DNA of 42,548 bases from an uncultured Bacilli bacterium (lineage in GTDB: Bacteria > Bacillota_I > Bacilli_A > RF39 > UBA660), in contig CALVIR010000008.1 of the NCBI GenBank assembly GCA_944331915.1, positions 1-42,548 on the forward strand. Direction: 5' to 3'. Each line of letters begins with the position of its first letter. The first letter of the stretch is position 1. Below the pieces are notes generated by a model. It worked only from the letters and a program-made list of their open reading frames with translations, ran no database searches and was not told where the DNA came from. Of the stretch, positions 1 through 42,548 are shown piece after piece. The position numbers were made by a program, and so were the translations under genes.

Positions 1-85
1 GCATGGGTTTCTTTCCAATTTATAACAAACTATTAAAATTTATAAAATTACTATTGACTTTTAATAGTTAGTCTCCTATTTTATA

Positions 86-1378
86 TTAATCTTTTTTTAA
101 AATCTTATCAAAAGTTTCTTCCATTCTAAGTGCTTTTTGATGTTTAATCGCTCCATGTAAAATACCTAGATTAAAAGGATAATTATTTTCCTTAATTTCC
201 TCAATGGCTTTATATAAATCACCATTTTTAAAAGAAACAGTATTTCCCACACAGGTAAGTTTATTTGCTTGAGAAAGAACCTCTATTGTAGATGGTGTTA
301 CTGGTTCAAAAAGTTGAGGATTACTATCTACATATTGTCTTATCAAATTTAGATTTTTAACCCCACTAAGAGAATAACCAACCAAAACTAAGTCTTTGAC
401 ATCTAAATTATATTTCACAGCATAGTCATAAGTATTTAATGGTCGTTTAAGTTTAAATTTATATATTCTAGTAAGTTCTTCTTCCATTTCATTTAAAATA
501 TTTACATAATGAGTTTGATACAAATTATAAACAGCTTGCTTATCTTCAGCAAAAGTTAATTGTTCAGCTAAAGTTGGATCCATTTGTAAGAAAAAAGCTA
601 GAGCATTAGTTTTAAAACCATACATATTACAGTATAATGCTAATTCATGACGATTATTACGATTCTTAAGAAAAGCTATAGTCTCTTGATCAGACATAGA
701 AGCGATTCCCTGTTTAATATTATCACGAGCAGTTTCAATATTTTTTACTACTTTTTTATTTCTTATATTAGCACGTTCTTTTAAATAAATATTTTTTAAT
801 TCTAGACATTTCAAATATAAAGGATGATCTTTTGGTCTTAGTATTTCTAAGGCTCTATAATAAGCACTATTAAAAGTATTAGTATTTTTTGAAAATTCTT
901 CTGGTGTTTCAGCAGCACTAAGAAAAAATCTAATTGTAGCTTTAGCAATACCATATTCTCTATTTTCTTTCCGTGTTTTATAGTCTAAGAGCATTTTATT
1001 TTCTATTTCAAATTTAATTTCATTAAGAGTACATTTATAAGATAAATCGGTCTTTTCATCATCAGCATTAAAATCAGTAATTACTCTAACAAGATTATTA
1101 GGTGAAACATCAAGTTTTTCACATAACTCAAGGGTATATTTATAAATATCTTCCCCACCTTTATAAGCATCTACTAAATTATTGAAAATGACAATACTAA
1201 CCTTTTCTATTTTGGCTAATTCAATTCGATCAAAATTTATTTTTAAATTTTCTCTTAATGTATAGGCATCACCGTTATTTTTCTTAATACCTCTAAGGTA
1301 TAACTCAACTAAGTCTTCTTTATTATCAGTTTTAGTCATAAATTTTATTATATTTTGTGTATTTTCTTCTATTTTCAT
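86..1378 (-). CDS. Unknown helical protein, about 430 aa
   Basis: I do not recognise this protein. It is predicted soluble (no signal peptide or membrane segment), rich in Lys, Glu, Asn and Leu, and looks almost wholly alpha-helical, with several stretches that could be helical repeats. I chose the ATG at 1378 because a G-rich Shine-Dalgarno (GGGGG) lies 8 bases upstream; an in-frame ATG 21 bases earlier has no such spacing. It follows holA on the same strand with a gap of about 55 bases and no clear terminator between them, so it may be the last gene of the alaS operon. No function is assigned. Confidence 0.75.
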   Translation of the reverse strand: MKIEENTQNIIKFMTKTDNKEDLVELYLRGIKKNNGDAYTLRENLKINFDRIELAKIEKVSIVIFNNLVDAYKGGEDIYKYTLELCEKLDVSPNNLVRVITDFNADDEKTDLSYKCTLNEIKFEIENKMLLDYKTRKENREYGIAKATIRFFLSAAETPEEFSKNTNTFNSAYYRALEILRPKDHPLYLKCLELKNIYLKERANIRNKKVVKNIETARDNIKQGIASMSDQETIAFLKNRNNRHELALYCNMYGFKTNALAFFLQMDPTLAEQLTFAEDKQAVYNLYQTHYVNILNEMEEELTRIYKFKLKRPLNTYDYAVKYNLDVKDLVLVGYSLSGVKNLNLIRQYVDSNPQLFEPVTPSTIEVLSQANKLTCVGNTVSFKNGDLYKAIEEIKENNYPFNLGILHGAIKHQKALRMEETFDKILKKD

Positions 1379-1433
1379 TATCTTTTCCCCCATTTGCAAG
1401 GCTTATTTTAACACAATTTAAAAGAATTAGCAA

Positions 1434-2369
1434 TCATTCTTTAATATTTAAAAGAAGTAATTCTAGAACTAGACTATTATCTAAAGCTCCACTTTTTATA
1501 TTAAAGTCTATTTTTGCTAAGTCTTTTATGATTTTTCTTATTTCTTTAAGACTATAGTATCTAATAAGTTCTAAAGTTTTTTTAACTCTAAAAGGATGAA
1601 CATCTAAAATCTTGCCAATATCATAGTTATTTAAATTATTTTTAGATAGTATTTTTACTTGGTATAAAAGACGATACTGACTTTCTAATAGTCCCATAAT
1701 TGCATAACTTTCGATATTGTAACTTAATAAGTCATTATAGATGGTTATCGCTTGTTTTTTATCTTTTAAACTAATCGCTCTAACTAAATCAAAACTTAAG
1801 TTATCTTGATTATTATTAGGCTTTAAAAGTAAGTCAAAAGCTTTAGAGTAAACAACATTTTTATCATTAATAAAAGCTAATTTTAACTTATCACATTCTC
1901 TAATTAACCGTTCTAAGTCATCATGATAATAATTATCTAAAAGATTAATTGTTTTATTATCTATTTTATAGTCTTTAAATTTATCTTTAATTATATTGAT
2001 ACTACTTTCTTCTAATTTAATAGGTTTTACCTGTTTAAGTAAGTCTTTAGTTATCTTTCTTCTTTCATCTAATTTAGAACAAGTTAGAATAAGTAAGACT
2101 GTGTCTTGAGGATTTTCTAAGTATTTAATTAATCTTACTATTTTCTCTTCTTCATCTTTTTCTAAAACTTTAAAGTTTCTTCCAATAATTACTTTCTTAG
2201 GTGTCAAGAAGGAAATAGTATCTACATCTTCTAGTAAGTCATTAAGATCCTTTTCATCTAAATCATAAGTTGTAATTAGGCTATCTTGAAAGTTTTCTTT
2301 TTTTACTAGCTCTTCTATTTTATGATTAATTAGACTGATAGAATCACTCATAATAAGGTAGTTAAGCAT
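1434..2369 (-). CDS. holA: DNA polymerase III delta subunit
   Basis: This encodes the delta subunit of the clamp loader, which opens the beta sliding clamp and loads it on primed DNA. The 311 aa length and overall pattern fit the YqeN/HolA family: an N-terminal AAA-like region (about 1-130, with the typical ILTCSKLDERRKITK stretch), a helical middle, and a C-terminal collar domain (about 200-311). As is normal for delta, no intact Walker A is seen. The start ATG overlaps the alaS stop by 8 bases, and GAGGA lies 9 bases upstream inside alaS, so translation is probably coupled. An in-frame ATG at 2351 is a less likely start. Confidence 0.88.
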   Translation of the reverse strand: MLNYLIMSDSISLINHKIEELVKKENFQDSLITTYDLDEKDLNDLLEDVDTISFLTPKKVIIGRNFKVLEKDEEEKIVRLIKYLENPQDTVLLILTCSKLDERRKITKDLLKQVKPIKLEESSINIIKDKFKDYKIDNKTINLLDNYYHDDLERLIRECDKLKLAFINDKNVVYSKAFDLLLKPNNNQDNLSFDLVRAISLKDKKQAITIYNDLLSYNIESYAIMGLLESQYRLLYQVKILSKNNLNNYDIGKILDVHPFRVKKTLELIRYYSLKEIRKIIKDLAKIDFNIKSGALDNSLVLELLLLNIKE

Positions 2370-5052
2370 TTAAAATGTCCTCAAGTTCTTTCTTAATAGC
2401 TTTTAAGTGTTTTTTATCTTTAATACCGCCTTGAGCAAAAGTAGCACTACCACCACCATTACCTCCATAATTAACCGTAGCACTCTTAACGATATAACCA
2501 GCATTTAAATTAGGAATAGAGTTACGACAAATAATATTTACACTATTATCTTCTTTAATATTAGCAAGGAAAACAAGAATATTTTCATGGCTATTACAAA
2601 GATTATCTGCTAAAGCTTTGACTAAGAACATTTCTTTATTATTAAGCTCTAAGTATAATATTTTTTTATCATTAATAACTTTAATTTGCTCTTCATATTG
2701 ATCTAAGTCCTCTAAAGTCTTTTTCTCTAACATATTATTATAGTTTTTCTCTAAAGTCTTAACCTCACTTTGAACATAATTAAGTTCATTTTGATTAAAG
2801 ATAATATCTTTATATGAGATTGGTTTAGAATTATCTATTTCGACATCAAAATCTAGAACAAATCCATTTTTCTTAGCTAAATCAAGTATTTCTTTCGCTT
2901 TTATTAGAAGTTTAATCATCTCATCATTATACGGTTTAATAATAGAGAATAGTGTTCCTTCTATTTTTTTACCTGTTACCGCTTCAATTCTATAAGTATT
3001 ACTACCTTTAGATTCAAAGTTAAATATTGCAAAGGCCCCAATATCTTTCGTATTAGCAACATGAGTTCCTCCACAAAGTTCAATGGATTTATCAATTTTA
3101 ACAACTCTTACAAAATCTTGATATTTCTCTCCAAATAACGCAATAGCACCTAGTTTTTTCGCTTTATCTAAAGGCATAACCTCAGTTGATGTTATCGCCT
3201 GCTTTTTAATAATATTATTAACTAATTCCTCTACTTTTACTAATTCATCATCACTAATTTTCGATGGACAAGTAAAATCAAATCTAAGTTTATTTTCATC
3301 AACATAACTACCTGCTTGTTTAACATCTTTATCAACGATTTGTCTTAAGGCATATTGTAATAGATGGACACTTGAGTGGTTTGCTTCAATTTCTTTTCTT
3401 CTAGCTTTATCAATTATAACCTCAACATCATCATTAACATGAATAACTCCATCTAATAGCTTTACTTTATGAATATGTTGCCCATTAGGTCCTTTAAAGA
3501 CATCAACAACACGAGCTTTAAAAGTGTCACCAATAATCATACCTGTATCAGAAACTTGTCCTCCTGACTCCCCGTAAAAGCAAGTTCTTTTTAAAATGAT
3601 ATAGCCATCATGATCAAGACTCTTTAAAAGACTATCTTTACTGACAATAGCAAGAACATTACTTTTTAACCTGTAAAGTCCATAGACAAAAGTAGATTCT
3701 TTCTTAAAATCCATTAAGACTTGTTTTTGACTGGCCATTGCCGTCTTACTACGATTAGATTTTTTAGCAAGAAGGCGTTGTTTTTCCATATATTCGTTAA
3801 AGCCATCACTATCAACATCATAGCCTTGTTCTTTAGCAATTTCTAATGTAAGTTCTAATGGAAAGCCAAAAGTATCATATAATTTAAAGGCATCATACCC
3901 ACTAATTACTTTGCCTTTTGTATTAAGAATTATCTCTTTAAGTCTTCTTTCCCCGTCTTCTAAAGTATTCATAAATAACTTTTCTTCATCTAAAATGTAA
4001 ACAGCAATCTCTCCAGAATGTTCTTTAATCTCAGGATAAGCTTCACCCATTACTCTAACGACAACAGGAACTAATTTATAAAGGAATGGTTCTTCAAAAC
4101 CTAATTTTTTTCCAAATCTAACGCTTCTTCTAACTAAACGTCTTAAAACATAATCTCTTCCCGTATTACCAAAGTTAGCCCCATCAGCAAGAGCAAAGGT
4201 TACCGCTTTAATATGATCAGCGATGACTTTAAAAGCCGTCTCACCGTTATATAAAACTCCACTTAATTCTTCTATTTTTTCAATTATTGGTTTAAAAAGA
4301 TCAGTCTCAAAATTAGAATCTACTCCTTGAAAAATACAACACCATCTCTCAAGTCCTGCACCTGTATCAATATTTTTGTGAGGTAATTCTTTATATTTTT
4401 CTCTAGGTACTCCTTCTTTAGAATTAAATTGACTAAAGACATTATTCCAAATCTCAACATAACGATCTTGATCTATATCATTAATAAATTTTTGATAAGC
4501 ATCCCCATCAGGATCAAACTTTTCTCCTTGGTCATAGAAAATCTCACTATCTGGTCCACATGGTCCTTCCCCAATTTCCCAGAAATTACCTTCTAATTTA
4601 ACGATATGGTCTTTATCAATTCCAACCTCAATCCATTTATTATAAGCATCTATATCATGAGTATAAACAGTTACATAAAGCTTTTCTTTAGGAATACCAA
4701 ACCACTCTTTACTCGTTAATAATTCAAAAGCAAACTCAATCGCTTCATCTTTAAAGTAGTCCCCAATCGAAAAGTTTCCCATCATTTCAAAGAAAGTTTG
4801 GTGTCTTTTAGTAACTCCCACATTTTCTATATCATTAGTTCTAATACATTTTTGAATATTAACGATTCTTCTAGCAATAGGAGCGGTAGTTCCATCAAAA
4901 TATTTTTTTAATGGTGTAACTCCAGCATTAATCCATAGAAGGGAATCATCGTTAATAGGAATTAAAGGAGCAGATTTTACATACTTATGTCCATGTTCTT
5001 CAAAGTACTTAATCCACATCTTTCTAATTTCATTGCTAGTCATATATTTCAT
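2362..5052 (-). CDS. alaS: Alanyl-tRNA synthetase
   Basis: Class II synthetase that charges tRNA-Ala in the cytoplasm. The 896 aa length is normal. Visible landmarks are the N-terminal catalytic domain starting at MTSNEIRKMW, the editing-domain zinc ligands NHSSVHLL (HxxxH) and CGGTHV, and a C-terminal glycine-rich GGNGGGSATFAQGG segment typical of the C-Ala domain. The start at 5052 is preferred because GGAGAG sits 6 bases before it; the ATG at 5058 directly abuts that site. It follows two small P-loop kinase genes behind a T-box leader whose specifier reads GCT (Ala), so the operon should be induced when tRNA-Ala is uncharged. Confidence 0.97.
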   Translation of the reverse strand: MKYMTSNEIRKMWIKYFEEHGHKYVKSAPLIPINDDSLLWINAGVTPLKKYFDGTTAPIARRIVNIQKCIRTNDIENVGVTKRHQTFFEMMGNFSIGDYFKDEAIEFAFELLTSKEWFGIPKEKLYVTVYTHDIDAYNKWIEVGIDKDHIVKLEGNFWEIGEGPCGPDSEIFYDQGEKFDPDGDAYQKFINDIDQDRYVEIWNNVFSQFNSKEGVPREKYKELPHKNIDTGAGLERWCCIFQGVDSNFETDLFKPIIEKIEELSGVLYNGETAFKVIADHIKAVTFALADGANFGNTGRDYVLRRLVRRSVRFGKKLGFEEPFLYKLVPVVVRVMGEAYPEIKEHSGEIAVYILDEEKLFMNTLEDGERRLKEIILNTKGKVISGYDAFKLYDTFGFPLELTLEIAKEQGYDVDSDGFNEYMEKQRLLAKKSNRSKTAMASQKQVLMDFKKESTFVYGLYRLKSNVLAIVSKDSLLKSLDHDGYIILKRTCFYGESGGQVSDTGMIIGDTFKARVVDVFKGPNGQHIHKVKLLDGVIHVNDDVEVIIDKARRKEIEANHSSVHLLQYALRQIVDKDVKQAGSYVDENKLRFDFTCPSKISDDELVKVEELVNNIIKKQAITSTEVMPLDKAKKLGAIALFGEKYQDFVRVVKIDKSIELCGGTHVANTKDIGAFAIFNFESKGSNTYRIEAVTGKKIEGTLFSIIKPYNDEMIKLLIKAKEILDLAKKNGFVLDFDVEIDNSKPISYKDIIFNQNELNYVQSEVKTLEKNYNNMLEKKTLEDLDQYEEQIKVINDKKILYLELNNKEMFLVKALADNLCNSHENILVFLANIKEDNSVNIICRNSIPNLNAGYIVKSATVNYGGNGGGSATFAQGGIKDKKHLKAIKKELEDILNA

Positions 5053-5067
5053 ATTCATCTCTCCTTG

Positions 5068-5625
5068 TTATTTTTGTTCATCTTCAATATCTTTTAATAT
5101 TTCCTCTAATCTTTCATAATAACTATCAAAGTCACCATTATTTAAGATATAGTAATCAGCATAAGCAATAGGACCTCCTTTAGCAGAGTTTTCTATTTCT
5201 CCTATATCTCTTTTTTTAATATCTTCAAGATTAAAAGGACGGTCTTTTCTCATACCTACTCTATTATATCTAATTTTCTTATCACTGCAAACACAAATAA
5301 GTTTTAAATCATGAGGAAATTTCTCTTTAAGGATTAAATATTCATCCCAAGAGTATAACCCATCTAAAACTGTATCTTTTTCTTTAAAAGATTCTTCAAT
5401 ATCTTTAAGAAGAATCTTAGCAACTACCCCCATTCCTTCTTTCCGGCGTAACTCTTCGCGAAACTCTTTTTGACTATCAGGTGTTATTTCAATACCCGCT
5501 TCTTCCATCTTTTTATAGATAACACCACCAAAGTAAATTTTATTATAGCCTTTAGCTTCTAAATAACTAGTTGCTACACTCTTACCTGAACCACTCATAC
5601 CTACAATAGCAATTAATTTCTTCAT
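5068..5625 (-). CDS. P-loop nucleotide kinase-like protein (dephospho-CoA kinase/UPF0200 type)
   Basis: A 185 aa cytosolic P-loop protein. Walker A is GMSGSGKS near the N-terminus, and the LDGLYSWDEY segment sits where a Walker B/substrate-binding region is expected. A lid-like Arg-rich stretch (RVGMRKDRPF) and an ADYYILN segment near the C-terminus are typical of dephospho-CoA kinase-like enzymes. The exact substrate cannot be read from the sequence. It overlaps the preceding kinase gene by 4 bases and ends 15 bases before alaS, so all three share the T-box transcript. It could be any small-molecule or nucleotide kinase of this clade. Confidence 0.72.
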   Translation of the reverse strand: MKKLIAIVGMSGSGKSVATSYLEAKGYNKIYFGGVIYKKMEEAGIEITPDSQKEFREELRRKEGMGVVAKILLKDIEESFKEKDTVLDGLYSWDEYLILKEKFPHDLKLICVCSDKKIRYNRVGMRKDRPFNLEDIKKRDIGEIENSAKGGPIAYADYYILNNGDFDSYYERLEEILKDIEDEQK

Positions 5626-6170
5626 ATTAAATCATCCTCACTTTCTAAAGCAATTATTTTATCAGCTTCTTCATAAAGATGTTCTTTTGAGGTATTTTCA
5701 ATGGTATAGTCATAATCATTATATTTATCTACCTCAAGCTCAGTAACATGATTTTTTTCTTTCACTGATAAATTATTATCATATCCAACTCGTTTTACAT
5801 GAATAATCTTCATAAAAGGATATCTTTTCTTAAGTTCTAGAAATTCACTTATTAGTCTCCCATCAGTAATAATAAAGACCGAAAAGTAATGTTTTAATAT
5901 ATCGATATCTTCACATAACCTATCGATTAAGAAGGTATCTTTTCCAAGTTGTTTCTTTATAACCTCAATTCCCATTTCTTGTAAAAACTCCCGAGGTTTT
6001 TCTTGCATATTACCGTCCCAACTAAAGTAGTTTCTTGCATATTCGTATAAAGGTGTAGTTATATGCATAATACAAGCACTTTCACCAATAAAGTCGTATT
6101 TAGTCTTCATATAACTACCTAATAAATCTTTTCCAGAACCCGCTTTTCCTGCTAATAAAAATATCTTCAT
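5622..6170 (-). CDS. P-loop kinase, deoxynucleotide-monophosphate-kinase-like
   Basis: A 182 aa P-loop protein with Walker A AGKAGSGKD at the N-terminus, an IITDGRL segment (possible Walker B and specificity loop), and a basic helix around HVKRVG. The layout resembles phage-type dNMP kinases and related adenylate-kinase-like proteins; the substrate is not known. The ATG at 6170 is chosen because AGAGGTG lies 5 bases upstream; a GTG two codons earlier overlaps that site. It is the first gene after the T-box terminator, so its transcription should depend on tRNA-Ala charging, and it overlaps the next kinase gene by 4 bases. Confidence 0.65.
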   Translation of the reverse strand: MKIFLLAGKAGSGKDLLGSYMKTKYDFIGESACIMHITTPLYEYARNYFSWDGNMQEKPREFLQEMGIEVIKKQLGKDTFLIDRLCEDIDILKHYFSVFIITDGRLISEFLELKKRYPFMKIIHVKRVGYDNNLSVKEKNHVTELEVDKYNDYDYTIENTSKEHLYEEADKIIALESEDDLI

Positions 6171-6189
6171 CTTCACACCTCTTTTTTAA

Positions 6190-6385
6190 AGATAAAAAGA
6201 CCTCAGTAGGAGCGAAAAATCCGCGGTACCATCCTACTTTGGTCTTAATTATGATAAGGGTCTTCCCCACAAAACTAAAGAAGTAGCCTTCCAAAAGGTA
6301 TCTGGTTAATTTCCACCACTCATTAACTCTCTTTAACAGACAACTCTTTTGTACTCGTTTCTCTCATCGTTTTCTTATTATTTTC
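6190..6385 (-). promoter_or_regulatory. T-box riboswitch, Ala specifier, ahead of kinase-kinase-alaS-holA operon
   Basis: The conserved T-box core GGATGGTACCGCGG is on the minus strand at about 6220-6236. Upstream are the Stem I landmarks AGAGAG and GTGGTGGAA (about 6308-6330), then GGCTAC, giving GCT (Ala) as specifier. An ATGAGAG...GAGTAC stretch, which looks like the Stem I K-turn/GA motif, lies at about 6345-6370, inside the upstream permease gene. The specifier fits alaS in the operon. The 5' boundary is approximate. Confidence 0.88.
6194..6245 (-). terminator. T-box intrinsic terminator
   Basis: On the minus strand GACC..AGTAGGA pairs with TCCTACT..GGTC and is followed by TTTTT. The stem competes with the antiterminator formed by the T-box core, as in standard T-box attenuation. 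Confidence 0.85.
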
Positions 6386-7525
6386 TTGATAGTCATTAAA
6401 TCTTTGTCCAAGTTCGGTATTTTCCATTACGAACTCGATAATTATCTTTATGGTTGCAATAACAGGAGTTGCAACTATCATTCCTATCATACCAAAGAAA
6501 TAGTTAAAAAGCAAGAGGCCAAGCATGATTGTAACGGGATGTAATTTCATGGTCTTACCCATGATTAATGGTTGATAGAAATTATTCTCTAGTAACTGAC
6601 AGATAAGGACAGAGACGAGGCAGAAAACACCGGTCATCGGATCCATTGTTAGACCAACTATAACAGCAGGTGCTCCCCCAATCCAAGGACCAATATAAGG
6701 AATAACATCGGTAATAGCACAGAATAAAGCGAAAAGCATAGGAGCATCAAGACCAGCTAAAGAAAAGCCAATTGTTTGTGTTATAAAGACAAGGAACATA
6801 ATTAGGAAAACGCCCTGGACATAGCTTCTAAGTTTACCATTAATACGACCAATTAAGTCTTTTGCACCCTTATGCCATGCTCTTGGCATAAGACTTAAAA
6901 GATGCCCTTGAAACTTACGAAAATCAAAAAGTAAATAAAAGCCAATCATTAAACCTAGAACAATATTAGTAGAAACACTAATAAGACCTTTACCAAAATT
7001 CCAAATACTATTAGGTAGGTCATTAGCAATATTACTACCTACCTCTTCAATACGTGATAATAAAGTCTCTTTATATGATTCAACTTGAGCACTATCACCA
7101 AATTTTTCTAAAGTATCACTAGCAAATTCTTGAACGTTATCAACAATATCTGGAATAGCTTTACCGATATCACTCATTCCATCTCCTAAGGCTGGAACTA
7201 CTAGAACAAGAAGTAAAGCAAGAACACCAAAGATAAGTAAATAAGTTAAGATACAAGCTAAAACCCGAGGCATCTTTTTAGCAAGTTTAGTAGCCAAAGG
7301 ATCTAATAACCAAGCGATGACAAATCCAATAAAAACAGGTGAAACAATCGATAAAATCGTGCCAATAATTCTTAGAATATTCCATTCTTTAATTAAGTAT
7401 GTACCAAGTAATACTCCTAAGATAATAATAAGGATAGCACCAATTTTTAACAAATTGTTAGCTGACCTAAAAAAATGATTAATAGCTTTATAATCTAATT
7501 CATTATCTTTATTTTTCCAAAACAT
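6323..7525 (-). CDS. AI-2E family (PerM-type) membrane transporter
   Basis: A 400 aa polytopic membrane protein of the AI-2E/PerM/YtvI superfamily. It has two N-terminal helices and a further hydrophobic pair (about 30-115), a soluble helical stretch (about 120-180), then a C-terminal block of helices containing IGPWIGGAPAVIVGL and the GMIGMIVATPVIA segment that marks the family. Substrates are not defined; members act as permeases or ion exporters. The ATG at 7525 follows GGAGG by 5 bases. Its last 20 or so codons also encode the 5' arm of the alaS T-box leader, an unusual overlap. It is followed on the same strand by the T-box operon. Confidence 0.88.
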   Translation of the reverse strand: MFWKNKDNELDYKAINHFFRSANNLLKIGAILIIILGVLLGTYLIKEWNILRIIGTILSIVSPVFIGFVIAWLLDPLATKLAKKMPRVLACILTYLLIFGVLALLLVLVVPALGDGMSDIGKAIPDIVDNVQEFASDTLEKFGDSAQVESYKETLLSRIEEVGSNIANDLPNSIWNFGKGLISVSTNIVLGLMIGFYLLFDFRKFQGHLLSLMPRAWHKGAKDLIGRINGKLRSYVQGVFLIMFLVFITQTIGFSLAGLDAPMLFALFCAITDVIPYIGPWIGGAPAVIVGLTMDPMTGVFCLVSVLICQLLENNFYQPLIMGKTMKLHPVTIMLGLLLFNYFFGMIGMIVATPVIATIKIIIEFVMENTELGQRFNDYQENNKKTMRETSTKELSVKES

Positions 7526-7609
7526 AATTACCTCCATTTTTCTAGATATTTTATCACAAACAAGGAAATAATACTAGTAGTATTGTAGACAAAATAAGAA
7601 GAATCATAC

Positions 7610-7641
7610 AAAAAGACATGCCCTAAAAATTGACATGTCCC
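7610..7641 (-). terminator. Intrinsic terminator after the surface-protein gene
   Basis: On the minus strand GACATGTC and GGCATGTC form an 8-bp stem (one G-U pair) followed by TTTTT, 8 bases past the stop of the gene ending at 7649. Confidence 0.85.
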
Positions 7642-7648
7642 ATTAATT

Positions 7649-9505
7649 TTAGTAACTTGCTAAAGCCAAAGTGAATGGATTCTGTAAAGTTCCATCACCC
7701 CCAGTAATAACAACATTCTCTTTTAAATTTAAACAAGGTTTGATACCAAATTCATCTGCTGGATAATTATAAAAAGTATAGCCATAATCATCTATCCCTC
7801 TAACATTAGTAGAATTAATTGGGGTTAGAGTCCAATATGACATAGTATTACCACCTTTTTCAAATTGACCTGCTAACATTTCACCAACTCTCAACAAACC
7901 AATCATCATATTTGCATTAGTAGCCAAACTATCAAGATTATTATTTGTATATTTGGCCATTTTATAACTTGCCCCAATACCTACTGTTCCCAAGTACCAC
8001 GTTGTATTATTTTCTATCATCGCTATATCATCACTCGTCAAATAGCCATTTCCCGGATTCAAATAATCATTATTCAAAAATGTTCCTATGGTATTTGTGT
8101 TTGAAAAAGTTGTATTACTACCAAAAGCACTTTTTACAAAGGTTCCTCCGTTCTTTAATGGTTCAGCACTTACTATTTTTGTTCCTGTACCATTTTCATG
8201 ACTAACTATTCGGTACAAATTATTTTCGCCTGTTCCAAACTTTATGTATTCTCCACTATACCTTGTATTTAACCGAGTTCCGACAATATTTTTATCATTA
8301 TCTCTATTTAGTCTATATGGATTTTCTTTCGTTCCTTCGCCACTTACTATTCTCACATCAGATTTTAAATTTATAGCAGGCCTTATTCCGCCTGCACCTG
8401 ATGGTGTTGCAAAATATGTATTACCGTCAGCACCAATAGTATATACATTAGAAGAATCATACGGAGTCAAAATCCACCAAGCAAGAGCATCATTTAAATA
8501 ACCTTTAGCACTAGTTGTACCATCATAACTCATCGTATATTCATAGACATTTAAAAGTCCTACTGGATCTGTTACCATTGTCGTTTCTGCCGGCTTCCCT
8601 GTTCCTGTCATCATAGTCGCATTCCACTCACTATCCATTTTTATAAACTTTTCTGGTTCTCTTAAATTACCTAAGAAACCATCTACACTTGTATCATTTA
8701 GCCATTCTTCCATATAACTACCTTCAAAAGCAGTATCTCCACCAGAATATGGTATGGTACTGATATTCCATTGTGTTACTAATTTAACACTATTATCTGC
8801 TGGATCTATCGATATCGCTCTCCATAATTTACCGCTATACCAGATATAGTTATTTGGATCTGTTCCTGTTATAAAGGTCTGATCTGGATCTGTTGTATTT
8901 ATCGCTCCATTTTCTCCTACTCCTGCAAGTAGTACATCAGCTACAGGTTCACCTCTTACTTGGGATGCTTCTATTCTAAGTTTAGCTTTAAAAACTTTAC
9001 CACTAGCTTCCTCCACTGTCGCATCATAGTCAATCCAAATTCTTAAAGTATATGTATTTATCCCATCAACTGGTAATGAATCACTATCAACTACTCTATT
9101 AGGATTAGCTCCCATAGTAGTTAAATCTTTCGCTTCTCCTAATGTCTCATTCTTCTCTAAACTATACCTTAAAGCACTATCAGGTATTCGTGTTTCTCCT
9201 TCACTTAATTCAATATCATCCAAGTAAACTGTATATTCAGTCTCAATATTACCTTTATTTTCTACACTAAAGGTAAAACCATCTTGAGACATACCTACAC
9301 TATCTTCTTCTGGTATTTGTCCTTCTAAAGTTATCTCATTATTTTCTGTTAAAATTAAATTTAAACTACCTGCTCTAACGATATACTCTTTATCTCCTGT
9401 TAATGTGGTTACTAAATAAGCAAAAGATACTCCTATTAAAAGAACTACTAATATTAGAATACTTATAATTAGAACCATTCTATCCTTCTTTAAAGACTCA
9501 TTCAT
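7649..9505 (-). CDS. Surface protein: TasA-like N-domain plus two lectin-like modules
   Basis: A 618 aa predicted exported protein. A hydrophobic segment (about 11-30) ends in GVSFAYLVTT, followed by GSLNLILTE, the pattern of SipW-dependent TasA/camelysin proteins (N-domain to about 180). Two related modules follow: the first (about 190-400) ends WWILTPYDSS...GGIRPAINLKS, the second (about 405-618) ends YWTLTPINST...FGIKPCLNLKE with a short GDGTLQNPFTL tail. I read these as a C-type-lectin/FGE-like (DUF6273-like) fold; this is inference from the motif pattern. Its modules are those of the long A genes of the array at 20-32 kb, but its variable stretches are AT-rich. RBS AAGGAGTG precedes the ATG. 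Confidence 0.85.
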   Translation of the reverse strand: MNESLKKDRMVLIISILILVVLLIGVSFAYLVTTLTGDKEYIVRAGSLNLILTENNEITLEGQIPEEDSVGMSQDGFTFSVENKGNIETEYTVYLDDIELSEGETRIPDSALRYSLEKNETLGEAKDLTTMGANPNRVVDSDSLPVDGINTYTLRIWIDYDATVEEASGKVFKAKLRIEASQVRGEPVADVLLAGVGENGAINTTDPDQTFITGTDPNNYIWYSGKLWRAISIDPADNSVKLVTQWNISTIPYSGGDTAFEGSYMEEWLNDTSVDGFLGNLREPEKFIKMDSEWNATMMTGTGKPAETTMVTDPVGLLNVYEYTMSYDGTTSAKGYLNDALAWWILTPYDSSNVYTIGADGNTYFATPSGAGGIRPAINLKSDVRIVSGEGTKENPYRLNRDNDKNIVGTRLNTRYSGEYIKFGTGENNLYRIVSHENGTGTKIVSAEPLKNGGTFVKSAFGSNTTFSNTNTIGTFLNNDYLNPGNGYLTSDDIAMIENNTTWYLGTVGIGASYKMAKYTNNNLDSLATNANMMIGLLRVGEMLAGQFEKGGNTMSYWTLTPINSTNVRGIDDYGYTFYNYPADEFGIKPCLNLKENVVITGGDGTLQNPFTLALASY

Positions 9506-9537
9506 AGCTACACTCCTTATCTTTTATACTTAAGATA

Positions 9538-9566
9538 ATATTAACACAAAATCATACTACTTACAA
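9538..9566 (-). promoter_or_regulatory. Promoter for the 7.6-9.5 kb surface gene
   Basis: On the minus strand TTGTAA (9561-9566) and TAATAT (9538-9543) are separated by 17 bases, 33 bases upstream of the start codon. Confidence 0.6.
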
Positions 9567-9655
9567 TTTATTTTTAAATACCTTAATTGTAGTTATCACA
9601 AAATTCCGGCCATTTGAACCGCTTTTATCACATTTTTCCAAGTTAAAGTCTATTA

Positions 9656-9684
9656 GTGACAAGTAGATTAAAATATTTTATAAT
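9656..9684 (+). promoter_or_regulatory. Promoter for yigZ
   Basis: GTGACA (9656-9661), 17-base spacer, TATAAT (9679-9684), just upstream of the plus-strand gene at 9700. The leader would be very short. Confidence 0.7.
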
Positions 9685-9699
9685 GTAGATGGTGATTAA

Positions 9700-10284
9700 A
9701 TGCAAACAGTTATTAAAGAAACTATTTATGAAGAGACGATTAAAAATTCTAAATTTATTAGTGTTATTATTCCTTTTGATGATGAGAAAAACTTAAAAGA
9801 AGAATTAACTAGGATAAAAGATAAATATAAAAATGCTACTCACTACTGTTATGCTTATCTTTTAACTAATTCTAAAGGTTTTAGTGATGATGGAGAGCCT
9901 AATAAAACAGCAGGAATACCTATGTTAACAGTATTAGAAAAAGATAATCTTGTAAATATTTTAGTCGTAGTGATTAGATACTTTGGAGGTATAAAATTAG
10001 GTCCAGGAGGCCTTATTAGAGCTTATACAAAGTTAGTAAAAGAAGGCCTTAAGAAAGCTTTAAAAGCCACAATAATTGAAGGCTATGAACTGGTTATTAA
10101 ATTTTCTTATGATAAAGAAAAAGAAATTAATTACTTACTTAAAAATAGTTTTATAATAGAAAAGAATTATCAAGATTGTTGTATATATACTGTAAATATA
10201 GCAAAGGACTTATTAAATATATTAGAAAACAAAGTAGAAATTATTAAGTTAAAAGAAACATATGTTAAGAAAGTAATTACTTAA
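9700..10284 (+). CDS. yigZ: YigZ/IMPACT family protein
   Basis: A 194 aa cytosolic protein of the UPF0029/IMPACT family. The signature RYFGGIKLGPGGLIRAY is present near residues 95-111, with FSDDGEPNKTAG before it (about 60-72). The N-terminal IMPACT domain is followed by a smaller C-terminal alpha/beta domain (about 125-190), as in E. coli YigZ and B. subtilis YvyE. Its biochemical role in bacteria is poorly defined; eukaryotic IMPACT affects translation control. It stands alone on the plus strand, divergent from the surface gene on its left and convergent with the lipoprotein gene on its right. Confidence 0.92.
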   Translation: MQTVIKETIYEETIKNSKFISVIIPFDDEKNLKEELTRIKDKYKNATHYCYAYLLTNSKGFSDDGEPNKTAGIPMLTVLEKDNLVNILVVVIRYFGGIKLGPGGLIRAYTKLVKEGLKKALKATIIEGYELVIKFSYDKEKEINYLLKNSFIIEKNYQDCCIYTVNIAKDLLNILENKVEIIKLKETYVKKVIT

Positions 10285-10599
10285 TATTTATATAAATCTT
10301 AAGTTAGTATTTATTTAATATTAATTTTCAAGAAATTTCTATTTACTTTATACTAATTGCATTTGTATTTCTATCTATTCTTTAATATGCTAATTTTGTA
10401 ACTATTTAATCCTGCTTATCTTTAATTGTGGCGAATCTGCCATAATTAAAATTAGTATTATAAGTTTCTTCTTTAATTTCAAAAATTGAATAGTATTCTA
10501 CTTTTTACCAAACAGAAACAAAGAAAGATTAGTTAAACATTTAATTTGATATAAAAAAACTGTTAAAGATTATATAGTATATTTTAACAGTTTATTTCA
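10285..10599. other. Intergenic stretch, no gene seen
   Basis: About 315 bases between convergent genes. No coding region is supported. It holds an AT-rich hairpin at 10422-10449 (TTAATTGTGGC against GCCATAATTAA, 11 bp with one G-U) without a clean T-run, and the lipoprotein-gene terminator at its right end. Confidence 0.6.
10553..10593 (-). terminator. Intrinsic terminator of the lipoprotein gene
   Basis: AAACTGTTAAA (10557-10567) and TTTAACAGTTT (10583-10593) form a perfect 11-bp stem. On the minus strand it runs into TTTTTTT. It begins just past the stop at 10600 and may serve both strands. Confidence 0.88.
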
Positions 10600-11157
10600 T
10601 TAATTTAAAAGTTTTGAATCACTAAATACAGGATAGCAATAAGTTTTATCACCAAGTTCAATTGTTTTGAAAGTGATATAAACATCATAATAATTTTCTG
10701 TAGAATTTTCCATAATAAGAGTATGGTAAGTTCTATCTTTATTACGTTCATTTTCTAATTCAACAGTATCATAAGTACATTCTCCATTATAGTTTTCAAT
10801 ATTACTAGCTTCACTTGTCCAATTTTCTGAGGTATAACCCGTTATATTAGGTTTACTAGCAAATTCTTTATCACATAAAGCTATAAAAGTATATTGATCA
10901 AAATCATCTTTAAAATGTCCTATACAAAGATAAGAAGCATAACCTTGTTGTTCCCAACTAGCTTTTTGTTCTTCAACATAATTATTTAAAGCATCTTCTA
11001 ACTCTTTATTTTCTCCAACACTTGTTTTAACTCCTTCTGTTTCACTAGTTGTATTTTCTTTATTATCATCTGTATTTACCTCATTACTACCACAACCAGT
11101 TGTAAGACCTATCATTATTACTCCACACACCAAAAATCCTAATATTTTTCTTTTCAT
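10600..11157 (-). CDS. Predicted lipoprotein, unknown function
   Basis: A 185 aa protein with a lipoprotein signal: MKRK, a hydrophobic stretch, then lipobox LTTGC (Cys near 22). A Thr/Asn/Glu-rich linker follows, then a mixed alpha/beta domain (about 50-185) with Cys residues at GECTYD and TYCYPV. I do not recognise the domain. It lies 48 bases downstream of the XRE membrane-regulator gene on the same strand, with RBS GGAGGAG. A TATAAT-like box in the gap could also give it its own promoter. The protein is probably anchored on the outer face of the membrane. Confidence 0.78.
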   Translation of the reverse strand: MKRKILGFLVCGVIMIGLTTGCGSNEVNTDDNKENTTSETEGVKTSVGENKELEDALNNYVEEQKASWEQQGYASYLCIGHFKDDFDQYTFIALCDKEFASKPNITGYTSENWTSEASNIENYNGECTYDTVELENERNKDRTYHTLIMENSTENYYDVYITFKTIELGDKTYCYPVFSDSKLLN

Positions 11158-11205
11158 TTCAAATACACTCCTCCACTAATAATTATATTATAGAAGGTTT
11201 ATTTT

Positions 11206-12591
11206 TTAAATACCATAATAAGTATTATTTTCATATATTTTTTCAAGATTCTCACTACTTGCTGTTATTGTTACTGTAATTTTTTCTAAGTCACTATAAT
11301 TATAGATATTACCATCTTTTAGATTATCTTTTACTAATTCAAGTAATTCTTTAAGATCAACTTTCTTAGGAGTATTTTCTTCTTTATAAATAACTAGCAT
11401 ATTATTATCTATTAACTTACTAACAATATCAGAGTCATAGAAATAATCATAATAACTTATCTCAACAACTACTTGATCAGTTAAAGATTCATCAATCTCA
11501 TAAGTGGTATTACCATAAATACTATTAACTCGAAAGTCATCAGTCATTTGATAAGTAGATGTTTTTGTTTCTAATTTAATATTATCAGGAAGACCATCTA
11601 TAAAAGTAAAACTGAAAAACTCAAAGGCAAAGAAGATACAACCAAGTAAGAAAATTCCAAAGGCTCCTCCTAAAGAGATAATAATTTTTTTGTAAGATGT
11701 TTTATGATTTAAGATAAAGTTTAATGGTAATAAGAAACAAATACCACATATTATTAATGCTGCTAAAGTACCTAGTAAAATACCTATTACAGGAAAGCCA
11801 TTAAAGACAAAGAGAACAAGAAAACCAAAAGCCATCGCTAAGAAAACAAGACAAAAGATAATACCTAATAAGACAAAGAGTAAGAAGAACTTAATGATGA
11901 AGATAACTATTTTAGTTAAAAATGATATAAAAGAATGTTCTTTAACAGGCTCTTTAATAATAACAGTCTCTTCTTTTTTCGCATCTTTTAAAGGTGTATC
12001 TTTTTCTTCTTTTATTTTAATTTCTAGATCAGTATTTTTAATAACAATACCATCTAAATATTTTATTTTTAAAGCATATAGGAAAATACAAATAGATAAA
12101 ACAGCATAGATTATATCAATAATAACAGAGAATATTTTTGCTAAAACTGGCCCTATCCCTGCTCCAATATGATATAAAAGATTATCACCAATAATATGTT
12201 CTAAAAAGTCAACGGGTAATCTACATATACAAATGATTATAATTAAAACAAAAACCGTAACAAAGAAACCTATTAGTTCTTTAAAAGTCATATTATCAAA
12301 TAAAGCGACAATCTTCTTCATAAAGATATCAAATTTAGATAATACCTCTTTAGGTTTAATCGTATTATCATCACTTTCTTTAGTTACTTTTGAAACATCT
12401 CCATTTACTAAAGTATCCATATCAACTTTAAATATTTTACATATTGCTATTAGTTTATCCATCTCAGGATAACTTGCTCCACTTTCCCATTTAGAAACGG
12501 ATTGTCTTGTTACATCTAACTTTTCCGCTAAAGCTTCTTGAGACATAGAAGAAAGTTTTCTTAATTTCTGTAAATTACTAGCAAAATTCAT
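11206..12591 (-). CDS. XRE-family regulator fused to a multi-pass membrane domain
   Basis: A 461 aa protein. An N-terminal Cro/C1 helix-turn-helix is seen in QEALAEKLDVTRQSVSKWE (about 17-35). It is followed by about six to seven hydrophobic helices in two blocks (about 90-170 and 215-330), and a C-terminal soluble beta-rich domain (about 335-461) resembling DUF4097-type regions. Such fusions are thought to be membrane-tethered regulators; the signal is unknown. The ATG at 12591 is chosen because GAGGTGAG precedes it; the upstream start overlaps that site. Two similar GTTGC-containing repeats upstream may be operators. The lipoprotein gene downstream may be in the same unit. Confidence 0.82.
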   Translation of the reverse strand: MNFASNLQKLRKLSSMSQEALAEKLDVTRQSVSKWESGASYPEMDKLIAICKIFKVDMDTLVNGDVSKVTKESDDNTIKPKEVLSKFDIFMKKIVALFDNMTFKELIGFFVTVFVLIIIICICRLPVDFLEHIIGDNLLYHIGAGIGPVLAKIFSVIIDIIYAVLSICIFLYALKIKYLDGIVIKNTDLEIKIKEEKDTPLKDAKKEETVIIKEPVKEHSFISFLTKIVIFIIKFFLLFVLLGIIFCLVFLAMAFGFLVLFVFNGFPVIGILLGTLAALIICGICFLLPLNFILNHKTSYKKIIISLGGAFGIFLLGCIFFAFEFFSFTFIDGLPDNIKLETKTSTYQMTDDFRVNSIYGNTTYEIDESLTDQVVVEISYYDYFYDSDIVSKLIDNNMLVIYKEENTPKKVDLKELLELVKDNLKDGNIYNYSDLEKITVTITASSENLEKIYENNTYYGI

Positions 12592-12616
12592 TTTTCTCAC
12601 CTCGGGACTAATTTAA

Positions 12617-12675
12617 CAAATTTTCAAGTTGCGTCCTACCAATTTTTAGTTAATTTATGTAACTTTTCGGTTGCA
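12617..12675. promoter_or_regulatory. Direct repeats upstream of the XRE gene, possible operators
   Basis: Two similar elements, AATTTTCAAGTTGCG (about 12618-12632) and AACTTTTCGGTTGCA (12661-12675), share the TTTTC..GTTGC core, with GTTGC 42 bases apart. Their place just ahead of an HTH gene suggests autoregulation; this is inference. Confidence 0.35.
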
Positions 12676-12701
12676 TATCTTTGTTTTATCTAGATTATAA
12701 A

Positions 12702-12724
12702 CAAAAAGACTAGTCTGCTAGTCT
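12702..12724 (-). terminator. Intrinsic terminator of cvpA-trx
   Basis: AGACTAG (12707-12713) and CTAGTCT (12718-12724) form a perfect 7-bp stem with loop TCTG; on the minus strand it is followed by TTTTTG. It overlaps the thioredoxin stop codon. Confidence 0.88.
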
Positions 12725-13023
12725 CTTGGTACCCATGAGATTATCTCATCGAGATTATGATAACCTACTTCTTTCTTTACTAAAGTACCATTACGATAAA
12801 CCTCAAGAGTTGGAACACTCATAATGCCATGGCTTCTTGTTAAGTCATCAAACTGATCAATATCAACTTTAACTACTTTAATACGAGGAAACTTTTCAGC
12901 TATTTCTTCTAACACTGGTGATAACATTTTACAAGGTCCACACCAAGTAGCAAAGAAATCAACGATTACATCTCCTTCTTTTATTAAATCATTAAAGTCT
13001 TCTGTATTTTCTAAATAATTCAT
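12718..13023 (-). CDS. trxA: Thioredoxin
   Basis: A 101 aa cytosolic thioredoxin, the usual length. The active site WCGPCK lies at about 28-33, preceded by VDFFAT, and the cis-proline segment MSVPTLEVYRNG is present (about 73-84). It acts as a dithiol reductant for ribonucleotide reductase and other targets. The start ATG follows the cvpA stop by 2 bases, so the two are cotranscribed, and the terminator overlaps its stop codon. The gene appears complete. It is not next to a thioredoxin reductase gene in this window. Confidence 0.96.
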   Translation of the reverse strand: MNYLENTEDFNDLIKEGDVIVDFFATWCGPCKMLSPVLEEIAEKFPRIKVVKVDIDQFDDLTRSHGIMSVPTLEVYRNGTLVKKEVGYHNLDEIISWVPRD

Positions 13024-13025
13024 TT

Positions 13026-13739
13026 TTATTCCTCCCTATAATTATCAATAACAGTATCAAGACCTGTTATATTTTTTAATTTTCCTGTTACAACAACGTC
13101 ATCCATAAAATCAACAGAAACTACTTTATATTTTAGCATAATATCAATTACTTTTAAATCATTAGTATTACGATCTTCTTTACTATCTAGACTTAAAATA
13201 TCTTCAATCGCTACATTTAATCCTCCGATAGAGTCTTTTAAGACTGGGGTATCATTAACAATAAATTTTCTTACACCTGAATCCATGAATAAATCAACTC
13301 CACTCATTGGAATAGCGATAACATTAAGGATAATGAACATTAAGATATAACCTTCTAAAAGTCCTACAATAAAGCCTAATAGTTTATTTGGTAAAGCAAG
13401 AATAATGGTCGCATTGACAATTTTATTAAGTATACCTGTAACATCAATAATGATTTGTAAAGCTAATCTAAATAAGATAACTAAAACTAAGAAAGCAATT
13501 AATTGGTAGAAGATAATATTTAGACTAACTAAATTACCAAGTGGTATTTTAAAGTTAAAGAATGGAAACCACTGACAGAATAAGCTTGCGACAAAGTCTT
13601 TTAATAAAAAGGCAAGAACAAAAACAACAATTGTTACAGCAATAATCGCTAACTCTTTTAGTATACCTCTTTTCGCTCCTACTACTCCTGCTAAGAGAAT
13701 TAAAAGTACAATGACAAAACTAAATATATTTGGGCTCAT
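13026..13739 (-). CDS. cvpA: CvpA family membrane protein
   Basis: A 237 aa protein with four main membrane segments in the first 170 residues, starting with IVLLILLAGVVGAKRGILKEL, the hallmark N-terminus of the CvpA (colicin V production) family. The C-terminal 60 residues are soluble. CvpA proteins have been linked to envelope homeostasis, but the molecular role is unknown. The RBS AAAGGAGG is strong. It is cotranscribed with the thioredoxin gene 2 bases downstream. Confidence 0.88.
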   Translation of the reverse strand: MSPNIFSFVIVLLILLAGVVGAKRGILKELAIIAVTIVVFVLAFLLKDFVASLFCQWFPFFNFKIPLGNLVSLNIIFYQLIAFLVLVILFRLALQIIIDVTGILNKIVNATIILALPNKLLGFIVGLLEGYILMFIILNVIAIPMSGVDLFMDSGVRKFIVNDTPVLKDSIGGLNVAIEDILSLDSKEDRNTNDLKVIDIMLKYKVVSVDFMDDVVVTGKLKNITGLDTVIDNYREE

Positions 13740-14070
13740 ATTATAGCCTCCTTTCTAATCTTATATATTTATTATAACATAATAATTTTTTATATAATAG
13801 GAAATTTATACTTAAAAATCAAAAATTATATTGACAAACATACTTTCTATATAGTACACTTGAACTATCAATATTTAGCAGGAGGGTGAATATAGAAATT
13901 TATTAAGTATATAAAGTTAGATTATACAAGATAGATGACTAAAGATAGAATTGAATGTTAAATCTTAAATTAAACTATATCAAGAGATGTATTAATAATA
14001 CTATGGGGTCCTAGTAGATTTAAAAGATATTTTAATGGATAAAGTAATACCTATGACTGTATTAGTAGGT
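13740..14070. other. Intergenic stretch left of the tnpB remnant
   Basis: Between divergent cvpA and rnhC. No intact gene is seen. The left edge holds TATAAT-like boxes ahead of cvpA without a clear -35. The rest is AT-rich and full of stops; some may be the decayed body of the element described next. Confidence 0.5.
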
Positions 14071-14215
14071 TATGCTCTTTAATAGAGTGAAATGCAAGCT
14101 AAAAGGAAAATCAAATTAGTACGGTAGAGTTTAGTAGTTTTTCTATCGGAATTTAAGCCTATGGAGAATAAGGGTTGCCTTATCTGTGAAGTAGGAAGCC
14201 TTAGAGGTAACGACA
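14070..14215 (+). pseudogene. Decayed 3' end of an IS200/IS605-type tnpB
   Basis: In one plus frame the stretch 14130-14210 reads LVVFLSEFKPMENKG...CEVGSL. This resembles the C-terminal end of IS605/IS1341-type TnpB genes, where a PMEN-like stretch is followed by a short gap and AGSP at the right end of the element. There is no intact ORF upstream, and the terminal hairpin normally following AGSP is not preserved. The match is from memory of the family and needs a profile search. No partner tnpA is visible. Confidence 0.5.
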
Positions 14216-14228
14216 AGGTAAAAACAAA

Positions 14229-14256
14229 CTTGTTTGTATTATTTGTTCTGCTATAC
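14229..14256 (+). promoter_or_regulatory. Candidate promoter for rnhC
   Basis: TTGTTT followed after 16 bases by TATACT, about 25 bases upstream of the rnhC start. The -35 is weak. Confidence 0.45.
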
Positions 14257-14279
14257 TTATTTAAAAAGAGGTGTTAACA

Positions 14280-15191
14280 ATGAACGTAGTTATAAAAATA
14301 AATGAAGAAACAAAAAAGAAAATGCTAGAATATTATAAAGATAAAAAACGAGATAAAGTTATTCCTTATGTTGTTTTTCAAGCGAAAGATGAAGATACTG
14401 TTGTTACAATGTATGAATCAGGTAAAGTTATGTTTCAAGGTCCTAGTGCTGATGTCGATGCGGCAATGTGGGGAACGGTTCTTGCCGATAGTAAAGAAAA
14501 AAAAGAAGAACAAAAAGAACTTGATAAGAAATATTATAACTGTAGTGCCGTAGGTAGTGATGAGGTAGGAACAGGAGATTACTTTGGTCCTATTGTTGTT
14601 ACCGCTACTTATGTTAGTAAAGAAAATGTTAAGTTTTTAGAAGAACTAGGTATTAGAGATTCTAAGAAAGTGACTGATGATTTTATCTTAAAAGTTACCC
14701 CTACTCTTATTAAGAAAATTCCCTATCGTAGTTTAATTTTAACTAATAAAGAATATAATGAAAAATATAGTAATGATATGAATATGAACAAGATAAAAGC
14801 GATTATGCATAATAAAGTCTTATATCAAATAATGCAAGAGGTAAAACCTGAGGTTGACTATATTATTGTTGATGAATTTGCAAGAGAAGCTAGATACTAT
14901 GATTATATTAAAGATGCTCCTAATATTCAAAGAGGAATAACTTTTATTCAAAAAGCTGAAGATAAAAACTTAGCCGTTGGAGCAGCTTCTATTATTAGTA
15001 GATATATATTTTTAAAAGAATTTGCTAAACTCCAAGATAGTGTCAATCTTCCTCTTCCTAAAGGAGCAGGATCTGAGGTTGATAAAATTGGCGAAGAATT
15101 AGTAGAAAAGTTTGGGGAAGAAAAACTAAAAGAGGTAGCTAAATATAATTTTAAAAATACCCAGAGGATATTAAAAACACTTATATTTTAA
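14280..15191 (+). CDS. rnhC: Ribonuclease HIII
   Basis: A 303 aa cytosolic nuclease that cleaves the RNA strand of RNA-DNA hybrids. The N-terminal TBP-like substrate-binding domain (about 1-80) precedes the catalytic domain, which begins with GSDEVGTGDYFGP, the conserved type 2 RNase H motif with the DEvGTGD metal ligands. Further conserved pieces are RDSKKVTD, VDEFA and AVGAASIISR. The ATG at 14280 is chosen because AAAGAGGTG ends 7 bases before it; the GTG at 14271 lies inside that site. It ends convergently with the Fic-like gene, overlapping it by 4 bases. Confidence 0.95.
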   Translation: MNVVIKINEETKKKMLEYYKDKKRDKVIPYVVFQAKDEDTVVTMYESGKVMFQGPSADVDAAMWGTVLADSKEKKEEQKELDKKYYNCSAVGSDEVGTGDYFGPIVVTATYVSKENVKFLEELGIRDSKKVTDDFILKVTPTLIKKIPYRSLILTNKEYNEKYSNDMNMNKIKAIMHNKVLYQIMQEVKPEVDYIIVDEFAREARYYDYIKDAPNIQRGITFIQKAEDKNLAVGAASIISRYIFLKEFAKLQDSVNLPLPKGAGSEVDKIGEELVEKFGEEKLKEVAKYNFKNTQRILKTLIF

Positions 15192-15823
15192 GAAAAAAAG
15201 AGTTGTTTATGGAAGACACCACTTACAACTCTTTTATTGTAGTATTCTGTTAATAGTCTATTAAACATAGCTATATTTTCTTCTTTAACAGAAATAATAC
15301 CACAACCATTAGATATTAAAATCTTATTGGCAACTATCATACTAGTTCGTTTGTTTCCATCCCAAAAAATTTGTTTTCTCATCAGATAAAGCATTAAATT
15401 TAAAGCTCTACTAGTTACATTTGAATCAGTTAAAATTAAGTTAATGTTGTTAGCAACGTCAGATTCATTTGGAATATCAGGAATATAGTCCACTCCATTG
15501 ATACCAACTTGATCATTTCTTAGAACTCCCCACTCTAAAGACTCATTTCTTGAAACAAAAGAATTTACTTTGCAAATAAAATCTAAATCTATCTTTTCAT
15601 CAATATTTGAAAGAGTAAAATTCCAAGCATCGCGCAAATTTAAAATACAATTAATTTCATCTAATCTTAATGTTCCTACATTGACTCCATCTAATACTGT
15701 TTTAGTGTCTTTAAATGTAGTATTAATACCTTCAAGTCGAGCACTATTATAAATAATTTCTACTAAACTTTTTTTCACTAAAAATATATTTTGTTCTTTA
15801 GTTAAATGGTATTTATCAATCAA
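15188..15823 (-). CDS. Fic-domain-like protein with altered catalytic motif
   Basis: A 211 aa protein with the Fic/Doc fold. The core motif reads QIFWDGNKRTSM (about 151-162) where active enzymes have HPFxxGNGR or HPFxDGNKR, so the catalytic His is replaced by Gln and Pro by Ile. The N-terminal SARLEG (about 27-32) matches the inhibitory motif [S/T]xxxE[G/N] of self-inhibited Fic proteins. Fic enzymes usually transfer AMP or related groups to target hydroxyls; this one may be inactive or have another activity. The start is TTG with GAAGGG 6-7 bases upstream. It is the third gene of the asnS T-box operon and converges on rnhC. Confidence 0.8.
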   Translation of the reverse strand: MIDKYHLTKEQNIFLVKKSLVEIIYNSARLEGINTTFKDTKTVLDGVNVGTLRLDEINCILNLRDAWNFTLSNIDEKIDLDFICKVNSFVSRNESLEWGVLRNDQVGINGVDYIPDIPNESDVANNINLILTDSNVTSRALNLMLYLMRKQIFWDGNKRTSMIVANKILISNGCGIISVKEENIAMFNRLLTEYYNKRVVSGVFHKQLFFS

Positions 15824-15846
15824 TTAAATCCCTTCTTTTTCCATTT

Positions 15847-16326
15847 TTACCTGCGATGAGTTTTCTCTAATTGCTTATTTAATTCTTCAAGAAGAACATC
15901 AGCAATAAAACGTCTTTCTCTATTTTCATTTTTACTATTAATATCTTCTTCTATTGATAAATCCCGATACTTTTTATGATTATAATACACAGGTTCTTCT
16001 TGATATATTCCGACATTAAATAATCTATTTTTCTCTTCTAACTTACGAAAATATGGTATTCTTTCCATAAGATAAGCAATTTGTTCTTTACTACACTCTT
16101 GAGGAAGAAATAAGCTGTAACCATATCTAATATTTTCTAAAGAAATATAACCTCTACTAATTAATCCTGTCGCTGCCGCATCATTACTAGTAGAAGATAA
16201 AGGAATACCAGACTTTTTTGCAAAGTCATTATAACCTTCAATATGGGTTCTTAAAGGGGCATACTTATATTTATATATTTCTTCTCCTTTTTGGTCGATT
16301 ATTCTAAGTAAATATAGGTCTAACAT
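15847..16326 (-). CDS. Unknown 159 aa protein
   Basis: I do not recognise this protein. It is soluble, with an N-terminal stretch that could be a short winged-helix-like or mixed alpha/beta domain (about 1-80, containing SSTSNDAAATGLISRGYI) and a charged C-terminal helix. The start ATG directly follows the asnS stop codon, so translation is probably coupled, and the Fic-like gene starts 23 bases after its end. It may act with the Fic-like protein, for example as a partner or regulator; this is only context. Confidence 0.7.
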   Translation of the reverse strand: MLDLYLLRIIDQKGEEIYKYKYAPLRTHIEGYNDFAKKSGIPLSSTSNDAAATGLISRGYISLENIRYGYSLFLPQECSKEQIAYLMERIPYFRKLEEKNRLFNVGIYQEEPVYYNHKKYRDLSIEEDINSKNENRERRFIADVLLEELNKQLEKTHRR

Positions 16327-17706
16327 CTAAAACTCACAATTCAAAGGAGTTCTTGGGAACGGAATAACATCTCTAATATTTTCAACTCCAGTTAGATAAA
16401 TTAATAATCTTTCAAAGCCCATTCCAAAACCAGAGTGAGGACAACCTCCATATTTTCTTAAGTCTAAATACCATTCTAGTCCTTCTTCTTTCATACCAAG
16501 TTCTGCCATTCTTTGTTTTAACTTAGTATAGTCAGCTTCACGTTCAGATCCACCCATTAACTCTCCTGCGCCAGGAACCTCAAGATCTACTCCTCTAACA
16601 GTTTTACCATCTTCATTTAATTTCATATAAAAAGCTTTAATATCTTTAGGCCAATCTTTAATAAATACCGGTCCATCAAAATATTCAGTAATATATTTTT
16701 CATGCTCTTTAGCAATATCTTCTCCATATTCTGGTGTAAACTCAAATTTTACTTTAGCTTCTTTTAGTATTTTAATAACCTCTTCATGAGTAACTCTTAC
16801 AAAAGTACTATTAACTAGTTTAGTTAATTTATTAATTAAGCCTTTTTCTACAAATTTATCAAGAAAAGCCATCTCTTCTTTACAGTTATCTAGGACATAT
16901 TTAACAACATATTTTAGCATTTCTTCTTCAATATCCATAACCTCATTAATATCACAGAAAGCTATTTCTGGTTCAATCATCCAAAACTCACTAGCATGAA
17001 CTTTAGTATTAGAGTTTTCTGCTCTAAAGGTAGGACCAAAAGTATATACTTTCTTATAGGCCATGGCAAAGCTTTCTGCTTCTAATTGTCCTGTTACGGT
17101 AAGACCTACTTTTTTACCAAAGAAATCACTACTAAAGTCAACCTCTCCTTCTTTAGTTTGAGGAATATTTTTAAGATCCATTGTAGTAACTTGGAACATT
17201 TCCCCTGCTCCTTCCCCATCATTAGCAGTTAAAAGAGGGGTTTGAACATAAACATATCCATGTTCTTGGAAATATTTATGAATAGCATAAGCGGCAATAC
17301 TTCTAACTCTAAAGACAGCTTGGAATAAGTTAGTTCTAACTCTTAAATGAGCTATCTCTCTTAAGAACTCTCTTGTATGTCTTTTAGGTTGAATAGGATA
17401 ATCAACCGGACAATCTCCCACTAAAGTAATAGATGATACCTCTATTTCAAATGGTTGTTCTTCACGAGGTGACTTTCTTACTATTCCTTCAACTCTAATA
17501 GCAGAACCAATATGTAAGTCTTGAATATCGGCAAAACTAGTTAGTTTATCAGTATAAACAAGTTGACAACTCTTAAAACAAGTTCCATCATAAAAATCAA
17601 TAAAACCTAGTTCTTTTTGTTTACGATGATTTCTAATCCATCCTTCTAAGACAACACTTTTATCAAGCATTTCTTCCATTTTTTCATATAATTCTTTTAC
17701 ATCCAT
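16327..17706 (-). CDS. asnS: Asparaginyl-tRNA synthetase
   Basis: A 459 aa class IIb synthetase that charges tRNA-Asn. It has an N-terminal OB-fold anticodon-binding domain (about 15-110) and a class II catalytic core with FRAENSNT (motif 2 region) and GFGMGFERLL (motif 3). The residues and the T-box specifier AAC both point to Asn and not Asp or Lys. RBS AAGGAGGAG precedes the ATG. It is transcribed from its own promoter through a T-box leader and is followed without gap by the 159 aa gene and then the Fic-like gene. Confidence 0.96.
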   Translation of the reverse strand: MDVKELYEKMEEMLDKSVVLEGWIRNHRKQKELGFIDFYDGTCFKSCQLVYTDKLTSFADIQDLHIGSAIRVEGIVRKSPREEQPFEIEVSSITLVGDCPVDYPIQPKRHTREFLREIAHLRVRTNLFQAVFRVRSIAAYAIHKYFQEHGYVYVQTPLLTANDGEGAGEMFQVTTMDLKNIPQTKEGEVDFSSDFFGKKVGLTVTGQLEAESFAMAYKKVYTFGPTFRAENSNTKVHASEFWMIEPEIAFCDINEVMDIEEEMLKYVVKYVLDNCKEEMAFLDKFVEKGLINKLTKLVNSTFVRVTHEEVIKILKEAKVKFEFTPEYGEDIAKEHEKYITEYFDGPVFIKDWPKDIKAFYMKLNEDGKTVRGVDLEVPGAGELMGGSEREADYTKLKQRMAELGMKEEGLEWYLDLRKYGGCPHSGFGMGFERLLIYLTGVENIRDVIPFPRTPLNCEF

Positions 17707-17729
17707 ATTTTCTCCTCCTTAGTTTAAAC

Positions 17730-17767
17730 AAAAAAAGATTCCATCCTAGCAAGGGACGAGAATCTTT
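17730..17767 (-). terminator. T-box terminator of asnS
   Basis: On the minus strand AAAGATTC..CGTCC pairs with GGATG..AATCTTT and is followed by TTTTTTT. This is the terminator arm of the T-box attenuator. Confidence 0.85.
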
Positions 17768-17958
17768 TACCCGCGGTACCACCCAAATTATTACACTTGT
17801 GTAATCACTTTAAAAGATAACGGTTTTACCGGCTTAGTCTACTTTATTCTTTAAGCGCTCCTGAATGTTATTCACTACCTAGCTTTATTCATTCGCACCA
17901 ACCATGAACTCTCTTAAAAAGCATCACTAGTTACTTCTTTCAATCAACACTTTAAATA
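17730..17958 (-). promoter_or_regulatory. T-box riboswitch, Asn specifier, ahead of asnS
   Basis: The core GGGTGGTACCGCGG is on the minus strand at about 17771-17785. Stem I shows AGAGAG and GGTTGGTGCGAA (about 17895-17915). The specifier loop reads GAATAACATTC, giving AAC (Asn), which fits asnS. The leader should read through when tRNA-Asn is uncharged. Confidence 0.93.
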
Positions 17959-17965
17959 TAGTTAA

Positions 17966-17994
17966 ATTCTACTATTAATTTACCCACTTGTCAA
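17966..17994 (-). promoter_or_regulatory. Promoter of the asnS T-box operon
   Basis: Minus strand TTGACA (17989-17994), 17-base spacer, TAGAAT (17966-17971). The spacer contains the dinG stop codon, so the promoter overlaps the end of dinG. Confidence 0.85.
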
Positions 17995-20007
17995 TTTTTT
18001 ATAACTTTTTTTTACTTTAGCAAAGCCATTATTTACAAAATCATGCACATCTTCCATCTTATCAGTAACATTATTAAATGGTAGTGAACATCTTATATCA
18101 CTTTCATAATCTGTAACTCTAGAGTCTAGTATCGCTACTATACCTTTATCATCTTTACCTCTAATTAATCTTCCGGCTCCTTGTTTTAGTTTTAGTAACA
18201 TCTCTTTCATATAGACCTCTTTAAAACCATCTTTATAGTAACTAGCTTTCTCTTCAATAATAGGATCTACAACTGGAAATGGTAATTTAGGAATAATAAC
18301 ATTCATTAAGCTTTCTCCTTTAATATCAACACCTTCCCAGAAAGAACCCGTTGCAAATAAAACAGAGGAAACATCATCTTTAAAGATATTCTTTAATCTA
18401 TCAGCACTTACTCTATCATTTTGTACTAAAAGATTAAAATCATGATCTTTACTATCTAACATATTATAAACATCTAACATATCTTGTTTAGCTGTAAATA
18501 AGACTAAACTACGTCCCTTAGTAATTTTAATCAAGGCTTCTATTTTAGCAGCAAGAGATTTTAAATAAAGACTATGATCAGGACTTTTAGGTGATACTGT
18601 TGTTTTATCTAAGTACAATAAAGCATTATTATCATAATCAAAAGGAGACTTTTGAGGATATTCTTTAACTATTTTTACACCATTAATTTTATCTAACCCA
18701 AGATTAGTTGCAAAATAAGTATAATCATCATCTCCTGTTGTCATTGTAGCAGAAGTAAAGACTTTACCATAGTTATTATCACTTAATAAATCTCTAGCTA
18801 ATAAAGCAATATTTTTAGGAACATAGTCTAAGGAAATATGATTATAAGTATTAGGCATAAAAGAGGCAATATAAACGTTATCTCGTTTATTTTCAGGTTT
18901 TAATAAATCTTTAAAGACATTATTATATTCTACTAAACTACGATAAAATCTTGCTAGTTTACTGTTATAGTCTTTATTTTTATAACACCTATCTAAAAGG
19001 TTATCTAGTCTTACTATTAAAGTTCTTAAATCTTCTCTCAAATGTTCAGTCATCGTAAAACCACTAGTTTCATCATTAAATATTTCAGTATCTGTTTTAC
19101 TACTTTTTCGATATTGATATCTTGCTCTTTGACTAATATCATTAAAAACTTTATTTAAAGCCGTAATAGTAAAGTCTTCTGCATAGGGTTCTTCATTATA
19201 ATCTGATACTGCTACTGTCACATAATTAATTAACATTTCTAACTCTTTTTTCGTAATTGTCTTTTTATAAGAATTTCTTATTTTTTCTTCTAACGCATGA
19301 GCTTCATCAACAACAAGAATATCAGGATTTTTTAATATTGTATCAACGGTATCACGTTTTAAAGATTCAACTAGCAAGTCATGATTACAAACAACGTATT
19401 TAGCTTTAGGTAAGTTTTTCCGGTTAAGAATATATTGACAGTTCTTTTTATCAAGACATCTTGAACAGTTAGTTTGATTAATATTTATTCTATTCCAAAC
19501 ATTTCTTGAAATATTAGGATAGTTTTCTTTATCGATAATACCATTATCTGACTTAGAAACAATTTCTTTAACATCTGTATCACTTGGATTAGCTTTAACA
19601 TAGTTATCTAGTCTTTTAGGACAAATATAGTTATTACGTCCTTTAGCGATAGTAACATCTATATCTACATCTAAGACATCAGATAAGACTTTAATTTCTC
19701 TTTTTAATTGTTCTTGTAAAGCGATTGATGAGGTTGAAATAATAAAGCCATTAAAATTAGGATCATTTTTACTAGCTAAAAGTAAAGGCACTAAGTAACC
19801 CCATGATTTACCACTACCGACGCCAGCTTCTACTAAAGATATTTCTTTATTATTTATTGCATCAACGGTATCAAGAGCAAGGCTATGTTGCCCTGGACGG
19901 TATTCGGCCTTTAAAGAACTTTGTTCATTTATGTTTTCAAAAAAAGCATCTGTATCTTTATATAATTTATAAGCAAAATCTTGTTTGTCTTCCTTCCAAA
20001 TTCCCAT
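17980..20007 (-). CDS. dinG: DinG-type DEAH helicase
   Basis: A 675 aa superfamily 2 helicase of the XPD/DinG group, likely acting on DNA repair or replication intermediates. Walker A is VGSGKS (about 61-66), the DEAH box is VVDEAHALE (about 233), and the cysteines of the iron-sulfur cluster region lie between them (ICPKRL, then CSRCLDKKNC). C-terminal helicase motifs include FATGSFWEGVDIKG and QGAGRLIRG. The ATG at 20007 sits after an AGAGGGGG Shine-Dalgarno. No exonuclease domain is present at the N-terminus, unlike the long B. subtilis DinG. Confidence 0.93.
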   Translation of the reverse strand: MGIWKEDKQDFAYKLYKDTDAFFENINEQSSLKAEYRPGQHSLALDTVDAINNKEISLVEAGVGSGKSWGYLVPLLLASKNDPNFNGFIISTSSIALQEQLKREIKVLSDVLDVDIDVTIAKGRNNYICPKRLDNYVKANPSDTDVKEIVSKSDNGIIDKENYPNISRNVWNRININQTNCSRCLDKKNCQYILNRKNLPKAKYVVCNHDLLVESLKRDTVDTILKNPDILVVDEAHALEEKIRNSYKKTITKKELEMLINYVTVAVSDYNEEPYAEDFTITALNKVFNDISQRARYQYRKSSKTDTEIFNDETSGFTMTEHLREDLRTLIVRLDNLLDRCYKNKDYNSKLARFYRSLVEYNNVFKDLLKPENKRDNVYIASFMPNTYNHISLDYVPKNIALLARDLLSDNNYGKVFTSATMTTGDDDYTYFATNLGLDKINGVKIVKEYPQKSPFDYDNNALLYLDKTTVSPKSPDHSLYLKSLAAKIEALIKITKGRSLVLFTAKQDMLDVYNMLDSKDHDFNLLVQNDRVSADRLKNIFKDDVSSVLFATGSFWEGVDIKGESLMNVIIPKLPFPVVDPIIEEKASYYKDGFKEVYMKEMLLKLKQGAGRLIRGKDDKGIVAILDSRVTDYESDIRCSLPFNNVTDKMEDVHDFVNNGFAKVKKSYKKLTSG

Positions 20008-20033
20008 ATTATCCCCCTCTTTTTAAGCTTTCT

Positions 20034-20063
20034 TATTATATCACAGAACAGTGGAAAAGTAAA
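20034..20063 (-). promoter_or_regulatory. Candidate promoter of dinG
   Basis: Minus strand TTTACT (20058-20063), 18-base spacer, TATAAT (20034-20039), 27 bases upstream of the start codon. Confidence 0.55.
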
Positions 20064-20086
20064 GACGAAATAAGTGTGGACATGAC

Positions 20087-20120
20087 AAAAACACGACTAA
20101 AATTATAGTCTTTTAATCGT
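20087..20120 (-). terminator. Terminator of the surface-protein array
   Basis: ACGACTAAAA (20093-20102) and TTTTAATCGT (20111-20120) form a 10-bp stem with one G-U pair; on the minus strand it is followed by GTTTTTG. It lies just past the last gene of the array. Confidence 0.75.
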
Positions 20121-20136
20121 ATTTTACTATTTTTTC

Positions 20137-21621
20137 TTATATTTCCAAAATGTATGGATTACTACTACTGCCATCACCGGCAGCGATTTTGACATTAGAT
20201 TTTAGGAAGACGACTGGAAGAGCCTGAACCATATTATCAGAATCAACGGGATTACCATTAACAGATCCGGTGAAATTTAAGAAAAAAACAGAACCATTAT
20301 AAGATGACATCGGCGTAATAGTCCATTGATAAGCGTAAGTGAATAACCAATCATTATTTTTGCAATCACTGAAGCTGCTATTATTCCAGCTAGATAATTC
20401 TTTGTTTAAACAAGTATTTCTATCAGTAGTAGGTCCTCCACTTGTCGCGTAACCATAGTCTGAGGGATACATTAATCCTACTTTTCCTACCCAAAAGGTA
20501 TCTCTACCACTATATACATCTGTTCCTCGCTCATATGAATAAAAATGACTTGTTAGTCCAGTACTCACACTCTCATAATTTGCTGCTCCTCCTAAATACC
20601 ATAGAGTATCTCCTATCATCTCTTTAGCTTCACTACCTAAACTATTAGTCCAGTAATCTCCGGAATTTAAATTAGTGTTCAATGTAGCCGTAGGCCAGTT
20701 ATTAACGCTATTAGTGTCCCAAGTTATAGTACCAATAGATTCATCTCTTATTATTTTAAGCCTTTCTTCCATCTTACCGGTGCCATCATCTACAGTAAAG
20801 ACCCCAATAATACGCCATGTTTCATTGTTGAATGTTATGTAGTTATTAGGATTTGCTCCAATATACCGATAATCAGTTAAAGCTCCTGTTTGTTCTGTGG
20901 CAGGATGAGAGAAGGTCCACATCTCTTTTTGCTGTTCTGCTGTAGCGCTGTTATAATCTAAACCTTCTGGATTTGTTTTTGCAAGTAATGTTTCTACTGC
21001 TGGAACTGGCATTTTATCTCCATCTTTACCATAGACATTTATTTTCACGCTAAATTCTAAGCCTCCTCCATCGCCTTGAGGATTGTATTCTTCAGTTACA
21101 TACATTCTAAGACGATAATTATTAGTTTCACTAGAGTTCATACTACTTGCATATAAACTCATTTCTCCTGCTGGTCTTCCTGTATAATTATTGGCATTAG
21201 TTTCTTCGTTATATGTTTCTGGTGTCATTAACTCTTCTTCAGTACCATCTTCTGTTATTCTTGTAAGATACAACTTGATATTAGATCCATCTATCTTTCT
21301 ATCGCTTACTGTTACGTCTTTAGCACTTATTTCATAGTTGATATTTACATTACCAGTGATATTACTTGATATTGTAAAATCAAAGTACTCTCCTTCTGTT
21401 AGTCTAACTGTACCTGTCGCATCTGTTGTTGGCAAGGCTCCTGTCATATTAATAACATTATCACTTTCAGTGTAAGTCATCATTATCGCACCACTTGTAA
21501 TACTGTTTACTTGAGTACCAGTTCCGGTATAACTAAAAGCGGCATAACTTACTCCTACTACTGCTACAATCATTAGTAAAATTAAGCCTAAGATTATTAC
21601 TTTTTCTTTACTCTTACTCAT
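20137..21621 (-). CDS. Surface protein A4: TasA-like N-domain with a third body type
   Basis: A 494 aa predicted exported protein and the last gene of the array. Residues 1-205 are nearly identical to the other A proteins: a membrane segment ending GVSYAAFSYTGTG, then the TasA-like domain. The body differs from both other types: it starts WTFSHPATEQTGALTDYRYIG, carries TWRIIGVF and two Cys (TCLNKE and SDCKNN), and ends QWTITPMSSY...ALPVVFLKSNVKI with a short GDGSSSNPYIL tail. The same overall frame suggests a lectin-like module with a different loop set. The ATG overlaps the stop of the B gene before it by 4 bases (ATGA). Confidence 0.85.
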   Translation of the reverse strand: MSKSKEKVIILGLILLMIVAVVGVSYAAFSYTGTGTQVNSITSGAIMMTYTESDNVINMTGALPTTDATGTVRLTEGEYFDFTISSNITGNVNINYEISAKDVTVSDRKIDGSNIKLYLTRITEDGTEEELMTPETYNEETNANNYTGRPAGEMSLYASSMNSSETNNYRLRMYVTEEYNPQGDGGGLEFSVKINVYGKDGDKMPVPAVETLLAKTNPEGLDYNSATAEQQKEMWTFSHPATEQTGALTDYRYIGANPNNYITFNNETWRIIGVFTVDDGTGKMEERLKIIRDESIGTITWDTNSVNNWPTATLNTNLNSGDYWTNSLGSEAKEMIGDTLWYLGGAANYESVSTGLTSHFYSYERGTDVYSGRDTFWVGKVGLMYPSDYGYATSGGPTTDRNTCLNKELSSWNNSSFSDCKNNDWLFTYAYQWTITPMSSYNGSVFFLNFTGSVNGNPVDSDNMVQALPVVFLKSNVKIAAGDGSSSNPYILEI

Positions 21622-21930
21622 ACCTCTTCACGCTTCTTTCTATAAACACCATATGTTATAGTAGCTAGACCTAAGATTAAAGTTATTCCCATTACTAAAT
21701 AGATATTACTCATTGTAACGGGATTCTTTATGACTGTTACTCTTATTAAGTAATTAGTTAAGCCATCACTACTAACACCTCTAATTATAGTTTGCCCTTC
21801 TTTTAAACCTAAGATTTTATTATCTTCTATTTTAGAGATACTTTCATCATCACTTGTCCAAGTTATATCTATATTCAATGGAACATCTTCTTGAAAAGCA
21901 GGAGGAATATCACTACTAGATCCTTCTTCT
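21040..21930 (-). repeat. B-end/A-start junction repeat, copy 1
   Basis: Covers the 3' end of B3 (Ig-like domain, anchor) and the 5' end of A4 (export segment, TasA-like domain). It is very similar to copies at about 24340-25230 and 27830-28730; boundaries are approximate. Confidence 0.8.
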
Positions 21931-23189
21931 ATTGTTATTACACCTTCATAGTTATTATTTTCTACCTTTTCTAGATAATAAGGATTATCACTAGTACCTT
22001 CACCAACAAGAGTCATGCCTTCTGTTTTAATATTAATTACTGGCCGTAGGGCATAGTAGTCATTGATGCTACCTTCATAATAAGACAGACTACCATTATC
22101 GGTAAAAACATAGCCACCATCAGAATCATCAAAACGGAAGGGAGTCATAGTCCAATAAGAATCTCCATTTTTTCCGGAATTTAAATAACTATTACCTAAT
22201 ACATCTAAACTTTCTCCTGCAAAAACTAATTCATCTGCTGTTATTAGTCCTGCCTTTAATTTATAACTACCTCCATAACTTTCAGTTGTTTCTGGGCATA
22301 TAAAGGTTGGAGTATTGTCTTTTACAGAATCATAATTTCTTTGTCCTAACCTATCATAACTTGCAAAGTTACCTCGTCCATCATAATTATAGCCACTGCT
22401 ATCACTACAAAATCTTCCTAAGATAACATATTGATCATAATCATTATTCTTACCTAAGGTATTATTATACCAAGTATCTACCTCTTTCTTTATAAATGAA
22501 TCTATTCCATTATCATAGGTATACCCAGTATATTTTGGATCATTAAAATTTAAATTATAAGATACTGACCCTACTACTCCTGATATTTCTTCTTCAGTAA
22601 AAGACATAACAGAACTGCCTAGTTTTAAATTATTTAATCCAGGTCCATTGTATATCAATCTGATACTACCATCACCATTAATTCTTACTATCTTCCAGTA
22701 CATCTTATCTCCAGCACTAGCAAGTTTTACGGGAGTACACCTGCTATTACCGTCCTCTTGGCAACTCTCGATACTTTGATAATACCGGTCAAGATTAACT
22801 ATTGGTGAATAATACACATAATAATCTTCATCATATGCTCCAAAGACAAAATTGTTATTATCTACATCTCCACGATAATAATATGTGGTTCCGTCTTCAT
22901 CTTCTCTACTATAAAGTCCTTCTGTTATATAATCTGGATTATTTTTATCTTCATAACTAGATATATCAAAATAATTACCATTACTGGCATAGTTAAACAT
23001 ATGAGGTATCTCTTGTTTTAACTCATTATCACTTAGTATTTTATTTAAAACAAGGTTAGTAGTATTTCCTTCATTATAGGTGTTATAACTAACTATGCTT
23101 CTATGATTTATAGTTAGAGAATTAGTGAATAATATGCTGCTAAGAGCAAGAGACTCTAATACTAATAATTTATATTTCTTGTGTTTCAT
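21618..23189 (-). CDS. Surface protein B3: lectin-like module, Ig-like domain, C-terminal anchor
   Basis: A 523 aa protein. It starts MKHKKYKLLVLESLALSSIL (an uncleaved or cleaved export signal), has a short Asn/Thr linker, then the B module (about 65-400) with Cys at SCQEDGNSRC, RFCSDSS and ICPETTES, ending YWTMTPFRF...LRPVINIKTEGM. A beta-rich Ig/Big2-like domain (about 410-490, with ITWTSDDESISKIEDNKIL and GQTIIRGVSS) precedes a C-terminal membrane helix and a KKREEV tail. It should sit on the cell surface with its C-terminus inside. The ATG at 23189 follows GGAGG. The next A gene overlaps its stop by 4 bases. Confidence 0.85.
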   Translation of the reverse strand: MKHKKYKLLVLESLALSSILFTNSLTINHRSIVSYNTYNEGNTTNLVLNKILSDNELKQEIPHMFNYASNGNYFDISSYEDKNNPDYITEGLYSREDEDGTTYYYRGDVDNNNFVFGAYDEDYYVYYSPIVNLDRYYQSIESCQEDGNSRCTPVKLASAGDKMYWKIVRINGDGSIRLIYNGPGLNNLKLGSSVMSFTEEEISGVVGSVSYNLNFNDPKYTGYTYDNGIDSFIKKEVDTWYNNTLGKNNDYDQYVILGRFCSDSSGYNYDGRGNFASYDRLGQRNYDSVKDNTPTFICPETTESYGGSYKLKAGLITADELVFAGESLDVLGNSYLNSGKNGDSYWTMTPFRFDDSDGGYVFTDNGSLSYYEGSINDYYALRPVINIKTEGMTLVGEGTSDNPYYLEKVENNNYEGVITIEEGSSSDIPPAFQEDVPLNIDITWTSDDESISKIEDNKILGLKEGQTIIRGVSSDGLTNYLIRVTVIKNPVTMSNIYLVMGITLILGLATITYGVYRKKREEV

Positions 23190-23205
23190 ATCTTCCTCCA
23201 TTTAA
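22960..23205 (-). repeat. B-start repeat, copy 1
   Basis: The first about 220 bases of each B gene and its ribosome-binding region are nearly identical in the three copies (here, 26240-26495 and 29745-30002). Confidence 0.8.
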
Positions 23206-23215
23206 AATTAGGTTA

Positions 23216-24922
23216 TTATTGCGATACTAAAACGTATGGATTTTGAGCAGTTCCTTCACCAATAAGTGTCATGCCTTCTGTTTTAACATTAATTACTGGT
23301 CTTATAACATTAGTATAGTATACATAATCAGCTGCTAATAAATATGACTGAACCCATGTAATAGTAGAAGCTTCTCTTGAAAAAACTAATGGTGTCATAC
23401 TCCAATAATTTGCATCATCATCCCCTGAATTTAAATAACTATTTCCAAATACTTCTAAATTTTCTCCCGCTAAAACTAATTCATCAGCAGTTATTAAACC
23501 AGCTTTTAATCTATAACTACCTCCATAACTTTCACTTGTTTCTGGACACTTTAATGTTGGAGCGTTGTCCTTTGCAAAATTAGAATTTACTTGTCCTAAC
23601 CTATCATAACTGGAAAAAAGTATATTACCTTCTTGTTCTAAAAATTTGCTACTATCACTACAGAATCTTCCTAAAATAACCATACTATCATAAGCTGTAT
23701 TTCCTAAAGAGTTAGCATACCATGTGTCAATCTCACGTTTTATAAATGAATCTACCCCATCATCATAGGTATATCCGGTATATTTTGGATCATCAATTCC
23801 TAAATTATATGATACATTACCAATTACTCCAGAAATATCATTTTCGGCAAAAGAGACAGGGCCAACCTCACTTTCATCTATTCCTGGCCCCAAATAAATT
23901 AACCTTAAGCTACCATCACCGTTTACCCTTATAATATTCCAATACATTTTATCACCTTGAGACGCCAATTTAGTTAGAAGACAATTATCAGCATTACCGG
24001 TATTTTCTTGACAACTATCTAAACTCTGATAATAAAGATTACTATTTTTAGATTTATATACATAATAATCTTTTTCATATTCTCCAAACTGGATAATATT
24101 ATCTACATCTCCTCTAAAGTAGTAACTTACTCCATCTTCATCTTCTCTACTATATAATCCATTTGTTATATATTCTGGATTTGGATCAGTTGCATAATCA
24201 TCTTTATCATTTGGATCATATTGTGTTCCATTACTAGCATAATTAAACATACTTTCTTTTTCTTCTTGAAGAGGATTATTAGCAAGTAATGTGTCCAATA
24301 CTGATGGGACATATTTATCGCCATCTTTACCATAGACATTTATTTTTATGCTAAACTCTAAGCCTCCGCCATCTCCTTGAGGATTATATTCTTCGGTTAC
24401 ATACATTCTAAGACGATAGTTATTAGTTTCACTAGAGTTCATACTACTTGCATATAAACTCATTTCTCCTGCTGGACGTCCTGTATAATCATTTGCTGTA
24501 GCTTCTTCATTATATGTTTCTGGACTCATTAACTCTTCTTCTGTGCCATCTTCTGTTATTCTTGTTAGATATAACTTGATATTAGAGCCATCTATCTTTC
24601 TATCACTTACTGTTACATCTTTAGCACTTATCTCATAGTTGATATTTACATTACCAGTGATATTACTTGATATCGTAAAATCAAAATATTCTCCTTCTGT
24701 TAGTCTAACCGTTCCTGTCGCATCAGTTGTAGGTAAGGCTCCTGTCATGTTAATGACATTATCACTTTCAGTGTAAGTCATCATAATTGCTCCACTTGTT
24801 ATACTATTTACTTTAGTACCTGTTCCTGTATATCTAAAAGCAGCATAACTTACTCCTATTACTGCTATAATCATTATTAAGATTAACCCTAAAATTATTA
24901 TCTTTTCTTTACTCTTGCTCAT
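23216..24922 (-). CDS. Surface protein A3: A-type N-domain fused to a B-type body
   Basis: A 568 aa chimera. Residues 1-205 are the A-type export segment and TasA-like domain; from about residue 212 the protein continues as a B-type body (MFNYASNGTQYD, then LYSREDEDGVSYYFRGDVDN, RFCSDSSKFLEQE, KCPETSES) and ends YWSMTPLVFS...IRPVINVKTEGM plus GEGTAQNPYVL. It lacks the Ig-like domain and C-terminal anchor of B proteins. Its body shares the RFCSDSSKFLEQE stretch with B1, and its N-domain is almost identical to that of A2, so it looks like a recombination product. The ATG overlaps the end of B2 by 4 bases. Confidence 0.85.
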   Translation of the reverse strand: MSKSKEKIIILGLILIMIIAVIGVSYAAFRYTGTGTKVNSITSGAIMMTYTESDNVINMTGALPTTDATGTVRLTEGEYFDFTISSNITGNVNINYEISAKDVTVSDRKIDGSNIKLYLTRITEDGTEEELMSPETYNEEATANDYTGRPAGEMSLYASSMNSSETNNYRLRMYVTEEYNPQGDGGGLEFSIKINVYGKDGDKYVPSVLDTLLANNPLQEEKESMFNYASNGTQYDPNDKDDYATDPNPEYITNGLYSREDEDGVSYYFRGDVDNIIQFGEYEKDYYVYKSKNSNLYYQSLDSCQENTGNADNCLLTKLASQGDKMYWNIIRVNGDGSLRLIYLGPGIDESEVGPVSFAENDISGVIGNVSYNLGIDDPKYTGYTYDDGVDSFIKREIDTWYANSLGNTAYDSMVILGRFCSDSSKFLEQEGNILFSSYDRLGQVNSNFAKDNAPTLKCPETSESYGGSYRLKAGLITADELVLAGENLEVFGNSYLNSGDDDANYWSMTPLVFSREASTITWVQSYLLAADYVYYTNVIRPVINVKTEGMTLIGEGTAQNPYVLVSQ

Positions 24923-25230
24923 ACATTTTCACTCTTTCTTCTATAAACTCCATATGTTATAGTTGCTAAACCTAAGATTAAAGTTATTCCCATTACTAAA
25001 TAGATATTGCTCATAGTAACAGGATTCTTTATGACTGTTACTCTTATTATGTAATTAGTTAGACCATCACTACTAACACCTCTAATTATAGTTTGGCCTT
25101 CTTTTAAACCTAAGATTTTATTATCTTCTATTTTAGAGATGCTTTCATCATCACTTGTCCAAGTTATATCTATATCTAATGGGACATCTTCTTGAAAAGC
25201 AGGAGGAATATCACTATTAGAGCCTTCTTC
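24340..25230 (-). repeat. B-end/A-start junction repeat, copy 2
   Basis: Covers the end of B2 and the start of A3. Over several hundred bases it reads almost identically to copy 3; the B stop and A start are exactly 3500 bases from the same points in copy 3. Confidence 0.85.
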
Positions 25231-26469
25231 TATTGTTATTACCCCTTCATAGTTATTAGTTTTTGCTTCTTCCAGATAATAGGGATTATCACTAGTCCCT
25301 TCACCAACAAGAGTCATGCCATCTGTTTTAATATTAATTACTGGACGGATACCATTTATAGCAAGTCTTCCGCCTAATATACCTTTATAACTTATAAATA
25401 TTTCTGTGCCAGAGTCGTAAAAACTACTTGGTGTCATAGTAAAAAAATTATAATTATTGTTATAAGCAGTTAAATAAGTATTTGCTGAGACATTTAAATT
25501 TTCACCTGCCAATACCATTTCATCTGCTGTTATTAGTCCGGCTTTTAATCTATAACTACCTCCATAACTTTCTGTTGTTACTGGACATTTTAAAGTTGGT
25601 GCATTATCTTTTATAAAAGCAAATCCTGCTTGCCCTAATCTATCAAAACCTGCAAAGTTAAAGTTACCATATTCATTATAATTATACCCACTACTATCAC
25701 TACAAAATCTTCCTAAGATAACATATTGATCATAATCATTATTCTTACCTAAGGTATTATTATACCAAGTATCTACCTCTTTCTTTATAAATGAGTCTGT
25801 TCCATTATCATAGGTATATCCTGTATATTTTGGATTATTGCGTTCCAAATTATATGAAATAGAACCAATTACTCCCGGTGTTGTTTCTTCATCAAAAGAC
25901 ATAGGATAAATATCGGAATTATTTAGTCCTGGTCCTAAATATATTAATCTTAAACTACCATCACCATTTACTCTTATAATATTCCAGTACATTTTATCAC
26001 CTTGTGATGCTAATTTAATTTTGAGATTCTCATTACAATATTGAGAATATTCTTGGCAACTTTCTAGACTTTGAAAATAATATTGTCCACCACCATACAC
26101 GTAGTAATCTTCATCATATGCTCCAAACTCAATAATATTATCTACATTTCCTCTAAAGTAATAACTTACTCCATCCTCATCTTCCCCACTATAAAGTCCT
26201 TCTGTTATATAATCTTTATTATTCTTAATTTCATAACTAGATATATCATAATAATTACCATTACTTGCATAGTTAAACATATGAGGTATCTCTTGTTTTA
26301 ACTCATTATCACTTAGTATTTTATTTAAAACAAGGTTAGTAGTATTTCCTTCATTATAGGTATTGTAACTAACTATGCTTCTATGATTTATAGTTAGAGA
26401 ATTAGTGAATAATATGCTGCTAAGAGCAAGAGATTCTAATACTAATAATTTATATTTCTTGTGTTTCAT
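24919..26469 (-). CDS. Surface protein B2
   Basis: A 516 aa type B protein with the same layout as B3: N-terminal hydrophobic segment, Cys-containing module, Ig-like domain and C-terminal helix with RRKSENV tail. Its Cys loop reads CQEYSQYCNENLK, and its variable end is FFTMTPSSFYDSGTEIF...GIRPVINIKTDGM; the interior between FFTMTP and GIRPV does not resemble B1 or B3 although the flanks are nearly identical. GGAGGAAGA lies before the ATG, 27 bases after the A2 stop. The junction with A3 is an almost exact copy of the B1/A2 junction. Confidence 0.85.
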   Translation of the reverse strand: MKHKKYKLLVLESLALSSILFTNSLTINHRSIVSYNTYNEGNTTNLVLNKILSDNELKQEIPHMFNYASNGNYYDISSYEIKNNKDYITEGLYSGEDEDGVSYYFRGNVDNIIEFGAYDEDYYVYGGGQYYFQSLESCQEYSQYCNENLKIKLASQGDKMYWNIIRVNGDGSLRLIYLGPGLNNSDIYPMSFDEETTPGVIGSISYNLERNNPKYTGYTYDNGTDSFIKKEVDTWYNNTLGKNNDYDQYVILGRFCSDSSGYNYNEYGNFNFAGFDRLGQAGFAFIKDNAPTLKCPVTTESYGGSYRLKAGLITADEMVLAGENLNVSANTYLTAYNNNYNFFTMTPSSFYDSGTEIFISYKGILGGRLAINGIRPVINIKTDGMTLVGEGTSDNPYYLEEAKTNNYEGVITIEEGSNSDIPPAFQEDVPLDIDITWTSDDESISKIEDNKILGLKEGQTIIRGVSSDGLTNYIIRVTVIKNPVTMSNIYLVMGITLILGLATITYGVYRRKSENV

Positions 26470-26495
26470 ATTCTTCCTCCATTTGAAATTAGGTT
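26240..26495 (-). repeat. B-start repeat, copy 2
   Basis: Start of B2 plus the A2-B2 spacer, nearly identical to the other two B starts. The A2 stop region GGTTATTATT is shared too. Confidence 0.8.
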
Positions 26496-26496
26496 A

Positions 26497-28422
26497 TTAT
26501 TGTAAGGTTAAGGTGAAAGGATTTTGAAGGGTTCCATCTCCCCCAGTGATGATGACGTTTTGTTTTAGATTTAGGGATGGCCGCACGCCATACGCATAGG
26601 AGCGTCGTGAGTAGCTACTACCGCTGGTTAAAGCCATAATCCATAGGTAATCCGAAGAATATGGTGTTAACGTCCAATAAGTTGTAGTATTACCATATCT
26701 ATCAAATTGTCCAGCCATTAGTTCTCCCATTCTCAAAAGTCCTACTTTTGCTGTTGTTACACTTGTTGTTAGAATATCATCTGTGGTATTAGTATACTTT
26801 GCAAGTTTATAACTTACACCATCACCTACTGTTCCAAGATACCATGTTGTATTATCTTCTATCATCGCAATATCTTCATCTATCAAATAACTATTTTCTT
26901 TATTCAAATAATCATTATTTAAAAATGTTCCTATTGTAGTACTCGAAAAAGTTTCAGCATTATACCTAGCAAAAGCAATTTCTATAAATTCTCCATCACT
27001 CTTTAACGGCTCATCACTCGTTATCTTTGTGCCTGTGCCATTTTCATGACTTACTATCCGATATAGATTATTCTCTCCTGTTCCAAACCTTATATATTCT
27101 CCACTATATCTTGTATTTAACAATGTTCCCGAAAGTTCTGTGTCATTGTCTCCATTTAGTCTATATGGATTATTTATTGTTCCATCACCACTCACTATTT
27201 TCACGTTAGACTTCAGATTTATTGATGGGCGAACACCAAGCGCGTTCGAAGGGGTATCGTTATCAGGACCGCCATTGTAGAACACTCTCCAAAGGCGAGA
27301 CGAAGAATAAGGAGTGATACTCCTCCAAATAATGCCATTATTCAAATAACCATTACTATAAGTTGTTCCACTATAACTCATTCTATATTCATAAATATTT
27401 AATAGTCCTACTGGATCTGTTACCATTGTTGTTTCTGCTGGTTTAGTTGTTGCAGTTGTCTCTGTTGCATTCCACACACTATCTAACTTAATAAAATTCT
27501 CATAATCTCTTAAATTACCTAAGAAACCATCAACACTTGTATCATTTAACCAATCTTCCATATAACTACCTTCAAATGCTGTACTACCGCTTGAATAAGT
27601 AATTGAACTTATATTCCACTGGGTTACTAATTTAACACTATTATCATCCGGATCAATAGATACTGCTCTCCATAATTTACCACTATACCAAATATAGTTA
27701 TTTGGATCTGTTCCTGTTATAAATGTCTGATCTTTATCTGTTGTATTTATCGCTCCATTTGCTCCTACTCCTGATAATAATACATCTGCGACAGGACCAG
27801 TTGTAACAGGCATTTTGTCTCCATCTTTACCATAGACATTTATCTTGACACTAAACTGTAAATTACCTCCATCTCCTTGAGGATTATATTCTTCGGTTAC
27901 ATACATTCTAAGACGATAGTTATTGGTTTCACTAGAGTTCATACTACTTGCATATAAACTCATTTCTCCTGCTGGTCTACCAGTATAATTGTTAGCACTT
28001 GCTTCTTCATTATATGTCTCTGGACTCATTAATTCTTCTTCTGTTCCATCTTCTTTTATTCTTGTTAGATATAACTTGATATTAGAACCATCTATCTTTC
28101 TATCACTTGTTGTTACGTCTTTAGCACTTATCTCATAGTTGATATTTACATTACCAGTAATATTACTTGATATCGTAAAATCAAAATATTCTCCTTCTGT
28201 TAGTCTAACCGTTCCTGTCGCATCAGTTGTAGGTAAGGCTCCTGTCATGTTAATGACATTATCACTTTCAGTGTAAGTCATCATAATTGCTCCACTTGTT
28301 ATACTATTTACTTTAGTACCTGTTCCTGTATATCTAAAAGCAGCATAACTTACTCCTATTACTGCTATAATCATTATTAAGATTAACCCTAAAATTATTA
28401 TCTTTTCTTTACTCTTGCTCAT
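26497..28422 (-). CDS. Surface protein A2: TasA-like N-domain plus two lectin-like modules
   Basis: A 641 aa protein. The N-terminal 205 residues match A3. The first module (about 212-420) ends WRSITPYSSSRLWRVFYNGG...LGVRPSINLKS; the second (about 425-641) ends YWTLTPYSSDYLWIMALTSG...YGVRPSLNLKQ, with a GDGTLQNPFTL tail. There is no C-terminal anchor. The codons between PYSS and GVRP in both modules use C and G far more than the rest of the gene (for example CGC, GGC, GCG, CGG), unlike the AT-rich flanks. The ATG overlaps the B1 stop by 4 bases, and B2 starts 27 bases after its end. Confidence 0.87.
   Translation of the reverse strand: MSKSKEKIIILGLILIMIIAVIGVSYAAFRYTGTGTKVNSITSGAIMMTYTESDNVINMTGALPTTDATGTVRLTEGEYFDFTISSNITGNVNINYEISAKDVTTSDRKIDGSNIKLYLTRIKEDGTEEELMSPETYNEEASANNYTGRPAGEMSLYASSMNSSETNNYRLRMYVTEEYNPQGDGGNLQFSVKINVYGKDGDKMPVTTGPVADVLLSGVGANGAINTTDKDQTFITGTDPNNYIWYSGKLWRAVSIDPDDNSVKLVTQWNISSITYSSGSTAFEGSYMEDWLNDTSVDGFLGNLRDYENFIKLDSVWNATETTATTKPAETTMVTDPVGLLNIYEYRMSYSGTTYSNGYLNNGIIWRSITPYSSSRLWRVFYNGGPDNDTPSNALGVRPSINLKSNVKIVSGDGTINNPYRLNGDNDTELSGTLLNTRYSGEYIRFGTGENNLYRIVSHENGTGTKITSDEPLKSDGEFIEIAFARYNAETFSSTTIGTFLNNDYLNKENSYLIDEDIAMIEDNTTWYLGTVGDGVSYKLAKYTNTTDDILTTSVTTAKVGLLRMGELMAGQFDRYGNTTTYWTLTPYSSDYLWIMALTSGSSYSRRSYAYGVRPSLNLKQNVIITGGDGTLQNPFTLTLQ
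26578..26651 (-). repeat. Hypervariable patch, second module of A2
   Basis: Between the conserved TATTCTTCG edge (26652-26660 region) and GGCGTGCGGCCATC at the other end. It is G+C-rich against AT-rich flanks and differs from the other patches mostly by amino-acid-changing substitutions. Confidence 0.6.
27231..27298 (-). repeat. Hypervariable patch, first module of A2
   Basis: Lies between TTATTCTTCGTC and GGTGTTCGCCC. It shares GTG, GGC and CCTTCGAAC blocks with the A1 patches while the codons between them change, for example CGC, TTC and TAC where A1 has TAC/ACC, AGC/CTC and TCC/AGC. Confidence 0.65.
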
Positions 28423-28730
28423 ACATTTTCACTCTTTCTTCTATAAACTCCATATGTTATAGTTGCTAAACCTAAGATTAAAGTTATTCCCATTACTAAA
28501 TAGATATTGCTCATAGTAACAGGATTCTTTATGACTGTTACTCTTATTATGTAATTAGTTAGACCATCACTACTAACACCTCTAATTATAGTTTGGCCTT
28601 CTTTTAAACCTAAGATTTTATTATCTTCTATTTTAGAGATGCTTTCATCATCACTTGTCCAAGTTATATCTATATCTAATGGGACATCTTCTTGAAAAGC
28701 TGGAGGAATATCACTACTAGATCCTTCTTC
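27830..28730 (-). repeat. B-end/A-start junction repeat, copy 3
   Basis: Covers the end of B1 and the start of A2. The A half is also present at 31330-31934 (start of A1) without a B gene before it. Confidence 0.85.
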
Positions 28731-29978
28731 TATTGTTATTACACCTTCATAGTTATTAGTTTTTGCTTCTTCTAGATAATAGGGATTATCACTAGTTCCA
28801 TCTCCTGTTAAAGTCATACCTTCTGTTTTAATATTAATTACGGGACGAACGGTATAGTATCTGTTAATATATGAACTATTTAAACCAGCATATTCTAACA
28901 ATACATAAGCACCATTATAAAAGAAATTATCAGGCGTCATAGTCCAATAAGGTTCTCCATGTTCTCCTGTATTTAAGTAACTATTTCCTATTCCAACACT
29001 TTCACCTGCAAAAACAAGCTCATCTGCTGTTATTAAACCAGCTTTTAATTTATAACTACCTCCATAGCTTTCAGTTGTTTCTGGGCATATAAAGGTTGGA
29101 GCATTGTCCTTTGCAAAATTATAATCTACTTGTCTTAATCTATCAAAACTGGAAAAAAGTATATTACTTTCTTGTTCTAAAAATTTGCTACTATCACTAC
29201 AGAATCTTCCTAAGATGACATATTGGTCATATGCATTGTTTTTACCTAAGGTATTATTATACCAAGTATCTACCTCTTTCTTTATAAATGAGTCTGTTCC
29301 ATTATCATAGGTATACCCGGTATATTTTGGATAATTAAAATTTAAATTATAAGGTACTGCCCCTACTACTCCTGATATTTCTTCTTCATTAAAAGATACC
29401 TCTACAGCCCCTAGTTTCAAATCATTTAATCCAGGGCCATTATATATAAGTCTAATACTACTATCACCATTAATTCTTACTATCTTCCAGTACATCTTAT
29501 CTCCAGCACTAGCAAGTTTTACGGGAGTACAACTTCTATTAGTAGCTTCTTGGCAGCTTTCTAAACTTTGAAAATATTGATCAACATTGCCTTCTACATA
29601 ATATATATAATAATCTTCATCATATGCTCCAAAGATGAGGTTATTATTATCTATATCTCCACGATAATAATATGTTGTTCCATCTTCATCTTCTCTACTA
29701 TAAAGTCCTTCTGTTATATAGTCTTTATTGTTTTGATATTTATGATTAGATATATCATAGTAATTACCATTACTTGCATAGTTAAACATATGAGGTATCT
29801 CTTGTTTTAACTCATTATCACTTAGTATCTTATTTAAGACAAAGTGAGTAGTATTTCCTTCATTATAGGTGTTATAACTAACTATGCTTCTATGATTTAT
29901 AGTTAGAGAATTAGTGAATAATATGCTACTAAGAGCAAGGGACTCTAATACTAATAATTTATATTTCTTGTGTTTCAT
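28419..29978 (-). CDS. Surface protein B1
   Basis: A 519 aa type B protein, second gene of the array. Signal-like N-terminus, module with Cys at SCQEATNRSC, RFCSDSS and ICPETTES, variable end YWTMTPDNFFYNGAYVLL...TVRPVINIKTEGM, Ig-like domain and C-terminal helix with RRKSENV. Its RFCSDSSKFLEQE segment is like that of A3 and unlike B2 and B3, which points to block exchange between copies. GGAGGAAGA precedes the ATG, 27 bases after the A1 stop; the A2 start overlaps its stop by 4 bases. Confidence 0.85.
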   Translation of the reverse strand: MKHKKYKLLVLESLALSSILFTNSLTINHRSIVSYNTYNEGNTTHFVLNKILSDNELKQEIPHMFNYASNGNYYDISNHKYQNNKDYITEGLYSREDEDGTTYYYRGDIDNNNLIFGAYDEDYYIYYVEGNVDQYFQSLESCQEATNRSCTPVKLASAGDKMYWKIVRINGDSSIRLIYNGPGLNDLKLGAVEVSFNEEEISGVVGAVPYNLNFNYPKYTGYTYDNGTDSFIKKEVDTWYNNTLGKNNAYDQYVILGRFCSDSSKFLEQESNILFSSFDRLRQVDYNFAKDNAPTFICPETTESYGGSYKLKAGLITADELVFAGESVGIGNSYLNTGEHGEPYWTMTPDNFFYNGAYVLLEYAGLNSSYINRYYTVRPVINIKTEGMTLTGDGTSDNPYYLEEAKTNNYEGVITIEEGSSSDIPPAFQEDVPLDIDITWTSDDESISKIEDNKILGLKEGQTIIRGVSSDGLTNYIIRVTVIKNPVTMSNIYLVMGITLILGLATITYGVYRRKSENV

Positions 29979-30002
29979 ATTCTTCCTCCATTTGAAATTA
30001 GG
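29745..30002 (-). repeat. B-start repeat, copy 3
   Basis: Start of B1 plus the A1-B1 spacer, nearly identical to the other two B starts, with a few substitutions (for example the segment encoding TTHFVLNK where the others encode TTNLVLNK). Confidence 0.8.
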
Positions 30003-30005
30003 TTA

Positions 30006-31934
30006 TTATTGAACTGATAAAGTGAAAGGATTTTGCAAAGTCCCATCTCCCCCAGTGATAATGACGTTAGATTTTAGATTTATAGACGGCAGCACGCCGC
30101 TCGAACCGCGCGAAGGCAAATTGGTGTAAGCGTTGCCATTGCTGAGCACATTCCAAACGGTTGACGAAGAATATGGTGTTAATGTCCAATAATTTGTATT
30201 ATTACTAACTCTATCAAATTGTCCTGCCATTAATTCTCCCATTCTCAAGAGACCTACTTTAGCTGTCGTTACACTTGATGTTAGAATATTATCTGTTGTA
30301 TTTGTATATTTTGCTAGTTTATAACTTGCTCCATCTCCTACTGTTCCTAAATACCAGGTTGTATTATCTTCTATCATTGCTATATCTTCGTTTGTCAAAT
30401 AGTCATTTTCTGTATTTAGATAATCATTATTCAAAAATGTTCCTATTGTATTAGTACTCGAAAAAGTTGTATTACTACCAAAAGTATTTGTTACAAATGT
30501 TCCTCCACGTTTTAACGGTTTAGCACTTGTTATCTTTGTTCCTGTTCCATTTTCATGACTTACTATTCGATATATATTATTCTCCCCTGCTCCAAATCTT
30601 ACATATTCTCCACTATATCTTGTATTCAACAATGTTCCTGAAAGTTCTTTTTCATTATCTCCGTTTAAGCGATAAGGGTTATCTATTGTTCCATCTCCAT
30701 CTACAATTCGAACGCTAGATTTTAGATTTATAGACGGCCGCACGCCAAACAAATTGTTCGAAGGCAAATAGTTTGCGGCTTGGCCGTCGGAGCTCACATA
30801 CCAAACGTAAGACGAAGAATAAGGAGTGATACTCCACCATAAAAGGTCATTATTCAAATAACCATTACCTCGAGTTGTCCCACTATAACTCATTGTATAC
30901 TCATAAATATTTAATAATCCAACAGGATCAGTTACCAAAGTTGTTTCTGCTGGCTTAGTTGTTGCAGTTGTCTCTGTTGCATTCCACACACTATCTAACT
31001 TAATAAAATTCTCATAATCTCTTAAATTTCCAAGAAATCCATCAACACTTGTATCATTTAACCACTCTTCCATATAACTACCTTCAAAGGCTGTACTACC
31101 ACTCGAATAATTAATTGCACTTATATTCCACTGGGTTACTAACTTAACACTATTATCAGCAGGATTTATACTTACAGCTCTCCATAACTTTCCACTATAC
31201 CAGATATAGTTATTGGGGTCTTTCCCTGTTATAAATGTTTGATCTTGATCTGTTGTATTTATCGCTCCATTTTCTCCTACTCCTGACAGTAATACGTCAG
31301 CAACAGGCCCAGTTGTAATGGGCATTTTATCGCCATCTTTACCATAGACATTTATCTTGACACTAAACTCTAAGCCTCCTCCATCGCCTTGAGGATTATA
31401 TTCTTCGGTTACATACATTCTAAGACGATAATTATTGGTTTCACTACTATTCATACTACTTGCATATAAACTCATTTCTCCTGCTGGACGTCCTGTATAA
31501 TCATTTGCTGTAGCTTCTTCATTATATGTTTCTGGACTCATTAACTCTTCTTCAGTACCATCTTCTGTTATTCTTGTAAGATACAACTTGATATTAGAGC
31601 CATCTATCTTTCTATCACTTGTTGTTACGTCTTTGGCACTTATTTCATAGTTGATATTGACATTACCCGTGATATTACTTGATATTGTAAAATCAAAGTA
31701 TTCTCCTTCTGTTAATCTAACTGTACCTGTCGCATCAGTTGTTGGTAAGGCTCCTGTCATATTAATAACATTATCACTTTCAGTGTAAGTCATCATAATT
31801 GCTCCACTTGTAATACTATTTACTTTTGTACCAGTTCCTGTATAACTAAAAGCAGCATAACTTACTCCTATTACAGCAATAATCATTATCAGTATTAAAC
31901 CTAATATTATTATCTTTTCTTTCTTTTGCGCCAT
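30006..31934 (-). CDS. Surface protein A1: TasA-like N-domain plus two lectin-like modules
   Basis: A 642 aa protein, first gene of the array. MAQKKEK then a membrane segment ending GVSYAAFSYTGTG, a TasA-like domain to about 205 (ITSGAIMMTYTES, EYFDFTISSN), then two modules ending WWSITPYSSSYVWYVSSDG...FGVRPSINLKS and YWTLTPYSSSTVWNVLSNG...SGVLPSINLKS. A TasA-like N-domain suggests processing by a SipW-type peptidase and assembly into a fibre; no such peptidase is in the window. GGAGG lies 9 bases before the ATG, and a strong promoter lies upstream. Both PYSS-to-PSIN interiors are G+C-rich and differ mainly at codon positions 1-2. Confidence 0.88.
   Translation of the reverse strand: MAQKKEKIIILGLILIMIIAVIGVSYAAFSYTGTGTKVNSITSGAIMMTYTESDNVINMTGALPTTDATGTVRLTEGEYFDFTISSNITGNVNINYEISAKDVTTSDRKIDGSNIKLYLTRITEDGTEEELMSPETYNEEATANDYTGRPAGEMSLYASSMNSSETNNYRLRMYVTEEYNPQGDGGGLEFSVKINVYGKDGDKMPITTGPVADVLLSGVGENGAINTTDQDQTFITGKDPNNYIWYSGKLWRAVSINPADNSVKLVTQWNISAINYSSGSTAFEGSYMEEWLNDTSVDGFLGNLRDYENFIKLDSVWNATETTATTKPAETTLVTDPVGLLNIYEYTMSYSGTTRGNGYLNNDLLWWSITPYSSSYVWYVSSDGQAANYLPSNNLFGVRPSINLKSSVRIVDGDGTIDNPYRLNGDNEKELSGTLLNTRYSGEYVRFGAGENNIYRIVSHENGTGTKITSAKPLKRGGTFVTNTFGSNTTFSSTNTIGTFLNNDYLNTENDYLTNEDIAMIEDNTTWYLGTVGDGASYKLAKYTNTTDNILTSSVTTAKVGLLRMGELMAGQFDRVSNNTNYWTLTPYSSSTVWNVLSNGNAYTNLPSRGSSGVLPSINLKSNVIITGGDGTLQNPFTLSVQ
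30090..30163 (-). repeat. Hypervariable patch, second module of A1
   Basis: Bounded by TATTCTTCGTC and GGCGTGCTGCCGTC. The 22 bases from 30068 to 30089 are identical to 30716-30737 beside the other A1 patch, and the TTGCCTTCG block in the middle is also identical, while most codons between these blocks differ. Confidence 0.7.
30733..30810 (-). repeat. Hypervariable patch, first module of A1
   Basis: Bounded by TTATTCTTCGTC and GGCGTGCGGCCGTC. By hand count about half of the bases are G or C, against roughly a third or less in the flanks. Paired codons against the second A1 patch keep the third base in many cases (TAC/ACC, TAT/AAT, AGC/CTC, TCC/AGC, AAC/CGC). Confidence 0.7.
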
Positions 31935-31981
31935 TTTTTACTACCTCCACTACCTTTAGTATTGCCTATTCTTCTTATTCT

Positions 31982-32010
31982 ATTATAGATATTTTTTAAG
32001 GGTAATGCAA
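31982..32010 (-). promoter_or_regulatory. Promoter of the A/B surface-protein array
   Basis: Minus strand TTGCAT (32005-32010), 17-base spacer, TATAAT (31982-31987), about 48 bases upstream of the A1 start. No comparable promoter is evident between the following genes, which are spaced by 4-base overlaps or 27 bases. Confidence 0.85.
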
Positions 32011-32040
32011 GTATCTTATTTGTAAGTTACTTTGAATAAC

Positions 32041-32071
32041 AAAAAAAGATATACACTATAAAGCATATATC
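32041..32071 (-). terminator. Terminator of the chaperone operon
   Basis: GATATACAC and GCATATATC form a stem (one G-U pair); on the minus strand it is followed by TTTTTTT. It begins at the dnaJ stop codon. Confidence 0.85.
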
Positions 32072-33201
32072 TAATCATTATCTTTAGTAAATTTATTAAA
32101 TCTTTCTATAACAGAATCTTCTAAATCCGTTTTATCTAAAGACTCAAATAATTTTTTCTGATCTCTTGATAGTCTTTTTGGAGTAACAACTTTAAAGATA
32201 ACATACATATCTCCAGTTCTTCTTCTTGTTGCATCTTTTATACCTTTTCCTTTTAGTCTTTGTTTATCACCACTATCAGTTCCTGCAGGTACTGCTAACT
32301 TAACATTACCATAAATAGTAGGTATTTCTTTTTTACAACCTAAAACTGCTTCGGTAATAGTTAAAGGTACCTCTAAGTAAATATCATCTTCATCACGTTC
32401 ATAATATTTATGTTCTTTAATATGAAATTCTAAATATAAGTCTCCGCTAGCACCACCATTTTCACCAGCATGGCCTTTACCAGCAACACGGAGTCTTTCA
32501 CCATTATTTATACCACTAGGAATGCTAACAGTAATTGTTTTCTTGCTTCTTACTGTACCTTTACCCCGACATTTACTACATACCTCTTTATATGTTTTAC
32601 CTTTACCATTACATGATGGACAAGTAGTCTTGGTCATGAAAGAACCTAATATAGTTCTTTGTTCAGAGGTAATGGTACCACTACCATGACATCTTGAACA
32701 TGTTTCTTCTCCAAAACCACCTTTACCATCACATTCACTACAAACTGAGGTAACCTCTAAATCAAAGTCTTTTTCACATCCAAAAATTGCTTCTTCAAAG
32801 GTTAAATCAACTTGCATTAAAACGTCACTACCACGTCTTGCTCTGGACCTTGTTCTAGATGAACCTCCAAAACCAAAGCCTCCTCCAAATAAATCATCAA
32901 AAATATCACCTAAATCACTAGCATCAAAACCAAAGCCGGCTCCACTAAAGCCTCCACCATAAGAAGATGAAGCTCCACCAACACCAGCATGACCAAATTG
33001 ATCATATTGACGACGTTTATTTTCATCACTTAATACAGAATAAGCTTCCTGAACCTCTTTAAATTTTTCTTCAGCATTTTCTTCTTTACTTATATCTGGA
33101 TGATATTTTTTAGCTAACTTTCTAAAAGCCGACTTTATTTCATCTTGACTAGCATTTTTAGATACACCTAGTACCTCATAATAATCTCTCTTTGCTGCCA
33201 T
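32071..33201 (-). CDS. dnaJ: Chaperone DnaJ
   Basis: A 376 aa Hsp40 co-chaperone that delivers clients to DnaK and stimulates its ATPase. The J-domain (1-70) has the HPD triad in KKYHPDIS. A Gly/Phe-rich linker (about 75-120) precedes four zinc-binding repeats, [24 protein letters not shown] and CSKCRGKG, and then the C-terminal substrate-binding domains (to about 350). It is complete. It is the last gene of the CIRCE operon, separated from dnaK by the oligoendopeptidase gene. Confidence 0.97.
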
Positions 33202-33213
33202 TTTTTCACCTCA

Positions 33214-35010
33214 CTACTCATTATTTAGTTTAACAAATTCCTCTAACGTCTCTTCAAACATAAGAAATGCTTCTTTAAAGACATCTTCTTTCGTTAAATC
33301 TACATCAATAATCTTTAAAACATTAAGAGGATAATCTCTTCCCCCACTCTTTAAGAACTCAATATATTTTTCTTTAAAATTAGGTGTCTTTTTAAGAATA
33401 TTTTTCACTATGTATGATGCGATAGATAAACCTGTCGCATATTTATAAACATAGAAAGGAGTATAGAAATGAGGAATTCTTAAACACTCATATTTTACCT
33501 CTTCATCAATAACAACTTTAGGACCAAAATATAGTTTATTCAACTCATAATAGTAATTACAAATATTATCACTTGTTAATATTTCCCCTTTATCAGTTAA
33601 ATCATGAATATATTTTTCAAACTCTGCAAACATTGTTTGTCTATAGACTGTTCCTTTAAAAGTATCAAGTCTCTCATTTAATATCGCTATTTTCTCCTCC
33701 TTAGTTTTAGCGTTTTCTTCCATATAGTAAGAGAATAATAACTCATTGACAGTTGATGCTATTTCTGCTAAAAAGATAGGATAACCTGATTCTTCAAAAG
33801 AATTATATTTATTAGAGAAATATGTATGCATAGAATGACCTAATTCATGAGCAAGAGTAGAAACATCATTATAAGTTTCAGTATAGTTTAATAACACAAA
33901 TGGTTTTGTATCATAACACCCAGCAGAATAAGCTCCACTTCTTTTATTAATATTAGGATATATATCAATATAGCCATCATTAAAGGCTTCATCTAAGGCC
34001 TTACTATATTCACTACCTAAAACACTTAAAGACGCTTTAACTAAGTCTTTAGCTTCCATAAAACTATATTTTTTGTCAATACTTTTAACAGTACTAACAT
34101 AACCATCATATAAATGAAATTCACTAATATTTAAGAGCTTTCTCTTCTCTTCAAAATATTTATATAGTAATGGTAAATTATCATGAACTACTTTAATAAG
34201 GTTATTATATAATTCTGTGGGAATAAAATCTCCAAATAAACTAGCTTCTAAACTAGAATTAAAGTGCCGTAATTTACTAGAGACAGTTAAAGCTTCACAA
34301 CTTGCTGCTAAAGTAGAGGTTAAAGTATTTTTAAAGTCTCCATATACTTTATGATAGTTAAGAAAAGCATCACGTCTTACTCTTCGATCCTTAGATAGTA
34401 ATAACGTACTATAGTTACTAGTAGTTAATTCTATCTCTTCGTTATTTTCATCTTTAAGATAACCAAACCTCATATCAGTATCCATTAAATAATCAGCTGT
34501 TTCACTACTACTATCTAAAACTTTAGAATAACAAGAAACAATTCTTTCTTCTTCTTTTGTTAAAGAATGTTTTTTATATCTTAAAATATCTAATATTGTA
34601 TGTCTAAAGTTATCTAATTTTTCTTCATCAAGATATTTTTTTATTATGCTATCATCTGTTTCTAAAATCATTGGTGTAACAAATGAGGTTGCTTCAGTAT
34701 ATTCTTGATAAATATTATTTAATTTCCCATATAATTCTTGATAAATAGCTTTACCAGTATCTTCATCATTTTTTCTAGCTGCGTATGTATATAGTTTTGC
34801 TAAAAGTCGCGAAGTATTACTATCTAACTCTAAAAAGTCTTTAAAGCTTTTACTATTATTTAAGAATGTATCTTGTCTATTTTTTAAGTCTTTAATATGT
34901 TCTTTCACTTGATTATAGTCTTTATTATAGTCATCTATATTTTTATATACACTCTCTAAATCCCAACAATCTTCTTTTTTTAGTTCTTCTCTTGTCTTAA
35001 GTTTCTCCAT
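33214..35010 (-). CDS. pepF: Oligoendopeptidase F (M3 metallopeptidase)
   Basis: A 598 aa cytosolic peptidase that trims short peptides. The zinc site is seen as LAHELGHSMHTYF (HExGH, about residues 382-394), with a downstream Glu in ESGYPIFLAEIASTVNE completing the ligands. The N-terminal helical domain and length match the PepF/M3B family. The ATG at 35010 is used; an upstream TTG is in frame but adds only five residues and neither start has a strong Shine-Dalgarno. It lies between dnaK and dnaJ on the same strand (13 bases before dnaJ). A 10-bp inverted repeat precedes it. Confidence 0.92.
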   Translation of the reverse strand: MEKLKTREELKKEDCWDLESVYKNIDDYNKDYNQVKEHIKDLKNRQDTFLNNSKSFKDFLELDSNTSRLLAKLYTYAARKNDEDTGKAIYQELYGKLNNIYQEYTEATSFVTPMILETDDSIIKKYLDEEKLDNFRHTILDILRYKKHSLTKEEERIVSCYSKVLDSSSETADYLMDTDMRFGYLKDENNEEIELTTSNYSTLLLSKDRRVRRDAFLNYHKVYGDFKNTLTSTLAASCEALTVSSKLRHFNSSLEASLFGDFIPTELYNNLIKVVHDNLPLLYKYFEEKRKLLNISEFHLYDGYVSTVKSIDKKYSFMEAKDLVKASLSVLGSEYSKALDEAFNDGYIDIYPNINKRSGAYSAGCYDTKPFVLLNYTETYNDVSTLAHELGHSMHTYFSNKYNSFEESGYPIFLAEIASTVNELLFSYYMEENAKTKEEKIAILNERLDTFKGTVYRQTMFAEFEKYIHDLTDKGEILTSDNICNYYYELNKLYFGPKVVIDEEVKYECLRIPHFYTPFYVYKYATGLSIASYIVKNILKKTPNFKEKYIEFLKSGGRDYPLNVLKIIDVDLTKEDVFKEAFLMFEETLEEFVKLNNE

Positions 35011-35023
35011 TTCTATTATCAAC

Positions 35024-35055
35024 AAGAAGTAGTCCTAAACATAGCACTACTTCTT
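35024..35055 (-). other. Inverted repeat between dnaK and pepF
   Basis: AAGAAGTAGT (35024-35033) and ACTACTTCTT (35046-35055) form a perfect 10-bp stem with a 12-base loop. On the minus strand no T-run follows, so it is more likely an mRNA processing or stability hairpin than a terminator. Confidence 0.6.
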
Positions 35056-35074
35056 ATTTTACCCTTTCTATTTA

Positions 35075-37523
<2,449 letters not shown>

Positions 37524-37562
37524 ATTTACCTCCTTTAATAGTATTTATATAACTACTAAGAG

Positions 37563-38558
37563 TTATTTTTTCTCTCCTTCAATATTTTCTTTTAAGTACT
37601 CTAGAATACTTACAACCCGGTCATATTCCATTCTTTTAGGTCCAATAATCGCTAATGTACCTTCTTCACTATTAGTCTTAAAATTAGTCTTAATAATCGT
37701 TACATCATCATCAATAGCATTTTCACTACCAATATAGACCTCAATATTATTAGACTCATCACTCTTAATTTCTTTTAGAAGGTCATCATCACTAAGTTTA
37801 CTGAACAGTTTCTTAATCTTTTCAACGTTATCAAATTCTGGCTGCTCTAAGAATTTAGTTTTCCCCACGACATTTATGTCTGGATTAGTAATATCACTAA
37901 AGACATGATAGATGGCATCGTATAACTGTTGATGCTGTTTAACATATTTACCAATGATTGGTTTAATTTCAAACTCTAATTTAGTACTTACCTCGTCAAT
38001 TGGAGTTCCGACAATGAGGTTATTGATTAAGTCAACAGTTTTCTTAATATCAACCATACTTACATTATCTAAAGTAATAGTTTTATGTTCCACTTTACCT
38101 TTATCAGTAACGACAATAACTATTAACTGATTACTAGTTAAAGGAACAACACTAATTTCTTTAAGTAAATTTTCATGACTTGTCTTACCTAGAACAACAG
38201 CAGTATATGAGGTCATATCAGATATTACTTGCAAACTCTTAGTAATGCAGTCATTAAGCTCCAAAGTTTGATTATGGAAAATGATTTGTAGTTTCAACAT
38301 ATCTTCCCCATTCATCTTCTTAGCTTCCATCAAGTTATCAACATAATAACGATATCCTTCTTCACTAGGAACACGACCACTAGATGTATGTGTTTTTTCA
38401 AGTAAATCTAACTCTTCAAGAGTTGCCATTTCACTTCGAATAGTAGCACTAGAACATTTTAGTTTTTTACAAAGTTGATTACTACTCACAGGATTAGCTT
38501 GTCTAATATAAGACTCAACAATTAACTTTAATATTTTTTTTTGTCTTTCACTAAGCAT
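37563..38558 (-). CDS. hrcA: Heat-inducible repressor HrcA
   Basis: A 331 aa repressor that binds CIRCE and is released on heat shock or chaperone titration. The N-terminal winged helix is LSERQKKILKLIVESYI...SSATIRSEMATLEEL (about 1-70); the rest is the HrcA dimerisation/GAF-like domain with GTPIDEV and the C-terminal IGPKRMEYDRV. GGAGG precedes the ATG by 7 bases and overlaps the upstream CIRCE, so the repressor could block its own translation start region as well as transcription. First gene of hrcA-grpE-dnaK-pepF-dnaJ. Confidence 0.96.
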   Translation of the reverse strand: MLSERQKKILKLIVESYIRQANPVSSNQLCKKLKCSSATIRSEMATLEELDLLEKTHTSSGRVPSEEGYRYYVDNLMEAKKMNGEDMLKLQIIFHNQTLELNDCITKSLQVISDMTSYTAVVLGKTSHENLLKEISVVPLTSNQLIVIVVTDKGKVEHKTITLDNVSMVDIKKTVDLINNLIVGTPIDEVSTKLEFEIKPIIGKYVKQHQQLYDAIYHVFSDITNPDINVVGKTKFLEQPEFDNVEKIKKLFSKLSDDDLLKEIKSDESNNIEVYIGSENAIDDDVTIIKTNFKTNSEEGTLAIIGPKRMEYDRVVSILEYLKENIEGEKK

Positions 38559-38567
38559 AACTACCTC

Positions 38568-38594
38568 CTAGCACTATTATTGCCTAAGTGCTAA
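38568..38594. promoter_or_regulatory. CIRCE element 1 (HrcA operator)
   Basis: CTAGCACTA, 9 bases, AAGTGCTAA: the CIRCE pattern TTAGCACTC-N9-GAGTGCTAA with few mismatches. It lies between the promoter and the hrcA start. Confidence 0.85.
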
Positions 38595-38598
38595 TACT

Positions 38599-38627
38599 AG
38601 TGTATGCCAAAAGTTAGCACTTGTCAA
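38599..38627 (-). promoter_or_regulatory. Promoter of the hrcA operon
   Basis: Minus strand TTGACA (38622-38627), 17-base spacer, TACACT (38599-38604). Confidence 0.85.
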
Positions 38628-38640
38628 CTACTTTTGCTAA
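38614..38640. promoter_or_regulatory. CIRCE element 2, degenerate
   Basis: TTAGCACTT, 9 bases, TTTTGCTAA. The left half is near consensus and the right keeps TGCTAA. It overlaps the -35 box, which fits repression by HrcA. Confidence 0.65.
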
Positions 38641-38652
38641 TTTTTTTTACAA

Positions 38653-38692
38653 AAACAAAAATCTAGTATGTTTTTTTATTTACACACTAGAT
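38653..38692 (-). terminator. Terminator of the 38.7-40.6 kb surface gene
   Basis: ATCTAGTATG (38661-38670) and CACACTAGAT (38683-38692) form a 10-bp stem with one G-U pair; on the minus strand it is followed by TTTTGTTTTTG. It separates the surface gene from the hrcA promoter. Confidence 0.85.
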
Positions 38693-38712
38693 TATACACT
38701 CTCTTATAATCA

Positions 38713-40572
38713 TTAATTAGCCAGTTCAATAATGAAAGGGTTTTGCAAGGTTCCATCTCCACCTGTGATGATGACGCTTTGTTTTAGATTTAGAGATGGC
38801 TTTATACCTTGTGCTGTAATTGGAGCATAACCATAAGTATAATATCCACTATTTGTACAAAGCCATAAAAATGCATTATTAGCTCTTGTCAAAGACCAAA
38901 AATATGTATTTGACCGAATATTAACATCACCTTTAGTAGCATATCTATTAAATTGTCCTGACATTAATTCTCCTAAACGTAATAATCCTATTTTTGCTTT
39001 TGTTGTATTTGAGGTAAGAATATTATCTGTGGTATTAGTATATTTTGCTAATTTATGACTTTCATTACTATCTACTGTTCCTATATACCATGTTGTCTCA
39101 TCTTCTATCATTGCAATATCATTACTTGTCAAATACCCATTTTCTAGATTTAAATAATCATTATTCAAAAATGTGCCAATAATGTTTGTACTTGAAAAAA
39201 TGTTATTATTACCAAATCCAGAGAAAATAAAACTATCATTATTTTTTAATGGTTCAGCACTAGTTATTTTTGTTAAGCCACTTGTTTCATGATTTACAAT
39301 ACGGTATAAATTATTTTTCCCTGTTCCAAATCTTATATATTCTCCACTATAGCGTGTATTTAATAACGTTCCTGATAAATTAACATCATTATCACCTTCA
39401 AGTCGATACGGGTTATCAATAGAACCATCACCAGCGATTATTTTTATTTCAGGAGTTAAATTAATAGTTGGGCGTATTGGAAAAGATCTAATATCAGAAA
39501 TACTTACTATTTCTGCAGTTCCATTATAATTAATACGCCAAATATTTGAATTATTGGTTGGGGATAAAGTTGTATAAATAAGACCATTATTTAAATAACC
39601 ATTACTAGAGTCCGTTCCACTATAACTCATCGTATATTCATAGATATTTAATAGTCCTACTGGATCTGTTACCAAAGTTATTTCTGCTGGCTTTGTGGTT
39701 TCAGTTGTCTCTGTCGCATTCCACACACTATCTAACTTAATAAAATTCTCATAATCTCGCAAATTGCCTAAAAATTCATCGATACTTGTATCATTTAACC
39801 ATTCTTCCATATAACTACCTGCAAAGGCAGAATCTCCACTCGAATACGATATTGAACTTATATTCCACTGGGTTACTAATTTAATGCTATTATCACTTGA
39901 ATCTATTGATACTACTCTCCATAGTTTACCACTATACCAGATATAATTATAAGGATTATCTCCTGTTACAAAAGTCTGTTCATTATCTTCATAGTTTAAT
40001 CTATTCATGATGTCATCTTCTATTACCTCAGATACTGTTCCAGTTGAGGTTATTTTTCTTAATAAATGGCCATCACTAGGTAGATTTAAATCATTATAAT
40101 CTAGTCCTACACTTACACCTAAATTGATTGTTACACTACTACTTGTAATATTTGTAAGTCTTACTATATAAGTATTACTACTACCAATAGTACTTACTGG
40201 TTCTAGATTTATTCCTGTTTTAAGTGGAGGATTATTAAACTCATTTCTTTCTATATAACCTATATCTACACCATTAGGTAAATCTCCTAGATAATAAAAA
40301 TTAAATCTTGCTACTCTACTATTAGGATTATTAAGTGTCACTATAAAGTCTTGTCGACTATTAGCTGCAACTGTTAAAGTATTAGACTTAACTCCATCTA
40401 TTAATAATTCATAAGTTAAGTTACCTGTTACTATACTTATGGCGTTACTCTTTTCTTTGGTTACTGTAAACATTGCATAAGAAAAGTAACTTGTTAATAG
40501 TAGCAAAGTTATTAATATTACACTTATTATATATATTTTTGATATTTTAGTATTTAATAATATTCTCTTCAT
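38713..40572 (-). CDS. Surface protein: divergent TasA-like N-domain plus two lectin-like modules
   Basis: A 619 aa predicted exported protein. A hydrophobic segment (about 13-32) ends SYFSYAMFTVT, followed by a beta-rich domain (VTGNLTYELLIDG, to about 175) of the TasA/camelysin pattern but unlike the array N-domains. Two modules follow: the first ends YTTLSPTNNSNIWRINYNG...FPIRPTINLTPE, the second YFWSLTRANNAFLWLCTNSG...GIKPSLNLKQS with the GDGTLQNPF tail. Both interiors are AT-rich. It is preceded by a leader with a short ORF, a 9-G tract and a terminator, so expression may be conditional or phase-variable. Confidence 0.85.
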   Translation of the reverse strand: MKRILLNTKISKIYIISVILITLLLLTSYFSYAMFTVTKEKSNAISIVTGNLTYELLIDGVKSNTLTVAANSRQDFIVTLNNPNSRVARFNFYYLGDLPNGVDIGYIERNEFNNPPLKTGINLEPVSTIGSSNTYIVRLTNITSSSVTINLGVSVGLDYNDLNLPSDGHLLRKITSTGTVSEVIEDDIMNRLNYEDNEQTFVTGDNPYNYIWYSGKLWRVVSIDSSDNSIKLVTQWNISSISYSSGDSAFAGSYMEEWLNDTSIDEFLGNLRDYENFIKLDSVWNATETTETTKPAEITLVTDPVGLLNIYEYTMSYSGTDSSNGYLNNGLIYTTLSPTNNSNIWRINYNGTAEIVSISDIRSFPIRPTINLTPEIKIIAGDGSIDNPYRLEGDNDVNLSGTLLNTRYSGEYIRFGTGKNNLYRIVNHETSGLTKITSAEPLKNNDSFIFSGFGNNNIFSSTNIIGTFLNNDYLNLENGYLTSNDIAMIEDETTWYIGTVDSNESHKLAKYTNTTDNILTSNTTKAKIGLLRLGELMSGQFNRYATKGDVNIRSNTYFWSLTRANNAFLWLCTNSGYYTYGYAPITAQGIKPSLNLKQSVIITGGDGTLQNPFIIELAN

Positions 40573-40594
40573 CTCTTACTCCCTTCATTCAACC

Positions 40595-40627
40595 ACAAAA
40601 AAGAACAGAATACTCCTATCCTGTCCT
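40595..40627 (-). terminator. Intrinsic terminator in the leader (attenuator candidate)
   Basis: On the minus strand AGGACAG (40621-40627) pairs with CTGTTCT (40602-40608), one G-U, followed by TTTTT. It lies before the start codon of the surface gene, so transcription must pass it. Confidence 0.75.
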
Positions 40628-40658
40628 TATTCTATGATTAAAGAAAGTACTTAAGCTT

Positions 40659-40709
40659 CTAAAGTACCCCCCCCCAGGTAACTTGTTGTAAACGGGTGTT
40701 AATTCTCAT
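40659..40709 (-). CDS. Leader peptide with poly-G tract
   Basis: A 16-codon ORF reading MRINTRLQQVTWGGVL, with AAGAAGG 7 bases before its ATG (an in-frame ATG two codons earlier is nearer that site). The TGG GGG GGG G run is in its 3' part. A hairpin, GTACTT..AAGTAC (about 40646-40666), covers its last codons and stop. With nine Gs the ORF stops at 40659; with eight it would stay open to a TAG at 40616-40618 in the loop of the terminator. The position suggests translation-coupled attenuation; this is inference from layout, and the peptide is not one I recognise. Confidence 0.55.
   Translation of the reverse strand: MRINTRLQQVTWGGVL
40667..40675 (-). repeat. Nine-base homopolymeric G tract
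   Basis: Nine Gs on the minus strand in a strongly AT-rich leader. Such tracts are prone to slip in replication and are known phase-variation sites upstream of or in surface genes in other bacteria. Confidence 0.9.
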
Positions 40710-40743
40710 TTTCATACCTTCTTTCTATTTTTTCTAACCTTAT

Positions 40744-40786
40744 ATTGTAGATTGACGAATTATTTTCTCCCAGAATTGACGAATTA
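40744..40786 (-). promoter_or_regulatory. Activator-type promoter with two 12-base direct repeats
   Basis: On the plus strand ATTGACGAATTA occurs at about 40751-40762 and 40775-40786, 24 bases apart with 12-base spacing. Downstream on the minus strand is TACAAT (40744-40749) with no -35 match (TGGGAG at the right distance). Repeats in place of a -35 suggest a site for an activator such as a response regulator. Confidence 0.5.
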
Positions 40787-40900
40787 ATTTACCCTAGAAA
40801 TTTAAATTAGCCTACCAACTTATCTTTCTTATTATCTTGATATCTTCTAGTTAATTATATATTATAAGTAACTATATAAGCAATAGAAATATTAAATATT

Positions 40901-41815
40901 TTATTCTGCATAGTAACTTATTTTAGCATAACCATTGCCTGTTTGAACCCCATTTATGGTATAACCATTTAAAACATTACCAGCAAAACCACTACCTCCA
41001 TAGCCTGAACCCGTATAAAGTGGAGTACTACCATTATAACCACCGTAGTAACCACCACCTCCAGCAGACTGTCCGGTCGCATCAGCACCACGACCAAAGG
41101 CATATCCTGTTGTTTGAGTAGCTACATTTTCTGTTATTTCCCAAGGAGTATTAGTAGTAGCATAATTAGAGAAAGCGCCACCACCAGTAGTTCCTCCTCC
41201 AGAACCACCATTACCCCATCTAGCAGCATCAACATGGTTAGATTGATTTCTAGCACCACCGCCGCCACCAGCAACTATTAATATTTGGTCTTGATATGAT
41301 GATAATGATGATAATAAGCCATCACGTCTAGCAATATGAGTAGCACCGCCACCTGAAGCAGTTATATGGTTAACACCACTATTGCCAATAACAGAACCAC
41401 CACCATTAAATCCTCCAGCTAAAGATTCTCCTGCTGTAGTAGCTCCCTTACCGGCCCCTCCAACATAAACGTATAAAGTATCACCAGCATTTAATTCAAC
41501 TTGGCCACTAGAATATCCTCCAGCTCCTCCAGTATAACCATTAATACTACCACCACTTGCACCCCAAACTTCTAAGGTATAAGTAGCAGTTATAGGAGCA
41601 ACATAAGTCTGGCCATTTCCAGTATAAGAAAAAGTAGTCTCAACTTTGTTCCTATTTTCAAGTTCAATAAGCTCATCTTTAATATTTGCAACAAAATCAT
41701 TTGTACTTGTTCTTTCAAAACTAAGACTACCTATTAATAAAAACAGAACTAGTGTTCCCATCAACAACAAACTATATAAAACAGTTGATATTGCAAACCC
41801 CTTATTATTTAACAT
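40901..41815 (-). CDS. Prepilin-like glycine-rich surface protein
   Basis: A 304 aa protein. The N-terminus LNNKGFAISTVLYSLLLMG has the type IV prepilin look: a short charged leader, G-F cleavage site (about residue 6) and a hydrophobic helix; the usual Glu at position 5 of the mature protein is not present. From about residue 55 it has a Gly-rich beta domain (FSYTGNGQTYVAP, then VWGASGG and repeated GGAGG, GGGGG and GGGYYGG) ending in GNGYAKISY, of the Gly_rich type found in Firmicutes surface proteins. It starts 2 bases after the TasA-like gene ends, so the two are cotranscribed. Pilus machinery is not in the window. Confidence 0.82.
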   Translation of the reverse strand: MLNNKGFAISTVLYSLLLMGTLVLFLLIGSLSFERTSTNDFVANIKDELIELENRNKVETTFSYTGNGQTYVAPITATYTLEVWGASGGSINGYTGGAGGYSSGQVELNAGDTLYVYVGGAGKGATTAGESLAGGFNGGGSVIGNSGVNHITASGGGATHIARRDGLLSSLSSYQDQILIVAGGGGGARNQSNHVDAARWGNGGSGGGTTGGGAFSNYATTNTPWEITENVATQTTGYAFGRGADATGQSAGGGGYYGGYNGSTPLYTGSGYGGSGFAGNVLNGYTINGVQTGNGYAKISYYAE

Positions 41816-41817
41816 TT

Positions 41818-42378
41818 TTATTCTCCTTCTTCTATTACTTTTATTATACCATGAAAGTGACTATTTCTATCAACTATAAAATTTGTATTAACAGCCCAAA
41901 CTCTAATTGCATACTCCTCTTCAGTATATGGTTCTAAAGTGTCTTCAAATAAAACATTATTAGGACATTCACTTAAAATATAGGCTTCAGGAGCTTGATG
42001 ATCTTTTCTTAAACTTACTTTTAATAACTCTTTAGGAATTTGCTCTTCACTGCACCCATCCTCAAGTATCTTTTCATTATTATCTTCAAGTACTATCTTA
42101 TATTTAACCGCTTCACTTGTGCCATTTTTTACCGTAAAATTATAATCTTGGGAACTTAAGCCCACGGCATCTGTTACAGGAGTAAATCTTTCTATATCTA
42201 TATAGCTTCCTTCTTTATCATGAAAGACTATTTCCATTTTTCCGGTATCATAGTCTTGCTCTCTTAGTTTAATAAATTTATTATAAATTAGGTATGTGGA
42301 AACTATAGCAAAAGTTAATAAAAAGATAATAATGATAATACTTTTTAGATTATGTCGTCTTAAAGCTTTATAGTTCAT
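41818..42378 (-). CDS. Small TasA/camelysin-like membrane-anchored protein
   Basis: A 186 aa protein. MNYKALRRHNLK leads into a membrane segment IIIIIFLLTFAIVSTYLIYN, then a beta-rich domain to the end, with GKMEIVFHD, GLSSQDYNFTVKN and EEYAIRVWAVN, closely parallel to the N-domain of the 7.6-9.5 kb protein (GMSQDGFTFSVEN, NTYTLRIWIDY). It lacks any lectin-like module. The ATG at 42378 follows GAGGTGG; the longer in-frame start has no support. Cotranscribed with the prepilin-like gene 2 bases downstream; possibly a fibre subunit or chaperone for it. Confidence 0.78.
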   Translation of the reverse strand: MNYKALRRHNLKSIIIIIFLLTFAIVSTYLIYNKFIKLREQDYDTGKMEIVFHDKEGSYIDIERFTPVTDAVGLSSQDYNFTVKNGTSEAVKYKIVLEDNNEKILEDGCSEEQIPKELLKVSLRKDHQAPEAYILSECPNNVLFEDTLEPYTEEEYAIRVWAVNTNFIVDRNSHFHGIIKVIEEGE

Positions 42379-42400
42379 AAAGTCCACCTCTTTAACATTT

Positions 42401-42429
42401 ATTTTAAATCTATTCCTTAGTATAGTCAA
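42401..42429 (-). promoter_or_regulatory. Promoter of the TasA-like/prepilin-like operon
   Basis: Minus strand TTGACT (42424-42429), 17-base spacer, TAAAAT (42401-42406), 22 bases before the start codon. Confidence 0.8.
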
Positions 42430-42548
42430 CGCTAAGACGAAAGGCTTGACAAAAAATCCTGTAAAATTACAAAAAGTGACTGAATTAAATTCGAAGTGCC
42501 CGTAAATTGAAAGTAAATTAATTATAAGAGAAAGTTCCCGAAAAATAA

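Follow-up and report, generated by a model that had tools for sequence, protein, structure and literature searches.

Diversity-generating retroelements (DGRs) with remote targets, with several cassettes and with several variable regions (VRs) per target have been described previously (PMC10907252, PMC4891356, PMC6642488), and DGR targets with a DUF6273 domain are likewise known (PMC10743442, PMC11792537). The VRs are typically located at the C-terminus of the target, probably because of the need for a downstream cis element (Roux et al., PMC8144416). The window examined here, meaning the whole stretch of 42,548 nucleotides that was analysed, is contig C8 of a MAG of 1.37 Mb that is 93% complete. 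An earlier note had proposed that two genes in the window, called here the 26k and 30k genes, are the targets of a DGR encoded elsewhere, and the reverse transcriptases (RTs), templates (TRs), adenine bias and predicted fold reported below agree with this. The part that did not stand is the present tense, as the VRs are old and the cognate cassettes look broken in the assembly, and 'have been targets' is preferred. Four patches in these genes are very probably DGR VRs, two per protein, that were written from an earlier template of the type found on contig C16, have since drifted and are probably no longer rewritten. The named relatives of the target gene are from Bacilli MAGs, several of them Candidatus Onthousia.

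When checked against the sequence, all four patches were found where the earlier note had placed them, on the minus strand (Table 1), bordered by TATTCTTCG on one side and GG(C/T)GT(G/T)C(G/T)(G/C)CC(G/A)TC on the other. They had been described as about half G+C, and their G+C content was 0.51–0.57 against 0.34–0.35 for the whole genes. A reported excess of differences at first and second codon positions (21) over third positions (6) in 28 codons was reproduced exactly in the patch pair of the 30k gene (11+10 versus 6) and is weaker in that of the 26k gene (24 versus 14 in 27 codons), so that its accuracy depends on which of the two had been labelled A1. When the two genes were compared with one another, codon positions 1, 2 and 3 differed 53, 35 and 135 times in the 589 codons outside the patches, as in normal drift, but 23, 22 and 24 times in the 49 codons within them. 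The first/second-position bias is thus real and restricted to the patches.

Table 1. Target genes, variable regions and paralogues in the window (A, adenines; others, other template bases; fractions are template positions that differ)
Feature	Position	Strand	Remarks
Two-domain DGR target gene (30k), 642 aa	30006..31934	-	N-terminal signal/TM, then two DUF6273/C-type-lectin-like domains, VR at the end of each
Internal VR, first domain, 30k gene	30733..30810	-	against C16 TR: A 12/23, others 11/56, p=0.005
C-terminal VR, second domain, 30k gene	30090..30163	-	against C16 TR: A 10/23, others 6/56, p=0.002
Fixed block adjoining internal VR (SINLKS), putative IMH-like cis element within coding sequence	30715..30746	-	near-identical to 30067-30098; part in common with TR 3' end GGCGTGCGGC
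Fixed block adjoining C-terminal VR, putative IMH-like element	30067..30098	-	near-identical to 30715-30746
Second two-domain DGR target gene (26k), 641 aa	26497..28422	-	
Internal VR, older, 26k gene	27231..27298	-	best TR G008a: A 13/24, others 14/51, p=0.02
C-terminal VR, 26k gene, oldest of the four	26578..26651	-	best TR G027: A 17/24, others 21/51, p=0.02; close alignment only at 3' fixed edge
Two-domain paralogue, VR-equivalents decayed, AT-rich	7649..9505	-	DUF6273 E=2.7e-10; GC 0.37/0.28; no A bias
Two-domain paralogue, VR-equivalents decayed, AT-rich	38713..40572	-	
Single-domain paralogue of second-DGR-type (C20 cassette) target, VR-equivalent largely decayed	28419..29978	-	47/84 to C20 TR, ungapped, p=0.06
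Single-domain paralogue, no TR signal left	24919..26469	-	
Single-domain paralogue, no TR signal left	23216..24922	-	
Single-domain paralogue, weak TR resemblance left	21618..23201	-	46/84, p=0.17

Contig searches revealed two DGR-type RTs elsewhere in the genome, on C16 and C20, besides group II intron RTs, and non-coding, adenine-rich templates were located near them by scanning the RT loci (the C16 TR, the C20 TR and a split template, TR3). Both an RT and an adenine-rich near-copy of the patches had been predicted. The placement of the RTs in the DGR clade is based on the motif IGNxxSQ, which is present, and the best solved-structure match rather than on an RT tree. In the case of the left-hand C20 cassette, whose RT was compared after in-silico removal of an intron, this match was the BPP-1 DGR RT (8ub7, E=4.6e-28); a group II maturase came next (7e-11). 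This C20 RT falls in another RT group (~45% identity) and is found with a different type of template. The C16 template is intact, lies in the interval between target and RT and is 76% identical to the patch beginning at 30090; the first patch, used by itself as a genome query, gave no match beyond its own sequence and a single fixed edge. The cassettes all run target, template, small ORF, Avd-like ORF, RT, with the Avd-like ORF in the expected position and its matches to Avd/bAvd sub-threshold (E 0.04–0.08).

A DGR-type RT was found in 28 of the 34 genomes of the genus, with several cassettes per genome in relatives. The 20 templates gathered across the genus are AAY-rich and terminate in a fixed GG-GT-CG-C edge, after which comes a non-coding tail that is conserved. 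In four relatives (G024, G008, G002 and G025) a single template fits both VRs of the adjacent two-domain gene with 0–2 non-adenine changes, which is direct support for the claim that each protein carries two VRs written from one template.

Reverse transcription of an adenine-rich template RNA would introduce errors at adenines, and each lectin-like domain would have its matching terminal stretch replaced by the cDNA, copying presumably running from template to gene. As the template contains paired AAY codons, the first and second codon positions vary and the third remains C or T. Acting in trans, a single template would serve the two domains of one protein as well as many dispersed genes. TR and VR have the edge GGCGTGCGGC in common and then part ways (ATTTCC in the TR, CGTCTATAAAT in the VR), and the fixed edges may serve as IMH-like elements. 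The short coding block that comes after the C-terminal VR is also present after the internal one, which, judged from sequence, would be a plausible way round the C-terminal limit.

Against its best template, the 30k gene differs at 22/46 adenines and 16/104 other bases (p=5e-5) and the 26k gene at 30/48 and 35/102 (p=0.001), both in neutral, mostly ungapped alignments; the best template was picked from about 18, so single p-values, including those in Table 1, are inflated. The adenine bias is moderate in these two genes and strong in the targets on C6, C21, C33 and C20. Both VRs of the 30k gene carry the same four non-adenine differences from the present C16 TR, indicating that they were written from one older or sister template. 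The window genes would then have received their VRs from an older version of the C16-type template and have drifted afterwards. On the opposing side, the non-adenine load of the window VRs (6–21 changes per VR) exceeds what an active DGR leaves, and the C-terminal VR of the 26k gene matches known templates at the edge only and otherwise resembles none of them.

The 26k and 30k genes belong to a family of 19 two-domain genes on 14 contigs, which gives 38 lectin-like domains for a genome of 1.37 Mb; a relative has as many as 42 domain matches. Eight of the 19 have GC-rich (0.47–0.64), template-like VRs, while the remaining recoverable genes have AT-rich stretches (0.25–0.42) with no adenine bias and look decayed; the pattern applied did not recover the VR stretch of three of the 19 (C1b, C5 and C22). 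The number of non-adenine changes forms a gradient, from 0–3 in the genes on C6, C21, C33 and C20, through 5–10 on C16 and C17, 6–10 in the 30k gene and 14–21 in the 26k gene, to the decayed copies, two of which are in the window. The template of another species (G027) fits the freshest VRs, those on C6 and C21, with 0–1 non-adenine changes, and a template of this type was not found in the 93%-complete assembly. Either it is missing from the assembly or genes or templates may move between species, by analogy with what has been reported between strains of Treponema denticola (PMC4891356).

The window also contains two further two-domain paralogues (7649-9505 and 38713-40572) and four single-domain paralogues (within 21618-29978) that the earlier note had missed. 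The four single-domain genes were considered as targets of the C20 template and rejected, as their adenine bias is little or none. C21b, C64, C18, C29, C9, C1a and the genes at 7.6 and 38.7 kb were rejected on testing as currently template-like targets.

The cassettes themselves are interrupted. The C16 RT is a pseudogene with three indels and YMDD changed to YMDN, while relatives hold intact copies of 317 aa with YMDD. An intact cognate RT for the 26k and 30k genes was not found in the 93%-complete assembly, and the RT of the third cassette lies beyond the contig end. TR3, a second C16-type template on C20, is split by 3,397 bp (C20:19509-22905) containing three tyrosine recombinases and bounded by an 8-bp direct repeat, AACGTGAA, with long inverted-repeat ends. 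With its flanks joined, TR3 explains both the adjacent C20 VR (15/25 adenines and 1/47 other bases changed) and the remote C33 VR (9/25 and 0/47). In G012 and G013 the same end of the recombinase element was found at the same template position, and in G011 the first palindrome is found there.

The RT of the other type on C20 is interrupted by a 1,917-bp intron (C20:3836-5752) that separates GATG from ATGG in the YMDD codons. Matches to the Rfam models for the catalytic domains D1-D4 and D5-6 were above gathering and stopped exactly at 5752; when the exons were joined in silico, the result was a 368-aa YMDD RT that is 79% identical to an intact relative. The catalytic RNA domains, an RT/maturase and precise predicted splice sites mark this as a group II intron, and splicing is predicted to restore the RT. 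The same 5' intron junction was found in G013. DGRs in this genus may be recurrent landing sites, for the recombinase element at one fixed point of the TR and for the intron in YMDD. Since precise excision or splicing would restore function, the insertions could be reversible off-switches for hypermutation rather than plain damage, although this whole reading is improbable.

As both C16-type cassettes are broken, one in its RT and the other in its template, the window copies are probably not rewritten now, unless by a cassette that is missing from the assembly. A second reading, possible though on the unlikely side, is that the patches are active targets today, written in trans by such a cassette or, from the C16 template, by the C20 RT with its intron. 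At 93% completeness a working cassette may be absent from the assembly, the C6 and C21 genes carry nearly pure adenine changes from a template that was not found there, the C16 template is intact, and related genomes have several cassettes. Against this, the window VRs have many non-adenine changes, the cognate C16 RT is a pseudogene, and the C20 RT differs in RT group and template type.

Across the 16 GC-rich VRs pooled, 202/382 template adenines had changed against 89/806 other bases (p=9e-53). In 14 decayed paralogous stretches, used as an internal control and handled alike, the bias was absent (0.59 versus 0.56, p=0.25), so the signal was not created by the way templates were chosen. In same-locus TR/VR pairs from relatives, which came from a scan that favours adenine changes, 227/395 template adenines differed against 12/565 other bases; a control of that scan by base gave 18 hits for A, two each for C and G and none for shuffled sequence. 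Gene conversion between paralogous copies by block swaps, as in antigenic variation in mycoplasma or Neisseria, is very improbable here and largely refuted by this bias. The number of paralogues (19 two-domain genes) makes recombination among them likely in general, but the differences lie at template adenines and not in blocks, the fixed letters are common to paralogues while the variable letters are not, and the genome has DGR RTs and a non-coding adenine-rich template. Positive selection of the ordinary kind, acting on a ligand-binding loop, would fit the first/second-position bias and the predicted hairpin loop, but it predicts neither an adenine-specific bias relative to a non-coding template nor GC-rich AAY-derived codons, and with the pooled bias refuting it for the GC-rich set it is barely credible.

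A C-type-lectin fold had been anticipated for the targets, and the one confident model bears this out, predicting a C-type-lectin-like DUF6273 domain in which the patch is part of a beta-hairpin. That model, the only confident one of five (pLDDT 91, 85 sequences), is of the N-terminal lectin-like domain of the 30k gene; the C-terminal domain (50 sequences) reached only pLDDT 48. The best fold matches were the T. ramosa IgA peptidase, which has DUF6273 as its N-terminal domain, the C-terminal domain of Legionella Lcl (weaker, E=0.02) and DUF6273 phage proteins. The VR spans the predicted beta-hairpin, as in phage DUF6273 DGR targets (PMC10743442). The proteins would presumably bind variable ligands at the cell surface.

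With these findings, the reach of DGRs extends to scattered surface-type proteins with two domains, which form a large family in gut Bacilli with small genomes. With VRs of all ages side by side, from fresh to fully decayed, the ageing of hypermutated sites becomes measurable, and with three different DGR-cassette interruptions in one genome, loss or switching-off of hypermutation by the host becomes a testable question. DGRs, remote targets and multi-VR targets being already known, the unusual part is the interrupted template together with the interrupted catalytic motif; in the part of the literature covered, we found no paper on a DGR template or RT interrupted in such ways.

The locus resembles the DGR of Bordetella phage BPP-1 (brt, Avd, TR, Mtd) in RT homology, the adenine-rich template, the fixed 3' edge, the C-type-lectin-like target and the order target-TR-Avd-RT, the Avd being putative here. 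Unlike BPP-1, it is cellular, with many remote two-VR targets, internal VRs and degraded cassettes. The TvpA DGR of T. denticola (PMC4891356) likewise has one RT/TR core and scattered surface-protein targets (up to seven), with leftover targets in core-less strains and targets that fit the template of another strain. It differs in having an FGE-type domain and, in the sections of that account available to us, one VR per target, compared with 19 two-domain genes here, eight of them template-like. Thiohalocapsa PB-PSB1 (PMC10907252) shares several DGRs per genome, remote targets served in trans, targets with more than one VR and mobile elements in DGR loci; its targets are of the conflict/NACHT type, and the available part of that description contains no recombinase-split template or intron-split RT. 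The DUF6273 DGR targets of gut phages (PMC10743442, PMC11792537) have the same C-type-lectin fold, ending in a surface beta-hairpin that carries the VR. Those are phage proteins with one VR, whereas the proteins described here are cellular, signal/TM-bearing and carry two such domains.

Four single-domain paralogues of the target of the second DGR type are interspersed alternately with the two-domain genes in the window, and their VR-equivalents are mostly decayed. Target genes on contigs C6 and C21 of the same MAG differ from their template almost purely at adenines, and the template matching them was seen only in G027, the genome of another species. Two target genes from differently named MAGs have the VR peptide SSSSVWCVGGSGNAYYYSPSSYSLGARPSMN in common, which suggests recent transfer or a binning error.

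The RT gene of the second DGR type, on contig C20, was found to carry a group II intron within its YMDD codons. Predicted splicing of this intron restores the motif, and its 5' junction is identical in a relative (G013). An additional group II intron-type RT is present on contig C46 of this MAG. The DGR RT on contig C16, which adjoins an intact template, is a pseudogene with YMDN in place of YMDD and three indels, one of which looks like a 7-bp tandem duplication.

A template on C20 that is of the C16 type (TR3) is split in its middle by a 3.4-kb element that encodes three tyrosine recombinases, ends in inverted repeats and is associated with an 8-bp duplication (AACGTGAA) at the insertion. 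In relatives G012 and G013, the same end of the element was found at the identical template site, while G011 has only its first palindrome there. A template in G031, where a foreign 5' part adjoins GCTAACGGGGTTCGCC, is a further DGR template interruption, of a different kind.

Locations of the features
Feature	Location
Single-domain paralogues	window 21618-29978
C6 target gene	C6:33438-34607
C21 target gene	C21:14573-15523
Target genes sharing a VR peptide	L195:1878-2540; L204:3679-4341
Intron in C20 RT gene	L007:3836-5752
C46 intron-type RT	L006:4252-5556
C16 RT pseudogene	L008:253-1526
3.4-kb element	C20:19509-22905 (= L036:6510-9906)
G031 template, TR tail	L094, ~1840
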